DNA from: Pseudomonas alcaligenes
Lineage (GTDB): Bacteria; Pseudomonadota; Gammaproteobacteria; Pseudomonadales; Pseudomonadaceae
NCBI RefSeq assembly: GCF_014490745.1
Contig: NZ_LZEU01000001.1
Coordinates: 3,375,501 to 3,439,500, forward strand
Direction of reading: 5' to 3'
DNA: 64,000 nt
In this document: positions 1 through 64,000 of the stretch, piece by piece
Layout: every line of letters begins with the position of its first letter
Position numbering within the stretch: the first letter of the stretch is position 1
Program-made: the position numbers and the translations under genes
Notes under the pieces: generated by a model
What the model was told of the DNA's origin: nothing
What the model saw: the letters and a program-made list of their open reading frames with translations, nothing else
The model's database searches: none

Positions 1-1181
1 TGGGTCAGCCGATGGCGCCCCGGCGTGGCCTGGGCGATGGCATCCAGGGCATCACCCACTGCCTGGTCGCCGATGGTGTGGATATGCAGGTCGAAGCCGG
101 TCGCCGACAACTCGCGGGCATAGCGCGCCAGGCGCTCGGGAGTGAAGTAGTAGAGGCCGCGCGGATCGACGCCGGCCAGGCTGTGCTGGTAGGGCTGGCG
201 CAGGCGCGCGGTGGTGTTGTGCACGATGCCGTCGACATACAGCTTGATCTGGCTGACGTGCAGCAGGCTGTCGGTAGCGCCGGGAGCGTACAGGGCCTTG
301 AGGTCGGCCAGCTGCTGGTCGTCATCCAGCTGCGGGTAGGCCCACAGGCCGAGGGTGGTGCGGGCCTTGAGCTGATCCTCGCGGGCGGCGCGCTGCCAGG
401 CCTGGAGATGGCCACGGCGCCAGAACACCCGGGCGTCGGCCACCGAGGTGATGCCGTTGCGCGCCAGCTCGTCCTGGCCAGCCAGCACAGCCTGGTAATA
501 CACCTCCTGCAGCGCCTTGGAGGGCGGCAGGGCCTTGTCCATCACCAGGTCGCCGGCGTTGTCGAGGACGATGCCGGTCGGTTTGCCTTGCGCGTCACGC
601 AGGATCACCCCGCCCACCGGATTGCCCGCAGCCGCCTCGATGCCGGCCAGTTGCAGCGCCTTGCTGTTGAGCCAGTAGGAGTGCGAGGTCTCCTCCATGA
701 TCGCGATCGGCAGGTCAGCGGAGATTTCATCGAGCAGCGCGCGCGGACTCTCGCCACTGTCGAGCAGGGTATGCAGGGCGAAGCCGCTGCCCAGCAGCCA
801 CTCGCCCTGCGCCGCCTCGGCACATTCGCCAATGGCGTCCAGCCACTGCTCAACCCCGTCCTCGGTATCCAGCTGGCAATCGCCCTGGGCCTCGGACGAG
901 GCGTCCAGTACATGCGCATGGCTATCCTGGAAACCCGGCAGCACCAGGCGCCCGCCGAGGTCGACGACGTCACTGTCGTCATCGGCATATTCATCGACCT
1001 CGGCCGCACGGCCGACGGCGAGGATGGTGCCCTCCTCGTCTATGGCCAGGGCCTCGGCCCAGGGCTGGGCAGGGTTCACCGTGTAGATGCGGGCGTTATG
1101 CAGCACCAGGCTGGCGACAGGCTCTTCAGCCTGGACGGTGACCGCCAGGGCAATGGACAACGACAAAAACAACCTGCGCAT
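1..1181 (-). CDS. Amidohydrolase family 3 (YtcJ-like), C-terminus cut by the window edge
   Basis: Metal-dependent hydrolase of the amidohydrolase superfamily, probably exported: residues 1-18 look like a signal peptide ending near VQAEE. After a short beta segment (VLHNARIYTV) comes the metal motif DSHAH with His88 and His90, typical of the YtcJ/amidohydrolase_3 group. The reading frame stays open to base 1, giving 393 complete codons of a family usually near 550-600 residues, so the 3' end lies outside. The start is the ATG at 1181, preceded by a GAGG-type ribosome site. The substrate cannot be told. It follows the agmatine genes on the same strand, but a terminator at 1199-1234 separates them, so a shared role is only suggested by proximity. 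Confidence 0.85.
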   Translation of the reverse strand, partial: MRRLFLSLSIALAVTVQAEEPVASLVLHNARIYTVNPAQPWAEALAIDEEGTILAVGRAAEVDEYADDDSDVVDLGGRLVLPGFQDSHAHVLDASSEAQGDCQLDTEDGVEQWLDAIGECAEAAQGEWLLGSGFALHTLLDSGESPRALLDEISADLPIAIMEETSHSYWLNSKALQLAGIEAAAGNPVGGVILRDAQGKPTGIVLDNAGDLVMDKALPPSKALQEVYYQAVLAGQDELARNGITSVADARVFWRRGHLQAWQRAAREDQLKARTTLGLWAYPQLDDDQQLADLKALYAPGATDSLLHVSQIKLYVDGIVHNTTARLRQPYQHSLAGVDPRGLYYFTPERLARYARELSATGFDLHIHTIGDQAVGDALDAIAQATPGRHRLT

Positions 1182-1198
1182 GGCAGCGCTCCTCAAGC

Positions 1199-1234
1199 AA
1201 AAAAGCCATGCCCGGCCGGGTGGCGAGGCATGGC
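1199..1234 (-). terminator. Intrinsic terminator after the exported agmatine deiminase
   Basis: An 8-bp stem, GCCATGCC (1205-1212) and GGCATGGC (1227-1234), is followed on the minus strand by a run of T (1204-1199). It lies between the deiminase gene and the amidohydrolase gene and would uncouple the two. Confidence 0.6.
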
Positions 1235-1293
1235 ATAAAAGGGAGGTTGGTCAGCTCCCTCGATGGAGCAAGTAAAGATCACTCAAGCAGACC

Positions 1294-1315
1294 GTCATTC
1301 CCGCGCAGGCGGGAG
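1294..1315. repeat. REP-type palindrome, family B, single copy
   Basis: The core CATTCCCGCGCAGGCGGGA is the same element found as inverted pairs at 53172-53253 and 60224-60321. Here it is a lone copy between two minus-strand genes. Confidence 0.7.
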
Positions 1316-1352
1316 CAACGGACAAACCTGCTCTTCAGCGTTGCCCCGACAG

Positions 1353-2480
1353 CTACACCAGCCGCGGCATGTTCTTGGTCACGCAGTGGATACCGCCGCC
1401 ACCGCCGGCGATCGGGTCGATATTGACCTGGACGATGACGCGCCCCGGATAGAGCTTGGTGAGCAGATCCTTGCAGTACTTGTCCGCGGCCGCATCGCCG
1501 AACTGCGGGGCGATCACCGCGCCATTGATCGGCAGGAAGTTGATGTAGCCCGGGGCGAAGTCCGGGTTGTTCTGGCTGTACACGTTCTGCCGCGGTTTCA
1601 GGGGTGGCGGCAGGGTGTGCACGGTCAGCTTGCGGCCGTCGGCGTCGGTAGCGGATTGGAGGATGCTCAGGTGGGTGCGGGTCACCGCGTAGTCGTAGGA
1701 CTTGGGGTCGTTGTCCAGGTTGGCGATGACCACGCCCGGCTTGACGAAGCGCGCGTAGAAATCCACGTGGGCATCGGTAATGTCCTTGCCCTTGATGCCC
1801 GGCAGCCAGATGATCTTGCGCAGGCCGAGGTTGGCCTTCAGTTCGGCCTCGATCTGCGCCTTGCTCATGCCCGGGTTGCGGTTGCTGTTGATCCAGCAGC
1901 TCTCGGTCATGATCGCCGTGCCGTGGCCGTCCACTTCGATGCCACCGCCCTCGCCGGTCAGCTGGCTGCCGATGTAGCTGGCGTCCATCTCGTAGCTCAG
2001 GGCATCGGCGACCTGGGTGTCGTTGCTGGCGGTCTGCTTGTTGCCCCAGCCGTTGAAGTTGAAGTCGACCAGGCCGCGCCCGCCCTGCCCGTCGAGGACG
2101 AAGCAGCCGCCGTAGTCGCGCACCCAGATGTCATCCAGCGGCATGGTCAAAAACTGGATGTTGGTGGTGCCGCACTTGCTCTTGGCCTGGCTCAGCTGGT
2201 TGGCGCGGCACAGCACGGTCACCGGCTGGTACTTGGCGATGGCCTTGGCCAGGGTGGCCACGGTGTTGTTCACCGCCGTGGCCCAGTCGTCCCAGATCGA
2301 CGTGGAGGCGGCGAAGGCGAGGAACACCCGCTCCTGCAGCTCACTTTCGTCAGGCATGTACCAGCTGCCGGCCAGGGCGGCACGCACCCGTGGCGCACTG
2401 ATGCCCAGGCCCAGGGAAGCAACGGCGCCAATACCGGCGGCCATCGTCAGGTGTTTCATGAAATCGCGACGCGTAGACAT
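1353..2480 (-). CDS. Tat-exported agmatine deiminase family protein
   Basis: Belongs to the agmatine deiminase/Porphyromonas-type peptidylarginine deiminase family, which hydrolyses a guanidino group to a ureido group and ammonia. It is 375 residues long. The N-terminus reads STRRDFMKH followed by a hydrophobic stretch and AxA site, a twin-arginine signal, so the enzyme should act in the periplasm, unlike the cytoplasmic AguA encoded at 5423-6475. Visible family motifs are WVRDYGG, EGGGIEVDG, NRNPGMSK and the C-terminal GGGGIHC with catalytic Cys366. The start at 2480 is set by the Tat signal and an upstream GAGGGAC; the frame is open further upstream but that part is non-coding. It is the last gene of the agu block. 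The true substrate (agmatine, other guanidines or peptidyl-arginine) is not shown. Confidence 0.88.
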   Translation of the reverse strand: MSTRRDFMKHLTMAAGIGAVASLGLGISAPRVRAALAGSWYMPDESELQERVFLAFAASTSIWDDWATAVNNTVATLAKAIAKYQPVTVLCRANQLSQAKSKCGTTNIQFLTMPLDDIWVRDYGGCFVLDGQGGRGLVDFNFNGWGNKQTASNDTQVADALSYEMDASYIGSQLTGEGGGIEVDGHGTAIMTESCWINSNRNPGMSKAQIEAELKANLGLRKIIWLPGIKGKDITDAHVDFYARFVKPGVVIANLDNDPKSYDYAVTRTHLSILQSATDADGRKLTVHTLPPPLKPRQNVYSQNNPDFAPGYINFLPINGAVIAPQFGDAAADKYCKDLLTKLYPGRVIVQVNIDPIAGGGGGIHCVTKNMPRLV

Positions 2481-2590
2481 GGAGTGTCCCTCTTCTGGTG
2501 GAGTTGTGTGGCCGCCCGCAGCCGGACGGCCCGCCATCAATGGCTTGCTGCTCCCTGGCACAACGCACAGGCCGCCGGCCCGGCGCCGGC

Positions 2591-3322
2591 TCAAAAGGTC
2601 TTGTTGACGCCCAGCACCAGGGTCGCCGCGCAGACATCGTCGAAGCCCATGTAGTTGCTGCACTCGCTGTCGCCGAGGTCGGTGTCGACGTAGCTGGCCG
2701 ACCAGTTGAGGCCGAGCAGTTCCTTGCTCAGCTTGATCTGCCACTCGTTGTAGCTGTCGCGGGTGTCGCCGCTGCCGTCGAGCAGCAGCGGATCCTTGAG
2801 GTCGACCAGGCCGTAGCGCAGATCCAGCGCGACCTCCATCGGCAGCTGGGTGCCGTAGCCGAGGTAGCTGTACAGGTAGCTCTGGTCGCCGCCGAGGTTG
2901 TCCGAGTAATAGGCGCCGAGCTTGGCGCCGTAGACGGTCAGCTGGCTGAAGTACTCGCCGTAGTTGAGCGCGCTCTGCCGCGGGTATTCGTACTGGAAGT
3001 AGGCCGTGTCGAGGCTGACGTCGTCGCTGATCTGCCAGTTGTAGCCGGCGTAGTAGTCGATCTCCTGGCGGGTCTTGCTGCCCAGGCCGAAGTCGACGTT
3101 GGAACTCCACACTCCGGCATACAGGCCGCTGCTGTGGCTGAGGGTGGCCGAGCCCTGCAGGGCCGGGTCGTTCTGCGTCTGCGAGATGCCACGGGTGCGG
3201 TAGTCGCTGTAGACGCCGGCATCCAGGTACAGACTGAAATCCTCGTTCAGCTCGATGGCCTGGCTGAGCCCCCAGGGCGCGAGCAGTACGGTGGCCAGGG
3301 TGGCCGCGGGCAGGTACTTCAT
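2591..3322 (-). CDS. TorF-family putative outer-membrane porin
   Basis: A 243-residue protein with a cleavable signal peptide (residues 1-22, ending SQA) followed by alternating aromatic beta strands and a C-terminal phenylalanine, as in outer-membrane beta-barrels. The opening SLYLDAGVYSDYRTRGISQT pattern is that of the TIGR02001 (TorF) putative porin family. It lies between a polyamine-type binding protein gene and the exported agmatine deiminase gene, so it may let guanidino compounds or polyamines cross the outer membrane. That role is inferred from context only. Transport by this family has not been well defined. Confidence 0.8.
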   Translation of the reverse strand: MKYLPAATLATVLLAPWGLSQAIELNEDFSLYLDAGVYSDYRTRGISQTQNDPALQGSATLSHSSGLYAGVWSSNVDFGLGSKTRQEIDYYAGYNWQISDDVSLDTAYFQYEYPRQSALNYGEYFSQLTVYGAKLGAYYSDNLGGDQSYLYSYLGYGTQLPMEVALDLRYGLVDLKDPLLLDGSGDTRDSYNEWQIKLSKELLGLNWSASYVDTDLGDSECSNYMGFDDVCAATLVLGVNKTF

Positions 3323-3417
3323 CGGTGGTTCCTTTCTTGTTGTTGTCGAATTGCGGGCATGGCTACGCCGCAGTGCCCGGCAGCTCAGGAGCTGGCGGAC
3401 ACCGACGGGCGCATGGG

Positions 3418-4512
3418 TCAGTGAGCGGTCGTTTTAAAGGTCGTCCAGGTGCGCATGCGCGCACGCATGGAGCGCTGCGGGATGTCCTTGCCGGCAATCA
3501 GGCGCTCGTAGGTGGCGTCGTCGGCGTAGATGTCCGGATTGTTGCGCATGTCGGCATTCACCATCGGCCGCGCCGTGGCGCTGGAGGTCGGATAGCCGGT
3601 GGCGTTGCTGATCGCCGCCATGTTCTCCGGGCGCATGATGAAGTTGATGAAGGCGTAGGCGTATTCCGGGTGCTTGGCATCCACCGGGATGGCCATGGTG
3701 TCCATCCAGATCGTGGTGCCTTCACGGGGGATATGGAACTGGAAGTCCACCGCCTTGCCGGCTTCCTTGGCCGCGCGCTGGGCCTGGGTGACGTCGCCGC
3801 TGTAGCCGAGCGACAGGCACAGGTCGCCGTTGACCAGGTCGGTCACCGGCTGCGACTGGAACTTGCGGATATACGGTTTGATCGACACCAGCAGGTCGCC
3901 GGCGGCCTTGAGGTCTTCCGGCTCGGCGCTGCGCGGCGGCCGGCCGAGGTAGTTGAGCACCACGGCCAGCACTTCGTCCGGCGAGTCGATCATCGAGATG
4001 CCGCAGTCGGCGAACTTGGCCGCGTTCTCCGGCTTGAACAGCAGGTCGAGGCTGTTCACCGGCGCATTCGGCAGGCGCTTGGCGATCGCCTCGGCGTTGT
4101 AGGTGATGCCGATGCTGCCCCAGGTGTAGGGCACGGTGGCGTGCCGCGAGTACGGATACTTGGTCTGCAGGCGCTGCAGGCCGGGCTCGATCTCGGCCAG
4201 GTGCTTGAGCTTTTCCGGCTCCAGCTTCTGCAGCGCGCCGGCACGCATCAGGCGTTCGGCCACGGTGTCGCCGGGGAAGATCAGGTCGTAGCCGCTGTTG
4301 CCGGACATCATCTTGGCTTCCAGGGTTTCGCTGCCGTCCATCACGTCGTAGATCACCCGGATGCCGGTTTCCTTGGTGAAGTTGGGGATGGTGTCGGCGG
4401 CGAAGTAGTCGGCCCAGTTGTACAGGCGCAGGGTCTTCTCCTCGACGGCAGCCGAGGCCTGGGCGCCGTACAGCGCCAGTGCAGCGATCAACAGTGTGTT
4501 CTTGGCATTCAT
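3418..4512 (-). CDS. Periplasmic polyamine (putrescine/agmatine-type) binding protein, PotF/SpuD family
   Basis: Substrate-binding protein of a spermidine/putrescine ABC importer. It is 364 residues long with a signal peptide ending near ASA (about residue 22). The first mature strand, KTLRLYNWADYFA, is the signature of PotF/PotD and the Pseudomonas SpuD/SpuE proteins; later motifs include YDLIFPGD and the tryptophan-rich ligand pocket region PYTWGSIGI. It starts two bases after the stop of aguB, so it is co-transcribed with the agmatine catabolic genes. No ATPase or permease genes are present here, so it must use a transporter encoded elsewhere or work as an orphan. Ligand is inferred from family and neighbours. 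Confidence 0.88.
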   Translation of the reverse strand: MNAKNTLLIAALALYGAQASAAVEEKTLRLYNWADYFAADTIPNFTKETGIRVIYDVMDGSETLEAKMMSGNSGYDLIFPGDTVAERLMRAGALQKLEPEKLKHLAEIEPGLQRLQTKYPYSRHATVPYTWGSIGITYNAEAIAKRLPNAPVNSLDLLFKPENAAKFADCGISMIDSPDEVLAVVLNYLGRPPRSAEPEDLKAAGDLLVSIKPYIRKFQSQPVTDLVNGDLCLSLGYSGDVTQAQRAAKEAGKAVDFQFHIPREGTTIWMDTMAIPVDAKHPEYAYAFINFIMRPENMAAISNATGYPTSSATARPMVNADMRNNPDIYADDATYERLIAGKDIPQRSMRARMRTWTTFKTTAH

Positions 4513-4514
4513 GC

Positions 4515-5417
4515 TCAGACTCCTTGGTGATTCCAGCGCACGTGGGTTTGCCGACCGTCCAGGCCCAGCAGCGGGCCATACATTTCCGGGCGGCGGTCGC
4601 GGTAGATGCCCCAGGTCAGGCGCTCCTCGCGCATGGCCGCCAGATCCAGCTCGCGCACCAGCACGCCGCGCGTGTCACGGTCGGCCTCGGCGAGCAGCTT
4701 GCCCTTGTGGTCGGTGATGAAGGACGAACCGTAGAAGCTCATCTGCAGCGCCGGATCGCCGGTCGCCACTTCGCGGCCGATACGGTTGGCGGCCACCACC
4801 GGCATGATGTTGGCGGCGGCATGGCCGCGCTGGGTCAGCTGCCAGTGGTCGCGCGAGTCGAGCGCCGCGGCGCCCGGCTCGGAGCCGATGGCGGTGGGAA
4901 ACAGCAGCACCTCGGCGCCCTGCAGGGCCAGGCAGCGTGCGGTCTCGGGGAACCACTGATCCCAGCAGATGGCTACGCCGAGGCGGCCGTAGGCACTGTC
5001 CCAGACGCGGAAACCGCTGTCGCCGGGGCTGAAGTATTCCTTCTCCTGATAGCCGATGGCGTTGGGGATATGGGTCTTGCGGTACACGCCGCGCAGCTGG
5101 CCATCGGCATCGGCCAGCGCCAGGGAGTTGAAGTAGGCGTTGCCGGCCTTCTCGAACCAGGACAGCGGCAGCACCACGCCGAGCTCCCGGGCCAGGGCGG
5201 CGAAGCGCTTGAGCACGCGGCTGTTGCTGTATTCCTCGGCCAGCGCCAGGTGTTCGTGGCGCTGTTCGATGCAGAAGTACGGGGTGGCGAACAGCTCCTG
5301 CAGCAGGATCACCTGGGCGCCCTGGCTGGCAGCCTGGCGTACCAGCTGCTCGGCCTGATCGAGGTTGTCGTCGAGGTTCCAGCTGCAGGCGAACTGGGTG
5401 GTAGCGACCTTGAGCAT
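4515..5417 (-). CDS. aguB: N-carbamoylputrescine amidase
   Basis: Nitrilase-superfamily enzyme that hydrolyses N-carbamoylputrescine to putrescine, CO2 and ammonia, the second step of the agmatine route. The Glu-Lys-Cys triad is visible as Glu41 (LLQELF), Lys114 (YRKTHIPN) and Cys151 (ICWDQWFPE); the length of 300 residues is normal for AguB. aguA ends at 5423 with TGATG, offering a start at 5423, but the ATG at 5417 has GGAG at a better distance (nine bases), so I chose it; the two differ by two residues. The gene is translationally coupled to aguA and followed at once by the binding protein gene. Confidence 0.93.
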   Translation of the reverse strand: MLKVATTQFACSWNLDDNLDQAEQLVRQAASQGAQVILLQELFATPYFCIEQRHEHLALAEEYSNSRVLKRFAALARELGVVLPLSWFEKAGNAYFNSLALADADGQLRGVYRKTHIPNAIGYQEKEYFSPGDSGFRVWDSAYGRLGVAICWDQWFPETARCLALQGAEVLLFPTAIGSEPGAAALDSRDHWQLTQRGHAAANIMPVVAANRIGREVATGDPALQMSFYGSSFITDHKGKLLAEADRDTRGVLVRELDLAAMREERLTWGIYRDRRPEMYGPLLGLDGRQTHVRWNHQGV

Positions 5418-5422
5418 GCTCA

Positions 5423-6475
5423 TCAGCTCCACACCGGCCAGGCCGGCTGCTGCTGGGTGATGCAGTGCACCCCGCCGCCGCCATGGGCCAGGTTGTTGAT
5501 CTGCACCGGCACCACTTCGCGGCCCGGGAAGGCCATGCGCAGGGTGGCGGCCGCGTCCTGGTCGGCGGCGATGCCGTAGGCCGGCATGATGATGGCGCCG
5601 TTGGCGATGTAGAAGTTGGTGTAGGAAGCGCAGAACACTTCCGCCTCGGTATCCACCGCCTCGCTGGCCTCGAACAGCTCGAGCATCTCGAACTTGCGCC
5701 CGCGGGCATCGGTAGCCAGCTCCAGGGCACGGCGGTTCTCGCGCACCACTTCGGCATACACCGAGGACTGATCACGGGTGGCGTCCACCAGCAGCGCACC
5801 GGGCTTGGCGAAGGCGCACACGCCGTCGATGTGGCCGTCGGTCATGTCGCCGGTGACGTGATCCGGGTCGCCCGGCAGCCAGATGGTCTTCTTCACCCCG
5901 AGCAGACGGGCGAAGATTTCCTCGATCTCGGCCTTGCTCATGCCCGGGTTGCGGTTGGTGTTGAGCAGCACCGATTCGGTGGTGATCAGGGTGCCGTCGC
6001 CGTCGACATGGATGGCGCCACCTTCGTTGGAGAGCGGCGTACCGAAGCACTCCAGGCCGAGGCCGTTGAGGATGCGGCGGGCCAGGCCCTCGTCGAGATC
6101 ATGCTCGGACTTGCCGCCCCAGGAGTTGAAGCGCCAGCTGACCCCGGCCATACCCAGTTGCGGGTGGCAGACGAAGCTCGGCCCGGAGTCGCGGCACCAG
6201 CTGTCGTTGACCGGCAGCTCGATCAGCTCGATGTTGGCGCCACACAGTTCGCGGGCACGGAAGGCCGCCGAACGGTCGACCACCATCTTCACCGGCTCGA
6301 AGCGGGCAATGGCGTTGGCGACGCGGGCGAAGTCGACCTGCACCTCGGCCAGGGTCACGCCCCAACCGGACTCCCACAGTGGCTGGTTGTGCGGCCAGAC
6401 CATCCAGGTGGCGGCGTGCGGAACCCATTCGGCGGGCATGAACCAGGTGTTTTCTGCGACTGCGTTATGCTGCAT
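5423..6475 (-). CDS. aguA: Agmatine deiminase
   Basis: Converts agmatine to N-carbamoylputrescine and ammonia in the cytoplasm. It is 350 residues long without a signal peptide. Motifs seen: WFMPAEW at the N-terminus, NDSWCRDSGP, the EGGAIHVDGDG loop, NRNPGMSK, and the C-terminal GGGGVHC with catalytic Cys338. The start at 6475 has GAAGG seven bases upstream; a longer open frame to 6583 would run into the promoter region. It is the first gene of a minus-strand operon with aguB, a binding protein and probably the porin and second deiminase. A LysR-type regulator is divergent, with a palindrome at 6581-6597 between them. Confidence 0.93.
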   Translation of the reverse strand: MQHNAVAENTWFMPAEWVPHAATWMVWPHNQPLWESGWGVTLAEVQVDFARVANAIARFEPVKMVVDRSAAFRARELCGANIELIELPVNDSWCRDSGPSFVCHPQLGMAGVSWRFNSWGGKSEHDLDEGLARRILNGLGLECFGTPLSNEGGAIHVDGDGTLITTESVLLNTNRNPGMSKAEIEEIFARLLGVKKTIWLPGDPDHVTGDMTDGHIDGVCAFAKPGALLVDATRDQSSVYAEVVRENRRALELATDARGRKFEMLELFEASEAVDTEAEVFCASYTNFYIANGAIIMPAYGIAADQDAAATLRMAFPGREVVPVQINNLAHGGGGVHCITQQQPAWPVWS

Positions 6476-6580
6476 ACAAGTGCCTTCAGTTAAGTCTTTG
6501 TTATCACTGAAAACCGCGAATGCGGTGATGGCTTGCATGCTAGGCCTGTGAAAACGGCGCAACAAACGATAGATTTTCCT

Positions 6581-6597
6581 CAAATCTGATTAGCTGG
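6581..6597. promoter_or_regulatory. Candidate LysR-type operator in the aguA/lysR intergenic region
   Basis: A perfect inverted repeat AGATTT-N5-AAATCT lies 106 bp before aguA and 12 bp before the regulator gene. LysR-type proteins often bind such T-N11-A style palindromes next to their own gene. Binding by the adjacent regulator is inference. Confidence 0.5.
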
Positions 6598-6608
6598 ACT
6601 TATCAAAG

Positions 6609-7478
6609 ATGCTCAAACACTGGCCCCCACTGAACGCCCTGCGCGGCTTCGAAGCCGCCGCCCGCCTGGGCAGCTTCCACAAGGCCGCCGAGGAGCTGCA
6701 CCTCACCCAGTCGGCGATCAGCCAGCAGATCCGCAGCCTCGAAGGTTTCCTCGAACAGCCGCTGTTCTTCAGGAGCGGGCGCAGCGTCAGCCTGACCGAT
6801 GCCGGGCATGACCTGCTCAGCACCACCCAGTCGCTGCTGCAGCAGCTGGCCGTAGGCATCCGCCGCCTGGAGCAGTACCGCAAGCCCAACCAGCTGGTGG
6901 TCAATACCACGCCGGCCTTCGCCCGCCACTGGCTGGTGCCGCGCCTGGGCGAGTTCCACCGCCTGCACCCGGAGGTCGACCTGTGGCTGTTCACCAGCGA
7001 CGAAATACCGGACATGGCCAGCCAGACCATCGACCTGGCCGTGCGCGACGATCTCAGCGCCCAGGCCGAATGCAGCTTCCGCGTGCTACTGGAAGACCGC
7101 CTCTACCCGGCCTGTCACCCGCGCCTGCTGGCCACCCCGGCGAGCCAGCGCACCACCCTGCACGGCGAGCGCGAGATGGACTGGAGCCACTGGCAGGTGC
7201 AGGGCGGCGCGGATATCGGCCAGCACAGCCAGGGGCTGAACTTCTCCGACCCCGGCCTGCTGCTGGATGCCGCCAGCCAGGGCCTGGGCATCGCCCTGGT
7301 CAGCCAGTTGCTGGCCAGCCAGGCGCGCCGCGACGGCCTGCTGCAGCCGCTGGTGGAGCAGACCATCCGCGGGCCCAAGTGGGCCTGGCTGGTTCACCGC
7401 GACAGCGAGAACGATCCGCTGACCCGCCACTTCTGCGCCTGGCTGGAACAACGCCTGAGCCCTGGTGGGGACGCCTGA
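6609..7478 (+). CDS. LysR-family transcriptional regulator (GcvA-like)
   Basis: A 289-residue DNA-binding regulator. Residues 1-65 form the winged helix-turn-helix (LRGFEAAARLGSFHKAAEEL, then LTQSAISQQIRSLE), and the rest is a LysR substrate-binding domain. The phrasing LNALRGFEAAARLGSF and the SQTIDLAVR stretch resemble the GcvA branch. It is divergent from aguA, so it probably controls the agmatine operon, although P. aeruginosa uses a TetR-type AguR for aguBA; a different control type here is therefore noteworthy. The effector is unknown. The start ATG at 6609 leaves a short leader overlapping the palindrome region. Confidence 0.85.
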   Translation: MLKHWPPLNALRGFEAAARLGSFHKAAEELHLTQSAISQQIRSLEGFLEQPLFFRSGRSVSLTDAGHDLLSTTQSLLQQLAVGIRRLEQYRKPNQLVVNTTPAFARHWLVPRLGEFHRLHPEVDLWLFTSDEIPDMASQTIDLAVRDDLSAQAECSFRVLLEDRLYPACHPRLLATPASQRTTLHGEREMDWSHWQVQGGADIGQHSQGLNFSDPGLLLDAASQGLGIALVSQLLASQARRDGLLQPLVEQTIRGPKWAWLVHRDSENDPLTRHFCAWLEQRLSPGGDA

Positions 7479-7539
7479 AACCACTGCCGCACGTTATGAT
7501 CGCGGCATCATCCAACAGCTCAGCCAGGCACGTTCCGCC

Positions 7540-7944
7540 ATGCCCTTCATCACCACCCGCACCGTTGTGTTTGGCGATTGCGACCCCGCCGGGATCGTCT
7601 ACACCCCGCGCATCGCCTACTTCGTCATCGAGGCGATCCACGAGTTTCTCTCCCACCGGCTCGGTGGCGAGGGTCTGCGCAAGCTGTTCGCCATGGGCAT
7701 CCTGCCGCCGGCGCGGGCGCTGTCGATCGAGTTTCTCTCGCCCATGACCTGGGACGAAGTGATCAGCATCGAGGTGCGCAGCGAAGCCCCCGGCGCCACC
7801 TCGTTCAGCTTCGCCGTGGAAGGCCGCCAGGCATCGGGCGAAGCGACCTTCCGCGCCACGATGACCCAGGTGTGCATCAGCCCCGAGAGCAAGCAGCCGA
7901 CCGCCCTCCCCGAGGCATTGCGCCAGGCCCTGACGGACGATTGA
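7540..7944 (+). CDS. Acyl-CoA thioesterase, hot-dog fold (4HBT family)
   Basis: A 134-residue single hot-dog domain protein. The segment GDCDPAGIVYTPR with its Asp is the catalytic signature of the 4-hydroxybenzoyl-CoA thioesterase group, and PPARALSIEFLSPM matches the family's central strand. It hydrolyses some acyl- or aroyl-CoA; substrate unknown. I start at ATG 7540, where the conserved fold begins; a longer frame starting at 7465 would overlap the end of the regulator gene and adds nothing conserved. It stands 61 bp after the LysR gene and converges on fadD1 with a shared bidirectional terminator. Confidence 0.82.
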   Translation: MPFITTRTVVFGDCDPAGIVYTPRIAYFVIEAIHEFLSHRLGGEGLRKLFAMGILPPARALSIEFLSPMTWDEVISIEVRSEAPGATSFSFAVEGRQASGEATFRATMTQVCISPESKQPTALPEALRQALTDD

Positions 7945-7960
7945 GTAACTCGCAGAAACG

Positions 7961-7987
7961 AAAAAGCCCCGCCGAAGCGGGGCTTTT
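7961..7987. terminator. Bidirectional intrinsic terminator
   Basis: The stem AGCCCCGC-CGAA-GCGGGGCT is flanked by A-tract on the left and T-tract on the right, so it can end both the thioesterase gene (+) and fadD1 (-). Confidence 0.85.
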
Positions 7988-8003
7988 CAGTTCAGGGTGA
8001 AGA

Positions 8004-9695
8004 TCAGGCCGGGGTGGCCAGTTTCTTCAGCTCCTGGTCACGCAGCTCGCGGCGCAGGATCTTGCCGACGTTGGTGGTCGGCAGGCTGTCGCGGAACTCG
8101 ACCGAACGCGGCACCTTGTAACCGGTGAGGTTGCCACGCATGTGCTCCATCACCTGATCCTTGGTCAGGCTTTCGCCCGGCTTGACCACCACGAAGACCT
8201 TGATCGCCTCGCCCGAACGCTCGTCCGGGATGCCGATGGCGGCGCACTGCAGCACGCCCGGCAGGGTGGCGAGCACGTCTTCCAGCTCGTTCGGGTACAC
8301 GTTGAAGCCGGATACCAGGATCATGTCCTTCTTGCGGTCGACGATGCGCATGAAGCCGTCGTCCTGGATGATGGCGATGTCGCCAGTCTTCAGCCAGCCG
8401 TCGGCATCGAGCATTTCATCGGTGGCTTCCTGGCGCTGCCAGTAGCCCTTCATCACCTGCGGGCCCTTGACGCACAGCTCGCCACGCTCGCCCAGCGGCT
8501 GCTCGACGCCAGCGTCGTCGATAACCTTGCACAGGGTCGACGGAACCGGGATGCCGATGGTGCCGACCTGGATGTTCTGGAACGGGTTCACCGATACCAC
8601 CGGGCTGGTTTCGGTCATGCCGTAACCTTCGCAGATGGCGCAGCCGGTGACATCTTTCCAGCGCTCGGCGCTGGCCAGCTGCAGGGCCATGCCGCCAGAC
8701 AGGGTCAGCTTCAGCGCGGAGAAGTCCAGGGCACGGAACGCCTCGTTGTTGCACAGGGCAACGAACAGGGTGTTGAGGCCGACGAAGGCGGTGAACTTCC
8801 AGTTGCCCAGTTCCTTCACGGTGCCCGGCAGGTCGCGCGGGTTGGTCACCAGGATGTTGTGGTTGCCGGTGAGCATCATCGCCATGCAATGGAAGGTGAA
8901 GGCGTAGATGTGGTACAGCGGCAGCGGGCAGATGACGATCTCGCAACCTTCATTGAGGTTGGAGCCCATCAGCGCCTTGGATTGCAGCATGTTGGCGATC
9001 AGGTTGCGGTGGGTCAGCATCGCGCCCTTGGCCACGCCGGTGGTGCCACCGGTGTACTGCAGCACGGCCACGTCGCCGTTGCTCGGGCTGGCTTCGTTGA
9101 CGCTCTTGCCACGGCCCAGGGCCAGGGCGGCATTGAACTTGACGGCTTGCGGCAGGTTGAACGCCGGCACCATCTTCTTCACGTACTTGACCACGGCGTT
9201 GACCAGCAGGCGCTTGAGCGGCGGCAGCAGGTCGGCTACTTCGGTGACGATGACGTGCTTGACGCCGGTCTTGGGCAGCACTTCCTCGGCCAGGTGGGCC
9301 ATGTTGGCCAGGCACACCAGGGCCTTGGCGCCGGAGTCGTTGAACTGGTGTTCCATCTCCCGCGCGGTGTACAGCGGGTTGGTGTTGACCACGATGAGGC
9401 CGGCACGCATGGCGCCGAATACCACCACCGGGTATTGCAGGATGTTCGGCAGCTGCACGGCGATGCGGTCGCCGGGCTTGAGGTCGGTGTGGTTCTGCAG
9501 ATAGGCGGCAAACGCGCCGGACAGCTCGTACATCTCACCATAGGTGAGGGTCTTGCCCAGGTTGCTGAACGCAGGCTTGTCGGCAAAGCGTTGGCAGGAC
9601 TGTTTCAGTACGGCCTGAATATTGGGGTACTGGTCGGCATCGATCTCGGCAGCGATCCCGACAGGGTACTTGTCCTTCCAGAAGTTTTCGGTCAT
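8004..9695 (-). CDS. fadD1: Long-chain fatty-acid-CoA ligase FadD1
   Basis: Activates long-chain fatty acids to acyl-CoA with ATP at the inner membrane, the entry to beta-oxidation. It is 563 residues long. The AMP-binding motif YTGGTTGVAKGA and the fatty-acyl signature TGDIAIIQDDGF...RKKDMILVSGFN are present, and the N-terminus ENFWKDKYP is typical of Pseudomonas FadD1. It follows a second fadD gene (9937-11625) on the same strand, an arrangement known in P. aeruginosa (PA3299-PA3300), where the two paralogs have different chain-length preferences. A terminator in the 241-bp gap suggests its own promoter. Confidence 0.93.
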   Translation of the reverse strand: MTENFWKDKYPVGIAAEIDADQYPNIQAVLKQSCQRFADKPAFSNLGKTLTYGEMYELSGAFAAYLQNHTDLKPGDRIAVQLPNILQYPVVVFGAMRAGLIVVNTNPLYTAREMEHQFNDSGAKALVCLANMAHLAEEVLPKTGVKHVIVTEVADLLPPLKRLLVNAVVKYVKKMVPAFNLPQAVKFNAALALGRGKSVNEASPSNGDVAVLQYTGGTTGVAKGAMLTHRNLIANMLQSKALMGSNLNEGCEIVICPLPLYHIYAFTFHCMAMMLTGNHNILVTNPRDLPGTVKELGNWKFTAFVGLNTLFVALCNNEAFRALDFSALKLTLSGGMALQLASAERWKDVTGCAICEGYGMTETSPVVSVNPFQNIQVGTIGIPVPSTLCKVIDDAGVEQPLGERGELCVKGPQVMKGYWQRQEATDEMLDADGWLKTGDIAIIQDDGFMRIVDRKKDMILVSGFNVYPNELEDVLATLPGVLQCAAIGIPDERSGEAIKVFVVVKPGESLTKDQVMEHMRGNLTGYKVPRSVEFRDSLPTTNVGKILRRELRDQELKKLATPA

Positions 9696-9851
9696 GGAAG
9701 CCTACTCCTGAGCTACAGCTATGTTCACCGCGCAAATGGCGACGATTTGTTGTGATGAGTGTGCCTTTTTTGTGCACGAGTGCGGCAAAAAAGCGCGCCG
9801 AGAGTAGCAGCTTTGCCAGGGGTCGCCTAGCACCAAACCTGCCCTTGCCAG

Positions 9852-9887
9852 TCAAAAAAATGACCGATCATCGCTGATCGGTCATTT
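9852..9887 (-). terminator. Intrinsic terminator between fadD2 and fadD1
   Basis: A 13-bp perfect stem (9858-9870 with 9875-9887, loop TCGC, core TGACCGATCA) is followed on the minus strand by a T-tract. It would end fadD2 transcripts before fadD1. Confidence 0.85.
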
Positions 9888-9936
9888 ATACGAAACCCGT
9901 CGAAAATGCCTGCCTAGCTTAGGCCAGGCAAGGCTT

Positions 9937-11625
9937 TCAGGCGATGTCGCGGAGCTCGCGGCGGAGGATCTTGCCCACCGGGGTCATCGGCAGAGCATCC
10001 TTGAGGACGATGTGCTTGGGCACCTTGTAGCCGGTGAAGTTCTCGCGGCAGTAGGCCTTGAGCTCTTCGATGCTGACGCCGCCCTCGCGCGGCACGACGA
10101 ACAACTTGACCGCCTCGCCAGACTTTTCGTCCGGCACGCCGATGGCCGCGCAGCTGGCAACTTTCGGGTGGGCCATGACCACGTCCTCGATCTCGTTGGG
10201 GTACACGTTGAAGCCGGAGACGATGATCATGTCCTTCTTGCGATCGACGATGCGCACATAGCCGTCCGGGTCGATCACCGCGATGTCGCCGGTCTTGAAC
10301 CAGCCCTCGGCGTCCAGCACCTCGGCGGTAGCCTCTTCGCGCTGCCAGTAGCCCTTCATTACCTGCGGGCCCTTGATGCACAACTCGCCGCGTTCGCCGA
10401 TCGGCTGCTCGACGCCGTTGTCGTCGATCACCTTGAGCGCGGTACCGGCCACCGGGATACCCACGGTGCCCAGGCGCGACAACGTGCCGTAGCAGTTGGT
10501 GGTGGCCACCGGCGAGGTTTCGGTGAGGCCGTAGCCTTCGACGATGGAGCAGCCGGTGATCTTCTCCCAGCGCTCGGCCGTGGCCTTGACCAGGGCGGTA
10601 CCGCCGGAGTTGGTCAGTTTGAAGTTGGAGAAATCGAGGTTCTTGAACTCCGGGTGATCCATCAGCGCGACGAACAGAGTGTTGAGCCCCAGCAGCGCGG
10701 AGAACTTCCACTTACCCAGCTCCTTGACGAAGCCAGGGATGTCGCGCGGGTTGGTGATCAGCACGTTGTGGTTGCCGCTGACCATCATGCACATGCAGTT
10801 CGCGGTGAAGGCATAGATGTGATAGAGCGGCAGCGGCGCGATCATGATCTCGCCACCTTCGCGCATCAGCGGCAGGCCATCGGCGCCGAGCTGCTGCAGG
10901 CAGTTGAACACCTGCTGCATGTTGGCCACCAGGTTGCCGTGGGTGAGCATGGCGCCTTTGGCCACGCCAGTGGTGCCGCCGGTGTACTGCAGCACGGCGA
11001 CATCCTCGAGGGCAGCCTTGACCGGCTTCAGCGCATGACCGCGGCCGGCACGCAGCACGTCCTTGAAGGACAGCGCCTGCGGCAGCTGGTAATCCGGCAC
11101 CATCTTCTTCACGTGCTTGACCACGCTGTTGACCAGCCAGCCCTTGAGGCTCGGCAGCATGTCGCCCATGCGCGCTTCGATCAGGTATTCGATCTGGGTA
11201 TCGGGCAGCACCTCCTGCACCGACTTGCCGAAGGTGTTCAGGTACACCAGCGCACGCACCCCGGCATCGTTGAACTGATGGCGCATCTCGCGCACGGTGT
11301 ACAGCGGGTTGGTGTTGACCACGATCAGCCCGGCGCGCATGGCGCCGAACACGGCGATCGGGTACTGCAGGATATTGGGCATCTGCACGGCGATGCGGTC
11401 GCCGGGCTTGAGGTCGGTGTTCTTCTGCAGCCAGGCGGCGAAGGCAGCGGAATAACGCTCCAGGTCGGCATAGGTCAGCGTGACACCGAGATTGCTGAAC
11501 GCCGGGCGATCAGCGAACTTCTTGCAGGAGCGCTCGAACACTTCAACCACCGAACGGTAGGTGGTCAGATCGACTTGGTTGGCTACGCCGGCCGGGCGCT
11601 TGTCGTCCCAGAAGTCAGGTTGCAT
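9937..11625 (-). CDS. fadD2: Long-chain fatty-acid-CoA ligase FadD2
   Basis: A 562-residue paralog of FadD1 with the same YTGGTTGVAKGA adenylate loop and the TGDIAVIDPDGY/RKKDMIIVSGFN signature. The N-terminus (MQPDFWDDKRPAGVANQVDL) and a longer insert near residue 240 distinguish it from FadD1. It is the upstream gene of the tandem pair and lies back-to-back with a binding-protein gene and the hydrolase/phaJ1 pair, as in the P. aeruginosa PA3300-PA3302 area. I saw no clear PsrA palindrome in the 187-bp upstream gap. Confidence 0.92.
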   Translation of the reverse strand: MQPDFWDDKRPAGVANQVDLTTYRSVVEVFERSCKKFADRPAFSNLGVTLTYADLERYSAAFAAWLQKNTDLKPGDRIAVQMPNILQYPIAVFGAMRAGLIVVNTNPLYTVREMRHQFNDAGVRALVYLNTFGKSVQEVLPDTQIEYLIEARMGDMLPSLKGWLVNSVVKHVKKMVPDYQLPQALSFKDVLRAGRGHALKPVKAALEDVAVLQYTGGTTGVAKGAMLTHGNLVANMQQVFNCLQQLGADGLPLMREGGEIMIAPLPLYHIYAFTANCMCMMVSGNHNVLITNPRDIPGFVKELGKWKFSALLGLNTLFVALMDHPEFKNLDFSNFKLTNSGGTALVKATAERWEKITGCSIVEGYGLTETSPVATTNCYGTLSRLGTVGIPVAGTALKVIDDNGVEQPIGERGELCIKGPQVMKGYWQREEATAEVLDAEGWFKTGDIAVIDPDGYVRIVDRKKDMIIVSGFNVYPNEIEDVVMAHPKVASCAAIGVPDEKSGEAVKLFVVPREGGVSIEELKAYCRENFTGYKVPKHIVLKDALPMTPVGKILRRELRDIA

Positions 11626-11812
11626 TGTTTTTATCCCCTTGACCTGATGTTGTCGGTGTCCTTCGTCTGACGAAAGGCATCGCCGGAACTTAACAGCTCT
11701 ACCGGGTCAGGCAAATAGCTGGTGACCGTCATTGATCGCGTGAATCTCGAACAAGAATGGGGCGGCGCCAATGAGCTTGGGCTATAGCTAGAACTCTGCC
11801 CATCGGAGTGTG

Positions 11813-12553
11813 ATGCGCCCCATGTCGCTGCGCCTGCTGCTGGTTCTGCTGGGGCTCTGCTGGTTGCTGCCGAGCACAGCCAGCGAGCTGCGTCTGGCCA
11901 CCCTGGAATACCCGCCCTACTCCTCACAGCTACGCCCTAACGGCGGCAGCATCGTCGAGCTGACCACCCGCGCCTTCGCCACCCAGGGCCAGCATGTGCG
12001 CATCGACTTCCTGCCCTGGGCACGGGTGCGCGCCGACCTGCACAGCGGTCTGTACCAGGGCGCCCTGGCCCTGTGGCCGCAGGAAATCATCGAGGAAGGC
12101 CTGACCGCCTCGCGTCCGCTGTTCTACAGCCAGCTAGGGCTGTTCGTGCGGCGCAGCCGGCCGGTGCACTTCAACGGCATCACCGACCTGGTCGGGCACA
12201 AGGTCGGCATCGTGCGCGGCTACGGCTACCCGCCGCACATCCTGCGTTCGGGGATCATCGCCGAGGAAGCGGTGGATGACATCAGCAACCTGCGCAAACT
12301 GCAGGCGCGACGCTTCGACCTGGTGCTGCTGGAACGCCTGGTCGGCGAATACCTGGTGGCCGGCGATGCCGAGCTGCGCGGCAAGCTGGTGTGGCAGGAT
12401 CCGGCGCTAGAGCGCATCCCACTGTTCGTCGGTTTCCGCCCACAGGAACCAGGCCAGCCGGACTGGGCGGCGATCTTCGAGCGCGGCCTGCGCGAGCTGC
12501 ATGCCAGCGGCGAGTACATGCAGATCCTGCGCCGCCACGCCGATACACCCTAG
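11813..12553 (+). CDS. Periplasmic solute-binding protein, amino-acid type (SBP_bac_3)
   Basis: A 246-residue exported protein. The signal peptide covers residues 1-24 (LLLVLLGLCWLLPSTAS), followed by ELRLATLEYPPYS, the opening strand of family 3 binding proteins. Motifs such as DLVGHKVGIVRGYGYPP and DLVLLERLVGEY fit the fold, but there is no transporter gene nearby, so it may act as an orphan or sensor-like binding protein. Start choice: ATG 11813 with GGAG upstream; GTG 11810 and ATG 11822 are alternatives. It is transcribed divergently from fadD2. Ligand unknown. Confidence 0.75.
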   Translation: MRPMSLRLLLVLLGLCWLLPSTASELRLATLEYPPYSSQLRPNGGSIVELTTRAFATQGQHVRIDFLPWARVRADLHSGLYQGALALWPQEIIEEGLTASRPLFYSQLGLFVRRSRPVHFNGITDLVGHKVGIVRGYGYPPHILRSGIIAEEAVDDISNLRKLQARRFDLVLLERLVGEYLVAGDAELRGKLVWQDPALERIPLFVGFRPQEPGQPDWAAIFERGLRELHASGEYMQILRRHADTP

Positions 12554-12631
12554 GCGCCAGCCCCACCGATCGGGCTTTGCCTGGCCGGGCCCGGCATGCA
12601 CAATGCGCCATCCACCGGACAAGGAACTTCC

Positions 12632-13591
12632 ATGCAGCACACTGCGTACTGGCTCGCCGCCGGCGATGGTGCCCAGCTCTACCTCAACCGCTGGCAGGTC
12701 ACCGGCACCCCGCGTGGCGTGCTGATGATCGCCCACGGCATGGCCGAGCACAGCGCGCGCTACGCCCGCCTGGCCGCCGCCATGGTCGCCCAGGGCTTCG
12801 AGGTCTACGCCCTGGATCAGCGCGGCCACGGCCGCAGTGCCGAACAGGGCACCCTCGGCCTGTACGCCGAGCAGAACGGCTGGCACAAGGTGGTCGAGGA
12901 TCTGGCCACGCTCAACCACCATATCCGCCAGCAGCACCCGCAGGCGCCGATCTTCCTGCTCGGCCACAGCATGGGCAGCTACATCGGCATGGCCTACCTG
13001 ATGCGCCACAGCTGCAGCCTGCAGGGCGCCATCCTGTCCGGCTCCAACTACCAGCCACTGGCGCTGTACAAGGCCGCCGCCCTGATCGCCCGCTTCGAGC
13101 GCTGGCGCCTCGGCCCGCAGGGTCGCAGCAAGCTGATCGACCAGCTGTCGTTCGGCTCGTTCAACAAGGCCTTCAAGCCCAATCGCACCGCCTTCGACTG
13201 GCTCAGCCGCGATCCGGCCGAGGTCGATCTGTACGTCAACGACCCGCTGTGCGGCTTCATCTGCACCACCCAGCTGTGGTGCGACCTGATGCACGGCTTC
13301 CAGCAGATCACCCCGCTGCAGAACCTGGCGCAGATCGACAACGACCTGCCGCTGCTGGTGATCGGCGGCGACCGTGACCCGGTCAGCCAGGGCAAGCGTC
13401 TTGCTGATCTGGCCAGTGCCCTGCGCAGCGCCGGCAGCCAGGACGTACAACTGAAGATTTATCCCGAGGCCCGCCACGAGCTGCTCAACGAGAGCAACCG
13501 CGACGAAGTCACCCAGCATCTGCTCGACTGGCTGGAACGGGCCATCGCCCGCAGCCGTCACTGCCCCACGCCCACCCAGGAGCCCGCATGA
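12632..13591 (+). CDS. Alpha/beta hydrolase, monoacylglycerol-lipase-like
   Basis: A 319-residue serine hydrolase without a signal peptide. The oxyanion region HGMAEHSARY and the nucleophile elbow GHSMGS (Ser113) are those of the monoglyceride lipase/lysophospholipase group; the Asp of GGDRDPVS and the His of EARHELLNE complete a plausible triad. It corresponds in place and kind to PA3301. AAGGAA lies six bases before the ATG at 12632. Its stop overlaps the start of phaJ1 by four bases (ATGA), so the two are co-translated; release of fatty acids from glycerides next to fadD and phaJ1 would fit, as inference. Confidence 0.85.
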   Translation: MQHTAYWLAAGDGAQLYLNRWQVTGTPRGVLMIAHGMAEHSARYARLAAAMVAQGFEVYALDQRGHGRSAEQGTLGLYAEQNGWHKVVEDLATLNHHIRQQHPQAPIFLLGHSMGSYIGMAYLMRHSCSLQGAILSGSNYQPLALYKAAALIARFERWRLGPQGRSKLIDQLSFGSFNKAFKPNRTAFDWLSRDPAEVDLYVNDPLCGFICTTQLWCDLMHGFQQITPLQNLAQIDNDLPLLVIGGDRDPVSQGKRLADLASALRSAGSQDVQLKIYPEARHELLNESNRDEVTQHLLDWLERAIARSRHCPTPTQEPA

Positions 13592-14058
13592 CCCAGGTAA
13601 CCAACATCCCCTACGACGCCCTTGAAGTCGGCCAGCAGGCCAGCTTCGACAAGACCGTCGAGGAGCGCGACATCCAGCTGTTCGCCGCCGTATCCGGCGA
13701 CAACAACCCGGTACACCTGGACGCCGCCTTCGCCGCCGAGACGATGTTCAAGGAGCGCATCGCCCACGGCATGTTCAGCGGCGCCCTGATCAGCGCGGCC
13801 ATCGCCTGCCGTCTGCCCGGCCCGGGCACCATCTACCTCGGCCAGAGCCTCAAGTTCACCCGCCCGGTGAAGCTCGGCGACACCCTGACGGTGAAGCTGG
13901 AAGTGCTGGAAAAGCTGCCGAAAGGTCGCGTGCGCCTGGCCACCCGGGTGTTCAACCAGAACGCCGAGCAGGTGGTCGATGGCGAAGCCGAAGTGCTGGC
14001 CCCACGCGCCGAGCAGACGGTGACCATGCCGGCCATGCCGCAGGTCAGCGTGGGCTAA
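13588..14058 (+). CDS. phaJ1: (R)-specific enoyl-CoA hydratase PhaJ1 (MaoC-like)
   Basis: Hydrates trans-2-enoyl-CoA from beta-oxidation to (R)-3-hydroxyacyl-CoA, the monomer for polyhydroxyalkanoates. It is a single MaoC hot-dog domain of 156 residues, the same length as P. aeruginosa PhaJ1. The catalytic stretch SGDNNPVHLDAAFA holds the Asp/His pair, and FKERIAHGMFSGALISAAI is the hydratase motif. Overlaps the hydrolase gene by four bases and ends before a strong terminator. Confidence 0.9.
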   Translation: MTQVTNIPYDALEVGQQASFDKTVEERDIQLFAAVSGDNNPVHLDAAFAAETMFKERIAHGMFSGALISAAIACRLPGPGTIYLGQSLKFTRPVKLGDTLTVKLEVLEKLPKGRVRLATRVFNQNAEQVVDGEAEVLAPRAEQTVTMPAMPQVSVG

Positions 14059-14071
14059 GCTCGCCACCCCA

Positions 14072-14111
14072 TAAAAAAGCCCCGCCGGTGTCATGCCAGC
14101 GGGGCTTTTTT
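14072..14111. terminator. Intrinsic terminator after phaJ1
   Basis: AAAAAAGCCCCGC and GCGGGGCTTTTTT form a stem around a 13-base loop. A/T-tracts on both sides allow it to serve phaJ1 (+) and the converging HlyD gene (-). Confidence 0.85.
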
Positions 14112-14177
14112 ATGGACGCTCTTCGTGACCGCTTGTCTCTGCTGCACACGGCGCACGCTATCCGGGCACCTCGAACA

Positions 14178-15068
14178 TCAGGGCACCGGCGCGGCCGCCG
14201 ACTGCTCTGCAGACGATGCCTGCACCGTCACGCTGGCAGTCATCCCCGCACTGAGCGGCAGATCCTGCGGCAGCTCCTCGAGCTGGATACGTACCGGAAT
14301 GCGCTGGGCCAGGCGCACCCAGTTGAAGGTCGGCTCGACCGTGGCCAGCAGTTGGCTGTCCTGCACCGCGTTGCGGTCGGTGATGCCGCGACTGATGCTC
14401 TCCACCCGCCCCTTGAGCGGCTCGCCGCCGCCCATCAGCAACACCTGGGCCGGCGCACCGAGGTGCACCTGGGCCAGCTTGGTTTCCTCGAAATAGGCCT
14501 GCACATAGAAGGAACCGTCGACCACCAGGGCCATCACCGCCTGCCCGGCCTGCACATAGTTGCCCTGGGCCAGGTGCAGGTTGGTGATCTGTCCGTCGCG
14601 CGGCGCCCGCACCTCGCTGCGCGCCAGGTTGAGCTCGGCTTCCTTCACTTCGGCCAGGGCCTGCTGGTACTCGCTACGGGCGATCTCGGCGGTGATCTGC
14701 GCGTTCTCGCGCAGCTCCGCGCTGATCGCCTGCGGCCCCAGCTGCACGCGGCGGCTAGCCTCGTGCTCGCGCAGACGCAGCTGCTGGTGGCGCGTTTCAG
14801 CCAGGGCCTGAGCCTTGACCAGGGCGGTCTGGTAGCGCTCGCGGTCGATGCTCAAGAGCAGATCGCCAGCCTTGACCTGCTGGTTGTCGCGCACCTTGAG
14901 CTCGACCACCCAGCCGGACACGTCCGGAGCGACTATCACCACGTCGGCGCGCACCCGCGCATCGCGCGTCCAGGGCGACAGCATGTAGTAATTCCACAGC
15001 CAGTAGCCGGCGGCGATGGCCAGTGCCACCAGGGCCAGAGTTATCAACTTGCGTACTGCAGCTTGCAT
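14178..15068 (-). CDS. HlyD/AaeA-type membrane fusion protein
   Basis: Periplasmic adaptor of an efflux pump, 296 residues, with one N-terminal membrane anchor (residues 8-28). The biotinyl-lipoyl-like half-motifs VVIAPDVSGWVVELKVRDNQ and SEVRAPRDGQITNLHLAQGN flank a helical hairpin (about residues 75-155). This layout and its neighbours, DUF1656 and a FUSC-type permease, match the aaeXAB aromatic-acid efflux group of Enterobacteria and similar Pseudomonas pumps. It is the last gene of the minus-strand operon, 15 bp after the DUF1656 gene. Substrate unknown. Confidence 0.87.
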   Translation of the reverse strand: MQAAVRKLITLALVALAIAAGYWLWNYYMLSPWTRDARVRADVVIVAPDVSGWVVELKVRDNQQVKAGDLLLSIDRERYQTALVKAQALAETRHQQLRLREHEASRRVQLGPQAISAELRENAQITAEIARSEYQQALAEVKEAELNLARSEVRAPRDGQITNLHLAQGNYVQAGQAVMALVVDGSFYVQAYFEETKLAQVHLGAPAQVLLMGGGEPLKGRVESISRGITDRNAVQDSQLLATVEPTFNWVRLAQRIPVRIQLEELPQDLPLSAGMTASVTVQASSAEQSAAAPVP

Positions 15069-15083
15069 AGCGGTTTTCCTTGA

Positions 15084-15287
15084 TCAGCCGGCGGCCAGAG
15101 CGACCAGCGCCGCCAGCACACAGATATAGAGGGCCACGTCGAACAGCGCCTCATGCCAGATCCAGCGCGCCACGCCGACCCGCTGCAGACCCAGGCGCAG
15201 CACCCCGGTCAGCAGCAGCGCCACCAGCGCATAGATCAACAACGGGCTGAGCAGCACACCGCCCCAGGCCCACTCACGCAACGCCAT
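15084..15287 (-). CDS. DUF1656 (AaeX-like) small membrane protein
   Basis: A 67-residue protein with two hydrophobic segments (about residues 10-30 and 47-66). DUF1656 proteins regularly lie between FUSC-type permeases and HlyD adaptors. The ATG at 15287 lies inside the 3' end of the permease gene (14-bp overlap), implying translational coupling. Its function in the pump is not known. Confidence 0.8.
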   Translation of the reverse strand: MALREWAWGGVLLSPLLIYALVALLLTGVLRLGLQRVGVARWIWHEALFDVALYICVLAALVALAAG

Positions 15288-17262
15288 AAGTCTCTCCCTG
15301 TCGTGCACACCATTGCCGCCAGCTGCCCTGCAACTGCAGCAGCGCCGCCTCGGCCAGGCGTAATTCGGTGGAAGGCGGCTGCGCCTGCAGGGCCTGTTGC
15401 AGCTGCGCCACCGGTTCGCCCAGGCACTCGCCCAGGCCCACCGCCGGGCCGGCACGCAGCACCTGCTGCAACTGTAGCCAGAAGCCGCGCTCGACCTCGC
15501 CCAGCGGCACCTGCGCCACGGCCAGGCAGGCGCGCAGGTGCAGCAGCTCATCGCCCAGGTCGAGACTGGCCACGCCATCGTCCCAGCGGCTGCGGGTTTC
15601 GCTGGGCAGCACCGGGTAATGCCGAGCCAGCTGCAGCAGGCGGTCGGCGATGCGCCCGCCGAACCAGTTGTCGGCCCCGGCCAGCGTGCGCGTGGTCAAC
15701 GCGGCCAGATCGTCGAGAGTCGCGCGCAGCAAGCGGCGCCCGTGCCAGACGGGGTTCTGCAGGGTGATCAGACGGAACGCCAACACTGCGCAGCCAACCC
15801 CGATCAGCATGGCGATGGCCTGGTTAAGAAAGGAGGCGACGTCGTAGACCATGTCGTTCTGCGGTGCGCAGAGCACGATGAAATGCAGGCAGAAGGAGGT
15901 CGCGGTGCCGGCCATCGCCGGCCGGGCCATACCCAGCACACCGAACAGCAGCGGCACGCCCAGAGCCATGCAGAGCAAGGGGAAGCCACTCCACTGCGGT
16001 AGCAGCAGCTGGCCGACCACGAAGGCCACCGGCAGGGCATAGAAGATCCCGCGCAGGAAAGACATGCCGATCAGGTCGGCATTCTCGCGGCTGGCGAACA
16101 GACTGCACACCACCGCCGCCAGCAGCAGCGCACCACTGGCGGCCGGCCAGGCGGTGAGCAGCCAGAACGTCGACAAGCCGAGAAACGCCAACGCGCTACG
16201 CAGACCGTAGACGGCGGCTGTCTGCAGATCGCGATGCCAGGACAGCGCCGGTGGCGCATCGGCCGGCGCCTCGCCGCGCTGCACCGCCTGCAGCGCCTGG
16301 CGAGCGAACAGGAACTGGCGCAGCAGTACCGCCAGGCGGGCCAGACAGAATTGCTGGGCCGGGCTCAGCGCCTCGTCCTGGGCGGCCAGCTGCAGGCGCT
16401 CGCGCAACTGCTGGATGGCCTCATCCTGCGGCTCGTCCAGCTGCGCCTGTACCGCCGCCAGCCAGGGCGCGACGCCTTGCGCCTCCGCCACTTCCAGCTG
16501 GCGCCACTGGCGTGCCACGCCCCGCGCCAGACGCAGCAGGCCGAGCAGGTCGCGGGTCAGCACGCGCAGGGCGCGGCCACGCTGGCGGCCGCGTTCACCC
16601 TCGAACCAGGCATGCTCGCGCTGGGCGTCCACAGCGACAATGCGCCCCAGCACCTCCAGCAGGCCCTGGCGCGAGTGTGGCTCGTTGCCCAGCGCCCGGC
16701 GCACCGCCTGCATGCCGGCCTGCCAGGTCTGGCTGGCCTGCTCGGTCATCTGCCGTTCAACCCGCTGCGGCCAGAGCAGTGCGCTGGTGGCGGTGGCGCA
16801 GAGGATGCCCAGGCAGATCTCCGTGCAGCGCGCCACCGCCTGGTCGAACACCAGCAGCGGCTTGCCGATAAGCGGCAGGCAGATGATCGCCACCGTGTAG
16901 CCGGCCAGCACGAAGGTGTAGGACCAGGCGCTGCGCAACAGGGTCGAGGCCGCCGTGCACAAGCCCAGCCACAGCCCCATCGCCAGCAGGAACAGCCAGG
17001 GCGCCTGGGCGAACAGGGCCATGAACAGCACCGCCATGCTGGTCCCGACCAGGGTACCGAGCAGACGCGCCAGGCCCTTCTGCACCACCATACCGGACAG
17101 CGGCTGGGCAACGATGAACGCCGTCATCAGCGCCCACTGCGGCTGTTCCAGACCGAAGCGGAAAGCGCACCACAGAGCCAGTGCACCGCCCAGCAGGGTC
17201 TTGCAGGCGAACTGCAGGGCCATGCGGCTGGGGCTGAGGAATACCGACAAGGAATCGCGCAC
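15274..17262 (-). CDS. FUSC-family efflux permease (AaeB-like)
   Basis: Inner-membrane component of the pump, 662 residues from the GTG at 17262. Two blocks of hydrophobic helices (about residues 20-170 and 355-510) are separated by soluble regions, and the C-terminal third is cytoplasmic, as in fusaric-acid resistance proteins. The WALMTAFIVAQPLSGMVV pattern is the FUSC signature. Alternative starts are ATG 17223 (shorter) or ATG 17322 (longer); the GTG leaves the usual short segment before the first helix. It is the first gene of a three-gene operon, divergent from a TetR regulator across a gap rich in GCTAA/TTAGC half-sites. Confidence 0.85.
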   Translation of the reverse strand: MRDSLSVFLSPSRMALQFACKTLLGGALALWCAFRFGLEQPQWALMTAFIVAQPLSGMVVQKGLARLLGTLVGTSMAVLFMALFAQAPWLFLLAMGLWLGLCTAASTLLRSAWSYTFVLAGYTVAIICLPLIGKPLLVFDQAVARCTEICLGILCATATSALLWPQRVERQMTEQASQTWQAGMQAVRRALGNEPHSRQGLLEVLGRIVAVDAQREHAWFEGERGRQRGRALRVLTRDLLGLLRLARGVARQWRQLEVAEAQGVAPWLAAVQAQLDEPQDEAIQQLRERLQLAAQDEALSPAQQFCLARLAVLLRQFLFARQALQAVQRGEAPADAPPALSWHRDLQTAAVYGLRSALAFLGLSTFWLLTAWPAASGALLLAAVVCSLFASRENADLIGMSFLRGIFYALPVAFVVGQLLLPQWSGFPLLCMALGVPLLFGVLGMARPAMAGTATSFCLHFIVLCAPQNDMVYDVASFLNQAIAMLIGVGCAVLAFRLITLQNPVWHGRRLLRATLDDLAALTTRTLAGADNWFGGRIADRLLQLARHYPVLPSETRSRWDDGVASLDLGDELLHLRACLAVAQVPLGEVERGFWLQLQQVLRAGPAVGLGECLGEPVAQLQQALQAQPPSTELRLAEAALLQLQGSWRQWCARQGETYGVA

Positions 17263-17327
17263 GACAACTACCTGAGGGACTGTCCTTGAAAAATAGCGGG
17301 TTATGGGAAAGGCGAAATACAAAGTAC

Positions 17328-17348
17328 AGCTAATTATTAGCTGGCTAA
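17328..17348. promoter_or_regulatory. Overlapping palindromes, probable TetR operator
   Basis: AGCTAATTATTAGCT (17328-17342) overlaps TTAGCTGGCTAA (17337-17348), giving three phased GCTAA/TTAGC half-sites between the FUSC operon and the TetR gene. A near-copy, GTTAGCCGGCTAAC, occurs at 52270-52283. Confidence 0.5.
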
Positions 17349-17418
17349 CATTTTTCGTCCAGCAGCCGCTCGTCGAGCAGCCCTTGCACTAATTAATCGA
17401 TCATTTAATTAATATCCA

Positions 17419-18072
17419 ATGAGCACTCGCCAGCCCCCGCAGAAAACGCCCCGCGCCCCAGGCCGCCCGCAACGCGACGGCCTGGCGCTGCGCGAGCGCC
17501 TACTCGACATCGCCACCGATCTGTTCGCCCACCAGGGCATCCGCGCCACCAGCCTGCGCGACATTGCCGAGCGCGGCGAGGTGACCCCGGCGCTGCTCAA
17601 CTACTACTTCGGCAGCAAGCAGAAGCTGGTCGAGGCGATGGTCGAGGAACGCTTCCTGCCGCTGATCCAGCGCGCCTCGGAGGGGCTGCAGCAGGCTGGC
17701 GACGATCCGCAGGCGCTGGTCGCCGTGTTCATCCGCGACCTCAGCCGCACGGTGGCCGAGCACCCCTGGGTTTCCCAGCTGTGGGTGCGCGAGATCCTCT
17801 GTGAAGGTGGCCTGCTGCGCGAACGCCTGATGACGCGCGTGGCACCCATGGTGCCACTGCTGCTGGCCCAGCGCTTCGCCGCCGCCCAGGCCCGCGGCGC
17901 CCTCAACCCGGCGCTCGACCCGCGCCTGCTGGTGGTTTCGCTGATGGGCCTGAGCATCCTTCCCTACGCCGCCGCGCCGCTCTGGCGTGGCATCTTCGCC
18001 AACCCACAGATCGGCGACGACGCGCTGATCGAACACACCCTGGCCCTGCTGCGCCAGGGCATGGAGCCCTGA
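17419..18072 (+). CDS. TetR-family regulator (CecR/YbiH-like)
   Basis: A 217-residue repressor. Residues 22-68 form the helix-turn-helix (ALRERLLDIATDLFAHQG, ...TPALLNYYFGSKQKL). Its position at the head of an HlyD-ABC ATPase-permease operon is that of CecR (YbiH), which controls ybhGFSR in E. coli. It begins four bases before the HlyD gene's ATG region ends its own stop, so it is part of that operon, and it probably also acts on the divergent FUSC operon. No clear ribosome site precedes the ATG at 17419. Confidence 0.83.
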   Translation: MSTRQPPQKTPRAPGRPQRDGLALRERLLDIATDLFAHQGIRATSLRDIAERGEVTPALLNYYFGSKQKLVEAMVEERFLPLIQRASEGLQQAGDDPQALVAVFIRDLSRTVAEHPWVSQLWVREILCEGGLLRERLMTRVAPMVPLLLAQRFAAAQARGALNPALDPRLLVVSLMGLSILPYAAAPLWRGIFANPQIGDDALIEHTLALLRQGMEP

Positions 18073-18075
18073 ATA

Positions 18076-19035
18076 ATGTCGCGCCTGTCGTTGTTCGCCC
18101 TGCCCCTGCTGCTCGCGGCCCTCGGCGGTTGCCAGGGTAGCGCCGAGGAACTGCTCGGCAGCCTGGAGTGGGATCGGGTCGCGCTGCCCGCCGAAGCCTC
18201 GGAAACCATCCTCAGCTGGCAGGTGGCCGAAGGCGACCAGGTCGAGGCCGGCCAGTTGCTGCTGGAGCTCGACCCGCGCCGCCAGGATGCCCGCCTGGCC
18301 CAGGCCGAAGCCGAAGTGGCGCAGAACGCCGCGCGCCTGGCCGAGCTGAGCAACGGCGCGCGCACGGAAACCATCGACGCCGCCCGCGCCACCCTGGCGC
18401 GCAACCGCGCCGAGCAGCTCGACAGCGAGCGCAACTTCCAGCGCATCGCCGCCCTCTACCAGCGCAAGCAGGTGGCCATCGCCGAACTGGATCGCTCGCG
18501 CGCTGCCCGCGACCAGGCCAGCGCCGCCACGCGCAATGCCGAGGCGCAGCTGCGCGAACTGACCAACGGCACCCGACCCGAGCAGCTGGAACAGGCCGCC
18601 GCCGCCCTCGACGCCGCCCGCGGCAACCTGGCCCAGCTGCGTGTCGGCCGCGAACACCTGAGCCTGCGCGCACCGCGGGCCGGACGCGTGGACGCCCTGC
18701 CCTTCAAGGTCGGCGACCAGCCGCCGGTGGGCGCCGAGCTGGTCAGCCTGCTGGTCGGCGATGCGCCCTATGCGCGAGTGTTCATCCCGGCCCGCGTGCG
18801 CGCCGAAGTGAAGATCGGCGACCCCATGCGCGTGTTCGTCGAAGGCATCGAGCAACCCTTCGCGGCCCGCGTGCGCAGCATCCGCAGCGAGGCCAGCTTC
18901 ACCCCCTACTACGCCCTGACCGGCGACGACGCCAGCCGCCTGGTGTACCGCGCTGAGCTGGTGCTCGACGGCGCTGCGGCGCGCCAGCTGCCGGCCGGCC
19001 TGCCGCTGCATGCCGAACGGGTGCGCGATGAATGA
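18076..19035 (+). CDS. HlyD-family adaptor lipoprotein (YbhG-like)
   Basis: A 319-residue periplasmic adaptor of an ABC exporter. The N-terminus has a lipobox, LAALGGC, so Cys19 is the probable lipidation site; YbhG itself is not always a lipoprotein. A long helical hairpin (about residues 75-195, rich in Ala, Gln, Arg, Glu) lies between two lipoyl half-domains (WQVAEGDQVEAGQLLLEL and LRAPRAGRVDALPFKVGD). It overlaps the ATPase gene by eight bases. Substrate is not evident. Confidence 0.85.
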   Translation: MSRLSLFALPLLLAALGGCQGSAEELLGSLEWDRVALPAEASETILSWQVAEGDQVEAGQLLLELDPRRQDARLAQAEAEVAQNAARLAELSNGARTETIDAARATLARNRAEQLDSERNFQRIAALYQRKQVAIAELDRSRAARDQASAATRNAEAQLRELTNGTRPEQLEQAAAALDAARGNLAQLRVGREHLSLRAPRAGRVDALPFKVGDQPPVGAELVSLLVGDAPYARVFIPARVRAEVKIGDPMRVFVEGIEQPFAARVRSIRSEASFTPYYALTGDDASRLVYRAELVLDGAAARQLPAGLPLHAERVRDE

Positions 19036-19966
19036 CAGCGAACTGGTCATCCGCGCCCGCGGCCTGAGCAAACGCTTCGGCGACCTGACTGCGGTCGACC
19101 ACCTCGACCTCAGCGTGCCGCGCGCCGAGGTGTTCGGCTTCCTCGGCCCCAACGGCTGCGGCAAGTCCACCACCATCCGCATGCTCTGCGGCCTGCTGCA
19201 GCCCAGCGCCGGCGAGGTCGAGGTGCTCGGCTGCCAGATCCCGCGCGATGCCGAGGAGCTCAAGCGGCGCATCGGCTACATGACCCAGAAGTTCTCCCTC
19301 TACGAAGACCTCAGCGTGCAGGAGAACCTCGAATTCCTCGCCGCCGTGCAGGGCATCAGCCGCCGCGAAACCCGCCAGCGCATCGAGGAACTGCTGGAGC
19401 GCTACTGGCTCGGCGACCGCCGCCGGCAGATGGCCGGCACCTTGAGCGGCGGACAGAAGCAACGCCTGGCTCTGGCCGGCGCGGTGCTGCACAAGCCCGA
19501 CCTGCTGTTGCTCGACGAGCCGACCAGCGCGGTCGACCCACAGTCGCGCCGCGAGTTCTGGGATTCGCTGTTCGAGCTGGCCGATGCCGGCACCACCCTG
19601 CTGGTGTCCACCCACTACATGGACGAGGCCGAGCGCTGCACGCGCCTGGGCATCCTCGACGCCGGCCGCCTGGTGGCCGACGGCACCCCGCGCGAACTGA
19701 TGGACGCCCTGCCCGGCCACCCGCTGCTGCTGCACTGCGCCCAGCCGCGCCAGGCCCAGCTGGCCTTGCACGGCCACCCCGAAGTGCTGGCCATGGCGCA
19801 GATCGGCGCCAGCCTGCGGGTGCTCGGCAGCCGCGCCGAATCACGCGCCATCATCGAGGCCCTGTTGCACCAGCGCGGTATCGCCGTCGAGCTGGAAGAG
19901 ACGCCGGCCAACCTGGAAGACGTGTTCGTCAGCGTCACCCGCCAGCCCCTGCAGGCCACCCCATGA
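19028..19966 (+). CDS. ABC exporter ATPase (YbhF-like, single domain)
   Basis: A 312-residue nucleotide-binding protein of the ABC-2 class. Walker A GPNGCGKST, Q-loop YMTQKFSLYEDL, signature LSGGQKQR, Walker B LLLLDEPTSAVDP and the H-loop STHYMDEAERC are all intact. E. coli YbhF carries two such domains in one chain; here there is one, so the active transporter must be a homodimer. The ATG at 19028 lies inside the end of the adaptor gene, and the stop overlaps the permease start by four bases. Confidence 0.9.
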   Translation: MNDSELVIRARGLSKRFGDLTAVDHLDLSVPRAEVFGFLGPNGCGKSTTIRMLCGLLQPSAGEVEVLGCQIPRDAEELKRRIGYMTQKFSLYEDLSVQENLEFLAAVQGISRRETRQRIEELLERYWLGDRRRQMAGTLSGGQKQRLALAGAVLHKPDLLLLDEPTSAVDPQSRREFWDSLFELADAGTTLLVSTHYMDEAERCTRLGILDAGRLVADGTPRELMDALPGHPLLLHCAQPRQAQLALHGHPEVLAMAQIGASLRVLGSRAESRAIIEALLHQRGIAVELEETPANLEDVFVSVTRQPLQATP

Positions 19967-21042
19967 ATTTGCGCCGCCTGCTCGCCATCGTGATCAAGGA
20001 ACTGCGCCAGCTGCGCCGCGACAAGCTGACCTTCGTCATGATCGCCGGCGTGCCGCTGCTACAACTGGTGCTGTTCGGCTACGCCATCAACACCGATATC
20101 CGCGGCATGGACGCGGCCGTGCTGGATCAGGCCAACACCGCCAACTCGCGCGAGGCGATCGCCGAGATCGCCTCCAGCCAGGTGCTCGACCTGCGCTACC
20201 ACCTCGACACCCCGCAGGAGGTCGAACGCCTGCTGCGCGAAGGCAAGATCAGCGCTGCCCTGGTGGTGCCGAGCGATTACGAGGCACGCCTGCAGCGCCA
20301 TGACCGCACGCCGCTGCAGCTGGTGGTGGACGGCTCCGACCAGAGCGTGCAGGCCTCGGCGCGCCAACTGGCCGCCTACCCGCTGCCCGGCTGGCAGAAT
20401 GAACAGGGCGTGGAAGTGGTCAACTTCTACAACCCGGAACGCCTGGCACCGCTGAACACGGTACCCGGGCTGATCGGGGTGATAGTGACCATGACCATGG
20501 TGCTGTTCACCGCAGTGGCCCTGGTGCGCGAGCGCGAGCACGGCAACCTGGAGATGCTGATCGCCACGCCGGTATCGCCCTGGGAGCTGACCATCGGCAA
20601 GGTGCTGCCCTTCGTCGGCATCGGCCTGGTGCAGGTGACGGTGATCCTGGTGGTCGGCTACTGGCTGTTCGGCGTGCCGGTACGCGGCTCGCTGCTGGAG
20701 CTGTACGGCGCCTCGCTGCTGTTCATCCTCGCCAGCCTGGCGCTGGGGGTGTTCATCTCGACCCTCACCGCCACCCAGTTCCAGGCCATGCAGATCGCCT
20801 TCTTCACCTTTCTGCCGCAGATCCTGCTGTCGGGCTTCATGTTCCCCTTCGCCGGTATGCCCAAGGTGGCGCAGTGGTTCGCCGAGCTGATGCCGCTCAC
20901 CCACTACCTGCGCCTGGCGCGCGGCATCATGCTGCGTGAGGCGGGGTTGCTCGACTTGTGGCAGGAGATGCTGGTGCTGCTGGTGTTTGCCATTGTGCTG
21001 CTGGCGCTGGCGGTGACGCGGGTCAGCAAGCGGCTGGACTGA
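19963..21042 (+). CDS. ABC-2 type permease (YbhS/YbhR-like)
   Basis: A 359-residue permease with one N-terminal helix (residues 24-43), a periplasmic domain (about 45-165) and five C-terminal helices. EREHGNLEMLIATPVSPWELTIGK is the family signature. In E. coli the operon has two permeases (YbhS and YbhR); here there is only one, so it probably pairs with itself. It is the last gene of the TetR-HlyD-ATPase-permease operon. Confidence 0.88.
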   Translation: MNLRRLLAIVIKELRQLRRDKLTFVMIAGVPLLQLVLFGYAINTDIRGMDAAVLDQANTANSREAIAEIASSQVLDLRYHLDTPQEVERLLREGKISAALVVPSDYEARLQRHDRTPLQLVVDGSDQSVQASARQLAAYPLPGWQNEQGVEVVNFYNPERLAPLNTVPGLIGVIVTMTMVLFTAVALVREREHGNLEMLIATPVSPWELTIGKVLPFVGIGLVQVTVILVVGYWLFGVPVRGSLLELYGASLLFILASLALGVFISTLTATQFQAMQIAFFTFLPQILLSGFMFPFAGMPKVAQWFAELMPLTHYLRLARGIMLREAGLLDLWQEMLVLLVFAIVLLALAVTRVSKRLD

Positions 21043-21075
21043 GGTATGCGGTGCGCTCGGGCTTCAAGCTGATTA

Positions 21076-21639
21076 CCGAGTGCTTCTGGGCTTTTGGTTT
21101 CGCCCTCCCGGGCGAGTCACTTTCTCTTTGCTCGCGCGAAAGAGAAAGTAACCAAAGAGAAAGCGCGCCCGACATCCGGGTTTCGCTGCGCGAAACTTCC
21201 CTCCCTCCGGTGCCGCTCCGGGGGCCGGCGTACAAGGGCCATCTCTGGCCCTTTACGCCTCTCGCCGCATCCATGCGGCTCACTCCCCTACACGACACCT
21301 ACGCTCGGCCTCCTGACGGGAATTGAGCTCCGCGTTGCCAGAAGCTCCTGCTCTTTCTTGTGCCCAATCAACGATCTGTCAGACAGCGCCAATTCCCCTT
21401 CAGCAGGGTGAACGGAATCGTCGTGGAAGGGGTTGAGCGGCATGGATGCCGCGAGAGCCGCGATGGGCCAGGGATGGCCCTTCGCGGCGGGCCCCTGGAA
21501 CGGCGATGTAGTGAACGAACCCGGAGCGAAGCGAAGGGCCGGATGCAGGGGTGGCCTTCTTTTTGGTTACTTTTTCTTGGCCAGACAAGAAAAAGTGACT
21601 CGCCCAGGAGGGCGAAACAGAAAGTATCGAAGCACTCGG
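21076..21639. repeat. Pair of inverted ~230-bp repeats with covarying hairpins; no gene
   Basis: Copy 1 covers about 21076-21312 and copy 2, inverted, about 21411-21639. Shared blocks in the same order include CCGAGTGCTTC, TTTCGCCCTCC, GGGCGAGTCACTTT, AAGTAACCAAA and GCATCCATG. Each copy holds an 11-bp hairpin: 21119-21129 with 21139-21149, and 21569-21579 with 21586-21596. The arms differ between copies at two positions, and both changes are compensated. Short open frames crossing this region show no protein-like features. The 700 bp between 21043 and 21744 hold only this element and a terminator. Confidence 0.75.
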
Positions 21640-21690
21640 CAAGCAGCCATGCCTCGAATAACCAACTTCAAACAAATCAGCCCAGCATAA

Positions 21691-21714
21691 AAAACGGGCG
21701 ACCGAAGTCGCCCG
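21691..21714 (-). terminator. Intrinsic terminator of the ccoM-like gene
   Basis: Stem CGGGCGAC-CGAA-GTCGCCCG (21695-21714) followed on the minus strand by six T, 31 bp after the stop codon. Confidence 0.8.
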
Positions 21715-21744
21715 AAATGCCTTGCGTGCACGATTGCGGAAGGA

Positions 21745-21867
21745 TCAGTCAGCTTTGACCTTGACCCGATGGGCATCCTTCCAGATGAACAGACCAACGC
21801 CGCCGAAGAAGGCGAACATCAGAGCGACTGTGCCGATGCCGGCGAGAACCACAGTATCGATGAACAT
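21745..21867 (-). CDS. ccoM: CcoM-like single-helix subunit of cbb3 oxidase
   Basis: A 40-residue protein: MFIDTVVLAGIGTVALMFAF, then FGGVGLFIWKDAHR and a basic tail. One transmembrane helix ends in the IWKDA motif, which closely resembles CcoM, a small stabilising subunit described for the P. stutzeri cbb3 cytochrome oxidase. A perfect AGGAGG lies seven bases before the ATG, an Anr-type box lies at 21934-21947 and a terminator follows, so this is a real, separately transcribed gene. Identification rests on sequence pattern recall; the cbb3 structural genes are not in the window. Confidence 0.7.
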   Translation of the reverse strand: MFIDTVVLAGIGTVALMFAFFGGVGLFIWKDAHRVKVKAD

Positions 21868-21933
21868 GGCGGGCCTCCTGCGCGGAGCCTGTTGGAGATG
21901 GCTTCAAGGTACGCGCAGGACGGCAGCGGGATA

Positions 21934-21947
21934 TTGACCAGGGTCAA
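21934..21947. promoter_or_regulatory. Anr/FNR-type box upstream of the ccoM-like gene
   Basis: TTGACCAGGGTCAA is a perfect inverted repeat matching the TTGAY-N4-RTCAA consensus. It is centred 73 bp before the start codon, a fitting place for activation under low oxygen. Confidence 0.75.
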
Positions 21948-21967
21948 TGGATGCGGGGATGCGCCAA

Positions 21968-22129
21968 TCAGCGCTTTTTCGGCTTGCCCTTGGCCTTCTT
22001 CTTGGCCTTGGTCAGCGGCAATGCCTGCTCGAACGCCTGGCGCATCTCGTCGAGTTTCTTGTCGTGCAGGTCGTGGATGCGCTTGCCGCGCTCGGCGCTG
22101 AAGTCGATCAGCTTGTCGTCGTTGCTCAT
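21968..22129 (-). CDS. Small lysine-rich conserved protein
   Basis: A 53-residue, highly charged protein (MSNDDKLIDFSAERGKRIHD, ending KAKKKAKGKPKKR). No membrane segment or known domain. The N-terminal half is predicted helical; the tail of Lys-Ala-Lys repeats could bind nucleic acid. It overlaps the stop of the AlkB-like gene by four bases (ATGA), so the two are probably translated together. I do not recognise its function. Confidence 0.7.
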   Translation of the reverse strand: MSNDDKLIDFSAERGKRIHDLHDKKLDEMRQAFEQALPLTKAKKKAKGKPKKR

Positions 22130-22728
22130 GACTGCGTCCGGATCAGGCGAAAAGTGAGGTTGAGGCGCGGCGCTACCGGCTTGGCGGTTTTCGCCACCTG
22201 ATGCTGCCAATGATGCTGGGTTGCGCCGCGCATGACCAGTAGCGCGCCATGGCCCAGCTCCAGGGAGTGTTCGATACGGCTCTGGCCCTTGCGTCGCAGG
22301 TCAAAGCGGCGCGTGCCGCCAAGGTTGAGCGAGGCGATCAGCGGGTTGTGCCCCAGTTCCGGCTCGTCATCACTGTGCCAGCCCATCGAGTCGTTGCCGT
22401 CGCGATAGTAGTTGAGCAGCACGCCGTTGAGCGGCTGGCCCACGGCCTCCTGCACCCGGGCGCGGATCTGCGCCAGCAGCGGTGTCCAGGGCAATGGCTG
22501 GTGGTTCAGGCCGGAGTAGCGATAACTGGCCTCGGCATCGCCGTACCAGGCCAGCAGGCGCGGCACCGGGTAGTGCTTGCCGTGCAGAAACACCTGCGGC
22601 TGCTGCCAGGGCGTTTCGGCCTGCAGTCGGGCCAGCCACTGGTCGGCACAGTCGGCGCTCAGCCAGTGCGGATACCAGTCCAGCTCGGCATCGGACAGTT
22701 GCAGGAGGGGGCTATCGAAGAGTTCCAC
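22126..22728 (-). CDS. AlkB-like 2-oxoglutarate/Fe(II) dioxygenase
   Basis: A 200-residue oxygenase expected to demethylate alkylated nucleic acid. The iron ligands are visible as His118 and Asp120 (GWHSDDE) and a distal His near residue 176 (HHWQHQV). The 2-oxoglutarate-binding arginines lie in RLNLTFR (188 and 194), and LLNYYRDGNDSMGWH is the family signature. I chose the GTG at 22728; an ATG at 22791 would add a non-conserved stretch overlapping the next gene's end. The upstream start lacks a strong ribosome site, so the exact N-terminus is uncertain. It is not near ada or alkA. Confidence 0.87.
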   Translation of the reverse strand: MELFDSPLLQLSDAELDWYPHWLSADCADQWLARLQAETPWQQPQVFLHGKHYPVPRLLAWYGDAEASYRYSGLNHQPLPWTPLLAQIRARVQEAVGQPLNGVLLNYYRDGNDSMGWHSDDEPELGHNPLIASLNLGGTRRFDLRRKGQSRIEHSLELGHGALLVMRGATQHHWQHQVAKTAKPVAPRLNLTFRLIRTQS

Positions 22729-22769
22729 GGTATTCGGCCAGCAGGGACGACCAGCAGATTGTCCGCCGA

Positions 22770-23066
22770 TCAGACCTCTACATCCACCCACAGGCCCTGC
22801 CGCGGCAACTCCTCCAGAGCTTTTTCGTCCTGTTCGGCCACCTCGCCCTCGGCCATTTCCTCGGCGGTATAGCCGCGGCGCTGGCGCCGGCGCTGCTCCT
22901 CGCGCAGCAGCATCTCGGTTTCCTGCGGATGGCGGCGATCCAGTTCCACCGCGCTTTCCTTGGCGCTCTCGCTAGCCGGGGTGACAGGGGCGATATCCGG
23001 GCGTGGCTTGGGCACGTCCTGCTGGGCGGTGACCGGCGGCAAACTCTGGGGAATAGGCGGCAGCAT
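22770..23066 (-). CDS. Conserved hypothetical protein, proline-rich N-terminus
   Basis: A 98-residue protein. Residues 1-35 are rich in proline (MLPPIPQSLPPV, QDVPKPRPDIAPVTP), and residues 45-98 are strongly charged and helical (ETEMLLREEQRRRQRRGY, then acidic). A GGGAGAA site precedes the ATG at 23066. Its place next to rapA matches PA3307. No signal peptide or membrane segment, and no function recognised. Confidence 0.75.
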   Translation of the reverse strand: MLPPIPQSLPPVTAQQDVPKPRPDIAPVTPASESAKESAVELDRRHPQETEMLLREEQRRRQRRGYTAEEMAEGEVAEQDEKALEELPRQGLWVDVEV

Positions 23067-23231
23067 CGGTTTTCTCCCTGGATAAAACGGCTGTCGGCCG
23101 GACGGCCACCAACTTGAACCAGCGCTCGCTACACTTTTGACTCGGGGCGGGGCGATTGATTCAGCGCGGACGTCGCTCTGGACGCGGTGTTCCGCTACCA
23201 TACGCGGCTTTTTTCGCAGGTAGGGCTTTTC

Positions 23232-26093
23232 ATGGCAAGTAGTGGCACTGTGCAGCAATATCAACCGGGGCAACGCTGGATCAGCGACAGCGAGGCGGAA
23301 CTCGGTCTGGGCACCATCCTCACCTCCGATGGCCGCCTGCTCACCGTGCTCTACCCGGCTACCGGCGAGACCCGCCAGTACGCCCTGCGCAATGCGCCGC
23401 TGACCCGGGTGCGCTTCGCCCCGGGCGACGAGATCACCCATTTCGAAGGCTGGAAAATGACCGTACAGGAAGTCGAGGACGTCGACGGCCTGCTGGTCTA
23501 CCACGGTTTCGATGCCCAGCACGCGCCCTACAGCCTGCCGGAAACCCAGCTGTCCAACTTCATCCAGTTCCGCCTGGCCAGCGACCGCCTGTTCGCCGGG
23601 CAGATCGACCCGCTGGGCTGGTTCGCCCTGCGCTACCACAGCCTCGACCACCAGAGCCGCCTGCTGCAGTCCGACCTGTGGGGCCTGGGTGGCACCCGCG
23701 CGCAACCGATCGCCCACCAGCTGCACATCGCCCGCGAAGTCGCCGACCGCATCGCCCCGCGCGTGCTGCTGGCCGACGAAGTGGGCCTGGGCAAGACCAT
23801 CGAAGCCGGCCTGGTGATCCACCGCCAGCTGCTCTGCGGCCGCGCCAGCCGGGTGCTGATCCTGGTACCGGAAAACCTCCAGCACCAGTGGCTGGTGGAA
23901 ATGCGCCGGCGCTTCAACCTGCAGGTGGCGCTGTTCGATGCCGAGCGCTTCGCCGAGAGCGATGCCGACAACCCGTTCGAGGACACCCAGCTGGCGCTGG
24001 TTTCCCTGGAATGGCTGAAGGACAGCGAGAAGGCGCAGAACGCCGCCTTCGCCGCCGGCTGGGATCTGCTGGTGGTCGACGAAGCCCACCACCTGGTCTG
24101 GCACCCGGAAAAGGCCAGCGACGAATACCGCCTGGTCGAGCAACTAGCCGAGGTCATCCCCGGCGTGCTGCTGCTCACCGCCACCCCGGAACAGCTCGGC
24201 CTGGACAGCCACTTCGCCCGTCTGCGCCTGCTCGACCCCAACCGCTTCCACGACCTCGCCGCCTTCCGCGCCGAGAGCGCCAACTACAAGCCGATCGCCG
24301 AAGCGGTGCAGGAACTGCTCGACCAGGGCAGCCTGTCGGACAAGGCCCACGCCACTATCGCCGGCTTCCTCGGCAGCGAAGGCGAAAACCTGCTGGCAGC
24401 CATTCGCGACGGTGACAGCGCCGCCGCGCCGCGCCTGGTGCGCGAGCTGCTCGACCGCCACGGCACCGGCCGCCTGCTGTTCCGCAACACCCGCGCCGCC
24501 GTGCAGGGTTTCCCCGAGCGCCAGCTGCACCCCTACCCGCTGGCCAACCCAGTGGAATACATGGAGCTGCCGCTGGGCGAGCATGCCGACCTGTACCCGG
24601 AAGTCAGCTACCAGGCCCAGCTCGACGACGGCGAAGAGCAGCGCTGGTGGAAGTTCGATCCGCGCGTCGACTGGCTGATCGACACCCTGAAGATGCTCAA
24701 GAAGTTCAAGGTGCTGGTGATCTGCGCCCACGCCGAGACCGCCATGGATCTGGAAGACGCCCTGCGCGTGCGCTCCGGCATCCCGGCCACGGTGTTCCAC
24801 GAGGGCATGAGCATCCTCGAGCGCGACCGCGCCGCCGCCTACTTCGCCGACGAGGAGTTCGGCGCCCAGGTGCTGATCTGCTCCGAGATCGGCTCCGAAG
24901 GTCGCAACTTCCAGTTCAGCCACCACCTGGTGCTGTTCGACCTGCCGGCCCACCCGGATCTGCTCGAGCAGCGCATCGGCCGTCTCGACCGCATCGGCCA
25001 GAAGCACACCATCCAGCTGCACGTGCCGTACCTGGAGGGCAGCCCGCAGGAACGCCTGTTCCAGTGGTACCACCAGGCGCTGAATGCCTTCCTCGCCACC
25101 TGCCCCACCGGCAACGCCCTGCAGCACCAGTTCGGCCCGCGCCTGCTGCCGCTGTTGGAAGAAGGCGACGACGATGCCTGGCAGAACCTGCTGGACGAAG
25201 CCAAAGCCGAGCGCGAGCGCCTCGAAGGCGAGCTGCACAGCGGCCGTGACCGCCTGCTGGAGCTCAATTCGGGCGGTGCCGGCGAAGGCCAGCGGCTGGT
25301 CGAGGAAATCCACGAACAGGACGACCAGTACGCCCTGCCGATCTACATGGAAGAACTGTTCGACGCCTTCGGCATCGACAGCGAGGATCACTCGGAAAAC
25401 GCCCTGGTGCTGCGCCCCAGCGAGAAGATGCTGGACGCCAGCTTCCCGCTCGGCGACGACGAAGGCGTGACCGTCACCTACGACCGCAACCAGGCGCTGT
25501 CGCGCGAGGACATGCAGTTCCTCACCTGGGAACACCCCATGGTGCAGGGCGGCATGGATCTGGTGCTGTCCGGCTCGATGGGCAACACCGCCGTGGCGCT
25601 GATCAAGAACAAGGCACTCAAGCCCGGCACCGTGCTGCTCGAACTGCTCTACGTCAGCGAAGTGGTGGCGCCGCGCTCGCTGCAGCTTGGCCGCTTCCTG
25701 CCGCCGGTCGCCCTGCGCAGCCTGCTCGATGGCAATGGCAACGACCTGGCCAGCAAAGTGGCGTTCGAGACCCTCAACGACCAGTTGGAAAGCGTGCCGC
25801 GCGCCAGCGCCAACAAGTTCGTGCAGGCCCAGCGCGACGTACTGGCCAAGCAGATCAACGCCGCCGAGGCGAAGGTCGCACCGCGCCATGCCGAACGGGT
25901 GGAAGAAGCCCGCCGGCGCTTCCAGGCCAGCCTGGAAGAGGAAATCGCCCGCCTCACCGCCCTGCAGGCAGTCAACCCGAGCGTGCGCAGCAGCGAGATC
26001 AGCGCCCTGCGCAAGCAGCTCGACAGCGGCCTGGCCTTCTTCGACAAGGCGGCCCTGCGCCTGGAGGCGATCCGCGTGCTGGTGGCCGGCTGA
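23232..26093 (+). CDS. rapA: RNA polymerase-associated ATPase RapA (HepA)
   Basis: A Swi2/Snf2-type ATPase that binds RNA polymerase and promotes its recycling. It is 953 residues, the usual length. Domains in order: N-terminal Tudor-like domains (about 1-110), helicase lobe 1 with Walker [13 protein letters not shown] (182-193) and the DEAH box, lobe 2 (about 490-640) ending in [14 protein letters not shown], and the C-terminal RapA domain. The start at 23232 ([20 protein letters not shown]) agrees with known RapA proteins and has TAGGG upstream. It is divergent from the preceding hypothetical gene. Confidence 0.96.
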
Positions 26094-26097
26094 CCGT

Positions 26098-26149
26098 GTA
26101 GGGCGGGTGCAACCCGCGTTGACCTGGACGCGGCTTTCACCCGCCCTAC
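26098..26149. repeat. REP-type palindrome, family A
   Basis: GTAGGGCGGGTG and CACCCGCCCTAC are inverted about an internal CCCGCG/CGCGG pair. The same element occurs at 42017-42089 and 56662-56711, with a short form at 32615-32635; all are between genes. Confidence 0.75.
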
Positions 26150-26165
26150 AGTCTCAGCAGACAAA

Positions 26166-26195
26166 CAAAAAGGGCGGCCTGTGGCCGCCCTTTTT
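26166..26195. terminator. Bidirectional terminator between rapA and the SDR gene
   Basis: Stem AAAAGGGCGGCC-TGT-GGCCGCCCTTTTT, with A- and T-tracts on both sides, between converging genes. Confidence 0.85.
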
Positions 26196-26212
26196 GCATC
26201 CGTCGCCGTGGC

Positions 26213-27022
26213 TCAGCTGCCGCTCATCTTGCTGCGCATCTTGTCCGACATCTGCGCCATCTGGTCGTAGAGCGCCTGCGGATTCTGCTGCTTGATCTGC
26301 CAGGCCATGCGGCCTTCCTCGTGTGGCAGGATCATGAACTCGCCCTTGGCCACTTCGTCGTAGATGTAGCTGGCGATATCCGCCGCGCTGATCGGGCTGC
26401 CTTCCAGCAGCTTGCCGACCTGCTGCTTCATGGCCGGGGTCGGGCCGCGGAAAGAGTCCAGCAGGTTGGTCTGGAAGAACGACGGGCAGACCACGTGCAC
26501 GCCGACACCCTGGCCCTTGAGTTCGATCAGCAGGCTCTCCGACAGCGACACCACGCCGGCCTTGGCCACGTTGTAGTTGCTCATCGCCGGGCCCTGCATC
26601 AGCGCGGCCATGGAGGCGATGTTGATGATCTTGCCCTGGCTGGTCAGCAACTGCGGCAGGAAGGCCTTGCAGCCCTTGATCACACCCATCAGGTTGATCG
26701 ACAGCTGCCAGTCCCAGTCTTCCAGGCTGAGTTCGCTGAAGAAGCCGCCCGCCGCCACGCCGGCGTTGTTGACCAGCACGTCGAGGCCGCCGAAGCGCTC
26801 TTCGCAGGCCTGGGCCACGGCGGTGAGCTGGCTGTAGTCGCGCACATCGCAGCGCAGGGTAAAGCCGTCGCCGCCGGCCTCGCGAACCAGTTTGAGGGTT
26901 TCCGCCAGGCCCGCTTCATTCACGTCGCACAGTGCCAGACGCCAGCCTTCGCGCGCCCAGCGCAGTGCAATTTCGCGGCCCAGGCCGGAACCGGCCCCAG
27001 TGATCATCATGCGGTTTTGCAT
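26213..27022 (-). CDS. Short-chain dehydrogenase/reductase (SDR)
   Basis: A 269-residue NAD(P)-dependent oxidoreductase. The cofactor motif TGAGSGLGRE is at residues 8-17, NNAG follows at about 87, and the catalytic YNVAK at about 152-156 with a Ser 13 residues before. The acidic residue in LALCDVN after the second strand favours NAD over NADP. The C-terminal extension (GEFMILPHEEGRMAWQIKQQ) is seen in SDRs linked to lipid metabolism. The substrate cannot be told. The ATG at 27022 has AAGG eight bases upstream. Confidence 0.85.
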   Translation of the reverse strand: MQNRMMITGAGSGLGREIALRWAREGWRLALCDVNEAGLAETLKLVREAGGDGFTLRCDVRDYSQLTAVAQACEERFGGLDVLVNNAGVAAGGFFSELSLEDWDWQLSINLMGVIKGCKAFLPQLLTSQGKIINIASMAALMQGPAMSNYNVAKAGVVSLSESLLIELKGQGVGVHVVCPSFFQTNLLDSFRGPTPAMKQQVGKLLEGSPISAADIASYIYDEVAKGEFMILPHEEGRMAWQIKQQNPQALYDQMAQMSDKMRSKMSGS

Positions 27023-27149
27023 ACGGCTTGCCTTGTTCTGTGGTGAGGTGGGGCGAGTGTAGCCAAGGCCGCCGGCCCTGCCGCGTACCATCAGATGGCT
27101 GAATGACGACCAAGAAGAGCGCCCCCGGTCGCCGCCGACACCTACTGCC

Positions 27150-27518
27150 CTAAGCCGAGCGCCGGCACCGCAGCAACAGGCGCAGGTACAGCGCCAGGTT
27201 GAGCAATAGCACCAGGCTGCCCAGGCCGAGCTGGATCTGCGGCGTCAGGCCGGCGGGATAGATCAGCGGGATCAGGTAGTGCTCGACAAAACCGCCGCGG
27301 TAGCCGGCCTCACCCGCCGCCCGGCGCCAGTGGTTCTCCAGCGGCGTCAGCGGGCAGCCCAGGTGCAGCAGCTCGACCAGCACGCCCCAGGTCGCCGCCG
27401 GTAGGTGCAGCAGCGCCAGGCGCGGCCAGCGCAACACCAGCAGAGCGCCGAACAACACGAACAGGATGAAGCCCAGGTGCACCCACACCACGCCATCGGC
27501 CAGCAACTTGTACGGCAT
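27150..27518 (-). CDS. DUF2784 membrane protein
   Basis: A 122-residue membrane protein with about four hydrophobic segments (11-31, 35-52, 80-100, 100-118). The pattern VHLGFILFVLFGALLV, CPLTPLENHWRRAAGE and GFVEHYLIPLIYP is that of DUF2784. No function is known for the family. It lies 127 bp upstream of the SDR gene on the same strand. Confidence 0.82.
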   Translation of the reverse strand: MPYKLLADGVVWVHLGFILFVLFGALLVLRWPRLALLHLPAATWGVLVELLHLGCPLTPLENHWRRAAGEAGYRGGFVEHYLIPLIYPAGLTPQIQLGLGSLVLLLNLALYLRLLLRCRRSA

Positions 27519-27738
27519 CAGAACACCCCCGCGTTCAAGGGGCGGGCAAACACTTCAAAACGCCGCGCAAGTGCGTGGAATTTTATCCCCCTATTCAATA
27601 ACTTAGTCTCCAGATGCAGAAGTAAAACACTCTTATTAACATTAAATTTAATATATTTTTCAAACACTTATATTTGACGACCCTACAGCTGCGGAGCACA
27701 CTGCAACATTAACGACCCCCATCAGGACGAGGCCCGAC

Positions 27739-28209
27739 ATGAAAGGCGACAAGAAAGTCATCCAACATCTGAACAAGATCCTCGGCAATGAGCTGGTGGC
27801 AATCAACCAATACTTCCTGCATGCGCGCATGTATGAAGACTGGGGTCTGAAAAAACTCGGCGAGCATGAGTACCACGAGTCCATCGACGAGATGAAACAC
27901 GCGGACAAGCTGATCAAGCGCATCCTCTTCCTCGAAGGCCTGCCCAACCTGCAGGATCTCGGCAAGCTGATGATCGGCGAGAACACCAAGGAAATGCTCA
28001 CCAGCGACCTGAAGCTGGAGCAGCACGCCCTGCCCGACCTGAAAGCCGCCATCGCCTACTGCGAAAGCGTGGGTGACTACGGCAGCCGCGAGATGCTGGA
28101 AGACATCCTCGAATCCGAGGAAGAACACATCGACTGGCTGGAAACCCAGCTCGGCCTGATCGAGAAAGTCGGCCTGGAGAACTACCTGCAGTCGCAGATG
28201 GACGAATAA
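27739..28209 (+). CDS. bfrB: Bacterioferritin BfrB
   Basis: Iron-storage protein forming a 24-subunit shell with heme between subunit pairs. It is 156 residues. The ferroxidase ligands Glu18, Glu51 and His54 can be counted, with Glu94, Glu127 and His130 equivalents in [10 protein letters not shown] and ESEEEHIDW; Met52 is the heme ligand, marking it as the heme-binding type. The upstream 220 bp are unusually AT-rich (27590-27670), and I saw no convincing Fur box there. No ferredoxin Bfd gene is adjacent. Confidence 0.95.
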
Positions 28210-28225
28210 GCCCGGCCCGCACACA

Positions 28226-28251
28226 GAAGCCCCGCTCCGGCGGGGCTTTTT
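28226..28251 (+). terminator. Intrinsic terminator of bfrB
   Basis: AGCCCCGC-TCCG-GCGGGGCT followed by five T. Confidence 0.85.
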
Positions 28252-28260
28252 CATGGGCGC

Positions 28261-28286
28261 AAAAAAAGCCCGTCACGAGGACGGGC
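28261..28286 (-). terminator. Intrinsic terminator of dctA
   Basis: GCCCGTC-ACGAG-GACGGGC (28268-28286), followed on the minus strand by seven T. Confidence 0.85.
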
Positions 28287-28326
28287 CAGGAGAGTACCGC
28301 CCGAACAGGGGCGGTGAGGATAAGAG

Positions 28327-29622
28327 TCAGGCGGCCGGGCGCGGGAAGGTCACCTGCGGCAGCTCGGATGTGCCATTCAGCTCGCGGCGCAGGGTGCCCT
28401 CGTCGAGCTGCTTGCACCACTTGGCGACCACGATGGTGGCAACACCATTGCCGACCAGGTTGGTCAGGGCACGGGCCTCGGACATGAAGCGGTCGATGCC
28501 GAGGATCAGCGCCAGGCCTGCCACCGGCAGATGCCCCACCGCCGACAGGGTCGCGGCCAGCACGATAAAGCCCGAGCCGGTAACGCCGGCAGCGCCCTTG
28601 GAAGCGATCAGCAGCACTGCGAGCAGGGTGATCTGGTGGGTGATGTCCATCGGCGTATCGGTAGCCTGGGCGATGAACACCGCGGCCATGGTCAGGTAGA
28701 TCGAGGTGCCGTCGAGGTTGAACGAGTAGCCGGTGGGAATCACCAGGCCGACCACCGACTTGTTCGCACCGAGCTTCTCCATCTTGCCCAGCATGCGCGG
28801 CAGCGCCGATTCCGAGGACGAGGTGCCGAGCACGATCAGCAGCTCTTCGCGGATGTACTTGATGAACTTGAGGATGTTGAAACCGTGGGCCTTGGCGATA
28901 CCGCCGAGCACCACCAGCACGAACAGCACGCAGGTGATGTAGAAACAGACCATCAGCTGGCCCAGCTGCACCAGCGAGCCGACACCATACTGGCCGATGG
29001 TGAAAGCCATGGCGCCGAAGGCCCCGATGGGCGCGACCTTCATGATGATGTTGATGATGCCGAACATCACCTGGGCGATGCGATCGATGAACTCCAGCAC
29101 CGGCTTGCCGTAGTCACCCATGCGCTGCAGGGCGAAGGCGAAGATCACCGAGAAGAACAGCACCTGAAGGATATCGCCGCTGGCGAAGGCGCCGACTATG
29201 GTGCTGGGGATCACGTTGAGCAGGAAGCCGATGGTGCTCTGCTGCTCGCCAGCGGCAGCGAAGGCGGCGATGCCCTTGGTGTCGAGGGTGGCGGGATCGA
29301 CATGCATGCCGACGCCCGGCTGCACGATATTGACCACGATCAGGCCGATGACCAGGGCCAGGGTGGAGACGATCTCGAAATACAGCAGCGCGTAGCCGCC
29401 GGTCTTGCCCACCGCCTTCATGTCCTGCATACCGGCGATGCCGCTGACCACGGTGCAGAAGATGATCGGCGCGATGGCCATCTTGATCAGTTTGACGAAG
29501 CCATCACCCAGCGGCTTCAGCGCAACGCCGGTGTCCGGATAGAAGTGGCCGATGATGATGCCGATGGCGATGGCCACCAGCACCTGGGCGTACAGGCTCT
29601 TGTACAGCGGTTTGCGGGTCAT
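28327..29622 (-). CDS. dctA: C4-dicarboxylate:cation symporter DctA
   Basis: Inner-membrane carrier for succinate, fumarate and malate, 431 residues, of the DAACS family. The serine-rich loop [13 protein letters not shown], the helix-7 motif [15 protein letters not shown] and [20 protein letters not shown] are all present. The ATG at 29622 with AGAGGAA upstream is set by [14 protein letters not shown], the normal N-terminus. Upstream are a sigma-54 promoter at 29744-29759 and two palindromes at 29832-29871, so it is probably under RpoN and the DctB/DctD system, whose genes are not in the window. Confidence 0.94.
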
Positions 29623-29743
29623 GGCAGTTCCTCTCTTGCCGCGCCGGCCTCGATATCCACGAGGTGCGCAGCCGCGTTTAGCGCTAACCCTCCTGCACTG
29701 GAGGGATTTGTTGTGGGCTCCGCTGGGGAGCTGTAGCGCCAAT

Positions 29744-29759
29744 TGCAGGGCCTGTGCCA
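29744..29759 (-). promoter_or_regulatory. Sigma-54 promoter of dctA
   Basis: Read on the minus strand: TGGCACAGGCCCTGCA, a close match to TGGCAC-N5-TTGC with exactly ten bases between GG and GC. The predicted transcript would start near 29733, about 110 bases before the ATG. Confidence 0.75.
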
Positions 29760-29831
29760 TTCCCTGAAAAATATTTAAACCCTTTAAAAACAAATACTTA
29801 ATAAAAATTATCACGACTTTCGCTAGTGCTT

Positions 29832-29871
29832 TTGGCGGAAATCCGCCAAGCCTGTGGCGGGTTTCCCCCAC
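29832..29871. promoter_or_regulatory. Two tandem palindromes, probable DctD activator sites
   Basis: TTGGCGGAAATCCGCCAA (29832-29849) is a perfect palindrome with a two-base centre; a degenerate copy GTGGCGGGTTTCCCCCAC follows at 29854-29871. Centres are 22 bp apart, two helical turns, and about 90-110 bp upstream of the sigma-54 promoter. The GCGGAAATCCGC core resembles DctD sites known from rhizobia. Confidence 0.6.
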
Positions 29872-29930
29872 TGCCGGATCACCAGGCTGCTGCACCAGCA
29901 GTCCACTGCGCGCTCGTTGCCGCTTTCACT

Positions 29931-29958
29931 AATATTCGATTTTTCATATATTCGAATA
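29931..29958. promoter_or_regulatory. Candidate ArsR operator
   Basis: TATTCGAATA (29949-29958) is a perfect palindrome, with another TATTCGA at 29933-29939, within an AT-rich patch just before arsR. ArsR-type repressors bind such ATTCG-containing repeats near their own promoter. Confidence 0.5.
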
Positions 29959-29982
29959 ACCGTATATCCGGACACACCTTGC

Positions 29983-30339
29983 ATGCGCGAAGCCCTGACC
30001 CCGACCAGCGTCTTCAAATGTCTGGCCGACGAAACCCGCATCCGCCTGATGCTGCTGGCCACCCGCGAAGACGAGCTGTGCGTGTGCGAGCTGACCTGCG
30101 CCCTCGGCGAAAGCCAGCCGAAGATTTCCCGCCACCTGGCCCAGCTGCGCAGCGCCGGCCTGCTGGCCGACCGCCGCCAGGGCCAGTGGGTGTACTACCG
30201 CCTGCACCCTGAACTGCCGCAGTGGGTACTGAGCATTCTGCGCACCAGCCTGGAGGCCAATCACGCCTGGCTCAGCCCCAGCACCGCGCGCCTGGCCGGT
30301 ATGGATGGCCGCCCCGCGCGCGCCAGCACCTGCTGCTAG
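29983..30339 (+). CDS. arsR: ArsR-family arsenic-responsive repressor
   Basis: A 118-residue winged-helix repressor that should leave DNA on binding As(III). The metal-binding motif [11 protein letters not shown] at the start of the recognition helices has the two adjacent cysteines typical of arsenite sensors, and [19 protein letters not shown] is the recognition helix. The C-terminus ends in CC, which may add thiols. The start at 29983 agrees with the family; a longer open frame upstream covers the operator. It heads an operon with a GAPDH-like gene and arsJ. Confidence 0.9.
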
Positions 30340-30371
30340 TCCTTCCACCTTCTCGTTTCAGGAATACCTCG

Positions 30372-31376
30372 ATGACCATCAAAGTCGGTATCAATGGCTT
30401 CGGCCGTATCGGACGCCTGGCCCTGCGCGCCGCCTGGGGCTGGCCGGAACTGGAGTTCGTGCAGATCAACGACCCGGCCGGCGACGCCGCCACCCACGCC
30501 CACCTGCTCAATTTCGACTCGGTGCATGGCCGTTGGCAGCATGAGGCCAGCAGCGCCGGCGACTGCGTGGTGATCGCCGGCAAGTCGATCAAGGTCACGG
30601 CCAACAAGGCCATCGCCGATACCGACTGGAGCGGCTGCGATCTGGTGATCGAGGCCAGCGGCAAGATGAAGACCGTCGCCGTGCTGCAGGCCTACCTGGA
30701 TCAGGGCGTGAAGCGCGTGGTGGTCAGCGCCCCGGTGAAAGAGGCCGGCGCGCTCAACGTGGTGATGGGGGTCAACCAGCAGCTGTTCGACCCGGCTGTG
30801 CACCGCATCGTCACCGCCGCCTCCTGCACCACCAACTGCCTGGCGCCGGTGGTCAAGGTGATCCACGAGCACCTGGGCATCCGCCACGGCTCGATCACCA
30901 CCATCCACGACCTGACCAACACCCAGAGCATCCTCGACCAGCCGCACAAGGATCTGCGCCGCGCTCGCGCCTCGGGCATGAGCCTGATCCCCACCACTAC
31001 CGGCTCGGCCACCGCCATCGCCGAAATCTTCCCCGAGCTGCGCGGCAAGCTGAACGGCCACGCCGTGCGCGTACCGCTGGCCAACGCCTCGCTGACCGAC
31101 TGCGTGTTCGAGGTCGAGCGCGCCACCACGGCGGACGAAGTCAACGCCCTGCTCAAGGCCGCTGCAGCCGGCCCGCTGGCGGGTATCCTCGGCTACGAGG
31201 AACGGCCGCTGGTGTCCATCGACTACCGCACTGACCCGCGCTCCTCGATCATCGACGCGCTGTCGACTCTGGTGGTGGGTGGCACCCAAGTGAAGCTGTA
31301 CGCCTGGTACGACAACGAATGGGGCTACGCCAACCGCACCGTCGAACTGGCGCGGCTGGTCGGCCTGGCCGGCTGA
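30372..31376 (+). CDS. ArsJ-associated glyceraldehyde-3-phosphate dehydrogenase
   Basis: A 334-residue GAPDH homolog. The NAD motif INGFGRIGR is at residues 7-15, and catalytic Cys152 lies in SCTTNC. Next to arsR and arsJ, such enzymes use arsenate in place of phosphate to make 1-arseno-3-phosphoglycerate, which ArsJ then exports; this pathway is established for P. aeruginosa. The substrate loop differs from housekeeping GAPDH ([16 protein letters not shown]). It begins 32 bp after arsR and ends 14 bp before arsJ. Dual use in glycolysis is unlikely but not excluded. Confidence 0.88.
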
Positions 31377-31390
31377 GCGGAAAGCCGAAC

Positions 31391-32614
31391 ATGCTCCGCA
31401 CGCTGCCTCCATCCGTTCGCCAGTATCTGCTGGTAACCGGCAACTACTGGGCCTTCACCCTGACCGACGGCGCCCTGCGCATGCTGGTGGTGCTGCATTT
31501 CCACGGCCTCGGTTACTCGCCGCTGCAGATCGCCGCGCTGTTTCTGTTCTACGAACTGTTCGGCGTGGTCACCAACCTGCTCGGCGGCTACCTGGGCGCA
31601 CGCCTGGGGCTGAACCGCACCATGAACCTCGGCCTCGGTCTGCAGGTGGCGGCGCTGCTCATGCTCACCGCGCCGGCCGTCTGGCTCACGGTACCCTGGG
31701 TGATGGCCGCACAGGCGCTGTCGGGCATCGCCAAAGACCTGAACAAGATGAGCGCCAAGAGTGCGCTCAAGCTGCTGGTACCCGCCGGCCAGCCCGGCAC
31801 GCTGTACCAGTGGGTGGCGCGCCTGACCGGCTCGAAGAACGCACTGAAGGGCGTCGGTTTCTTCCTCGGTGGCGCCCTGCTGGCCCTGCTCGGTTTTACC
31901 GGCGCGGTACTGGCCATGGCCGCCGTGCTGGCACTGATCTGGCTGGCCAGCCTGCGCCTGCTGAAACAGGATCTGGGCAAGGCCAAGGGCAAACCCAAGT
32001 TCCGCGAGCTGCTGTCGAAGAGCCGGGCGATCAACCTGCTGTCGGCCGCCCGCCTGTTCCTGTTCGGTGCCCGCGATGTGTGGTTCGTGGTGGCGCTGCC
32101 GGTGTACCTGTCTGCCGTGTTCGGCTGGGATGTCTGGCAGGTAGGCGGTTTTCTCGCCTGTTGGGTAATCGGCTACGGCATCGTGCAGACCCTGGCTCCG
32201 GCCATCACCGGCAAGCGCAGCGGCCAGGTGCCGGATGGCCGCGTCGCCTGCATCTGGGCTGCATTGCTGGCCGGCCTGCCTGCCGCCATCGCCCTGGGCC
32301 TGGGCGCGGGCTGGTCGGCACACTGGGTGCTGCTCGGCGGCCTGTTGCTGTTCGGCGTGCTGTTCGCGGTGAACTCCTCGCTGCACAGCTACCTGATCGT
32401 CAGCTACGCCAAGGAAGACGGCGTGTCGCTGGACGTCGGCTTCTACTACATGGCTAACGCCCTCGGCCGCCTGCTCGGCACCCTGCTCTCCGGCTGGGTC
32501 TACCAGAGCCATGGACTGGAGGCCTGCCTGTGGATTTCCGCGGCGTTCGTGCTGGCGGCGGCACTGATCTCCATTGCCCTGCCCCGTCATGGAACCACGC
32601 AGCAGCCTGGCTAA
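31391..32614 (+). CDS. arsJ: ArsJ organoarsenical efflux permease (MFS)
   Basis: A 407-residue major-facilitator protein with about 11-12 membrane helices. It exports 1-arseno-3-phosphoglycerate made by the preceding dehydrogenase; the unstable product breaks down outside, giving arsenate resistance. Family features include NYWAFTLTDGALRMLVVLHF at the first helix and AKDLNKMSAKSALKLL in the loop. No arsB, arsC or acr3 gene is nearby, so this three-gene operon is a self-standing arsenate module. A short REP-like palindrome follows the stop. Confidence 0.9.
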   Translation: MLRTLPPSVRQYLLVTGNYWAFTLTDGALRMLVVLHFHGLGYSPLQIAALFLFYELFGVVTNLLGGYLGARLGLNRTMNLGLGLQVAALLMLTAPAVWLTVPWVMAAQALSGIAKDLNKMSAKSALKLLVPAGQPGTLYQWVARLTGSKNALKGVGFFLGGALLALLGFTGAVLAMAAVLALIWLASLRLLKQDLGKAKGKPKFRELLSKSRAINLLSAARLFLFGARDVWFVVALPVYLSAVFGWDVWQVGGFLACWVIGYGIVQTLAPAITGKRSGQVPDGRVACIWAALLAGLPAAIALGLGAGWSAHWVLLGGLLLFGVLFAVNSSLHSYLIVSYAKEDGVSLDVGFYYMANALGRLLGTLLSGWVYQSHGLEACLWISAAFVLAAALISIALPRHGTTQQPG

Positions 32615-32635
32615 GGCGGGTTGCACCCGCCCTAC
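32615..32635. repeat. Short REP-type palindrome, family A
   Basis: GGCGGGTTGCACCCGCCCTAC: reduced form of the element at 26098-26149, placed between converging arsJ and modE. Confidence 0.55.
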
Positions 32636-32653
32636 GGGCGACTCAGAGCGGCC

Positions 32654-33436
32654 CTACAACGTGCAGAGGATGATCTGCTCGGCGTCGATCAATAGCTGCA
32701 GCGCCTGACCCGGCTGCAACCCCATGCCCTCGACCTGGGCATCGGACAGCACGGCCACCAGCTGCCCGCCGCCATCCAGTTCGACCAGGGCCTCGCAATG
32801 CTCGGCATCGCGCCGCAGCTCGCCCAGGCGGCCGCTCAGGCGGTTGTCGGTAGAGCTGGCCACGGCATCCTCCGCCAGCAGGCGCACCCACGGTGCCTTG
32901 ACCAGGGCGCACAGCTCCACGCCGGGCTGCAGGCCCAGGCGCTCCGTGCTGGCATGGGTGATCAGCGCCTGCAGCAACTGGCCGCCGGCCAGCCTGAACT
33001 CGACCCGGTCGTTGAGGCCTTCGGCGTGGATGGCCACCACCTGGCCCGGCAACTGGTTGCGCGCGCTGCTCCGCAGGCTGAGGCGCTCCATCATCTGCAG
33101 CAGGGATTCCAGCTGCGGATCATCGCCCAGGCGTTCGAGAAAGCGCCGGTGCTCGTCCTGGTAGCGCCGGTAAGACTCGATCAGCTGCTGCCCGGCCTGG
33201 GTCAGGCGCGTGCCGCCACCGCCCTTGCCGCCCACCGAGCGCTCTACCAGCGCGCTGCCGGCGGCATTGTTCATGGCATCCACCGCGTCCCAGGCCGACT
33301 TGTAGCTCATGCCCATGGCCTTGGCCGCCCGGGTGATCGAACCGCTCTCGGCGATGCGCGAGAGCAGCTCGATGCGTCCCTGGCCTGCCAGGTTCTTGCC
33401 ATTGCGGGTGATCCAGAAACGTCCTTCGAGCTTCAT
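32654..33436 (-). CDS. modE: Molybdate-responsive regulator ModE
   Basis: A 260-residue regulator that represses modABC when molybdate is bound. The N-terminal winged helix (about residues 15-115) has GSITRAAKAMGMSYKSAWDAVDAMN, the ModE recognition region, and RSVGGKGGGGTRLT in the wing. Two Mop-like molybdate-binding domains follow (about 125-190 and 195-258). It converges on arsJ and lies 44 bp downstream of the nasA stop on the same strand. A matching operator lies in front of modA at 41129-41152. Confidence 0.93.
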   Translation of the reverse strand: MKLEGRFWITRNGKNLAGQGRIELLSRIAESGSITRAAKAMGMSYKSAWDAVDAMNNAAGSALVERSVGGKGGGGTRLTQAGQQLIESYRRYQDEHRRFLERLGDDPQLESLLQMMERLSLRSSARNQLPGQVVAIHAEGLNDRVEFRLAGGQLLQALITHASTERLGLQPGVELCALVKAPWVRLLAEDAVASSTDNRLSGRLGELRRDAEHCEALVELDGGGQLVAVLSDAQVEGMGLQPGQALQLLIDAEQIILCTL

Positions 33437-33480
33437 CGCGCCTGCTTAACATGTCGGTACTTGCCGCCGATGTTAGCGTG

Positions 33481-36400
33481 TCAGTAGACGTCGCGCAGGT
33501 AGCGCTTGCCCTCCGCCAGAGCGCGAATGTACTCGGCGGCTTTCTCGTCGCTCAGCCCCCCATGCTCGCGGGCCACATCGCGCAGGGCCGTGTCGACGTC
33601 CTTGGCCATGCGGCTGGCATCGCCGCAGACATACACCTGGGCGCCGTCCTGCAGCCAGCGCCACAGCTCGGCGCCCTGCTCGCGGATGCGATCCTGCACG
33701 TAGATTTTCTCGGCCTGGTCGCGGGAGAAGGCCAGGCTGAGCTGGGTCAGCAGGCCGTCGCGCTGCATCGCTTGCAGCTCGTCGCGGTAATAGAAGTCGC
33801 TGGCCGCATGCTGCTCGCCGAAGAACAGCCAGTTCCTGCCGGCGTCACCACGGGCGCGGCGCTCGTGAAGAAAGCCGCGGAACGGCGCCACCCCGGTGCC
33901 CGGGCCGATCATGATCATCGGTACTTCGCCGTCCTGCGGTACGCGGAAGTGCTTGCTGGTCTGCACAAACAGAGGTACTTCGCCGTCCGCCACCCGGTCG
34001 GCGAGGAAGGTCGAGGCCACGCCCTTGCGCTTGCCGTAGCGCACTGCCGAGACGGTCAGGTGCACTTCGCCGGCATGCGCCTTGGGACTCGACGAAATGG
34101 AGTACAGGCGCGGCTGCAGGCGCTTGAGGCTGCCCAGCAGCTCGCCGGCGGCATGCTCGGCGGGAAAGGCCTGCAGCACATCGGCCAGCTGGCGCCCCCA
34201 CAGCCAGTCCTTCAGTTGCTCCTTGTTGCCGAGCAGGCCGCGCAGCTCGCTATTCCCGCTGCGCTCGGCGATCAGCGCCAGGGCCTCGCTGCTCGGCCGG
34301 GCAATCTCGTAATGGCTGGTCAGCGCCTCACGCAGCGGCAGGTCGCCGACCTTGGCCACACTGACCAGTTGCTCGCCATCCAGGCCGGCCCGCTCGATCA
34401 CCTCCGCAACCAGCTCCGGGCAGTTGCGCGGCCATACGCCGAGGGCGTCGCCGGCCTCGTAGGTGAGGCCCGAGTCGCCCAGGGCGAAGGCGAACTGACG
34501 GGTGTCCTTGCTCGCCCCCTCGCGGTTCAGGCGCAGGTTGAGCAACTGGCGCGCGGCGGCCGGCTGTTCCTTGCTCACGCTCACTGCAGTGACCGCCGCA
34601 GCCGGTATTTCGACCGGCCCCTGAGTGGTGTCCTGCTCCGGCTTAAGCAATGGCAGCAGAGCGGCCAGCCAGGCGTCGGCCGGCTCCTCGAACTCGGTAT
34701 CGCAATCGACACGCTCGAGCAGGCGGCTGGCACCCAGCTCGGCCAGACGCCCATCGAGGTTCTTGCCGTGCTGGCAGAACTGGTCGTAGTTGGGGTCACC
34801 CAGGGCCAGCACCGCATAACGCAGCGCAGCCAGATCGGCCGAGCTGGCCTTGAGCTGAGCCCAGAAACCCTGGCCGCTGTCCGGCGCATCGCCGTCGCCA
34901 AAGGTGCTGCTGAGCAGCAGCAGGTTGCCGGCGCTGCCGAGTTTTTCCAGCGGGTAGCCGGACATATCGGCCAGCTCCACGGCGCAGCCGGCCGCCTTGA
35001 GCCGCCCGGCAAAGCGCTCGGCCAACGCCTCGCAGTTGCCGGTCTGCGAGGCCCACAGCAGGGTGACTGGCACCTGGGCGCCCGGCGCGGGCAAAACGGC
35101 CGTCGCCTCGCCGCCCAGCTGCAACGGCGCCCCCAGGGCCATGCGGCTGAACATGCCGGCCAGCAGGCCGTCCAGCCACAGGCGGGTGGGTTCGGCCAAC
35201 GGCGCCTGGGGCGGCAGGCTGGGCACCCCGCCACCGGGGTTGGCGCGCAGGCCACCGATAAAGCCGGCCATATAGGTGCGTTCGCTCTCGCTAAGCGCTG
35301 GCGGCGCGCCAATGGCGAGGCCGAGCAGGCTGGCAAATGCGTCGATATGCGACATATCGAGTTCCTCGGACAAAGGTTCGGAAGAGGTCGGATCGCTCGC
35401 CGCGCTGGCGGGCGTCTGCAGGAACTGGTGGTCGATCAGCTCGACGCGGCGCAGGCTGACGGCGCAGGACTTGAATTCCGGCTGCTGCGAAATGGGGTCG
35501 ACGGCGTCGCTGGTCACCGCGTTGATCGCCAGGTTGTCGCCGTACACATCGTTCCAGTGGAACGGGGCGAAACAGCCGCCGGGCAGCACGCGGTCGGTGA
35601 CCACCACCGGCAGCACGGCATGGCCGCGGCGCGAGCGGATCTCCAGGTGATCCTTGTCGCGCACGCCGAGGTTCTCGGCGTCTTCCGGGTGCACCTCGAC
35701 GAAGGGCCCGGGGTTGAGTTTGTTCAGGGTGGCGACCTTGCCGGTCTTGGTCAGGGTGTGCCACTGGTGCTGCAGGCGCCCGGTGTTGAGCACGAAGGGG
35801 AAGTCGGCATCCGGCATCTCCGCCGGGTCGAGGTGCGGGCGGGCGAAGAACTGCGCCTTGCCAGTAGGCGTGGCGAAGGCGATGGCCGGCGTGCTGCCGT
35901 CCTCGGCAAGCTTGAGCCTCTGGCTGATGCCGTCGTTGAAGTAGCGGATCGGCGCACGGTCGGCACCCGCCGCGCTCGCACAGGGCCATTGCAGCGGCGT
36001 TTCACGCAGGCGTGCATGGCTGGCGCCACGCAGGTCGTAGCCGGTCTTGGGATTGTGGAAGCGCTTGATCTCCTCGAACACCTCGGCCGCCGAGGCGTAC
36101 GTGAAGGCCTCGGCAAAGCCCATGGCGCAGGCGACCTCGGCGATGATCTGCCAGTCGGCCATGGCCTCGCCGGGCGGCGCCACGGCCTGCTGCATCAGGC
36201 TCAGGTTGCGCTCGGAGTTGATCATCACTCCCTCGGCCTCGGCCCACAGGGCGCCGGGCAGGAGGATGTCGGCATAACGGTTGGTCTCGGTGTCGAGGAA
36301 GGCGTCCTGGGCGATCACCAGTTCGGCGGCCTTGAGCCCCTCGATCACCTTGCCGCGGTTGGCCATGCTGGCCACCGGATTGGTGCAGATGATCCAGCAG

Positions 36401-37590
36401 GCCTTGACCTTGCCCGCCGCCATATCCTCGAACAGGCCGACGGTGCCGCCACCCAGGCGGGTATGCAGGGTGCCCGGCGCTACGCCCCAGGCGTTCTCGA
36501 CAAAAGTGCGGTCGTCTTCCACCAGCACCGAGCGCTGCCCCGGCAAGCCGGGGCCCATATAGCCCATCTCGCGGCCGCCCATGGCGTTGGGCTGGCCGGT
36601 CAGGGAGAACGGCCCGCTGCCGGGGCGACAGATCTTGCCGGTGGCCAGGTGCAGGTTGCAGATGGCGTTGGTGTTCCAGGTGCCGTGGGTGCTCTGGTTG
36701 AGGCCCATGGTCCAGCAGCTCATCCACTCCCCCGCCGCGCCGATCCACTGGGCGGCCTGGCGGATGGCGGCCTCATCCAGGCCGGTCAGCGCAGCTACGT
36801 ACTCGGGGGTGTACTCGGCGAGGAAGGCGGGCATGACCTCCCAGCCCTCGGTGAAGCGCTCGATAAAGGCCGAGTCGGTGTGGCCGTTTACATGCAGCAG
36901 ATGCAGCAGGCCGTTGAGCAGCGCCAGGTCGCTACCGGGTTTGATCTGCAGGAACAGATCGGCCTTGTCCGCCGTGGCGTTGCGCCGCGGGTCGACCACT
37001 ATCAGCCTGGCCCCGGCCTTGACCCTGTCCATCATGCGCAGGAACAGGATCGGGTGGCAGTCAGCCATGTTGGCCCCGATGACGAAAAACACATCGGCCT
37101 GGTCGAAATCCTGGTAGGAGCCGGGCGGGCCGTCGGCGCCCAGCGACAGCTTGTAGCCGCTGCTGGCGCTGGCCATGCACAGGCGCGAGTTGGACTCGAT
37201 CTGGTTGCTGCCCAGGTAACCCTTGACCAGCTTGTTGGCCAGGTACTGCGCCTCCAGCGACAGCTGCCCGGACACGTACAGGGCGATGGCGTCCGCGCCG
37301 TGCTCGTCGAGGATCGCACGCAGGCGCCGGGCGGCGTCGGCGATGGCCTCGGCCATGGGCGTGCGCACCGGCTCGCGGCTGCGCTCCGCGCGCGCATAGG
37401 CGTGCGCCATGCGTCCGGACTCGACCAACGGCTGGTTGCAGGAACTGCCTTTGGTGCACAGGCGGCCGAAGTTGCTCGGGTGCTGCTTGTCGCCCGCGAC
37501 CTTGACCACCTTGCCCTCCGCAACCTGCATGACGATGCCGCAGCCAACGCCGCAGTAAGGGCATACGCTCCGTATCGTCTGGTCAGCCAT
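33481..37590 (-). CDS. nasA: Assimilatory nitrate reductase fused to a sulfite-reductase-type flavoprotein
   Basis: A 1369-residue cytoplasmic enzyme reducing nitrate to nitrite. Residues 1 to about 735 form a bis-MGD molybdoenzyme: CPYCGVGC near the N-terminus with a later CTKGSSC give the [4Fe-4S] cysteines, and the molybdopterin dinucleotide domain ends in HWNDVYGDN and SQQPEFKS. From about 840 on is a CysJ-like module: flavodoxin (LLWASQTGNCEALAERF), FAD domain (RLYSISSSP) and NAD(P) domain (MIGPGTGVAPFRGF), ending YLRDVY. The fusion lets one chain pass NAD(P)H electrons to nitrate. A strong internal ribosome site lies at the junction. Upstream are a sigma-54 promoter and an antiterminator leader. 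Similar fusions are known in pseudomonads. Confidence 0.93.
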   Translation of the reverse strand: MADQTIRSVCPYCGVGCGIVMQVAEGKVVKVAGDKQHPSNFGRLCTKGSSCNQPLVESGRMAHAYARAERSREPVRTPMAEAIADAARRLRAILDEHGADAIALYVSGQLSLEAQYLANKLVKGYLGSNQIESNSRLCMASASSGYKLSLGADGPPGSYQDFDQADVFFVIGANMADCHPILFLRMMDRVKAGARLIVVDPRRNATADKADLFLQIKPGSDLALLNGLLHLLHVNGHTDSAFIERFTEGWEVMPAFLAEYTPEYVAALTGLDEAAIRQAAQWIGAAGEWMSCWTMGLNQSTHGTWNTNAICNLHLATGKICRPGSGPFSLTGQPNAMGGREMGYMGPGLPGQRSVLVEDDRTFVENAWGVAPGTLHTRLGGGTVGLFEDMAAGKVKACWIICTNPVASMANRGKVIEGLKAAELVIAQDAFLDTETNRYADILLPGALWAEAEGVMINSERNLSLMQQAVAPPGEAMADWQIIAEVACAMGFAEAFTYASAAEVFEEIKRFHNPKTGYDLRGASHARLRETPLQWPCASAAGADRAPIRYFNDGISQRLKLAEDGSTPAIAFATPTGKAQFFARPHLDPAEMPDADFPFVLNTGRLQHQWHTLTKTGKVATLNKLNPGPFVEVHPEDAENLGVRDKDHLEIRSRRGHAVLPVVVTDRVLPGGCFAPFHWNDVYGDNLAINAVTSDAVDPISQQPEFKSCAVSLRRVELIDHQFLQTPASAASDPTSSEPLSEELDMSHIDAFASLLGLAIGAPPALSESERTYMAGFIGGLRANPGGGVPSLPPQAPLAEPTRLWLDGLLAGMFSRMALGAPLQLGGEATAVLPAPGAQVPVTLLWASQTGNCEALAERFAGRLKAAGCAVELADMSGYPLEKLGSAGNLLLLSSTFGDGDAPDSGQGFWAQLKASSADLAALRYAVLALGDPNYDQFCQHGKNLDGRLAELGASRLLERVDCDTEFEEPADAWLAALLPLLKPEQDTTQGPVEIPAAAVTAVSVSKEQPAAARQLLNLRLNREGASKDTRQFAFALGDSGLTYEAGDALGVWPRNCPELVAEVIERAGLDGEQLVSVAKVGDLPLREALTSHYEIARPSSEALALIAERSGNSELRGLLGNKEQLKDWLWGRQLADVLQAFPAEHAAGELLGSLKRLQPRLYSISSSPKAHAGEVHLTVSAVRYGKRKGVASTFLADRVADGEVPLFVQTSKHFRVPQDGEVPMIMIGPGTGVAPFRGFLHERRARGDAGRNWLFFGEQHAASDFYYRDELQAMQRDGLLTQLSLAFSRDQAEKIYVQDRIREQGAELWRWLQDGAQVYVCGDASRMAKDVDTALRDVAREHGGLSDEKAAEYIRALAEGKRYLRDVY
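35355..35366 (-). promoter_or_regulatory. Possible internal ribosome-binding site at the NasA-flavoprotein junction
   Basis: On the minus strand GAGGAA stands six bases before an in-frame ATG (Met746, MSHIDAF; ATG at 35355-35353). Start here would yield a free flavoprotein of 624 residues. Sequence pattern only; no proof of use. Confidence 0.4.
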
Positions 37591-37604
37591 GGTCGCTCCC
37601 GAGC

Positions 37605-37694
37605 CAAAAACAAAGGCGCCATGCCGCCCTTCGCAGCAAGCGAGAGCAACACGGCGCCTTTGTCGTGAATGGGCAACCTGCATTGATTGCCTTT
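37605..37694 (-). ncRNA. nasA leader RNA with tandem hexaloop hairpins and a terminator (ANTAR/NasT type)
   Basis: On the minus strand P1 is GGCAATC-AATGCA-GGTTGCC (37691-37672). After CATT comes P2, CACGAC-AAAGGC-GCCGTG (37667-37650, one A-C mismatch). Both loops have six bases with A first and G fourth, as in the RNA motif bound by ANTAR proteins. P2 shares bases with the 5' arm (37662-37653) of a terminator whose 3' arm is 37620-37611, followed by T5. P2 and the terminator therefore exclude each other. NasT, the expected antiterminator, is not encoded here. Confidence 0.7.
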
Positions 37695-37705
37695 GCTCGG
37701 GTATT

Positions 37706-37720
37706 GCAAGGCATACGCCA
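37706..37720 (-). promoter_or_regulatory. Sigma-54 promoter of nasA
   Basis: On the minus strand TGGCGTATGCCTTGC, with GG and GC separated by ten bases and a full TTGC at -12. The transcript would start near 37694, three bases before hairpin P1 of the leader. Confidence 0.65.
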
Positions 37721-37924
37721 GACAGCGGCTTACCCGCGCCAATCCCCGCCCGGCGTGGCCTGGGGCGCTGCCGCAGTCTGCTGCGGGGCGCACCACGGCG
37801 AATCACAATGGGGCGACAGGCCGCCCGCGCGCCCCTTTTTGGTTCCAGCCGAGTTCTCCCCAAGCAGCCCGCCACTGCACGCACAGGCCCATGTTGCAGG
37901 GGCTGCAGGGCGCTTTCAGAAAGC

Positions 37925-37940
37925 TGGCACAACCACTGCA
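37925..37940 (+). promoter_or_regulatory. Sigma-54 promoter of nirBD
   Basis: TGGCACAACCACTGCA matches TGGCAC-N5-TTGC with one change and the strict ten-base GG-GC spacing. Predicted start near 37950. The 200 bp between this and the nasA promoter would hold activator sites; I could not pick out a convincing NtrC palindrome. Confidence 0.75.
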
Positions 37941-37949
37941 TAGGTCGAT

Positions 37950-38092
37950 GCAAGCCCGCCACATCCGGGCCGTCCATTCGATCAAAGGCGATCGACAGCC
38001 AACGCTGGCAATGGACATCAACGGCACCCGCATAGGGAGTCGTACAGAACAGGCAAAGGCGCCTGAGACCGCAAGGTTTCAGGCGCCTTTTT
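37950..38092 (+). ncRNA. nirB leader RNA with hexaloop hairpins and terminator (ANTAR/NasT type)
   Basis: Three hairpins have six-base loops with A first and G fourth: TCGATC-AAAGGC-GATCGA (37978-37995), GCC-AACGCT-GGC (37998-38009) and CAGGC-AAAGGC-GCCTG (38050-38065). The first two are enclosed by an outer stem, GTCCATT (37972-37978) with AATGGAC (38010-38016). The third uses the 5' arm of a 16-bp terminator (38055-38070 with 38075-38090, loop GCAA) followed by TTATTT. The arrangement fits antitermination by NasT before nirB at 38137. Confidence 0.7.
38055..38092 (+). terminator. Regulated terminator in the nirB leader
   Basis: Stem begins AAAGGCGCCTGAGACC and closes on a GCAA tetraloop, with one G-U pair; T-rich tail. 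It lies 45 bp before the nirB ATG, so it must be bypassed for expression. Confidence 0.85.
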
Positions 38093-38136
38093 ATTTGCCG
38101 CGCAAACAACCTGATGAGCTTTGGCCGGGAAACGCT

Positions 38137-40695
38137 ATGAACAGCACAGTCGCCTCCACCCATGACAAGCAAACGCTGATCGTCGTCGGCAACGGCATGG
38201 TCGGCCACCACTGCGTCGAACAACTGATCGAGCGCGGTGCGCTGGCCAGCTACCAGGTGCATGTGTTCAGCGAAGAGCCGCTGCGCGCCTACGACCGCGT
38301 GCACCTCTCCGAGTACTTCGGTGGCCGCGATGCCGAATCCCTGGCCCTCAGCGGTGCCGAGCTGTACCAGACCCCGGGCGTGACCCTGCACCTGGGCGTG
38401 CCGGTGCTGGAGATCGACCGCGAGCGCCGCGAAGTGATCAGCGCCGACGGCTGCTACCCCTACGACCAACTGGTGCTGGCCACCGGCTCCTACCCCTTCG
38501 TGCCGCCGATCGAAGGCGCCGAGGGCAACTCGCGCCTGGTCTATCGCACCCTGGCTGACCTCGACACCATTCGCGCTGCCGCCAGCCAGGCCAAGCGCGG
38601 TGTGGTGGTCGGCGGTGGCCTGCTCGGCCTGGAAGCGGCCAATGCGCTGAAGTCGCTGGGCCTGGAAGCCCATGTGGTGGAGTTCGCTCCACGCCTGATG
38701 CCGGTACAGCTGGACGATCACGGCGGCCTGGCGCTGAAGGCGCAGATCGAAGCCCTGGGCGTCAGCGTGCACCTGTCCAAGGCGACCCAGTCGATCAGCG
38801 CCGGCAGCGAGTACCGCTACCGGATGAACTTCGCCGGCGAAGACTTCCTGGAAACCGACCTGATCGTGTTCTCCGCCGGCATCCGTCCGCAGGACGCCAT
38901 CGCCAAGCAGTGCGGCCTGGAACTCGGCCCGCGCGGCGGCATAGCCATCGACAGCCAGTGCCGCACCAACGACCCCTACATCTATGCCATCGGCGAGTGC
39001 GCGGCGTGGAACGGCGGCATCTTCGGCCTGGTCGCGCCGGGCTACCAGATGGCCCGCAGCGTCGCCAGCCAGCTTTGCGGCGAAGACGCCGAGCCGTTCA
39101 TGGGCGCGGACATGTCGACCAAGCTCAAGCTGCTTGGCGTCGATGTCGGTTCCATCGGCGACGCCCACGGCGCCACCGCCGGCTCGCGCAGCTATCGTTT
39201 CATCGACGAGGCCAACGCCAGCTACCGCCGCCTGGTGGTTTCCGCCGACGGCAAGCAGGCCCTCGGCGCCGTGCTGGTCGGCGACAACAGCTACTACGAC
39301 ACCCTGCTGCAGTACGTGCAGAACGGCATCGCCCTGCCCGCCGATCCGTCCGGGCTGATCCTGCCGCAAAGCGAAGGCACCCCGGCCCTCGGCGTCGACG
39401 CCCTGCCGGCCACCGCCACCGTGTGCTCCTGCCACAACGTCAGCAAGGGCGCGATCTGCGCCGCCATCGACGAAGGCTGCAGCGACCTCGCCGGCATCAA
39501 GGCCTGCACCAAAGCCGCTACCGGCTGCGGCGGCTGCTCGGCCCTGCTCAAGCAGGTGTTCGAGCACGAGCTGACCGCCCGCGGGGTCAGTGTCGACAAG
39601 AGCCTGTGCGAGCACTTCGCCTTCACCCGCCAGGAGCTGTACGGCATCGTCCGCGTGGAAGGCATCGAGAGCTTCGAAGAGCTGCTGGCCAAGCACGGCC
39701 GCGGCCATGTCGGCTGCGATATCTGCAAGCCGGCGGTAGGCTCGATCCTCGCCTCCTGCTGGAACCGCCCGATCACCAATGCCTCGCTGGTGCCGCTGCA
39801 AGACACCAACGACACCTTCATGGCCAACATGCAGAAAAACGGCACCTACTCGGTGGTGCCGCGCATCCCCGGTGGCGAGATCACCCCGGACGGCCTGATC
39901 GCCATCGGCGCGGTGGCGAAGAAATACGACCTCTACACCAAGATCACCGGCGGCCAGCGCATCGACCTGTTCGGCGCCCAGCTGCACGAACTGCCGGACA
40001 TCTGGGCCGAGCTGATCGCCGCCGGCTTCGAGACCGGGCATGCCTACGGCAAGTCGACCCGCACGGTGAAGTCCTGCGTGGGCAGCACCTGGTGCCGCTA
40101 CGGCGTGCAGGACAGCGTGGCCATGGCCCTGCTCATCGAGGATCGCTACAAGGGCCTGCGCTCGCCGCACAAGCTCAAGTTCGCGGTCTCCGGCTGCACC
40201 CGCGAATGCGCCGAGGCGCAGAGCAAGGACGTTGGCGTAATCGCCACCGAGAAAGGCTGGAACCTCTATATCAGCGGCAACGGCGGCATGCGCCCACGGC
40301 ATGCCGAACTGTTCGCCACCGACCTGGATGACGACACCCTGATCCGCTACATCGACCGTTTCCTGATGTTCTACATCCGCACCGCCGACCGCCTGCAGCG
40401 CACCTCGGTATGGCGCGAGTCGCTGGAAGGCGGCCTGGACTACCTCAAGGCAGTGATCATCGACGACAGCCTGGGCCTGGCCAACGAGCTGGAAGCGCAG
40501 ATGCAGCTGGTGGTCGATCGCTACGAATGCGAATGGGCGGGCGCCCTGAAGGATCCGGAGAAGCTCAAGCGCTTCCGTACCTTCGTCAACGAACAAGGCG
40601 GCGACCCGGACATCCAGTTCGTCGAGGAACGCGGCCAGCGCCGTCCGATCAGCGCCGCCGAACTGCAACTTATCCCCGCGATGGAGGTGGTCTGA
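38137..40695 (+). CDS. nirB: Assimilatory nitrite reductase, large subunit
   Basis: Reduces nitrite to ammonium with NADH in the cytoplasm. It is 852 residues. In order: FAD- and NADH-binding domains (about 8-300, VVGNGMVGHHC and VVVGGGLLGLEAAN), a BFD-like [2Fe-2S] domain (CSCHNVSKG...GCGGC, about 429-470), and the sulfite/nitrite reductase hemoprotein halves (about 550-790). The siroheme-[4Fe-4S] cysteines are in SCVGSTWC (about 646) and SGCTREC (about 687). The stop overlaps the nirD start by one base (TGATG). A sigma-54 promoter and regulated leader precede it. Confidence 0.96.
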   Translation: MNSTVASTHDKQTLIVVGNGMVGHHCVEQLIERGALASYQVHVFSEEPLRAYDRVHLSEYFGGRDAESLALSGAELYQTPGVTLHLGVPVLEIDRERREVISADGCYPYDQLVLATGSYPFVPPIEGAEGNSRLVYRTLADLDTIRAAASQAKRGVVVGGGLLGLEAANALKSLGLEAHVVEFAPRLMPVQLDDHGGLALKAQIEALGVSVHLSKATQSISAGSEYRYRMNFAGEDFLETDLIVFSAGIRPQDAIAKQCGLELGPRGGIAIDSQCRTNDPYIYAIGECAAWNGGIFGLVAPGYQMARSVASQLCGEDAEPFMGADMSTKLKLLGVDVGSIGDAHGATAGSRSYRFIDEANASYRRLVVSADGKQALGAVLVGDNSYYDTLLQYVQNGIALPADPSGLILPQSEGTPALGVDALPATATVCSCHNVSKGAICAAIDEGCSDLAGIKACTKAATGCGGCSALLKQVFEHELTARGVSVDKSLCEHFAFTRQELYGIVRVEGIESFEELLAKHGRGHVGCDICKPAVGSILASCWNRPITNASLVPLQDTNDTFMANMQKNGTYSVVPRIPGGEITPDGLIAIGAVAKKYDLYTKITGGQRIDLFGAQLHELPDIWAELIAAGFETGHAYGKSTRTVKSCVGSTWCRYGVQDSVAMALLIEDRYKGLRSPHKLKFAVSGCTRECAEAQSKDVGVIATEKGWNLYISGNGGMRPRHAELFATDLDDDTLIRYIDRFLMFYIRTADRLQRTSVWRESLEGGLDYLKAVIIDDSLGLANELEAQMQLVVDRYECEWAGALKDPEKLKRFRTFVNEQGGDPDIQFVEERGQRRPISAAELQLIPAMEVV

Positions 40696-41072
40696 TGGGC
40701 CAGTCGAGCGCAACCGCAGTAGCCGAGCAACAACACCTGCAATGGCGCCCCCTGTGCAGCCGTGCCGACCTGGTGGCCAACTCCGGCGTGGTCGCCTGGG
40801 TCGATGGCGCCCAGGTCGCCCTGTTCTACCTGCCCGAACAAACCCAGGGCAAACAGCTCTACGCCGTGGATAACCGCGACCCGCAGTCCGGCGCCAACGT
40901 CATCGGCCGCGGCATCATTGGCAGCCTGGCCGGCGACCTGGTGATCGCCGCGCCGCTGTACAAGCAACACTACCGCCTGGAAGACGGCACCTGCCTGGAA
41001 TACCCCGAGCAGCAGCTGCGCACCTGGCCGGTTCGCCTGCAGGGCGACACGGTGGAAATCGGCCTGGCCTGA
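40695..41072 (+). CDS. nirD: Nitrite reductase small subunit
   Basis: A 125-residue partner of NirB with a Rieske-like fold. The paired Cys/His ligands of true Rieske proteins are absent, as is normal for NirD. Motifs: GVVAWVDGAQVALFYLPE, YAVDNRDPQSGANVIGRGI and APLYKQHYRLEDGTC. GGAGG stands seven bases before the ATG, inside the end of nirB, so the two are coupled. A terminator follows at once. Confidence 0.94.
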   Translation: MGQSSATAVAEQQHLQWRPLCSRADLVANSGVVAWVDGAQVALFYLPEQTQGKQLYAVDNRDPQSGANVIGRGIIGSLAGDLVIAAPLYKQHYRLEDGTCLEYPEQQLRTWPVRLQGDTVEIGLA

Positions 41073-41082
41073 TCCCCGCCAG

Positions 41083-41120
41083 CCAGCCCGGGCCCGCCTC
41101 CGGTAGACCCGGGCTTTTTT
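41083..41120 (+). terminator. Intrinsic terminator of nirBD
   Basis: AGCCCGGG and CCCGGGCT pair around a 15-base spacer, followed by TTTTTT. It separates nirBD from the modABC promoter. Confidence 0.85.
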
Positions 41121-41128
41121 ACGGCAAG

Positions 41129-41996
<868 letters not shown>

Positions 41997-42016
41997 CCAG
42001 AGGCGCGGCCCTTCTT

Positions 42017-42089
42017 GTAGGGTGGGTTCGCATACCCCGTAGGGCGGGTGCACCCGCGTAATCAGCAACGCGGGTTTCACCCGCCCTAC
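42017..42089. repeat. REP-type palindrome, family A, one and a half copies
   Basis: GTAGGGTGGG at 42017 precedes a full element (GTAGGGCGGGTG at 42039 to CACCCGCCCTAC at 42089). It lies in the 138-bp modA-modB gap and may act as a processing or stability element there. Confidence 0.7.
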
Positions 42090-42134
42090 GCCGCATAGCT
42101 ACAGTTGCCTGCCCAGCCGAAGGAAAGCTCAGCA

Positions 42135-42815
42135 ATGCCCCTGACCAGCGCCGACTTCACCGCCATCGGCCTGACCCTGCAACTGGCCGCGCTGACCACC
42201 GTGCTGCTGCTGTTGTTCGGCACGCCCATCGCCTGGTGGCTGGCGCGCACCCGTTCCTGGCTGAAAGGCCCGATCGGCGCGGTGGTCGCCCTGCCCCTGG
42301 TGCTGCCGCCGACGGTGATCGGTTTCTACCTGCTGGTGACCCTGGGCCCGCACGGCCCGATCGGCCAGCTGACCCAGAGCCTGGGCCTGGGCACTCTGCC
42401 GTTCAGCTTCGCCGGCCTGGTGGTGGGCTCGGTGTTCTACTCCCTGCCCTTTGTCGTGCAACCGATCCAGAACGCCTTCGCCGCCATCGGCGAGCGTCCT
42501 CTGGAAGTCGCCGCCACTCTGCGCGCCAGTCCCTGGGACAGTTTTTTCACGGTCGCCCTGCCGCTGGCACGGCCCGGTTTCATCACCGCCGCGGTGCTGG
42601 GCTTTGCCCACACCATCGGCGAATTCGGCGTGGTGCTGATGATCGGCGGCAATATCCCCGGCAAGACCAGCGTGGTTTCGGTGCAGATCTTCAACCATGT
42701 CGAGGCCCTGGAATACTCCCAGGCCCACTGGCTGGCCGGCGGCATGCTGCTGTTCTCCTTCCTCATCCTGCTGACCCTGCACTTGCGCAGCCGGCCGCAG
42801 CCGCTGGGGGCCTGA
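42135..42815 (+). CDS. modB: Molybdate ABC permease
   Basis: A 226-residue inner-membrane permease with five hydrophobic segments. The ATPase-coupling EAA motif is [32 protein letters not shown] eight bases before ATG 42135. It ends three bases before modC. Confidence 0.94.
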
Positions 42816-42818
42816 GCC

Positions 42819-43922
42819 ATGACTCAAGCCACTGCCGAGCAACGCCTGCAGGCATGCTTCCGTCTGACCCATGGCAGCTTCCGGCTGGATGTCGACCTGG
42901 ATCTGCCCGGCCGTGGCGTCACCGCCCTGTTCGGCCCTTCCGGCTCCGGCAAGACCAGCCTGCTGCGCTGCGTCGCCGGTCTGGAACGGGCCGAGCTCGG
43001 CCAGCTGCGGGTCAACGGCGAGCTGTGGCAGGACAGCAGCCGCGGCCACTTCCTCGCCCCGCACCAGCGCGCCCTCGGCTACGTGTTCCAGGAGGCCAGC
43101 CTGTTCGAGCACCTGTCGGTGCGCGGCAACCTGGAGTACGGCCAAAAACGCATCACCGCCGCCCAGCGCCGGGTCGGCCTGGAACAAGCGCTGGAGCTGC
43201 TCGGCATCGAGCACCTGCTGGAACGCCGGCCGGCCCGTTTGTCCGGCGGCGAGCGGCAGCGAGTGGCCATCGCCCGCGCCCTGCTCACCAGCCCGCGCCT
43301 GCTGCTGCTGGATGAACCGCTGGCGGCCCTCGACCCGCAGCGCAAGGCGGAGATCCTGCCCTACCTGGAGCGCCTGCACGACGAGCTAGAGATTCCCGTG
43401 CTCTACGTCAGCCACGCGCCGGATGAAGTAGCGCGCCTGGCCGACCACCTGGTGCTGCTGGAACAGGGCCAGGTGCGCGCCAGCGGCGCAGTCGACGAGC
43501 TGTTGAGCCGCCTCGACCTGCCCCTGGCCCACAGCGAGGATGCCGGCGTGGTGGTACAGGCCCGGGTTGCCAGCCACGATGCCGACTACCAGCTGCTCAG
43601 CCTGAACTTCCCCGACAGCGACATGCAGCTGCGCATCGCCCACGGGCCGGTGGCCAGCGGCAGCCTGATGCGCCTCAAGGTGCAGGCCCGCGACATCAGC
43701 CTGAGCCTGGACAAGCCGCAGCACAGCAGCATCCTCAACCTGCTGCCGGTCACCGTGCACAGCCAGGCGCCGGCCGACAACCCGGCCCATGTTCTGGTGC
43801 GCCTGGACATGCACGGCACGCCGCTGCTGGCGCGCATCACCCGCTACTCGCGCGACCAGCTCGGCCTGCGCGACGGCCAGCTGCTGTGGGCGCAGATCAA
43901 GTCGGTCGCCCTGCTGGCCTAG
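42819..43922 (+). CDS. modC: Molybdate ABC ATPase
   Basis: A 367-residue ATPase of the molybdate importer. Walker [11 protein letters not shown], signature [15 protein letters not shown], Walker [13 protein letters not shown] and H-loop [12 protein letters not shown] are present; the C-terminal part (about 295-360) is the Mop/TOBE domain. It completes modABC and is followed 14 bp later by a DUF1543 gene that may be read through. Confidence 0.95.
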
Positions 43923-43935
43923 GAGATATTGCACC

Positions 43936-44430
43936 ATGCTGTTCATCGTCATGCTCGGGGGCAAGCACCCCAGGGCCAGCATCGAAGTCCACGATGTGGT
44001 CTTTGCCATCGCCGACAGCCTCGAAGGCACCTACGCGCAGCTGCGCCAGGCCTGGTTCGGCAAACCGGACGGCCTGCATATCGACGCCTGGATGGCGGTC
44101 GACGGGGTCGATGGCTATCGGGTCGAACTGAGCCACCTGGCGCCCGCCCCCGGTTCCCCGCGCCTGTATTTCCTCAACCTCGGCGGCTACCGCCATGGCA
44201 GCTTCGGCGAAGAGCACCACTACCTGCTGCAGGTCGCCACCGACAAGCGCGAGGCCAAGGCCCTGGGCAAACGCCATATGCCCGGCCACTGGGACAAGCC
44301 GCACACCGACGCCGTACTGGAGGTGGACGACTGCATCCCCATCGACTGCGTGGACGGTCGCTATATCCACCTGAGCCCCGGCGCGCACCACGGTATCCGC
44401 CAGGGCAACGACTACATCCTGCTGTCCTGA
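43936..44430 (+). CDS. DUF1543 protein
   Basis: A 164-residue soluble protein with two similar halves: residues 1-70 (LFIVMLGGKHPRASIEVHDVVFAIADSL) and about 77-164. The first 55 residues are the DUF1543 pattern. AGGAGA precedes the ATG. It follows modC at 14 bp, so transcription with modABC is likely, but a part in molybdate use is only a guess. Confidence 0.82.
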   Translation: MLFIVMLGGKHPRASIEVHDVVFAIADSLEGTYAQLRQAWFGKPDGLHIDAWMAVDGVDGYRVELSHLAPAPGSPRLYFLNLGGYRHGSFGEEHHYLLQVATDKREAKALGKRHMPGHWDKPHTDAVLEVDDCIPIDCVDGRYIHLSPGAHHGIRQGNDYILLS

Positions 44431-44485
44431 CACACCACGGCTTGTTCGCCAGCGCCGGGCGCCCTACCATCCGGCCACCCTTCCG

Positions 44486-45499
44486 ATGAGCCCTGTCATG
44501 CGCGAACGCACCATCGCCAGCCACTTCGTCCGCGCCGCCCTGCGCGGCGCCGAGCGCCAGGGCCTGGACTACAGCGCCCTGCTGCGCGAGCTGGGGATCC
44601 AGCCGGCGCTGCTCGGCGAGCCGCGCGCGCGCCTCGCCCCGGAGCAGTTCACCCAGCTGCTGCAAGGCCTGTGGGCGCTGCTCGACGACGAATACATGGG
44701 CTTCGGCCGCGGCCGCAGCAAGCGCGGCACCTTCGCCATGATGGGCCACGCGATCATCCACTGCCGCACCCTGGAAAAAGCCCTGGTGCGCGGCATGCTG
44801 TTCTACGACCTGTTCCCCGATGCGCCGCAGGTACGCCTGCGCCGTGAGGGTGAACTGGCTCGCCTGACCCTGGACAGCTCGCCGCTGTGGGATCCGGATC
44901 ACTTCCTCACCGAGAGCCTGCTGGTGATCTGGCACCGCCTCGGCAGCTGGCTGATCGGCCAGCGCATCCGCCTCGAGGAAGCCAGCTTCGCCTACCCGGA
45001 ACCGACCCACAGCAGCGAGTACGACCTGCTGTTCCCCTGCCCGCGGCGCTTCGGCGCAGACACCACCAGCCTGCTGTTCCACGCGCGCTACCTGGACATG
45101 CCGCTGCTGCAGGACGAACGCACGCTCAAGCAGTTCCTCGAACACTCGCCGGCCGACCTGCTGGCCCGCCCCGATGGCGGCGACAGCCTGACCAGCCGCA
45201 TCCGTCGCCTGCTCGGCCGCGACTGCGCACACTGGCCGGATCTGGAACAGGTCGCCCAGCAGCTGCACATCAGCCCGCAGACCCTGCGCCGCCACCTGCG
45301 CGAGGAAGGCAGCAGCTTCCAGGAACTCAAGGATCACCTGCGCCGCGACCTGGCCATCTACCACCTGGGCCGCGACGAACTGTCGATCCAGGCCCTGGCC
45401 GAACAGCTGGGTTTCTCCGAGCCCTCGGCCTTCCACCGCGCGTTCAAGAAATGGACAGGGCTGACCCCCGGCGCCTATCGGGCGCATCAGGACAGCTGA
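44486..45499 (+). CDS. AraC-family regulator with Arabinose_bd-type N-terminus
   Basis: A 337-residue regulator. Residues 20-205 match the OruR/ArgR-like N-terminal domain (pfam12625 type: LLRELGIQPALL, LDDEYMGFG). Residues 245-335 are the AraC helix-turn-helix pair (LEQVAQQLHISPQTLRRHL and LAEQLGFSEPSAFHRAFKKW). Target genes are not evident; its neighbours are DUF1543 and a peptidase. Confidence 0.85.
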   Translation: MSPVMRERTIASHFVRAALRGAERQGLDYSALLRELGIQPALLGEPRARLAPEQFTQLLQGLWALLDDEYMGFGRGRSKRGTFAMMGHAIIHCRTLEKALVRGMLFYDLFPDAPQVRLRREGELARLTLDSSPLWDPDHFLTESLLVIWHRLGSWLIGQRIRLEEASFAYPEPTHSSEYDLLFPCPRRFGADTTSLLFHARYLDMPLLQDERTLKQFLEHSPADLLARPDGGDSLTSRIRRLLGRDCAHWPDLEQVAQQLHISPQTLRRHLREEGSSFQELKDHLRRDLAIYHLGRDELSIQALAEQLGFSEPSAFHRAFKKWTGLTPGAYRAHQDS

Positions 45500-45526
45500 C
45501 CCCCAACCCTGCTGCATGGATGCCGC

Positions 45527-46048
45527 ATGATGCAACGCCCCCGCAAACGCCATCTCCTGCTCGCCCTGTTCCTCGCCTGGCTGCTCGCCCCCGAGTGGCC
45601 ACAGGTGCCCGTGCAGGGCGCCAGCAGCCAGGACTGGCATCCGCAGAGCTTCTGGTTCGAACCCTGGGGCCGTTCCGGGGTGCACAAGGGCATCGATATC
45701 TTCGCCGCCAAGGGTACGCCGGTAGTGGCACCGACCTATGGCCTGGTGCTGCTGCGCGGTGAGATCGGCATGGGCGGCAAGGTACTGCTGATGCTCGGGC
45801 CGAAGTGGCGCCTGCACTACTTCGCCCACCTGGATAGCCAGGCCGCCTGGCCCGGCCAGCCGCTACGACCCGGCAGCGTGCTGGGTACGGTCGGCGACAG
45901 CGGCAATGCGCAGGGCAAGCCGCCGCATTTGCACTACGCCGTCCTCAGCCTGCTGCCTTATCCCTGGCGTGTGGATGACAGCAGCCAGGGCTGGAAGAAG
46001 ATGTTCTACCTCGACCCCAGCCGGCTGTTGCACGGCCAGCGGCAATAG
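45527..46048 (+). CDS. M23-family metallopeptidase
   Basis: A 173-residue single-domain peptidase with an N-terminal hydrophobic anchor or signal (residues 8-22). The LytM zinc site is seen as GVHKGIDIF (His and Asp) and PPHLHYAV (HxH). Such enzymes cut peptidoglycan cross-links; the lack of a coiled-coil region sets it apart from EnvC/NlpD activators. Start ATG 45527 or 45530. It converges on phoQ. Confidence 0.87.
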   Translation: MMQRPRKRHLLLALFLAWLLAPEWPQVPVQGASSQDWHPQSFWFEPWGRSGVHKGIDIFAAKGTPVVAPTYGLVLLRGEIGMGGKVLLMLGPKWRLHYFAHLDSQAAWPGQPLRPGSVLGTVGDSGNAQGKPPHLHYAVLSLLPYPWRVDDSSQGWKKMFYLDPSRLLHGQRQ

Positions 46049-46062
46049 CGCGCAACGCCGCG

Positions 46063-47415
46063 CTATAACGCCGGAGTCGGCAGCTGCATGCGGAAGCAGG
46101 CGCCGCCCAGGCTCGATTCTTCCAGCTGCAGCTGGCCGTCGTAGCTGTCGAGGATGTCCACCACCACCGCGGTGCCGATGCCCTGCCCCGGATGCTGGGC
46201 GTCCAGGCGCTCGCCGCGCTGCAGGATGCGTGCGCGCTGGTCGGCGGGAATGCCCGGGCCGTCATCCTCGATGCACAGCTCGCAGCCGGCGGCGGTCAGC
46301 CGCGCGCTGACGCGGATCTGCCCGAGGCACAGGCGGTAGGCGTTCTCCAGCAGGTTGCCGAGCAGCTCCAGCAAGGCGCCGCGCTCCATCGGCACCTGCA
46401 GCTCCGCAGGGAAGTCACGCTCAAGCCGCACCTGCTTGTCGCGGTAGACCTTGTTCAGCGCACCGCACAGGGTGTCCAGCGCCGCGCCGAGGGGCTCGCG
46501 GTGGCGCACCAGGCCACTCTTGCGCAGGCTGGCGCGTTGCAGCTGATAGTCCACCTGCTGGCTCATGCGCTCCACCTGGTTGCGCAGCACCTGGGCCTGC
46601 TCGCGGTTGCCCGGCCCGCCGGCCAGCACCTCGCCGACGCCCTGCAGCACCGCCAGCGGCGTCTTCAGGCTGTGCGCCAGGTCGCCAAGGGAATCGCGGT
46701 AGCGCTGGCGCTGGCGCTGCTCGCTGGTGAGCAGGCGGTTGAGCGAGTCGGTCAAACGCAGTAACTCCTGCGGGTGCTCGCGGCTCAGGCGTTCGCGCTG
46801 GCCGCTTTCCACTTCGTCCAGTTCGCGGCGCAGCCCGCGCAGGGTGCCGAAGCCCCAGCCCAGGCCAAGCCAGAGCAGCCCGAGCAACACCAGCAGGGCC
46901 CCGCCCAGCCACAGCCACAGCTGGCGGCCGATGCCATCGAGCACCGCCTGGTATTCGCTGGCCGGCTGCATGGTGACGATGCTGTAGGCGGCGACCTGGC
47001 CGCGCAGCAGGTCGACCTCCAGGTCATAGACGAAGAACTCGCTGCCGTGGGCATCGCGCACCTGGCTAAAGTCGTGGCCCTGGCCGTCGTAGCGCGGCTG
47101 GTAGTCGAGGCTCTCGTCGCCGCTGGAAGGTGAACGCCAGACCAGGTTGCCGTCACGATCGAAGATATAGCCGAGCAGCTTGGAGTCGAGCAGGTTGAAC
47201 TCCTCGTCCGGCAGGCGCTCGGGCATCGCCAGTTGGCCGCCGTCGATGCGCGCGGCGGAAATCAGGGTCGCCGCATCGGCCGCCAGGCGCTGCTCGATAA
47301 CACCCTCCAGGGCGTTGCGCACCGCGCCCTTGAGCACCGGCAACAGGGCCAGGATGAACACCACGGCCAGCGCCGTGGCACCGAGCATCAACCGCGCACG
47401 CAACGAGCGGATCAT
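46063..47415 (-). CDS. phoQ: Sensor histidine kinase PhoQ
   Basis: A 450-residue inner-membrane sensor for low divalent cations and cationic peptides. Two membrane helices (about 10-30 and 166-188) flank a periplasmic sensor domain rich in acidic residues. The HAMP region is followed by the phosphoacceptor His248 (DLAHSLKTPLAVL), N-box NLLENAYRLC and G-boxes DDGPGIPADQ and GQGIGTAVV. Its start overlaps phoP by four bases. Order oprH-phoP-phoQ is the P. aeruginosa arrangement. Confidence 0.92.
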   Translation of the reverse strand: MIRSLRARLMLGATALAVVFILALLPVLKGAVRNALEGVIEQRLAADAATLISAARIDGGQLAMPERLPDEEFNLLDSKLLGYIFDRDGNLVWRSPSSGDESLDYQPRYDGQGHDFSQVRDAHGSEFFVYDLEVDLLRGQVAAYSIVTMQPASEYQAVLDGIGRQLWLWLGGALLVLLGLLWLGLGWGFGTLRGLRRELDEVESGQRERLSREHPQELLRLTDSLNRLLTSEQRQRQRYRDSLGDLAHSLKTPLAVLQGVGEVLAGGPGNREQAQVLRNQVERMSQQVDYQLQRASLRKSGLVRHREPLGAALDTLCGALNKVYRDKQVRLERDFPAELQVPMERGALLELLGNLLENAYRLCLGQIRVSARLTAAGCELCIEDDGPGIPADQRARILQRGERLDAQHPGQGIGTAVVVDILDSYDGQLQLEESSLGGACFRMQLPTPAL

Positions 47416-48089
47416 CGGCAGCGCTCGGTGAACAGATAGCCCTGGCCACGCACCGTGTCGATCGGCTTCAGCGCGCAGGCTTCCTCCAGCTTGCGGCGCA
47501 GGCGACCGACCAGCACCTCGATGACATTCGGGTCGTGCTCGTCATCGTGCTCGTAGAGCTGCTCCATCAGGCGATCCTTGGACACCACCTGCTGCGCATG
47601 CAGCATCAGGTATTCGAGGATGCGGTATTCGAAGGCGGTGAGCGCCAGTGCCTGCTCATCCACCAGGGCCTGCTTGCGGTTGAGGTCGAGCGTCAGCGGC
47701 CCGGCCGCGATGCTCGACTGCACCACGCCGACGGAGCGCCGCAGCAGGGCATGCAGGCGTGCCTCCAGTTCCTCGAACTGGAACGGCTTGACCAGGTAAT
47801 CGTCGGCGCCGACGGCCAGGCCCTCGACCTTGTCCTGCCAGTTGCCACGCGCGGTGAGAATCAGGATCGGCAAGCTGCGGCCCTGGCTGCGCAGCTCGCG
47901 AATCAGATCCAGCCCGCTCATGCCGGGCAGGCCCAGGTCGACGATGGCCAGGTCATGGTTGAACTCGCGCACGCGGTACAGCGCCTCCTCGGCATCGCCC
48001 ACCGCATCCACCACGTAGCCGCGCTCGCTGAGGCGACTGTGCAGGTGATGACGCAACAGCGCTTCGTCCTCGACCACCAGAATTTTCAT
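47412..48089 (-). CDS. phoP: Response regulator PhoP
   Basis: A 225-residue OmpR-type regulator. The receiver domain has Asp51 (AIVDLGLPG) as phosphorylation site and Lys in LVKPF; the winged-helix domain runs from about 130 to 223. It activates oprH-phoPQ and Mg-limitation genes. It lies 53 bp after oprH and overlaps phoQ. Confidence 0.93.
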   Translation of the reverse strand: MKILVVEDEALLRHHLHSRLSERGYVVDAVGDAEEALYRVREFNHDLAIVDLGLPGMSGLDLIRELRSQGRSLPILILTARGNWQDKVEGLAVGADDYLVKPFQFEELEARLHALLRRSVGVVQSSIAAGPLTLDLNRKQALVDEQALALTAFEYRILEYLMLHAQQVVSKDRLMEQLYEHDDEHDPNVIEVLVGRLRRKLEEACALKPIDTVRGQGYLFTERCR

Positions 48090-48142
48090 GACTGCTCTCC
48101 CTTACCACAGGCCGGGCTTGCGCCCGGCCTTCTCCCTGGTTG

Positions 48143-48748
48143 TCAGAACTTGTAGTTGGCACCGATAAACACCTGGCTGGTGCGCTCCAGATCAAGGGAG
48201 CCCACCTTGCCGCCGCCATGGGGCGAGACTTCGGTGCTGGCATTGGTCTTCATGTAACGGTAGCCGGCTTCCAGCGAAGCATTCTTGCCTACGTCCTGCA
48301 GGACACCCGCCTGCAGGCCGGCGGCCAGGCCGATATCGCTGTCGCGCTTGAGGCCACTGCCATCCTGCTCCAGCTTCACCACACCGGCGGTGGCACCGCC
48401 GAACAACTTGGTACCGCTGTTGTTCAGGGGCAGGAAGGCGTCGTAGCTGGCCAGCAGGTGTTGCTGGCGAAGCTTGTAGCCCTGCGAATCGTCCGAGACG
48501 TTCTCGTAGGTGACGTAGTAGCGACCGTCACGGGTTTCCTGACCGGCACGTACACCCCAGGTACCGCTGCCGTCGATCACCCGATCCAGATCAGGGTTGT
48601 TGAGGCTGCGATTGAGCGAGCCGGAATTTTCGATACGACTGTCGCTTTGTCCCCAGGTCATACCGACGAAGTTGTCGGCAGCGTTAGCCGACAGAGCGGC
48701 GACGGACATGGCGGTTACCAGGGCGAGTTTGCTAGCAGTGTGCTTCAT
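48143..48748 (-). CDS. oprH: Outer-membrane protein OprH
   Basis: A 201-residue eight-stranded barrel that binds lipopolysaccharide and stabilises the outer membrane at low Mg. Signal peptide to ANA (about residue 23), then ADNFVGMTWG and a C-terminal NYKF. Motifs DAFLPLNNSGTKLFGG and RYMKTNASTEVSPHGG agree with P. aeruginosa OprH. GGAG lies eight bases before the ATG at 48748. Four phased GTTCAG repeats lie upstream. Confidence 0.93.
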   Translation of the reverse strand: MKHTASKLALVTAMSVAALSANAADNFVGMTWGQSDSRIENSGSLNRSLNNPDLDRVIDGSGTWGVRAGQETRDGRYYVTYENVSDDSQGYKLRQQHLLASYDAFLPLNNSGTKLFGGATAGVVKLEQDGSGLKRDSDIGLAAGLQAGVLQDVGKNASLEAGYRYMKTNASTEVSPHGGGKVGSLDLERTSQVFIGANYKF

Positions 48749-48808
48749 GGTGTTTTCTCCAGATGGTGGAAGGTTGCTGAACTCGGGGCCTATGTTGCCG
48801 ACGGGCCA

Positions 48809-48847
48809 CTGAACCGCTGCTGAACCCTTCCTGAACCCCGGCTGAAC
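48809..48847 (-). promoter_or_regulatory. Four phased PhoP half-sites upstream of oprH
   Basis: On the minus strand GTTCAG recurs exactly every 11 bp (starting at 48847, 48836, 48825 and 48814). This is two adjacent direct-repeat boxes of the PhoP type on one face of the helix. Confidence 0.65.
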
Positions 48848-48926
48848 GAGAATGCGATGGCAGCCCTGCACAACAGGCGGGCTTTGCAATAGCCTTGGCG
48901 GGCCCTTATCGATGGATCGCCCGCGC

Positions 48927-49589
48927 ATGTTCAAACGCAGTCTCAATTCCCTGCTCGCCACCTGGCTGGCCGGCCTGCTGATCCTCCTGCCGCTGGTTCT
49001 GAGCCTGGCCTTGCTCGGCTGGCTGGCCAGCGTGCTGAACCGCATGATCGGCCCGGCGAGCACCCTCGGCCGGCTGTTCGCCGAGATCGGCCAGCCCTTC
49101 GTCAGCAGCCCGCTGCTGGCCTGGCTGCTCGGCACCCTGGCGCTGCTGCTGGCGCTTTATCCACTGGGCCTGGCCGTGCAGCTGGGGCTGAAGGAGCCGC
49201 TGAGCAAGCTGCTCGACCTGACCCTGCGGCACATCCCGCTGTTCGGCAGGCTGTACGGCCTGGCCGACCGTTTCGTCGGCCTGCTGGACAAGAAGGAAGA
49301 CGCTGACCTGGCCGCCATGAGCCCGGTGTGGTGCTTCTTCGGCGGCGACGGCACCGCCGTGCTGGCGCTGCTACCCAACCCGCAGCCGCTCGAAATCGAC
49401 GGCCGCAGCTACCACGCGATCCTGGTGCCGACCGCACCGATCCCGGTGGGCGGCGGCCTGCTCTATGTACCGGTGGAATGGGTCAAGCCGGCGGACATGG
49501 GTATGGATCGCTTCACCAGCATCTATGTATCGATGGGCATCACCCCGCCTGGGCCGACGGCGTCCGGCCCGGGCCGGGTGCTCAAGTGA
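48927..49589 (+). CDS. DUF502 membrane protein
   Basis: A 220-residue protein with two long N-terminal membrane segments (about 10-35 and 58-85) and a soluble C-terminal domain. LATWLAGLLILLPLVLSL, the central HIPLFGRLYG and the end PVGGGLLYVPVEWV are DUF502 features. Start ATG 48927 fits the family; ATG 48912 would add five residues and neither has a clear ribosome site. Its stop overlaps the next start (TGATG). Function unknown. Confidence 0.83.
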   Translation: MFKRSLNSLLATWLAGLLILLPLVLSLALLGWLASVLNRMIGPASTLGRLFAEIGQPFVSSPLLAWLLGTLALLLALYPLGLAVQLGLKEPLSKLLDLTLRHIPLFGRLYGLADRFVGLLDKKEDADLAAMSPVWCFFGGDGTAVLALLPNPQPLEIDGRSYHAILVPTAPIPVGGGLLYVPVEWVKPADMGMDRFTSIYVSMGITPPGPTASGPGRVLK

Positions 49590-50482
49590 TGCGCAGCGCC
49601 CTGGTTGCCAATGGCGTGCTGCAGACTGCTGCACAGCCCGAGCCCCTGCTGCCCTGGTGGAGCTTCGGCAAGACGGTGCTGGCCGCCACCGCCCTGACCC
49701 TGGTGCGCGACGGCCTGGTCGGGCTCGACGACGAGCTGACCACAGGCCCCTTCACCCTGCGTCAGCTGCTGCGCCACGAGGCCGGCCTGGCCGACTATGG
49801 CGAGCTGGCCGACTACCACGCCGCCGTGGCCCGTCATGACCAGCCGTGGCCGGTGGCCGAGATGCTCCAGCGCCTCGACGCCAGCCGCCTGCGCTATGCC
49901 CCGGGCCAGGGCTGGCGCTACTCCAACGTCGGCTACCTGTATGTGGCGCAGCTGATCGAACGCCTGACCGACCTGCCCCTCGACCAGGCCCTGCAGCAGC
50001 GCGTGCTGATGCCCCTCGGCATCAGCCAAACGCGCCTGGCGCAGACCGAGGCCGACTGGCAGGCCCTGGATCTGCAGGCGGCGCCCAGCTATCACCCAGC
50101 CTGGGTCTACCACGGCCTGCTGGTGGGGCCGCTGGCCCAGGCGGCGCTGCTGCTCGATCGGCTGCTCGGCGGGGAGCTGCTGCCAGCAGATCTGCTGGAA
50201 CAGATGCAGACGCCCTACCGGCTCGGCGGCCCCATGGCCGGGCGCCCCTGGATGGCCCCCGGCTATGGCCTGGGCCTGATGCAGGGCCCGGAGAGCGGCG
50301 GCCTGTACCTGAGCGGTCATACCGGCGGCGGCCCGGGCAGCGCCATAGCGGTCTACCGTTGCACGCTGGAGCAACGCAGCGCCTGTTGCGCGGTGTTTGC
50401 AGAAAGCGAGGACGGCGGCGCCGTCGAAGTGGAGCTGGTGCGCCAGCTGCGCGACAGCCTGGCAGCAGGCTGCCGAGATTAA
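49589..50482 (+). CDS. Serine hydrolase of the beta-lactamase/class C family
   Basis: A 297-residue enzyme without a signal peptide, so cytoplasmic. SFGKT holds the catalytic Ser-x-x-Lys, YSN the second motif, and HTGGGPG the third. The usual N-terminal strand segment before SxxK is shortened to about 25 residues, so the fold starts almost at once. Substrate unknown. Coupled to the DUF502 gene by TGATG. Confidence 0.8.
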   Translation: MRSALVANGVLQTAAQPEPLLPWWSFGKTVLAATALTLVRDGLVGLDDELTTGPFTLRQLLRHEAGLADYGELADYHAAVARHDQPWPVAEMLQRLDASRLRYAPGQGWRYSNVGYLYVAQLIERLTDLPLDQALQQRVLMPLGISQTRLAQTEADWQALDLQAAPSYHPAWVYHGLLVGPLAQAALLLDRLLGGELLPADLLEQMQTPYRLGGPMAGRPWMAPGYGLGLMQGPESGGLYLSGHTGGGPGSAIAVYRCTLEQRSACCAVFAESEDGGAVEVELVRQLRDSLAAGCRD

Positions 50483-50516
50483 CGATCAACATCCCCAACC
50501 CGATAAGGACAGCGAC

Positions 50517-51023
50517 ATGGGCTATTTCGAAGGACTGACCGACGCCACCTTCAAGCAGGACAGCCACGGCAACACCCTGTTCTACCCCTGGGGCGTGCTC
50601 GGCAAGGGTCGCATCCTCAAGGATGCCGAGACCCGCGACCGGCTGCGCAATTTCGTCCTGCTCTACTACAAGGTTTCGCTGCCTACCATCATCGTGCTGG
50701 CGGTGCTGCGCCAGTGGTGGTTGCTGGGTATCGCTGGCGTGGTACTGCTCGCCTGGTTCCTGCTCAAGAGCCGCAGCCTGCTCAGGGATTGCCCGCTCAG
50801 TGATGAACGCCTGACCTTCAAGGAGGGCTATCGCAACTCCGCTGCCAGCCACAATGCCTTCACCCTGTGGCTGTTCCTGGTGGTATCGCTGCTGTTCAGC
50901 GTCGGCGGCCTGCTGCTTCTGCTGGCGGGCAAGCCCTTGGTCGGCCTGCTGACCCTGGCCCTATTCGGCGCCTGCAGCGTGGCATTCATCTACATGCTCA
51001 AAAGCAAATACGCCAAGCGCTGA
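50517..51023 (+). CDS. Membrane protein of unknown function
   Basis: A 168-residue protein with four hydrophobic helices in two pairs (about 52-70 and 67-85, then 118-139 and 141-160) after a soluble N-terminus (GYFEGLTDATFKQDSHGNTL). AAGGA stands eight bases before the ATG. No family recognised. It lies 34 bp after the serine hydrolase gene and converges with the MFS gene, leaving one base between them. Confidence 0.7.
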   Translation: MGYFEGLTDATFKQDSHGNTLFYPWGVLGKGRILKDAETRDRLRNFVLLYYKVSLPTIIVLAVLRQWWLLGIAGVVLLAWFLLKSRSLLRDCPLSDERLTFKEGYRNSAASHNAFTLWLFLVVSLLFSVGGLLLLLAGKPLVGLLTLALFGACSVAFIYMLKSKYAKR

Positions 51024-51024
51024 C

Positions 51025-52209
51025 TCACACCCGCCGCGCCACCCAGCCGGCCAGCACGAACACTGCAGCCAGTGCCGCCAGCAGCGCGCCCCAGCCAGCG
51101 TGCTGCCAGACGTAGCCGCCGGCATAGCCGAGCAAACTGGAACCCAGGTAGTAGGCACACAGGTACAGCGCCGAAGCCTGGGCCTTGGCCTGGCTGGCGC
51201 GCTGGCCGACCTGGCCGCTGGCCACCGCATGGGCGGCGAAGAAGCCCAGGGTGAACAAACCCAGGCCCAGTGCCACCGCCGCCAGCCAGGGCCCGGCGCA
51301 CAGCGCCACGCCCAGCAGCATGATGCCGATGCCGCCCTGCAGCACCCGCCGCGCACCATGCCGGGCGACCAGGCGCCCGGCCCAGCCGGCGCTGAAAATG
51401 CCGCCCAGGTAGACCAGAAACAGCAGGCCGATCAGCGTCGACGACAGCGAGAATGGCGGCGCGGCCAGGCGAAAGCCGATGTAGTTGAACAGCGCGACGA
51501 AGCCGCCCATCAGCAGGAATGCCAGCAGGAACAGGCGGCGCAATTGCCCATTGCCCAGGTGCCCGGCGAAGTTGCCGAGCAGGCCGCGCAGCGACAGCGG
51601 CTGCGCGCGGAAATGCCGCGACGGAGGCAGCAGCCAGGCGAACAGCAACAGCGCCAGCAGGCCGAGCACGGCGATCCCGGCCAGGGCCAGGTGCCAGCCA
51701 CCAAGGTCGGACAGCAGGCCGGCAAGCAGGCGGCCAAGCAGCCCACCCAGCGCCGTGCCACCGATATACAGACCCATCGCCGCCGGCAGCGCCTGCGGGT
51801 CGAACTCCTCGCCGACATAAGCCATGGCTAGCGCCGGCAGGCCACTCAGGGCCAGGCCGAGCAAGGCGCGGGTCGCCAGCAGCCAGTGCCAGTCGTCCAC
51901 CAGCACGCAGGCGATGCCGAGCAGGCTGGCCAGGCCCAGAGCCACCGCCATCACCGGCTTGCGCCCCCAGCTCTCGGCCAGGGCGCCGGCCAGCAGCAGA
52001 CACAGGGCCAGGCTCAGGGTGGTCAGCGATAGCGCCAGGCTGCTGCTCGCCGCCGAGACGTGAAAATGCCCGGCCAGCAATGGCAGCAGCGGCTGCACGC
52101 AGTAGAGCAAGGCGAAGGTGGCAAAGCCGGCGCAGAACAGCGCCAGGGTGGCCCGACGATAGGCGTGGGTGCCACGTTGCAGGTGAGTGTCTACAGCAGA
52201 AGTGTCCAT
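51025..52209 (-). CDS. MFS transporter (YnfM-like)
   Basis: A 394-residue major-facilitator protein with 12 helices. FALLYCVQPLLPLLAGHFHVS and the loop 2-3 motif GALAESWGRKPVM mark the YnfM group, often linked to arabinose or drug efflux; the substrate is not known. Start ATG 52209 (MDTSAVDTHL); an in-frame ATG at 52233 adds eight residues. A palindrome at 52270-52283 lies in front. Confidence 0.85.
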   Translation of the reverse strand: MDTSAVDTHLQRGTHAYRRATLALFCAGFATFALLYCVQPLLPLLAGHFHVSAASSSLALSLTTLSLALCLLLAGALAESWGRKPVMAVALGLASLLGIACVLVDDWHWLLATRALLGLALSGLPALAMAYVGEEFDPQALPAAMGLYIGGTALGGLLGRLLAGLLSDLGGWHLALAGIAVLGLLALLLFAWLLPPSRHFRAQPLSLRGLLGNFAGHLGNGQLRRLFLLAFLLMGGFVALFNYIGFRLAAPPFSLSSTLIGLLFLVYLGGIFSAGWAGRLVARHGARRVLQGGIGIMLLGVALCAGPWLAAVALGLGLFTLGFFAAHAVASGQVGQRASQAKAQASALYLCAYYLGSSLLGYAGGYVWQHAGWGALLAALAAVFVLAGWVARRV

Positions 52210-52269
52210 GGTCGCTCGCGCACAGGCCGACACGGGAGATGGCTCAGGCTAGCACAAAGCAGGCTCATT

Positions 52270-52283
52270 GTTAGCCGGCTAAC
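52270..52283. promoter_or_regulatory. Perfect 14-bp palindrome, candidate repressor operator
   Basis: GTTAGCCGGCTAAC, 61 bp before the MFS gene and 64 bp before the divergent hydrolase gene. It resembles the palindromes in front of the TetR/FUSC genes at 17328-17348. Confidence 0.5.
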
Positions 52284-52346
52284 TTTCTCCCCTGACCAGC
52301 CTCAGCGGCTATGGTTTGGCTACACCCACCGGACGGAGGAAACCCC

Positions 52347-53126
52347 ATGCGCACCTTACTGCTCGCTCTGCTGCTGGCTTGCAGCGGCCTGGCCCAGGCG
52401 GCCATCCACACCCAGGAAATCCCCTACACGGCAGCCGACGGCACCCGCCTGATCGGCTACCACGCCTGGGACGACGCCCTCGCCGGCCCGCGCCCGGGGG
52501 TGATAGTGGTGCACGAATGGTGGGGGCTGAACGACTACGCCAAGCGCCGCGCCCGTGACCTCGCTGCCCTCGGTTACAGCGCCCTGGCCATCGACATGTA
52601 CGGCGACGGCAAGAACACCCAGCACCCCGCGGATGCCCAGGCCTTCATGCAGGCGGCCACGGCCGATGCCGGTGCCGCCCGGGCGCGCTTCAATGCCGGC
52701 CTCGACCTGCTCAAGGCGCAGCCCCAGACCGACCCGGCGCGGGTGGCGGCCATCGGCTACTGCTTCGGTGGCAAGGTGGTGCTGGACATGGCCCGTCAGA
52801 GCGTACCGCTGGCCGCCGTGGTCAGCTTCCACGGCGCCCTGGCCACCACCACTCCGGCGACGCCGGGCAGCGTCAAGGCCAGGGTGCTGGTCGAGCACGG
52901 CGCTGCCGACAGTTTCGTCAGTCCGCAGCAGGTCGCCGACTTCAAGAGCGAAATGGACAAGGCCGGGGCCGACTACCGCTTCGTCGCCCTGCCCGGAGCC
53001 AAGCATGGCTTCAGCAACCCGGACGCCGATGCGCACAAGGGCCACGGCCTCGATATCGGCTACCAGAAGGCGGCCGACGAGCAGTCCTGGGCAGATATGC
53101 AGGCGTTGCTGAAAGAGGTTTTCTGA
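52347..53126 (+). CDS. Dienelactone-hydrolase family protein, exported
   Basis: A 259-residue alpha/beta hydrolase with a signal peptide (residues 1-18, ending AQA), so periplasmic. The nucleophile is Cys139 in GYCFGGK; the Asp (HGAADSFV) and His (GAKHGFSNP) complete the triad. VVHEWWGLNDY is the family's oxyanion segment. Substrate unknown; most are not true dienelactone hydrolases. GGAGGAAA precedes the ATG. Confidence 0.87.
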   Translation: MRTLLLALLLACSGLAQAAIHTQEIPYTAADGTRLIGYHAWDDALAGPRPGVIVVHEWWGLNDYAKRRARDLAALGYSALAIDMYGDGKNTQHPADAQAFMQAATADAGAARARFNAGLDLLKAQPQTDPARVAAIGYCFGGKVVLDMARQSVPLAAVVSFHGALATTTPATPGSVKARVLVEHGAADSFVSPQQVADFKSEMDKAGADYRFVALPGAKHGFSNPDADAHKGHGLDIGYQKAADEQSWADMQALLKEVF

Positions 53127-53171
53127 AACGGCAGAAGGGCCAGTATCGCCTCGCCCGAGGCTCTACCCTCT

Positions 53172-53253
53172 GGATTCCCGCCTGCGCGGGAATGACGGTA
53201 CCTGACACAACAGTCCCAACCATACCTCGTCATTCCCGCGCAGGCGGGAATCC
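53172..53253. repeat. REPIN: inverted pair of family B REP palindromes
   Basis: GGATTCCCGCCTGCGCGGGA begins the first element (53172-53197), and its inverse ends the second (53228-53253), with 30 bp between. The same doublet occurs at 60224-60321. It lies between the hydrolase gene and the candidate small RNA. Confidence 0.8.
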
Positions 53254-53314
53254 AGACCGACAATGCAGAAGTACCTGGTCAAATGCGCGCCATACGCAGC
53301 GAGTGCATGGTTCC

Positions 53315-53440
53315 AAAAAAAACGGGAGCCCGCGGGCTCCCGTACTCAATCAGTAGAGTAAAGCCAACCTGCGCACAGGCTGGCTAACCTCACCAGCACT
53401 CCCGAAGGAGTGCATGGCCGCAGTCTGGCAAAAAACGAGC
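53315..53440 (-). ncRNA. Candidate small RNA upstream of pcpS
   Basis: Read on the minus strand: -35 TTGCAA (53474-53469), 16 bp, -10 TACAAA (53452-53447). Three hairpins follow. The first is GCACTCC-TTCG-GGAGTGC (53413-53396). The second is AGCCAGCCTG-TGCG-CAGGTTGGCT (53385-53362, one G-U). The third is a perfect 22-base palindrome (53343-53322) followed by seven T. No open frame explains this terminator, so a transcript of about 125 bases is likely. I do not recognise the family. Confidence 0.6.
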
Positions 53441-53533
53441 GCTTGCTTTGTAGGCCTTAGGTGTCGCTTTGCAAAGAAATGTAAACGCCGCCACGGCTGG
53501 CCGGGCCGTCTCTCGCCAGGCAGAATGCCGGCC

Positions 53534-54238
53534 ATGACCACCCTGCCCCTGCCCGCCTTCTGTCAGCTGCTCGCTCCCGCTTGGCCCGCGCCCCTGGCTC
53601 TGCCCGGCGCCCAGCTGGTGCGCGCCGCCTTCGACCCTGCACACCTGCAGGCCGAGGACTTCCACGCCTGCGCCATCGAGCCGGTGCGTGGCGTGGCCAA
53701 GCGCCAGGGCGAATACCTGGCCGGGCGCCTGTGTGCCCGCCAGGCGCTGCAGCAGTTGTGCGGCCAGGCCCTGGTGCCGGGCCGCGACGAAGACGGCGTG
53801 CCCATCTGGCCAGCCGGCACGCTCGGCTCGATCACCCACGGCGCCGGCCAGGCCGCCGCCCTGGTAGCACGCAGCGGCGACTGGCAAGGCCTGGGCCTGG
53901 ATCTGGAGAAAGGCCTGAGCGCCGAGCGCGCAGCCAAGCTGGCCGGGGAAATCCTCACCCCGGCCGAACTGCAGCGCGGTGCCGGGCTGCACCCCGATGA
54001 GTTCGCCCGTCTGGTCACCCTGACCTTCTCGCTCAAGGAGAGCCTGTTCAAGGCGCTCTACCCGCTGGTGCTGACGCGCTTCTACTTCCACGACGCCGAG
54101 CTGCTGGAGTGGAACGACGCCGGCCAGGCGCGCCTGCGCCTGCTCCTCGACCTGCACCCGGACTGGCACAGCGGGCGCGAGCTGGATGGCCAGTACGCCG
54201 AGTACGACGGCTACCTGCTCAGCCTGGTGGCCGTGTAG
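53534..54238 (+). CDS. pcpS: 4'-phosphopantetheinyl transferase PcpS
   Basis: Transfers the phosphopantetheine arm of CoA to acyl- and peptidyl-carrier proteins; in P. aeruginosa this one enzyme serves both fatty-acid and secondary metabolism. It is 234 residues. The Mg and CoA motifs GLGLDLE (about 117-123) and [13 protein letters not shown] (about 166-178) are intact, with the N-terminal [15 protein letters not shown]. Start ATG 53534; ATG 53525 is an alternative. The candidate small RNA is divergent. Confidence 0.92.
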
Positions 54239-54265
54239 CCCCTCTCCCGGAGGGAGAGCGGTGGG

Positions 54266-56557
54266 TCAGGCCAGTTCGGCGCGCAGCTGGCGGGCCGCCG
54301 CCACCATGTTCACCAGCGCCGCTTCGGTCTCCGCCCAGCCACGGGTCTTCAGGCCGCAGTCCGGGTTGACCCATAGCCGCTCGGCCGGCACGTGGCGGGC
54401 CGCCCTCTGCAGCAGGCGCACCATCTCGCCGGTATCCGGCACCCGCGGCGAGTGGATGTCGTATACCCCCGGGCCGATCTCGTTGGGATAGTCGAAACGC
54501 TCGAAGGCCTCCAGCAGCTGCATGTCCGAGCGCGAGGTCTCGATGGTGATGACGTCGGCGTCCATGGCGGCGATCGACTCGATCACCTCGTTGAACTCGC
54601 TGTAGCACATGTGGGTGTGGATCTGCGTTTCGTCGCGCACGCCCGAGGCGCACAGGCGGAAGGCCTCGCTGGCCCAGGCAAGGTAGTCTTGCCAGTGCGC
54701 CTGGCGCAGCGGCAGGCCCTCGCGAAAGGCCGCCTCGTCGATCTGGATCACCTTGATCCCGGCGCGCTCCAGGTCGAGCACCTCGTCGCGGATGGCCAGG
54801 GCCAGCTGGCGCGCCTGCTGCTCGCGGGAAATATCGTCACGCGGGAACGACCACAGCAGCATGGTCACCGGGCCAGTCAGCATGCCCTTCATCAGTTTGC
54901 TGGTGCAGCCCTGGGCATAGCGGATCCAGTCCACCGTCATGGCGTGCGGGCGGCTCAGGTCACCGACGATCAGCGCCGGCTTCACACAGCGCGAACCGTA
55001 GCTCTGCACCCAGCCGAAACGGGTGAAGGCGTAGCCGTCGAGCTGTTCGGCGAAGTACTCGACCATGTCGTTGCGCTCGGCCTCGCCGTGCACCAGCACG
55101 TCCAGGCCCAGCTGCTCCTGGATGCTCACGGCATGACGGATCTCGTCGTGCATGGCCTCGGTGTACGCGGCGGCGGACAGCGTGCCGGCCTTGAACGCCT
55201 GGCGCGCCTGGCGGATCGCCGCTGTCTGCGGGAAGGAGCCGATGGTGGTGGTGGGGAATGGCGGCAGCTGCAGGCGCGCACGCTGCAGCTCGATACGGGT
55301 AGCGAACGGCGACTGGCGCTGGCTGTCGGCAGCTGTGATCGCCGCCAGACGCGCCTGCACGGCCGGCTTGTGGATACGCGCCGAGGCGGCGCGACTGGCC
55401 TGCACTGCCCGGCTCTCGGTCAGCGCGGCCTGCACCTCGGCGGCTTGCGGATCATTCAGTGCAGCGGCAAGCACGGCGACTTCGCGGCACTTCTGCACGG
55501 CGAAGGCCAGCCAGCTCTGCAGTTCGCTATCCAGCCGGTCTTCGCGGGTCAGATCGACCGGGCTGTGCAGCAGCGAACAGCTGGGCGCCAGCCACAGGCG
55601 GCTGCCCAGGCGCCCATGGGCCTCGCGCAGCACCTCCAGGGCCTTGTCCAGATCGGTGCGCCAGACATTGCGGCCGTTGACCACGCCGAGCGACAGCACC
55701 TTGTAGGCCGGCAGACGGTCGAGGATCGCCGGGAACTGTTCCGGGGCGCGTACCAGGTCGATATGCAGGCCATCCACCGGCAGGCCGGCGGCCAGGCCGA
55801 GGTTGTCTTCCAGGCCGGCGAAGTAGGTGGCGATCAGCTTGCGCCCCGGCTCGCGCTGGAGAATGTTGTAGGCACGCTCGAAGGCGTTCTTCCATGCCTG
55901 CGGCAGGTCGAGGGCGAGGATCGGCTCGTCGATCTGCACCCAGTCGATGCCTTGGGCCGCCAGGCGCTGGAGGATCTCGCCGTACACCGGCAGCAGGCGC
56001 TCGAGCAGCTCGAGCCGGTCGAACTCGCCGCCCTTGCATTTGCCCAGCCACAGGTAGGTCAGCGGGCCGATCAGCACCGGTTTGAGGTTGTGGCCCAGGG
56101 CCTGGCCCTCTGCTACTTCCTCGAACAGCTGCTCCCAGCTCAGGGCGAACTGCTGGTCGGCCGTGAATTCAGGCACCAGGTAGTGGTAGTTGCTATCGAA
56201 CCACTTGGTCAGCTCCTGGGCGTGGGCAGCGCCACAGCAGCTGTTCTGGCTGGCGCCGCGGGCCATGTCGAACAGGGTGTCCAGCCCCGGCTTGGCGCCA
56301 TGGCGGTGAAAGCGCTGGGGAATCACGCCGAAGGTCAGCGAGTGGGTCAGCACCTGGTCGTACCAGGCGAAGTCGCCGACCGGCAGCAGCTCGATACCGG
56401 CGTCCTGCTGCAGCTGCCAGTGGGCGGCACGCAATTCGCGGCCGACGCGGAGCAGGCCGGCTTCGTCGAGTTCGCCCTTCCAATGGGCTTCGAGGGCTTT
56501 CTTCAGTTCGCGGTCGCGGCCGATGCGCGGAAAGCCGAGGTTGTGGGCCAGTGCCAT
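54266..56557 (-). CDS. metE: Cobalamin-independent methionine synthase
   Basis: Transfers a methyl group from 5-methyltetrahydropteroyl-triglutamate to homocysteine. It is 763 residues, the normal length. N-terminal half starts [20 protein letters not shown]; the C-terminal barrel has the zinc site residues in [11 protein letters not shown] and the final [16 protein letters not shown] lies eight bases before ATG 56557. It is divergent from metR, with a MetR-like box between. Confidence 0.96.
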
Positions 56558-56609
56558 GAGTTCATCTCCTTGTGCGTGGATGGCGTCATTCTCGACAGCC
56601 AGCCACACA

Positions 56610-56622
56610 TGAGACAAACTCA
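56610..56622. promoter_or_regulatory. Probable MetR box of metE
   Basis: TGAG-ACAAA-CTCA has the spacing of the MetR consensus TGAA-N5-TTCA, with one symmetrical change. It lies 53 bp upstream of the metE ATG. Confidence 0.5.
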
Positions 56623-56661
56623 ACATATTCTTGATGAACGATAGTTTTACTCACGATACTC

Positions 56662-56711
56662 GTAGGGCGGGTGAAACCCGCGTATCCCTTCGCGGCTTTC
56701 ACCCGCCCTAC
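56662..56711. repeat. REP-type palindrome, family A
   Basis: GTAGGGCGGGTGAAACCCGC to CGCGGCTTTCACCCGCCCTAC. It sits inside the metE-metR control region, 27 bp before the metR ATG, an unusual place because REP elements normally avoid divergent promoters. Confidence 0.75.
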
Positions 56712-56737
56712 GCATGCCATTCAACAACGAGGCCCGC

Positions 56738-57655
56738 ATGCTGGAAATCCGCCATCTGAAAACCCTGCATGCGCTGCGTGAGGCCGACAGCCTGGTGGAG
56801 GCCGCCGAGCGCCTGCACCTGACCCAGTCGGCGCTATCGCACCAGTTCAAGGAGCTGGAAGAACGCTTAGGGATGCAGCTGTTCGTGCGCAAGACCAAGC
56901 CGGTGCGCTTCACCAGCGCCGGCCTGCGCCTGCTGCAACTGGCCGACTCGCTGCTGCCGCAACTGCGCGGCGCCGAGCGCGACCTGGCGCGCCTGGCCGG
57001 CGGTACGGCAGGCCGCCTGCACATGGCCATCGAATGCCACAGCTGCTTCCAGTGGCTGATGCCGACCATCGACCAGTTCCGCGATGCCTGGCCGGAAGTC
57101 GAGCTGGATCTGGCCTCGGGCTTCTCCTTCGCCCCGCTGCCGGCCCTGGCCCGCGGCGACCTCGACCTGGTGGTGACTAGCGACCCGCTGGAGCTGGCCG
57201 GCATCACCTACGTGCCGCTATTCACCTACGAGGCCATGCTGGCGGTGGCCAACCAGCATCCGCTGGCCGGCAAGCCCTACATAGTGCCGGAAGACCTGGC
57301 CCGGGAAACCCTGATCACCTACCCGGTGGAACGCGATCGCCTGGACATCTTCACCCGCTTCCTCGAACCGGCCGACGTCGAACCGGCGCAGGTGCGTACC
57401 TCGGAACTGACGGTGATGATGATGCAGCTGGTGGCCAGCGGCCGCGGCGTGTGCGGCCTGCCCAACTGGGCGCTGCACGAGTACAGCTCGCGCGGCTACG
57501 TGACCGCCAAGCGCCTGGGCGACAAGGGTCTGTTCGCCACCCTGTACGCCGGCATCCGCGCCGACATGCTGGACGCGCCATTCATGCGCGACTTCCTGCT
57601 GACGGCCAAGGACACCTCCTTCGCCAACCTCGAAGGGGTCAGCGTGGCGCGCTAG
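56738..57655 (+). CDS. metR: LysR-type regulator MetR
   Basis: A 305-residue activator of metE and related genes with homocysteine as co-effector. The HTH is in residues 1-60 (LEIRHLKTLHALREADSLVE, LTQSALSHQFKELEERLG). The C-terminal effector domain includes HSCFQWLMPTIDQF. The start at 56738 has GAGG six bases upstream and gives the usual length; ATG 56714 would place the start just after the REP element. Confidence 0.93.
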   Translation: MLEIRHLKTLHALREADSLVEAAERLHLTQSALSHQFKELEERLGMQLFVRKTKPVRFTSAGLRLLQLADSLLPQLRGAERDLARLAGGTAGRLHMAIECHSCFQWLMPTIDQFRDAWPEVELDLASGFSFAPLPALARGDLDLVVTSDPLELAGITYVPLFTYEAMLAVANQHPLAGKPYIVPEDLARETLITYPVERDRLDIFTRFLEPADVEPAQVRTSELTVMMMQLVASGRGVCGLPNWALHEYSSRGYVTAKRLGDKGLFATLYAGIRADMLDAPFMRDFLLTAKDTSFANLEGVSVAR

Positions 57656-57662
57656 CGCGCCC

Positions 57663-57926
57663 TCAGTTCTCGCTGCAACCGCCGCCCAGTACCAGATACT
57701 CCAGGTTGTGCACCTGGCCCTGGTGATCCTCGTAGGTCATCACCACCGGCACCACGCCGCACTCATTCGACACATCGCTGCGGGCCAGCACCCGTGCGAC
57801 GTCCAGCTGCATGCCGTAGTGGTAGTGCTCGGTTGGTGTATCGCTGGCCACGGTTTCATCGCCAGAAGCCGCCGCGAAGGCGCAGGAAGACAGGCCGGCC
57901 AGAATCAGCAGGGCAAAGCTTTTCAT
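57663..57926 (-). CDS. DUF2790 small exported protein
   Basis: An 87-residue protein with a signal peptide (about residues 1-19, ending FAA). The mature part, HYHYGMQLDVARVLARSDVS then CGVVPVVMTYEDHQGQ, is the DUF2790 pattern common in Pseudomonas. Two cysteines (CGVV and GGCSEN) may form a disulfide. Function unknown. It converges on metR with an eight-base gap. Confidence 0.83.
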   Translation of the reverse strand: MKSFALLILAGLSSCAFAAASGDETVASDTPTEHYHYGMQLDVARVLARSDVSNECGVVPVVMTYEDHQGQVHNLEYLVLGGGCSEN

Positions 57927-58108
57927 TGATTGCTCTCGAAAACAGGAAGGGATGGCAGCAGCAGCCAGTTCGACAAAGATCGTGGCCTTGTCGTGAAACC
58001 GCCTGGCTGCCGGCTGCGGGGCCATTTTAAAAAGGCCCGCCGGGGCGATACAGGCAGGCCGGGCTGAAGGACTCTTGCGGCTCAGGCAACAATGCCGCAG
58101 CAGCCCTT

Positions 58109-58363
58109 AGAACCTGTTTACGATCTTCTGAATTAGAGCCAGACAAGGACAAACGACCAGCGGGAGTAACAGCCGCAGGCTGGCCCGAAGGGTGAGCACC
58201 AGCGAATCGAGTGGCCGAAAAAGCGCAGTTTACGCAGTGTAAATGAGCATGACTCGTTGCACTCGCCCTACGGGCCGCGCTAAAGCGCGTTAGCGGCAAG
58301 CCACTTGTTGAGGCCACTTTTAACGCGGTATGGCCGCGAGTCAGGAGATCGTAAACAGGTTCT
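58109..58363. mobile_element. Miniature inverted-repeat transposable element (MITE), 255 bp
   Basis: Terminal inverted repeats AGAACCTGTTTACGATCT are perfect over 18 bp (58109-58126 and 58346-58363). The inside has no open frame of note and contains a smaller palindrome (GCCGCGCTAAAGCGCGTTAGCGGC region). Its right end supplies one base of the clsB stop codon. A clear target-site duplication was not found. Together with 57927-58108, where I see nothing, this fills the gap between DUF2790 and clsB. Confidence 0.8.
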
Positions 58364-59523
58364 CAGCGACGCCGGTCGAGCAGGTTCACCACCAGCCGAT
58401 CCAGCCAGCCCCACAGGTACTGGCGCAGGCGCTTGAGCAGAGGCCGCTGGTGCCAGTCCTGCAGGGTGATCTCGCGGCTGTCGGCGAAGTCCTGGATGAA
58501 GCAGTCGCCCACCGCCAGGGTCAGGCCCGGGTCGAGCGCCTCCAGGTTGGCGTCGAGGTTGAAGCGCAGGTTCCAGTGGTCGAAGTTGCACGAGCCGACG
58601 CTGACCCAGTCGTCCACCAGCACCATCTTCAGGTGCAGAAAGCGCGGCTGGTACTCGAAGATGCGCACGCCGGCCTTCAGCAGCTTGGGGTAGTAGCGCT
58701 GGCCGGCAAAGCGGATCGGTGGGTGGTCGGTGTTGCGCCCGGTGAGCAGCAGGCGCACTTCCACCCCGCGCTGCGCTGCCTTGATCAGGTGGCGGCGCAC
58801 CTTGCGACTGGGCAGGAAGTACGGCGTGGCCAGCCAGACCCGGCGTTTGGCGTGGGCGGTGCTGCGCAGCAGCGACTGGACGATGTCCAGGTGCTGGCGT
58901 GCGTTGGCGTAGGCCAGCCGGCCCATGCCCTGCCCCGCCGCCGGGCTGGGCGGCAGGTGGGCCAGGCCCGGCGCCTGCATCGGCTGCCAGGGGCGCTGGT
59001 CGGCGCAGCAGGCCTGCCACTGGTAGTCGAAGATCAGCCGCCAGTGCGCCACCAGCGGCCCCTCGATGCGCACCATCACCTCGTGCCAGGCGCTCTGTTC
59101 GGCCTCTGGCGTCCAGAACTCATCGGTGGCGCCGGTGCCGCCGACGAAGGCGCAGCTGTCGTCCACCACCAGGATCTTGCGGTGGTCGCGGAACAGGTTG
59201 CGCAGGCCATGGCGCCAGCGCAGCGGGTTGTACAGGCGCAGCTGCACGCCGGCCTCGCCCAGCTGGCTGCGCAAAGCCGCGCCCAGGCCCTGGCAACCGA
59301 AATCGTCGAACAGGCAGCAGACCTCGACGCCGCGCCGCGCCGCCGCACCCAGGGCCGCGACCAGTAGCGTACAGCAGGCGCCGTCTTCGGCCAGGTACAG
59401 CTCCAGGGCCACGCGCCGCTCGGCCCGGGCAATCGCAGCCAGCATGGCGGGAAAGAAGGCCGGGCCATCGACCAGCAGTTCGAAACGGTTGCCGGACTTC
59501 CAGGGGAAGATCGCGCCGGTCAT
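58363..59523 (-). CDS. clsB: Cardiolipin synthase ClsB-like phospholipase D protein
   Basis: A 386-residue member of the phospholipase D superfamily that joins phosphatidyl groups to make cardiolipin. Two HKD motifs are visible: HRKILVVDD (His114, Lys116, Asp121) and HLKMVLVDD (about 298-306). No N-terminal membrane helices, as in ClsB rather than ClsA. The start overlaps the YceI gene stop by four bases. Its stop codon ends exactly in the terminal base of the MITE, so the C-terminus may have been changed by the insertion. Confidence 0.86.
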   Translation of the reverse strand: MTGAIFPWKSGNRFELLVDGPAFFPAMLAAIARAERRVALELYLAEDGACCTLLVAALGAAARRGVEVCCLFDDFGCQGLGAALRSQLGEAGVQLRLYNPLRWRHGLRNLFRDHRKILVVDDSCAFVGGTGATDEFWTPEAEQSAWHEVMVRIEGPLVAHWRLIFDYQWQACCADQRPWQPMQAPGLAHLPPSPAAGQGMGRLAYANARQHLDIVQSLLRSTAHAKRRVWLATPYFLPSRKVRRHLIKAAQRGVEVRLLLTGRNTDHPPIRFAGQRYYPKLLKAGVRIFEYQPRFLHLKMVLVDDWVSVGSCNFDHWNLRFNLDANLEALDPGLTLAVGDCFIQDFADSREITLQDWHQRPLLKRLRQYLWGWLDRLVVNLLDRRR

Positions 59524-60107
59524 CGCTCGGTGAAGATCAGCACGGCGCCCACCGGCACCGACAGGCTGATGGAGTCCAGCCGGGCCAACTGGCGCAACTG
59601 CTCGACAGCACCATCCAGACCGAAGTCGCCGGCATTGAGCACCAGCGGCGCCAGGGTCACCACCTGGAAGCGCTGCTCGTCCAGGCGGGTCGCCAGCAGC
59701 TCGGCCATGTAGCCGTGCTTGCGGCCGTGGATTTCCACCTGAATCGGCAGCTGCAGCTCGAGCTGGGCGCCAGGCGCCAGGTCGGTGATCAGGCCCAGAT
59801 CGAGCTTGGCCATGACCTGCGCCTCGGCAAAGCGCTCGACTTCGAACAGCTGGCTGCGCAGGCGCTCGTCGCGCAGCGGAATGCCGGTGCTCACCGAATC
59901 CAGTTCGATGCGCAGACGCGCCGCGCCCTGGTCGTCGACCTTGCCGTGCAGGGTGAGGAAGCGGTGCACCTCGGAGAAGTTGCCGGCCTTGGTGGAAATG
60001 AACGACAGGCGCGAGGACTCGTTGTCCAGGTACCAGCCGGCCTGCGCCGGCAGGGCCAGGCAGGCGGCAAGCAGGGCGCTACTGAAGAGGGAAAGAAGCT
60101 TGGCCAT
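59520..60107 (-). CDS. YceI-family periplasmic lipid-binding protein
   Basis: A 195-residue protein with signal peptide 1-23 (ending AQA). Mature protein begins GWYLDNESSRLSFISTKAGN, the YceI lipocalin-like pattern, and has a conserved EVHRF. YceI proteins bind isoprenoid lipids in the periplasm; the coupling to a cardiolipin synthase gene suggests an envelope-lipid role (inference). A REPIN lies upstream. Confidence 0.87.
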   Translation of the reverse strand: MAKLLSLFSSALLAACLALPAQAGWYLDNESSRLSFISTKAGNFSEVHRFLTLHGKVDDQGAARLRIELDSVSTGIPLRDERLRSQLFEVERFAEAQVMAKLDLGLITDLAPGAQLELQLPIQVEIHGRKHGYMAELLATRLDEQRFQVVTLAPLVLNAGDFGLDGAVEQLRQLARLDSISLSVPVGAVLIFTER

Positions 60108-60223
60108 GGGCTCACTTGTGTTGCGGTTTGAGCGCAACGATAGCGGCACGGGCCGGCCTTGCCAAACCTTGGCTGATGCCCCTCGTGGCCAACCGCCCCT
60201 GAGTACTGCAGCTGCCTCGCCCT

Positions 60224-60321
60224 GGATTCCCGCCTGCGCGGGAATGACGAGCAAAAGCAAACTCCAGCGAGCCTAGCGGGCCTGAGCTGCACAACCGTCA
60301 TTCCCGCGCAGGCGGGAATCC
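60224..60321. repeat. REPIN: inverted pair of family B REP palindromes
   Basis: Elements at 60224-60249 and 60296-60321, in the same head-to-head order as at 53172-53253 but with 46 bp between. It fills most of the 287-bp gap between the YceI gene and the next minus-strand gene. Confidence 0.8.
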
Positions 60322-60394
60322 AGCTTGGCAACGAGCAGAGTGAGGATGTCGTACGACGCACAATCGGACATGGCCGCAGGCCTTGATCCGCAGC

Positions 60395-60727
60395 CTACGG
60401 CAGCGGGTCGGCCTGCGGTTGCAGCTGGCAACCCTCGCGCGGGCTGATCCAGGCCGCGGTCTGGGTACTGCCCAGGCCGCGCGCGGTCACCCGCTTGTGC
60501 GCCGCGTCGTCGAGGAAGGCGCTAAGCGGCAGGTACTGCTTGACGTAGCCCGCGCAGTAGTCGGCCGAGCTACCTGCGACATAGCGGCAGGAGCAGTATT
60601 CCTTGGCCGAGTAGGCACCGACTATGCCGGGGAAGGCCGCCAGGTGCACACGGTTGCTCCAGGCCAGCAGGGCCAGGCCGAGCGCCAGCAGGAGGAAGGC
60701 GGAAAGGAACGGACGGCGCTTGATCAT
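60395..60727 (-). CDS. Small membrane-anchored protein of unknown function
   Basis: A 110-residue protein with one N-terminal membrane helix (residues 7-24) and an outside domain with four cysteines (YCSCRYV, ADYCAGY, REGCQL), which may form disulfides. No family recognised. Its start overlaps the stop of the serine hydrolase gene by four bases, so the two are made together. Confidence 0.7.
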   Translation of the reverse strand: MIKRRPFLSAFLLLALGLALLAWSNRVHLAAFPGIVGAYSAKEYCSCRYVAGSSADYCAGYVKQYLPLSAFLDDAAHKRVTARGLGSTQTAAWISPREGCQLQPQADPLP

Positions 60728-61839
60728 GGCTGTTCTCCGGCGAAGGCGGCCAGGGCGCGCTTGAGCAGTTCGTTGTGGCTGTAGCTGCCGTCGCGGTCAT
60801 CGGCGTAGCGCACGATCACCAGCTTCTGCTGCGGCAGCACGTAGAGTGCCTGGCCCCAGTGGCCGAGGGCGGCGAAGGTCGACTCCGGAGCATCGGCCCA
60901 GGGCTTGGCGGTATTCGCCAGGCTCACGTTGAGCCACCACTGCCCACCGGGCACCGCCTCCCCCGGCTTCTCCGGATTGGGCTGGTAGTTGGCGAACGGC
61001 GTGCGGTTGAACGCCACCCAGGCCGCCGGCACCACCTGGCGCTCACCCCAGCGCCCGTCGTGCTGCATCATCAGGCCGACCCGGGCCAGGTCGCGGGCAC
61101 TCAGGTAGGCGTAGGACGAAGCGACGAAGGTGCCGCTGGCATCGCGTTCCCACACCGCCGAGGTGATTCCCAGCGGTTCGAACAGCGCCGTCCAGGGGTA
61201 ATCGCGGTAGGCCGCCTCGCCGAGCATCTGCTTGAGGCTGGCGGCCAGCACGTTGCTGTCGCCGCTGGAATAGCGGAAACGCGTGCCGGGCAGCGCATCC
61301 AGCTGGTGGCCGGCGGCGAAGGCCGCCATGTCGGTACGGCCGCGGGTGTAGAGCATGGCCACCACCGAGGATTTCAGCGGCGCGTATTCGTAGTCTTCCT
61401 GCCAGTTGAGGCCTGAGGCCCAGTTGAGCAGGTGGCCCATCTTCACCTCCGGATGGGCGGTGAATGGCGGGTAGTGCTTGGCCACCGGGTCGTCGAGCTG
61501 GAAGCGCCCTTCGCCATAGGCCACGCCCAGCACGCTGGCGAACAGGCTTTTGCTGATCGACCAGGCCAGGTGCGGGGTCTGTGCATTGTTCGGCCCGGCA
61601 TAGCGCTCGTACACCAGCACGCCGTCCTTGATCACCAGCAGCGCGTCGGTGCGCACACCTTTGCGGGTGGCGTCGTCACGGGCGGGAAAGGCGTAGCTTT
61701 CCAGCGCTGCAATGGCCGGGCTGGGCGCGGCGGTTTGGGTAGTCCAGTCGGCAGCGGGCCAGCTTTCCGCCAGCGCCTGGCTGGCGGCGAGGCAGCACAG
61801 GCCGGTCAGGCTCAGGCGGCGCAATAGGGCAAGCGACAT
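60724..61839 (-). CDS. Serine hydrolase, beta-lactamase (class C) family, exported
   Basis: A 371-residue protein with a signal peptide (residues 1-24, ending ALA). SISK is the catalytic Ser-x-x-Lys, RYSSGDSN the Tyr motif, and the last third has a HWGQ in place of the usual KTG. It resembles 6-aminohexanoate-dimer hydrolase/esterase EstB-like proteins rather than true beta-lactamases. Substrate unknown. First gene of a pair with the 110-residue protein. Confidence 0.85.
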   Translation of the reverse strand: MSLALLRRLSLTGLCCLAASQALAESWPAADWTTQTAAPSPAIAALESYAFPARDDATRKGVRTDALLVIKDGVLVYERYAGPNNAQTPHLAWSISKSLFASVLGVAYGEGRFQLDDPVAKHYPPFTAHPEVKMGHLLNWASGLNWQEDYEYAPLKSSVVAMLYTRGRTDMAAFAAGHQLDALPGTRFRYSSGDSNVLAASLKQMLGEAAYRDYPWTALFEPLGITSAVWERDASGTFVASSYAYLSARDLARVGLMMQHDGRWGERQVVPAAWVAFNRTPFANYQPNPEKPGEAVPGGQWWLNVSLANTAKPWADAPESTFAALGHWGQALYVLPQQKLVIVRYADDRDGSYSHNELLKRALAAFAGEQP

Positions 61840-61933
61840 CGGGCACTCTCATGGCAGCGGAAAGGCCAGACCCTAGCACGCTACAGATGACCGACAACAT
61901 GTCCAAAACGGACGAAATACGAACCGCCTTGGC

Positions 61934-62719
61934 TCAATCGGGCAAGCGATAGTCCTGCTGGGTCATCAGGTCGAGGCCGCATTCCAGATGCTCGATCCAG
62001 TCGAGGAAGGCGTTGATCATCGCCTCGCCGACAAAGGGCCGGCCGTGCTGCGGCACGATCATCGCCACATCCATCTCGCGCACCATCTGTGCCCAGAAGC
62101 GGCAGGCCTTGTTGCTGGCCATGTAGCGGCGATGGAAGCCGGCCATGTTGGGGATGTGGTTGACGAAGTCGATCACCGGGCTGGCGTCGTCCACCAGCGA
62201 GGCGCCCATGTCGCCGGAGAAGAGGATCTTGCTCACCGGGTCGTACAGCTGGAAGTTGCCCACCGAGTGGAGGAAGTGCGCCGGCACCGCCTTCAGCTGG
62301 CACTGGCCGAGGGTGAAGCTCTGCCCGCGATCCGGCAGGGCGATGATGCGGTCGTAGGTGCAGATGCCGTGGCTCAGGGCCAGGTAGTTGGCGGTGAGGT
62401 GCGGCAGAAAGCGCGCCCACAGCTTGGAGCAGATCACCCGCGCGCGGGTGTGCAGCAGCCACTTGTCCAGCGAGGCGATGATGTCCGGATCCTGGTGCGA
62501 GGCGAAGATGTAGGTCAGCGCCTGTACCGGGATGTGCTTGGACAGCTCCAGCGACAGCGGCGTGTAGGTCAGGTCACCGCCCGGATCGAGCAGCAGGTAC
62601 TGCTCGTGGTCGGTGATCAGGAACTGGTTGGATTGCACTCCCTCGCCGCTGACCAGGTCATCGAACATCAGGCATTGGTGGCTGCCGTTATCAAACAGCA
62701 CGATGGGCTCGCGGCGCAT
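61934..62719 (-). CDS. Metallo-beta-lactamase-fold protein of the di-iron ODP type
   Basis: A 261-residue protein whose metal motif is HQDPD rather than HxHxDH, followed by HFLHSVGN, GDMGASL and PQHGR. This is the oxygen-binding di-iron domain pattern found in flavodiiron proteins and in the FprA-like sensors, not the zinc lactamase type. GAGG lies six bases before the ATG at 62719. No flavodoxin domain is attached, so its redox partner is unknown. Confidence 0.8.
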   Translation of the reverse strand: MRREPIVLFDNGSHQCLMFDDLVSGEGVQSNQFLITDHEQYLLLDPGGDLTYTPLSLELSKHIPVQALTYIFASHQDPDIIASLDKWLLHTRARVICSKLWARFLPHLTANYLALSHGICTYDRIIALPDRGQSFTLGQCQLKAVPAHFLHSVGNFQLYDPVSKILFSGDMGASLVDDASPVIDFVNHIPNMAGFHRRYMASNKACRFWAQMVREMDVAMIVPQHGRPFVGEAMINAFLDWIEHLECGLDLMTQQDYRLPD

Positions 62720-62818
62720 GGAAACCTCACTGAAAAATCGCGAGGCGACCATAACCGCAGCCCGGCATGACCTCACTGACCTGGATCAAGCCACAGGGCT
62801 AAATCCACCCATAGCGGC

Positions 62819-63352
62819 TCAAGTCTTGCGCAGCATGCTGGCCAGTACAGCGTCCCGGCGGATCAGGCCATGGAACAAGCCAGCAGCCAGATGCAGCAAA
62901 ACGCAGGCGAACAGCCCGTAGGCCAGGTAGCCGTGCGCTGCACGCAGTAGCGCGTAAAGATCGGCATCGCGAGGGGCAATGGCCGGCACCACCCAGCCGC
63001 CCAGTACCAGCGGGTAACCACCCGCGCCCTGCATGGCCCAGCCAAGCAGCGGCAGGGCCAGCATCAGCAGGTACAGCAGCACATGGGACAGCTGCGCCAG
63101 GCGCTGCTGCCAAGCAGGCATATCCGCCGGCAAGGCCGGAATCGGCTGACGCAGGCGCACGACGATACGCAGTGCCAGCAACCCCAGCAGAACCAGGCCC
63201 AGCGGCTTGTGCAGGGCCACCAACTGCGACTGCCAGGGCGACAGGCTGCTGACCATGCCTACCCCGATGAACAGCATGGCCAGGATCAGCAGCGCCATCA
63301 GCCAGTGCAGCAGACGCGCCAGGGGACTGAACGAGGTAACGGCAGGCTTCAT
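62819..63352 (-). CDS. Cytochrome b561 family protein
   Basis: A 177-residue inner-membrane diheme protein with four helices. Heme-ligand histidines are in ARLLHWLMALL, VALHKPLGLVLL, AAHGYLAYG and VLLHLAAGLFH. Its start overlaps the stop of the catalase-type peroxidase by four bases, so it probably feeds electrons to that enzyme from the quinone pool (inference). Confidence 0.87.
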   Translation of the reverse strand: MKPAVTSFSPLARLLHWLMALLILAMLFIGVGMVSSLSPWQSQLVALHKPLGLVLLGLLALRIVVRLRQPIPALPADMPAWQQRLAQLSHVLLYLLMLALPLLGWAMQGAGGYPLVLGGWVVPAIAPRDADLYALLRAAHGYLAYGLFACVLLHLAAGLFHGLIRRDAVLASMLRKT

Positions 63353-64000
63353 GGCTGGGCTCCAGAGTTGGCAGCAGGCGTCCCTTCCCGGGTACGTCGG
63401 CGGTAGGACTCGGCATAGGCGGCGGAACGCGCCAGCAGGATCGGATCGGCCGATGGCTGGATGCCCGTCGGCAAGACCAGCGGATCGAAATTCAGGCCAT
63501 GGCACTCGCCCTCCAGCTGCCCCTGGGCCTGCTCGATCACCAGGGTGCCGGCATCGATCTGGCGCCGGCTCGCCGGCCATTGCCGGGTCGCATCGTCCAC
63601 CGCATCGCCCGGCTCGGCCAGGGTCAGCAGCAAGTGCCAGCGCAGCGCTCCCGTCTCCAGCCGCGCCAACAGCTCATGCTGCAGGGCATCGGCATCGCTG
63701 GGCTGCTGCTCCAGCGCCACCGGCACCAGCTCCGGCACCATCGACCAGCGCACCGCCTGGCGGCGGCCATCGGCCTGCACCAGATAAAACGCGTTGATGC
63801 TGTTGAACGTGCTGCTGGCAAAACTGGTGCTCGGCTTGTAGCCCTGCGCCCACTGGCGAAACTCGGCACTCTGCGGGTGCGCGGCAAAGAACGCCTGCAG
63901 TCGTGCCGGGTCAGGCTTGCCGGTAGCCGGGTCGGGCCGCATGGCCTGCACCTGCTGGAAGAACTCCTCGGGCGTGCCTACCGCCAGTACCGGCGGCGTA
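63349..64000 (-). CDS. Catalase-family peroxidase, N-terminus cut by the window edge
   Basis: The C-terminal 216 residues of a catalase-related peroxidase (SrpA-like). The frame is open to base 64000. FASSTFNSINAFYLVQADG is the catalase core strand for the heme pocket, and the C-terminal half lacks the extra domain of classic catalases. The catalytic His and Asn lie beyond the edge. Coupled to the cytochrome b561 gene, a pairing seen in other Gram-negative bacteria. Confidence 0.83.
   Translation of the reverse strand, partial: TPPVLAVGTPEEFFQQVQAMRPDPATGKPDPARLQAFFAAHPQSAEFRQWAQGYKPSTSFASSTFNSINAFYLVQADGRRQAVRWSMVPELVPVALEQQPSDADALQHELLARLETGALRWHLLLTLAEPGDAVDDATRQWPASRRQIDAGTLVIEQAQGQLEGECHGLNFDPLVLPTGIQPSADPILLARSAAYAESYRRRTREGTPAANSGAQP

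Follow-up and report, generated by a model that had tools for sequence, protein, structure and literature searches.

The closest described system is the NalA leader of the nirBD operon of Pseudomonas. According to the accessible part of a review, NasT antiterminates nirBD through this leader, which lies behind a sigma54 promoter with NtrC, and c-di-GMP weakens the binding of NasT (PMC12830290, citing Romeo et al., 2012 and Nie et al., 2024). A NalA homolog with conserved -24/-12 boxes and a terminator is described for P. protegens (PMC3973561). In Paracoccus denitrificans, a hairpin leader before nasA is bound by NasT in vitro (PMC3795266; PMC5424462), and the control of the nasTS genes is attributed to an NtrC site (PMC5424462). 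The targets of ANTAR proteins follow a dual-hexaloop rule, in which G is needed at loop position 4 and the length of the linker is limited, this limit being a measurement on EutV in the eut system (PMC3369931; PMC8934654). In Bradyrhizobium, NasT hairpins were predicted before narK and the narK of this organism rose in a nasT mutant, so such a leader is not in itself proof of positive control (PMC6759348). All of these sources were accessible in part, and what we take from them here and below is limited to that text. Since NasT antitermination of nirBD through NalA has already been published for Pseudomonas, the core mechanism considered here is not new.

The nasA-nirB locus of Pseudomonas alcaligenes resembles NalA, as it is known from P. 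aeruginosa and P. putida, in having a sigma54-type promoter, a leader with a terminator before nirB and a presumed NasT antiterminator, but differs in the presence of a divergent nasA preceded by a separate leader. What we say of the branched domain of the nirB leaders, of their long folded spacer and of their migrating third hexaloop comes from comparison, NalA being accessible to us through citing text. With the dual-hexaloop elements of other ANTAR proteins (EutV/eutP, NasR/nasF and AmiR/amiE), the leaders share two hexaloops with A in the first and G in the fourth position (A1/G4) and a second hairpin that excludes the terminator; unlike in those elements, the first hairpin (P1) of the nirB leader lies inside a branched domain, far in sequence from the second (P2). 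As in P. denitrificans, a NasS-NasT system is combined with a hairpin leader before nasA, whereas the nasST genes themselves have a NasT-type leader here, in contrast to the NtrC site described for Paracoccus. The nirB leader variant, a reading of the Rfam narK RNA and a wider NasT regulon are newly described here by computation. Taking all of the evidence below together, we consider it very probable that in both leaders a nitrogen-regulated sigma54 promoter is followed by an antitermination switch that responds to nitrate through the ANTAR protein NasT.

The stretch of DNA analysed, hereafter the window, comprises 64,000 nt of P. alcaligenes (GCF_014490745.1, contig NZ_LZEU01000001.1, positions 3,375,501-3,439,500, forward strand). 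The gap between nasA (minus strand, start at 37590) and nirB (plus strand, start at 38137) extends from 37591 to 38136, which are the 546 bp given in the original prediction, and Pfam domains uphold the gene identities assumed there (nasA, nirB/nirD), the order in NasA being molybdopterin oxidoreductase domains followed by C-terminal flavodoxin/FAD/NAD domains. The gap contains two divergent leaders, each composed of a promoter, A1/G4 hexaloop hairpins and a last hairpin, with the loop AAAGGC, that shares bases with an intrinsic terminator (Table 1). The promoters, with their GG-N10-GC or -24/-12 patterns, are of what we take to be the sigma54 type. The best matches to an NtrC site in the gap covered 8 of 12 positions, a score often reached in 300 shuffles, and no such site is claimed here; a CGCACC-N5-GGTTCC stretch resembling the candidate site recurs in several relatives. 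Rfam matches to ctRNA, microRNA and Scr6925 on the same leader hairpins were below their own thresholds and were treated as chance. Elsewhere in the window, the small RNAs PhrS (143.1 bits, 21687-21907, minus strand) and P18 (78.2 bits, 15129-15263, minus strand) matched above threshold. The nas genes are flanked by a gene for a ModE-like regulator (HTH_1 and two TOBE stretches; 32654-33436, minus strand) and by ABC transporter permease and ATPase genes (TOBE; 42105-43922, plus strand) that are presumably for molybdate uptake, and these neighbours fit with NasA being a molybdenum enzyme.

Table 1. Features of the nasA-nirB locus, in window positions.
Feature	Position	Strand	Basis
nasA, assimilatory nitrate reductase, 1369 aa	33481-37590	-	Pfam
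nasA intrinsic terminator: hairpin 37664-37609, T5 37610-37606	37606-37664	-	fold, -39.1 kcal/mol
nasA P2 hairpin CACGAC[AAAGGC]GCCGTG, overlapping terminator 5' arm; loop 37661-37656	37650-37667	-	fold
Rfam RF03032 "narK RNA" match, 47.6 bits (gathering cut-off 43.2)	37651-37719	-	Rfam scan
nasA P1 hairpin GGCAATC[AATGCA]GGTTGCC, A1/G4 hexaloop	37672-37691	-	fold; covariation, 24 sequences
nasA sigma54-type promoter TGGCGTATGCCTTGCA (GG-N10-GC)	37705-37720	-	same pattern in 31 of 32 nasA leaders
nirB sigma54-type promoter TGGCACAACCACTGCA	37925-37940	+	pattern match upstream of each of 81 nirB genes
5' hairpin of nirB leader	37954-37970	+	fold
Branched domain (three-way junction), outer stem 37972-37977/38011-38016	37972-38016	+	fold; covariation in 45 leaders
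Hairpin A TCGATC[AAAGGC]GATCGA, conserved P1-type hexaloop; loop 37984-37989	37978-37995	+	fold; comparison
Hairpin B GCC[AACGCT]GGC or GCCA[ACGC]TGGC, lineage-specific hexaloop; loop 38001-38006	37998-38009	+	fold
Spacer hairpin C	38021-38043	+	fold
H3 (P2) hairpin CAGGC[AAAGGC]GCCTG, overlapping terminator 5' arm; loop 38055-38060	38050-38065	+	fold; core in 81 of 81
nirB intrinsic terminator: hairpin 38055-38090, T5 38088-38092	38055-38092	+	fold, -30.0 kcal/mol
nirB, NADH-dependent nitrite reductase large subunit, 852 aa	38137-40695	+	Pfam
nirD, nitrite reductase small subunit, Rieske_2 domain	40695-41072	+	domain match

For the comparison, the best 80 of 588 loci found in a NirB search, all from Pseudomonas, were taken together with the window, giving 81 nirB leaders. 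The nasA set has 32 leaders, from the window and from 31 of the 80 loci, in which nasA is likewise divergent from nirB; in one further locus, L081, nasA lies upstream in the other orientation.

The nasA leader has the short P1-P2 linker of ANTAR targets, with 17 nt from loop to loop in the window and a median of 18 nt in the 32 loci. P1 carries an A1/G4 hexaloop in 30 of the 32 leaders, the exceptions being L022 and L075 (an earlier script, taking the nearest hairpin as P1, found A1 in 27 and G4 in 25), while the AAAGGC loop of P2 and its CGACAAAGGCGCC are present in all of them; the P2 stem of the window contains one A.C mismatch. Seven leaders have 31-39 nt between the loops (L005, L007, L009, L010, L012, L013, and L026), and most of these have a CAGGCA-like stretch in common between P1 and P2. 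One A1/G4 hexaloop hairpin was reached in 142 of 5000 dinucleotide shuffles of the nasA leader, which is weaker evidence; the conservation across relatives removes the doubt that this result leaves over so short a leader. In the nasA alignment (A2, 24 of the 32 leaders, omitting the seven long-linker loci and L075, which is without an A1/G4 P1), P1 showed 13 double-change cells vs. 4.8 after shuffling, and the alignment a covariation score of 0.209 vs. 0.142, neither reached in 500 shuffles. The P1 pairs with double changes (2) and further pair types (10) were not above the shuffles, 440 and 417 of 500 of which reached them.

Folding of the nirB leader likewise reproduced the A1/G4 six-base-loop hairpins that the original prediction had seen in both leaders, with the two AAAGGC loops that share the terminator 5' arms exactly where it had placed them (37656-37661 and 38055-38060). 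Of 5000 dinucleotide shuffles of the nirB leader, 7 reached three A1/G4 hexaloop hairpins when the stems had to have 3 bp or more, and 6 reached two when 4 bp or more were required. The enclosed hairpins had been proposed to form a three-way junction unlike the simple tandem arrangement, and indeed the outer stem refolds and covaries in 45 leaders. The additional pair of hexaloops thought to be enclosed in this junction stands in part: hairpin A is general, and the second hexaloop occurs in few relatives. In the window itself the hexaloop of hairpin B is only possible, because the minimum-energy fold closes AACGCT to the tetraloop ACGC.

In both leaders, folding shows that AAAGGC and the 3' arm of its hairpin constitute the 5' arm of the terminator, so that the two structures share the same bases. 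This arrangement is strongly conserved among the relatives. The core of H3, GGCAA[AT]G[AG]CGCC, is found in all 81 nirB leaders (the best 80 of 588 loci and the window), and, with G-U pairs counted, its arm can pair with the terminator 3' arm at 9 of 9 positions in 80 of them and at 8 of 9 in L002; the corresponding arm makes 9 of 9 pairs in each of the 32 nasA leaders. The fifth base of the nirB loop and its partner in the terminator are A-T in 38, G-C in 35 and G-T in 8 leaders, with no mismatch. As this covariation links a loop in one of the structures with a stem in the alternative one, it is the mark of an exclusive switch. Moreover, upstream of H3, A1 and G4 are present together in 87 of 131 hairpins with a hexaloop and 5 bp or more vs. 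3 of 230 hairpins with loops of 4, 5, 7, or 8 nt, in counts where the relatives are not independent. Loss in relatives of the A1/G4 letters or of the exclusive pairing, named beforehand as what would speak against the switches, was looked for, and both features proved conserved.

The nirB alignment (A1) contains 45 sequences, obtained by dropping L003, L017, L022, L075, L079, and L081 as atypical and thinning the other 75 to less than 90% identity. The stated structure (outer stem, A, C, and H3) has 90.1% of its cells paired, vs. only 25-43% for slid versions of it, an advantage to which its having been drawn from the tested sequences contributes. It has 11 double-change pairs vs. 6.1 and 41 double-change cells vs. 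16.8 in shuffled alignments (none of 500 reaching either), although in shuffle tests of this kind, those of the nasA leader included, kinship alone can place sequences above the shuffles without any structure. H3 is invariant and its own stem has no covariation. RNAalifold alone recovered hairpins A and H3 from this alignment, with a weak covariation term; B and C vary in length between groups, and the outer stem and C were instead tested as the stated structure. A scan of all pairs of alignment columns was uninformative.

The exclusive pairing also bears on the idea that these structures are mere terminators of stable leader RNAs, acting in trans as small RNAs like Rfam P11 and not as switches. 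Rfam lists P11 (RF00625) as a small RNA gene and its model matches the nirB leader, albeit at 33.9 bits, below the threshold of 70 bits, which none of 10 relatives scanned reached either; besides, termination would yield a leader RNA whichever explanation holds. However, a small RNA has no need of a terminator-proximal hexaloop hairpin, of the A1/G4 rule or of covariation between loop base 5 and the terminator, coding genes lie directly downstream, and the published NalA leader is bound by NasT, according to the accessible text. We therefore regard this explanation as highly improbable. The opening of the terminators by another nitrate or nitrogen signal, through a riboswitch or a different RNA-binding protein, seems equally far-fetched: it draws on the fact that the binding of NasT is deduced here, and has against it that the hexaloop signature is that of ANTAR targets, as the accessible literature describes them, that one ANTAR protein was detected in the genome, and that leader and ANTAR gene occur together across the class, at most 5 kb apart in 11 of 12 genomes.

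This one ANTAR protein (a single PF03861 match in the genome of P. alcaligenes) is NasT, a receiver-ANTAR protein of 192 aa whose gene lies directly 3' of that of a NasS-like binding protein. Its residues 3-186 match by sequence the chains 1s8n, a putative antiterminator that we believe to be Rv1626, and 6wsh/6ww6 (EutV). An in-frame TGA in NasS paralogs was found to be the normal stop codon in the four that were checked. The presence of a single ANTAR protein agrees with the original prediction that one NasT controls both halves of the pathway from one gap, and we infer such control of the two leaders in P. alcaligenes; nevertheless, the leader type is not confined to this gap, as detailed below.

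The nirB leaders depart from the other ANTAR leaders in the position of their hexaloops. In the nirB alignment, the loop of hairpin A has A in position 1 in 40 of 45 sequences and G in the five of a P. syringae-like group, with G4 in all 45, and H3 has both A1 and G4 in all 45. When hairpin A was sought in all 81 leaders without any demand on the loop letters, it was picked in 78, with A1 in 68 and G4 in 75, three of these picks being another hairpin (L002, L064, and L079); in a first parse it is kept in 77 of 81, the four without a recognisable A being L017, L022, L075, and L079. Hairpin C ends in an A1/G4 hexaloop in 32 of 76 nirB leaders and not in the other 44, among them the window, and hairpin B has such a loop in L069, L070, L072, L073, and L080 (ACTGCA, ACAGCA, or ACCGCA), and possibly in the window (AACGCT). 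Because these other hexaloops are not general, we consider A and H3 to be the conserved pair, with a third hexaloop in B or C in some lineages.

The distance from loop A to loop H3 is 65 nt in the window, with a median of 77 nt (39-207, n = 77), vs. medians of 17-20 nt in the nasA, narK, nasS, and porin leaders. Such spacing breaks the short-linker rule known for EutV from the accessible papers, unless the spacer folds. The total linker of the nirB leaders ranges from 4 to 186 nt and contains one spacer helix in 72 of 77. With constrained folding, its unpaired part was 12-13 nt in 41 of 77 leaders, 10-15 nt in 57 and outside the latter range in 20, a constancy that rests on predicted folds of related species and on a script that chose hairpin A with G4 required. 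In the window, 10 nt stay unpaired between the branched domain and H3 once hairpin C is folded as predicted. The spacer of L003 (P. resinovorans, upstream of position 6001) has 186 nt instead of about 50, and its predicted fold leaves 15 unpaired, while in L081, where A and H3 are present and the spacer hairpin is absent, 18 nt are unpaired. A short linker in the sequence, as in the nasA leader, is thus not found in the nirB leader and appears only if the spacer hairpin folds, and the nirB leader is therefore filed as a variant that may work like the ANTAR family. A model of the nirB leader (R2) matched only the genome of P. alcaligenes among 274 genomes of the class, which is weak evidence of absence elsewhere because the filters were strict and few Pseudomonas were sampled.

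The nirB leader could instead work through an ordinary close pair, with the hexaloop of hairpin C as P1 and the branched domain with hairpin A as an accessory. Hairpin C lies nearer H3 than hairpin A, its loop is an A1/G4 hexaloop in the 32 leaders mentioned above, and P. cichorii (L017), devoid of hairpin A, keeps an A1/G4 hexaloop hairpin before H3. This arrangement is nevertheless unlikely in our opinion, given that the loop of hairpin C differs in size or in its letters in the remaining 44 leaders, the window included, that hairpin A is kept in nearly all of the set and that L081 has A and H3 but no hairpin C. We rather propose that the spacer hairpin, by shortening the unpaired distance, would still allow the same NasT to pass between hairpin A and H3. 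The spacer hairpin is read here as keeping both hexaloops within the reach of NasT, which is the least certain step of the model.

The nasA leader belongs to a motif already present in Rfam. It matches RF03032, the "narK RNA", which does not match the nirB leader and which models the promoter and the P1 stem only: the consensus begins with GGCaCAgcucUUGCU, its single modelled stem is hairpin P1, with the hexaloop AACGGC, and the model ends inside the P2 hairpin. We take GGCaCAgcucUUGCU to be a sigma54 -24/-12 element. The Rfam output for this family carries no ANTAR interpretation, and a literature search on "narK RNA" retrieved nothing, which does not show our reading to be unprecedented. Among 274 genomes across the class, 13 have a match to RF03032 at E of at most 0.001, only three of them above the Rfam cut-off, and an ANTAR protein is encoded in 12 of these 13 vs. 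75 of the 261 others (Fisher p = 5.8e-6). The match lies within 5 kb of the ANTAR gene in 11 of the 12 genomes and at 9 kb in the remaining one; in the exception (G101, L099), the match is without a visible hexaloop pair. Within the family, 146 of 198 genomes have a match at E of at most 1e-4, and the gene following 60 of the best-scoring matches listed is most commonly narK (45), then nasA (11) and nasS-nasT (4).

In all 60 of these fetched matches, a pattern resembling a promoter is accompanied by a loop of the P1 type, by a P2 motif, which has A1 in 59, and by a terminator arm in which 8 or 9 of the 9 pairs can form. These counts come from more permissive patterns written after viewing the sequences of the 60 narK RNA loci and of 30 nasS loci; a stricter first script, for which P2 needed a stem of 3 pairs and the terminator had to be nearly perfect, recovered all of the elements in 39 of 60 and 14 of 30, respectively. 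Since the matches carry promoter, P1, P2, and terminator arm, the narK RNA is best regarded as the combination of a sigma54 promoter and an ANTAR leader.

In the genome of P. alcaligenes, RF03032 has further matches outside the window, preceding a narK-kinase locus (L108), nasS-nasT (L110), a porin (L111), and a decayed nasA start (L109), those at L110 and L111 being below the Rfam cut-off. At L108 (G000:C1:2478926-2478997, plus strand), a NasT-type leader stands before a NarK-family transporter gene with a PP2C/kinase (kinase/phosphatase) gene downstream. At L110 (G000:C1:3291544-3291618, plus strand), a promoter of the sigma54 type and a NasT-type leader precede the nasS-nasT operon itself. 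By the permissive patterns, the 30 nasS loci (the best listed matches, with that of P. alcaligenes included) have a promoter-like pattern in 30, P1 in 27, P2 in 29, the terminator arm in 28, and all four in 26, and position 1 of P2 is A in 20 and G in seven of the 27 counted. A model built from the nasA leaders (R1) missed nearly all of them, with two weak matches in the 30 loci, and the nasS leaders were found by pattern scripts instead. A further R1 match (L085/L112, 20.1 bits) has no terminator by eye and was treated as chance.

At L111 (G000:C1:1555949-1556022, minus strand), a leader of the same type lies before a porin of the alginate-export family. Among 30 porin loci, that of P. alcaligenes included, 19 have a promoter-like pattern and a leader, with both hairpins, each A1/G4, in 18. 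The other 11, all of them less similar homologs, have no such leader, and 10 of these instead have a TTGA[CT]-N4-[AG]TCAA box, presumably of the Fnr/Anr kind. In one genome, the porin is located 3' of clustered genes for NasS, for NasT, in which the ANTAR domain was confirmed, and for a nitrate ABC transporter.

At L109 (2300-2760), a nasA-type leader (62.2 bits) is followed by a decayed nasA start and a PAS-GGDEF-EAL gene, with a relaxase gene located beyond it on the opposite strand. Control of a c-di-GMP protein by a NasT leader would be tempting, because c-di-GMP is reported to inhibit NasT in the accessible text cited above, but the decayed 5' end of nasA intervenes and we treated the leader as a relic. 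Homologs of this PAS-GGDEF-EAL protein (E of at most 1e-200) occur in 2 of the other 197 genomes of the family, at neither of which a narrow motif search retrieved such a leader.

As leaders precede nasS-nasT, the NasT regulon appears to include its own regulator genes. The patterns found point to a regulon wider than the gap and, by implication, to autoregulation of NasT, of which no statement was found in the literature searched, itself accessible in part and with few subscription papers.

The anatomy and conservation of the leaders, their covariation, the single ANTAR gene detected, and the co-occurrence of leader and ANTAR gene across genomes are observed features of these sequences, from which the use of the promoters, the binding of NasT, the dependence on nitrate, the handover across the folded spacer, and the autoregulation are inferred. 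Judging from the promoters, RNA polymerase would start both transcripts under nitrogen limitation. Without nitrate, NasS would hold NasT, and the arm containing AAAGGC would pair with the 3' arm of the terminator, ending transcription. Nitrate or nitrite would release NasT, which would bind the upstream hexaloop and then the terminator-proximal one; the latter, once bound, would keep the arm within the small hairpin and thereby prevent formation of the terminator. In the nasA leader, NasT would find both hexaloops in an ordinary close tandem, 17 nt from loop to loop. In the nirB leader, the upstream hexaloop would be presented on the branched domain, 65 nt away, with the spacer hairpin cutting the unpaired distance to 10 nt (10-15 nt in most relatives).

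More tentatively, the nirB leaders may form a distinct class of ANTAR targets, with a branched-domain hexaloop, an evolvable spacer hairpin that, large or small, holds the effective linker at about 12 nt, and, optionally, a third hexaloop (in hairpin C in many Pseudomonas, in hairpin B in some others and perhaps in the window) as a second landing site for NasT, a single pool of which would switch nirBD at a threshold different from that of nasA. This is possible rather than probable; if true, the different threshold would have the nitrite reductase ready before the nitrate reductase, and the NasT regulon that holds nasA and nirBD would also include the genes of its own regulator.

Antitermination by ANTAR proteins is a widespread bacterial switch, and the linker rules found in the accessible literature were measured in the eut system. 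The nirB leaders, in which the total linker is variable and its predicted unpaired part is mostly 10-15 nt, would offer a direct test of the handover model. Reading the narK RNA as a promoter with an ANTAR leader would give this motif a function and a ready search model, while the leaders before nasS-nasT and the porin suggest a self-reinforcing NasT regulon for the use of nitrate.
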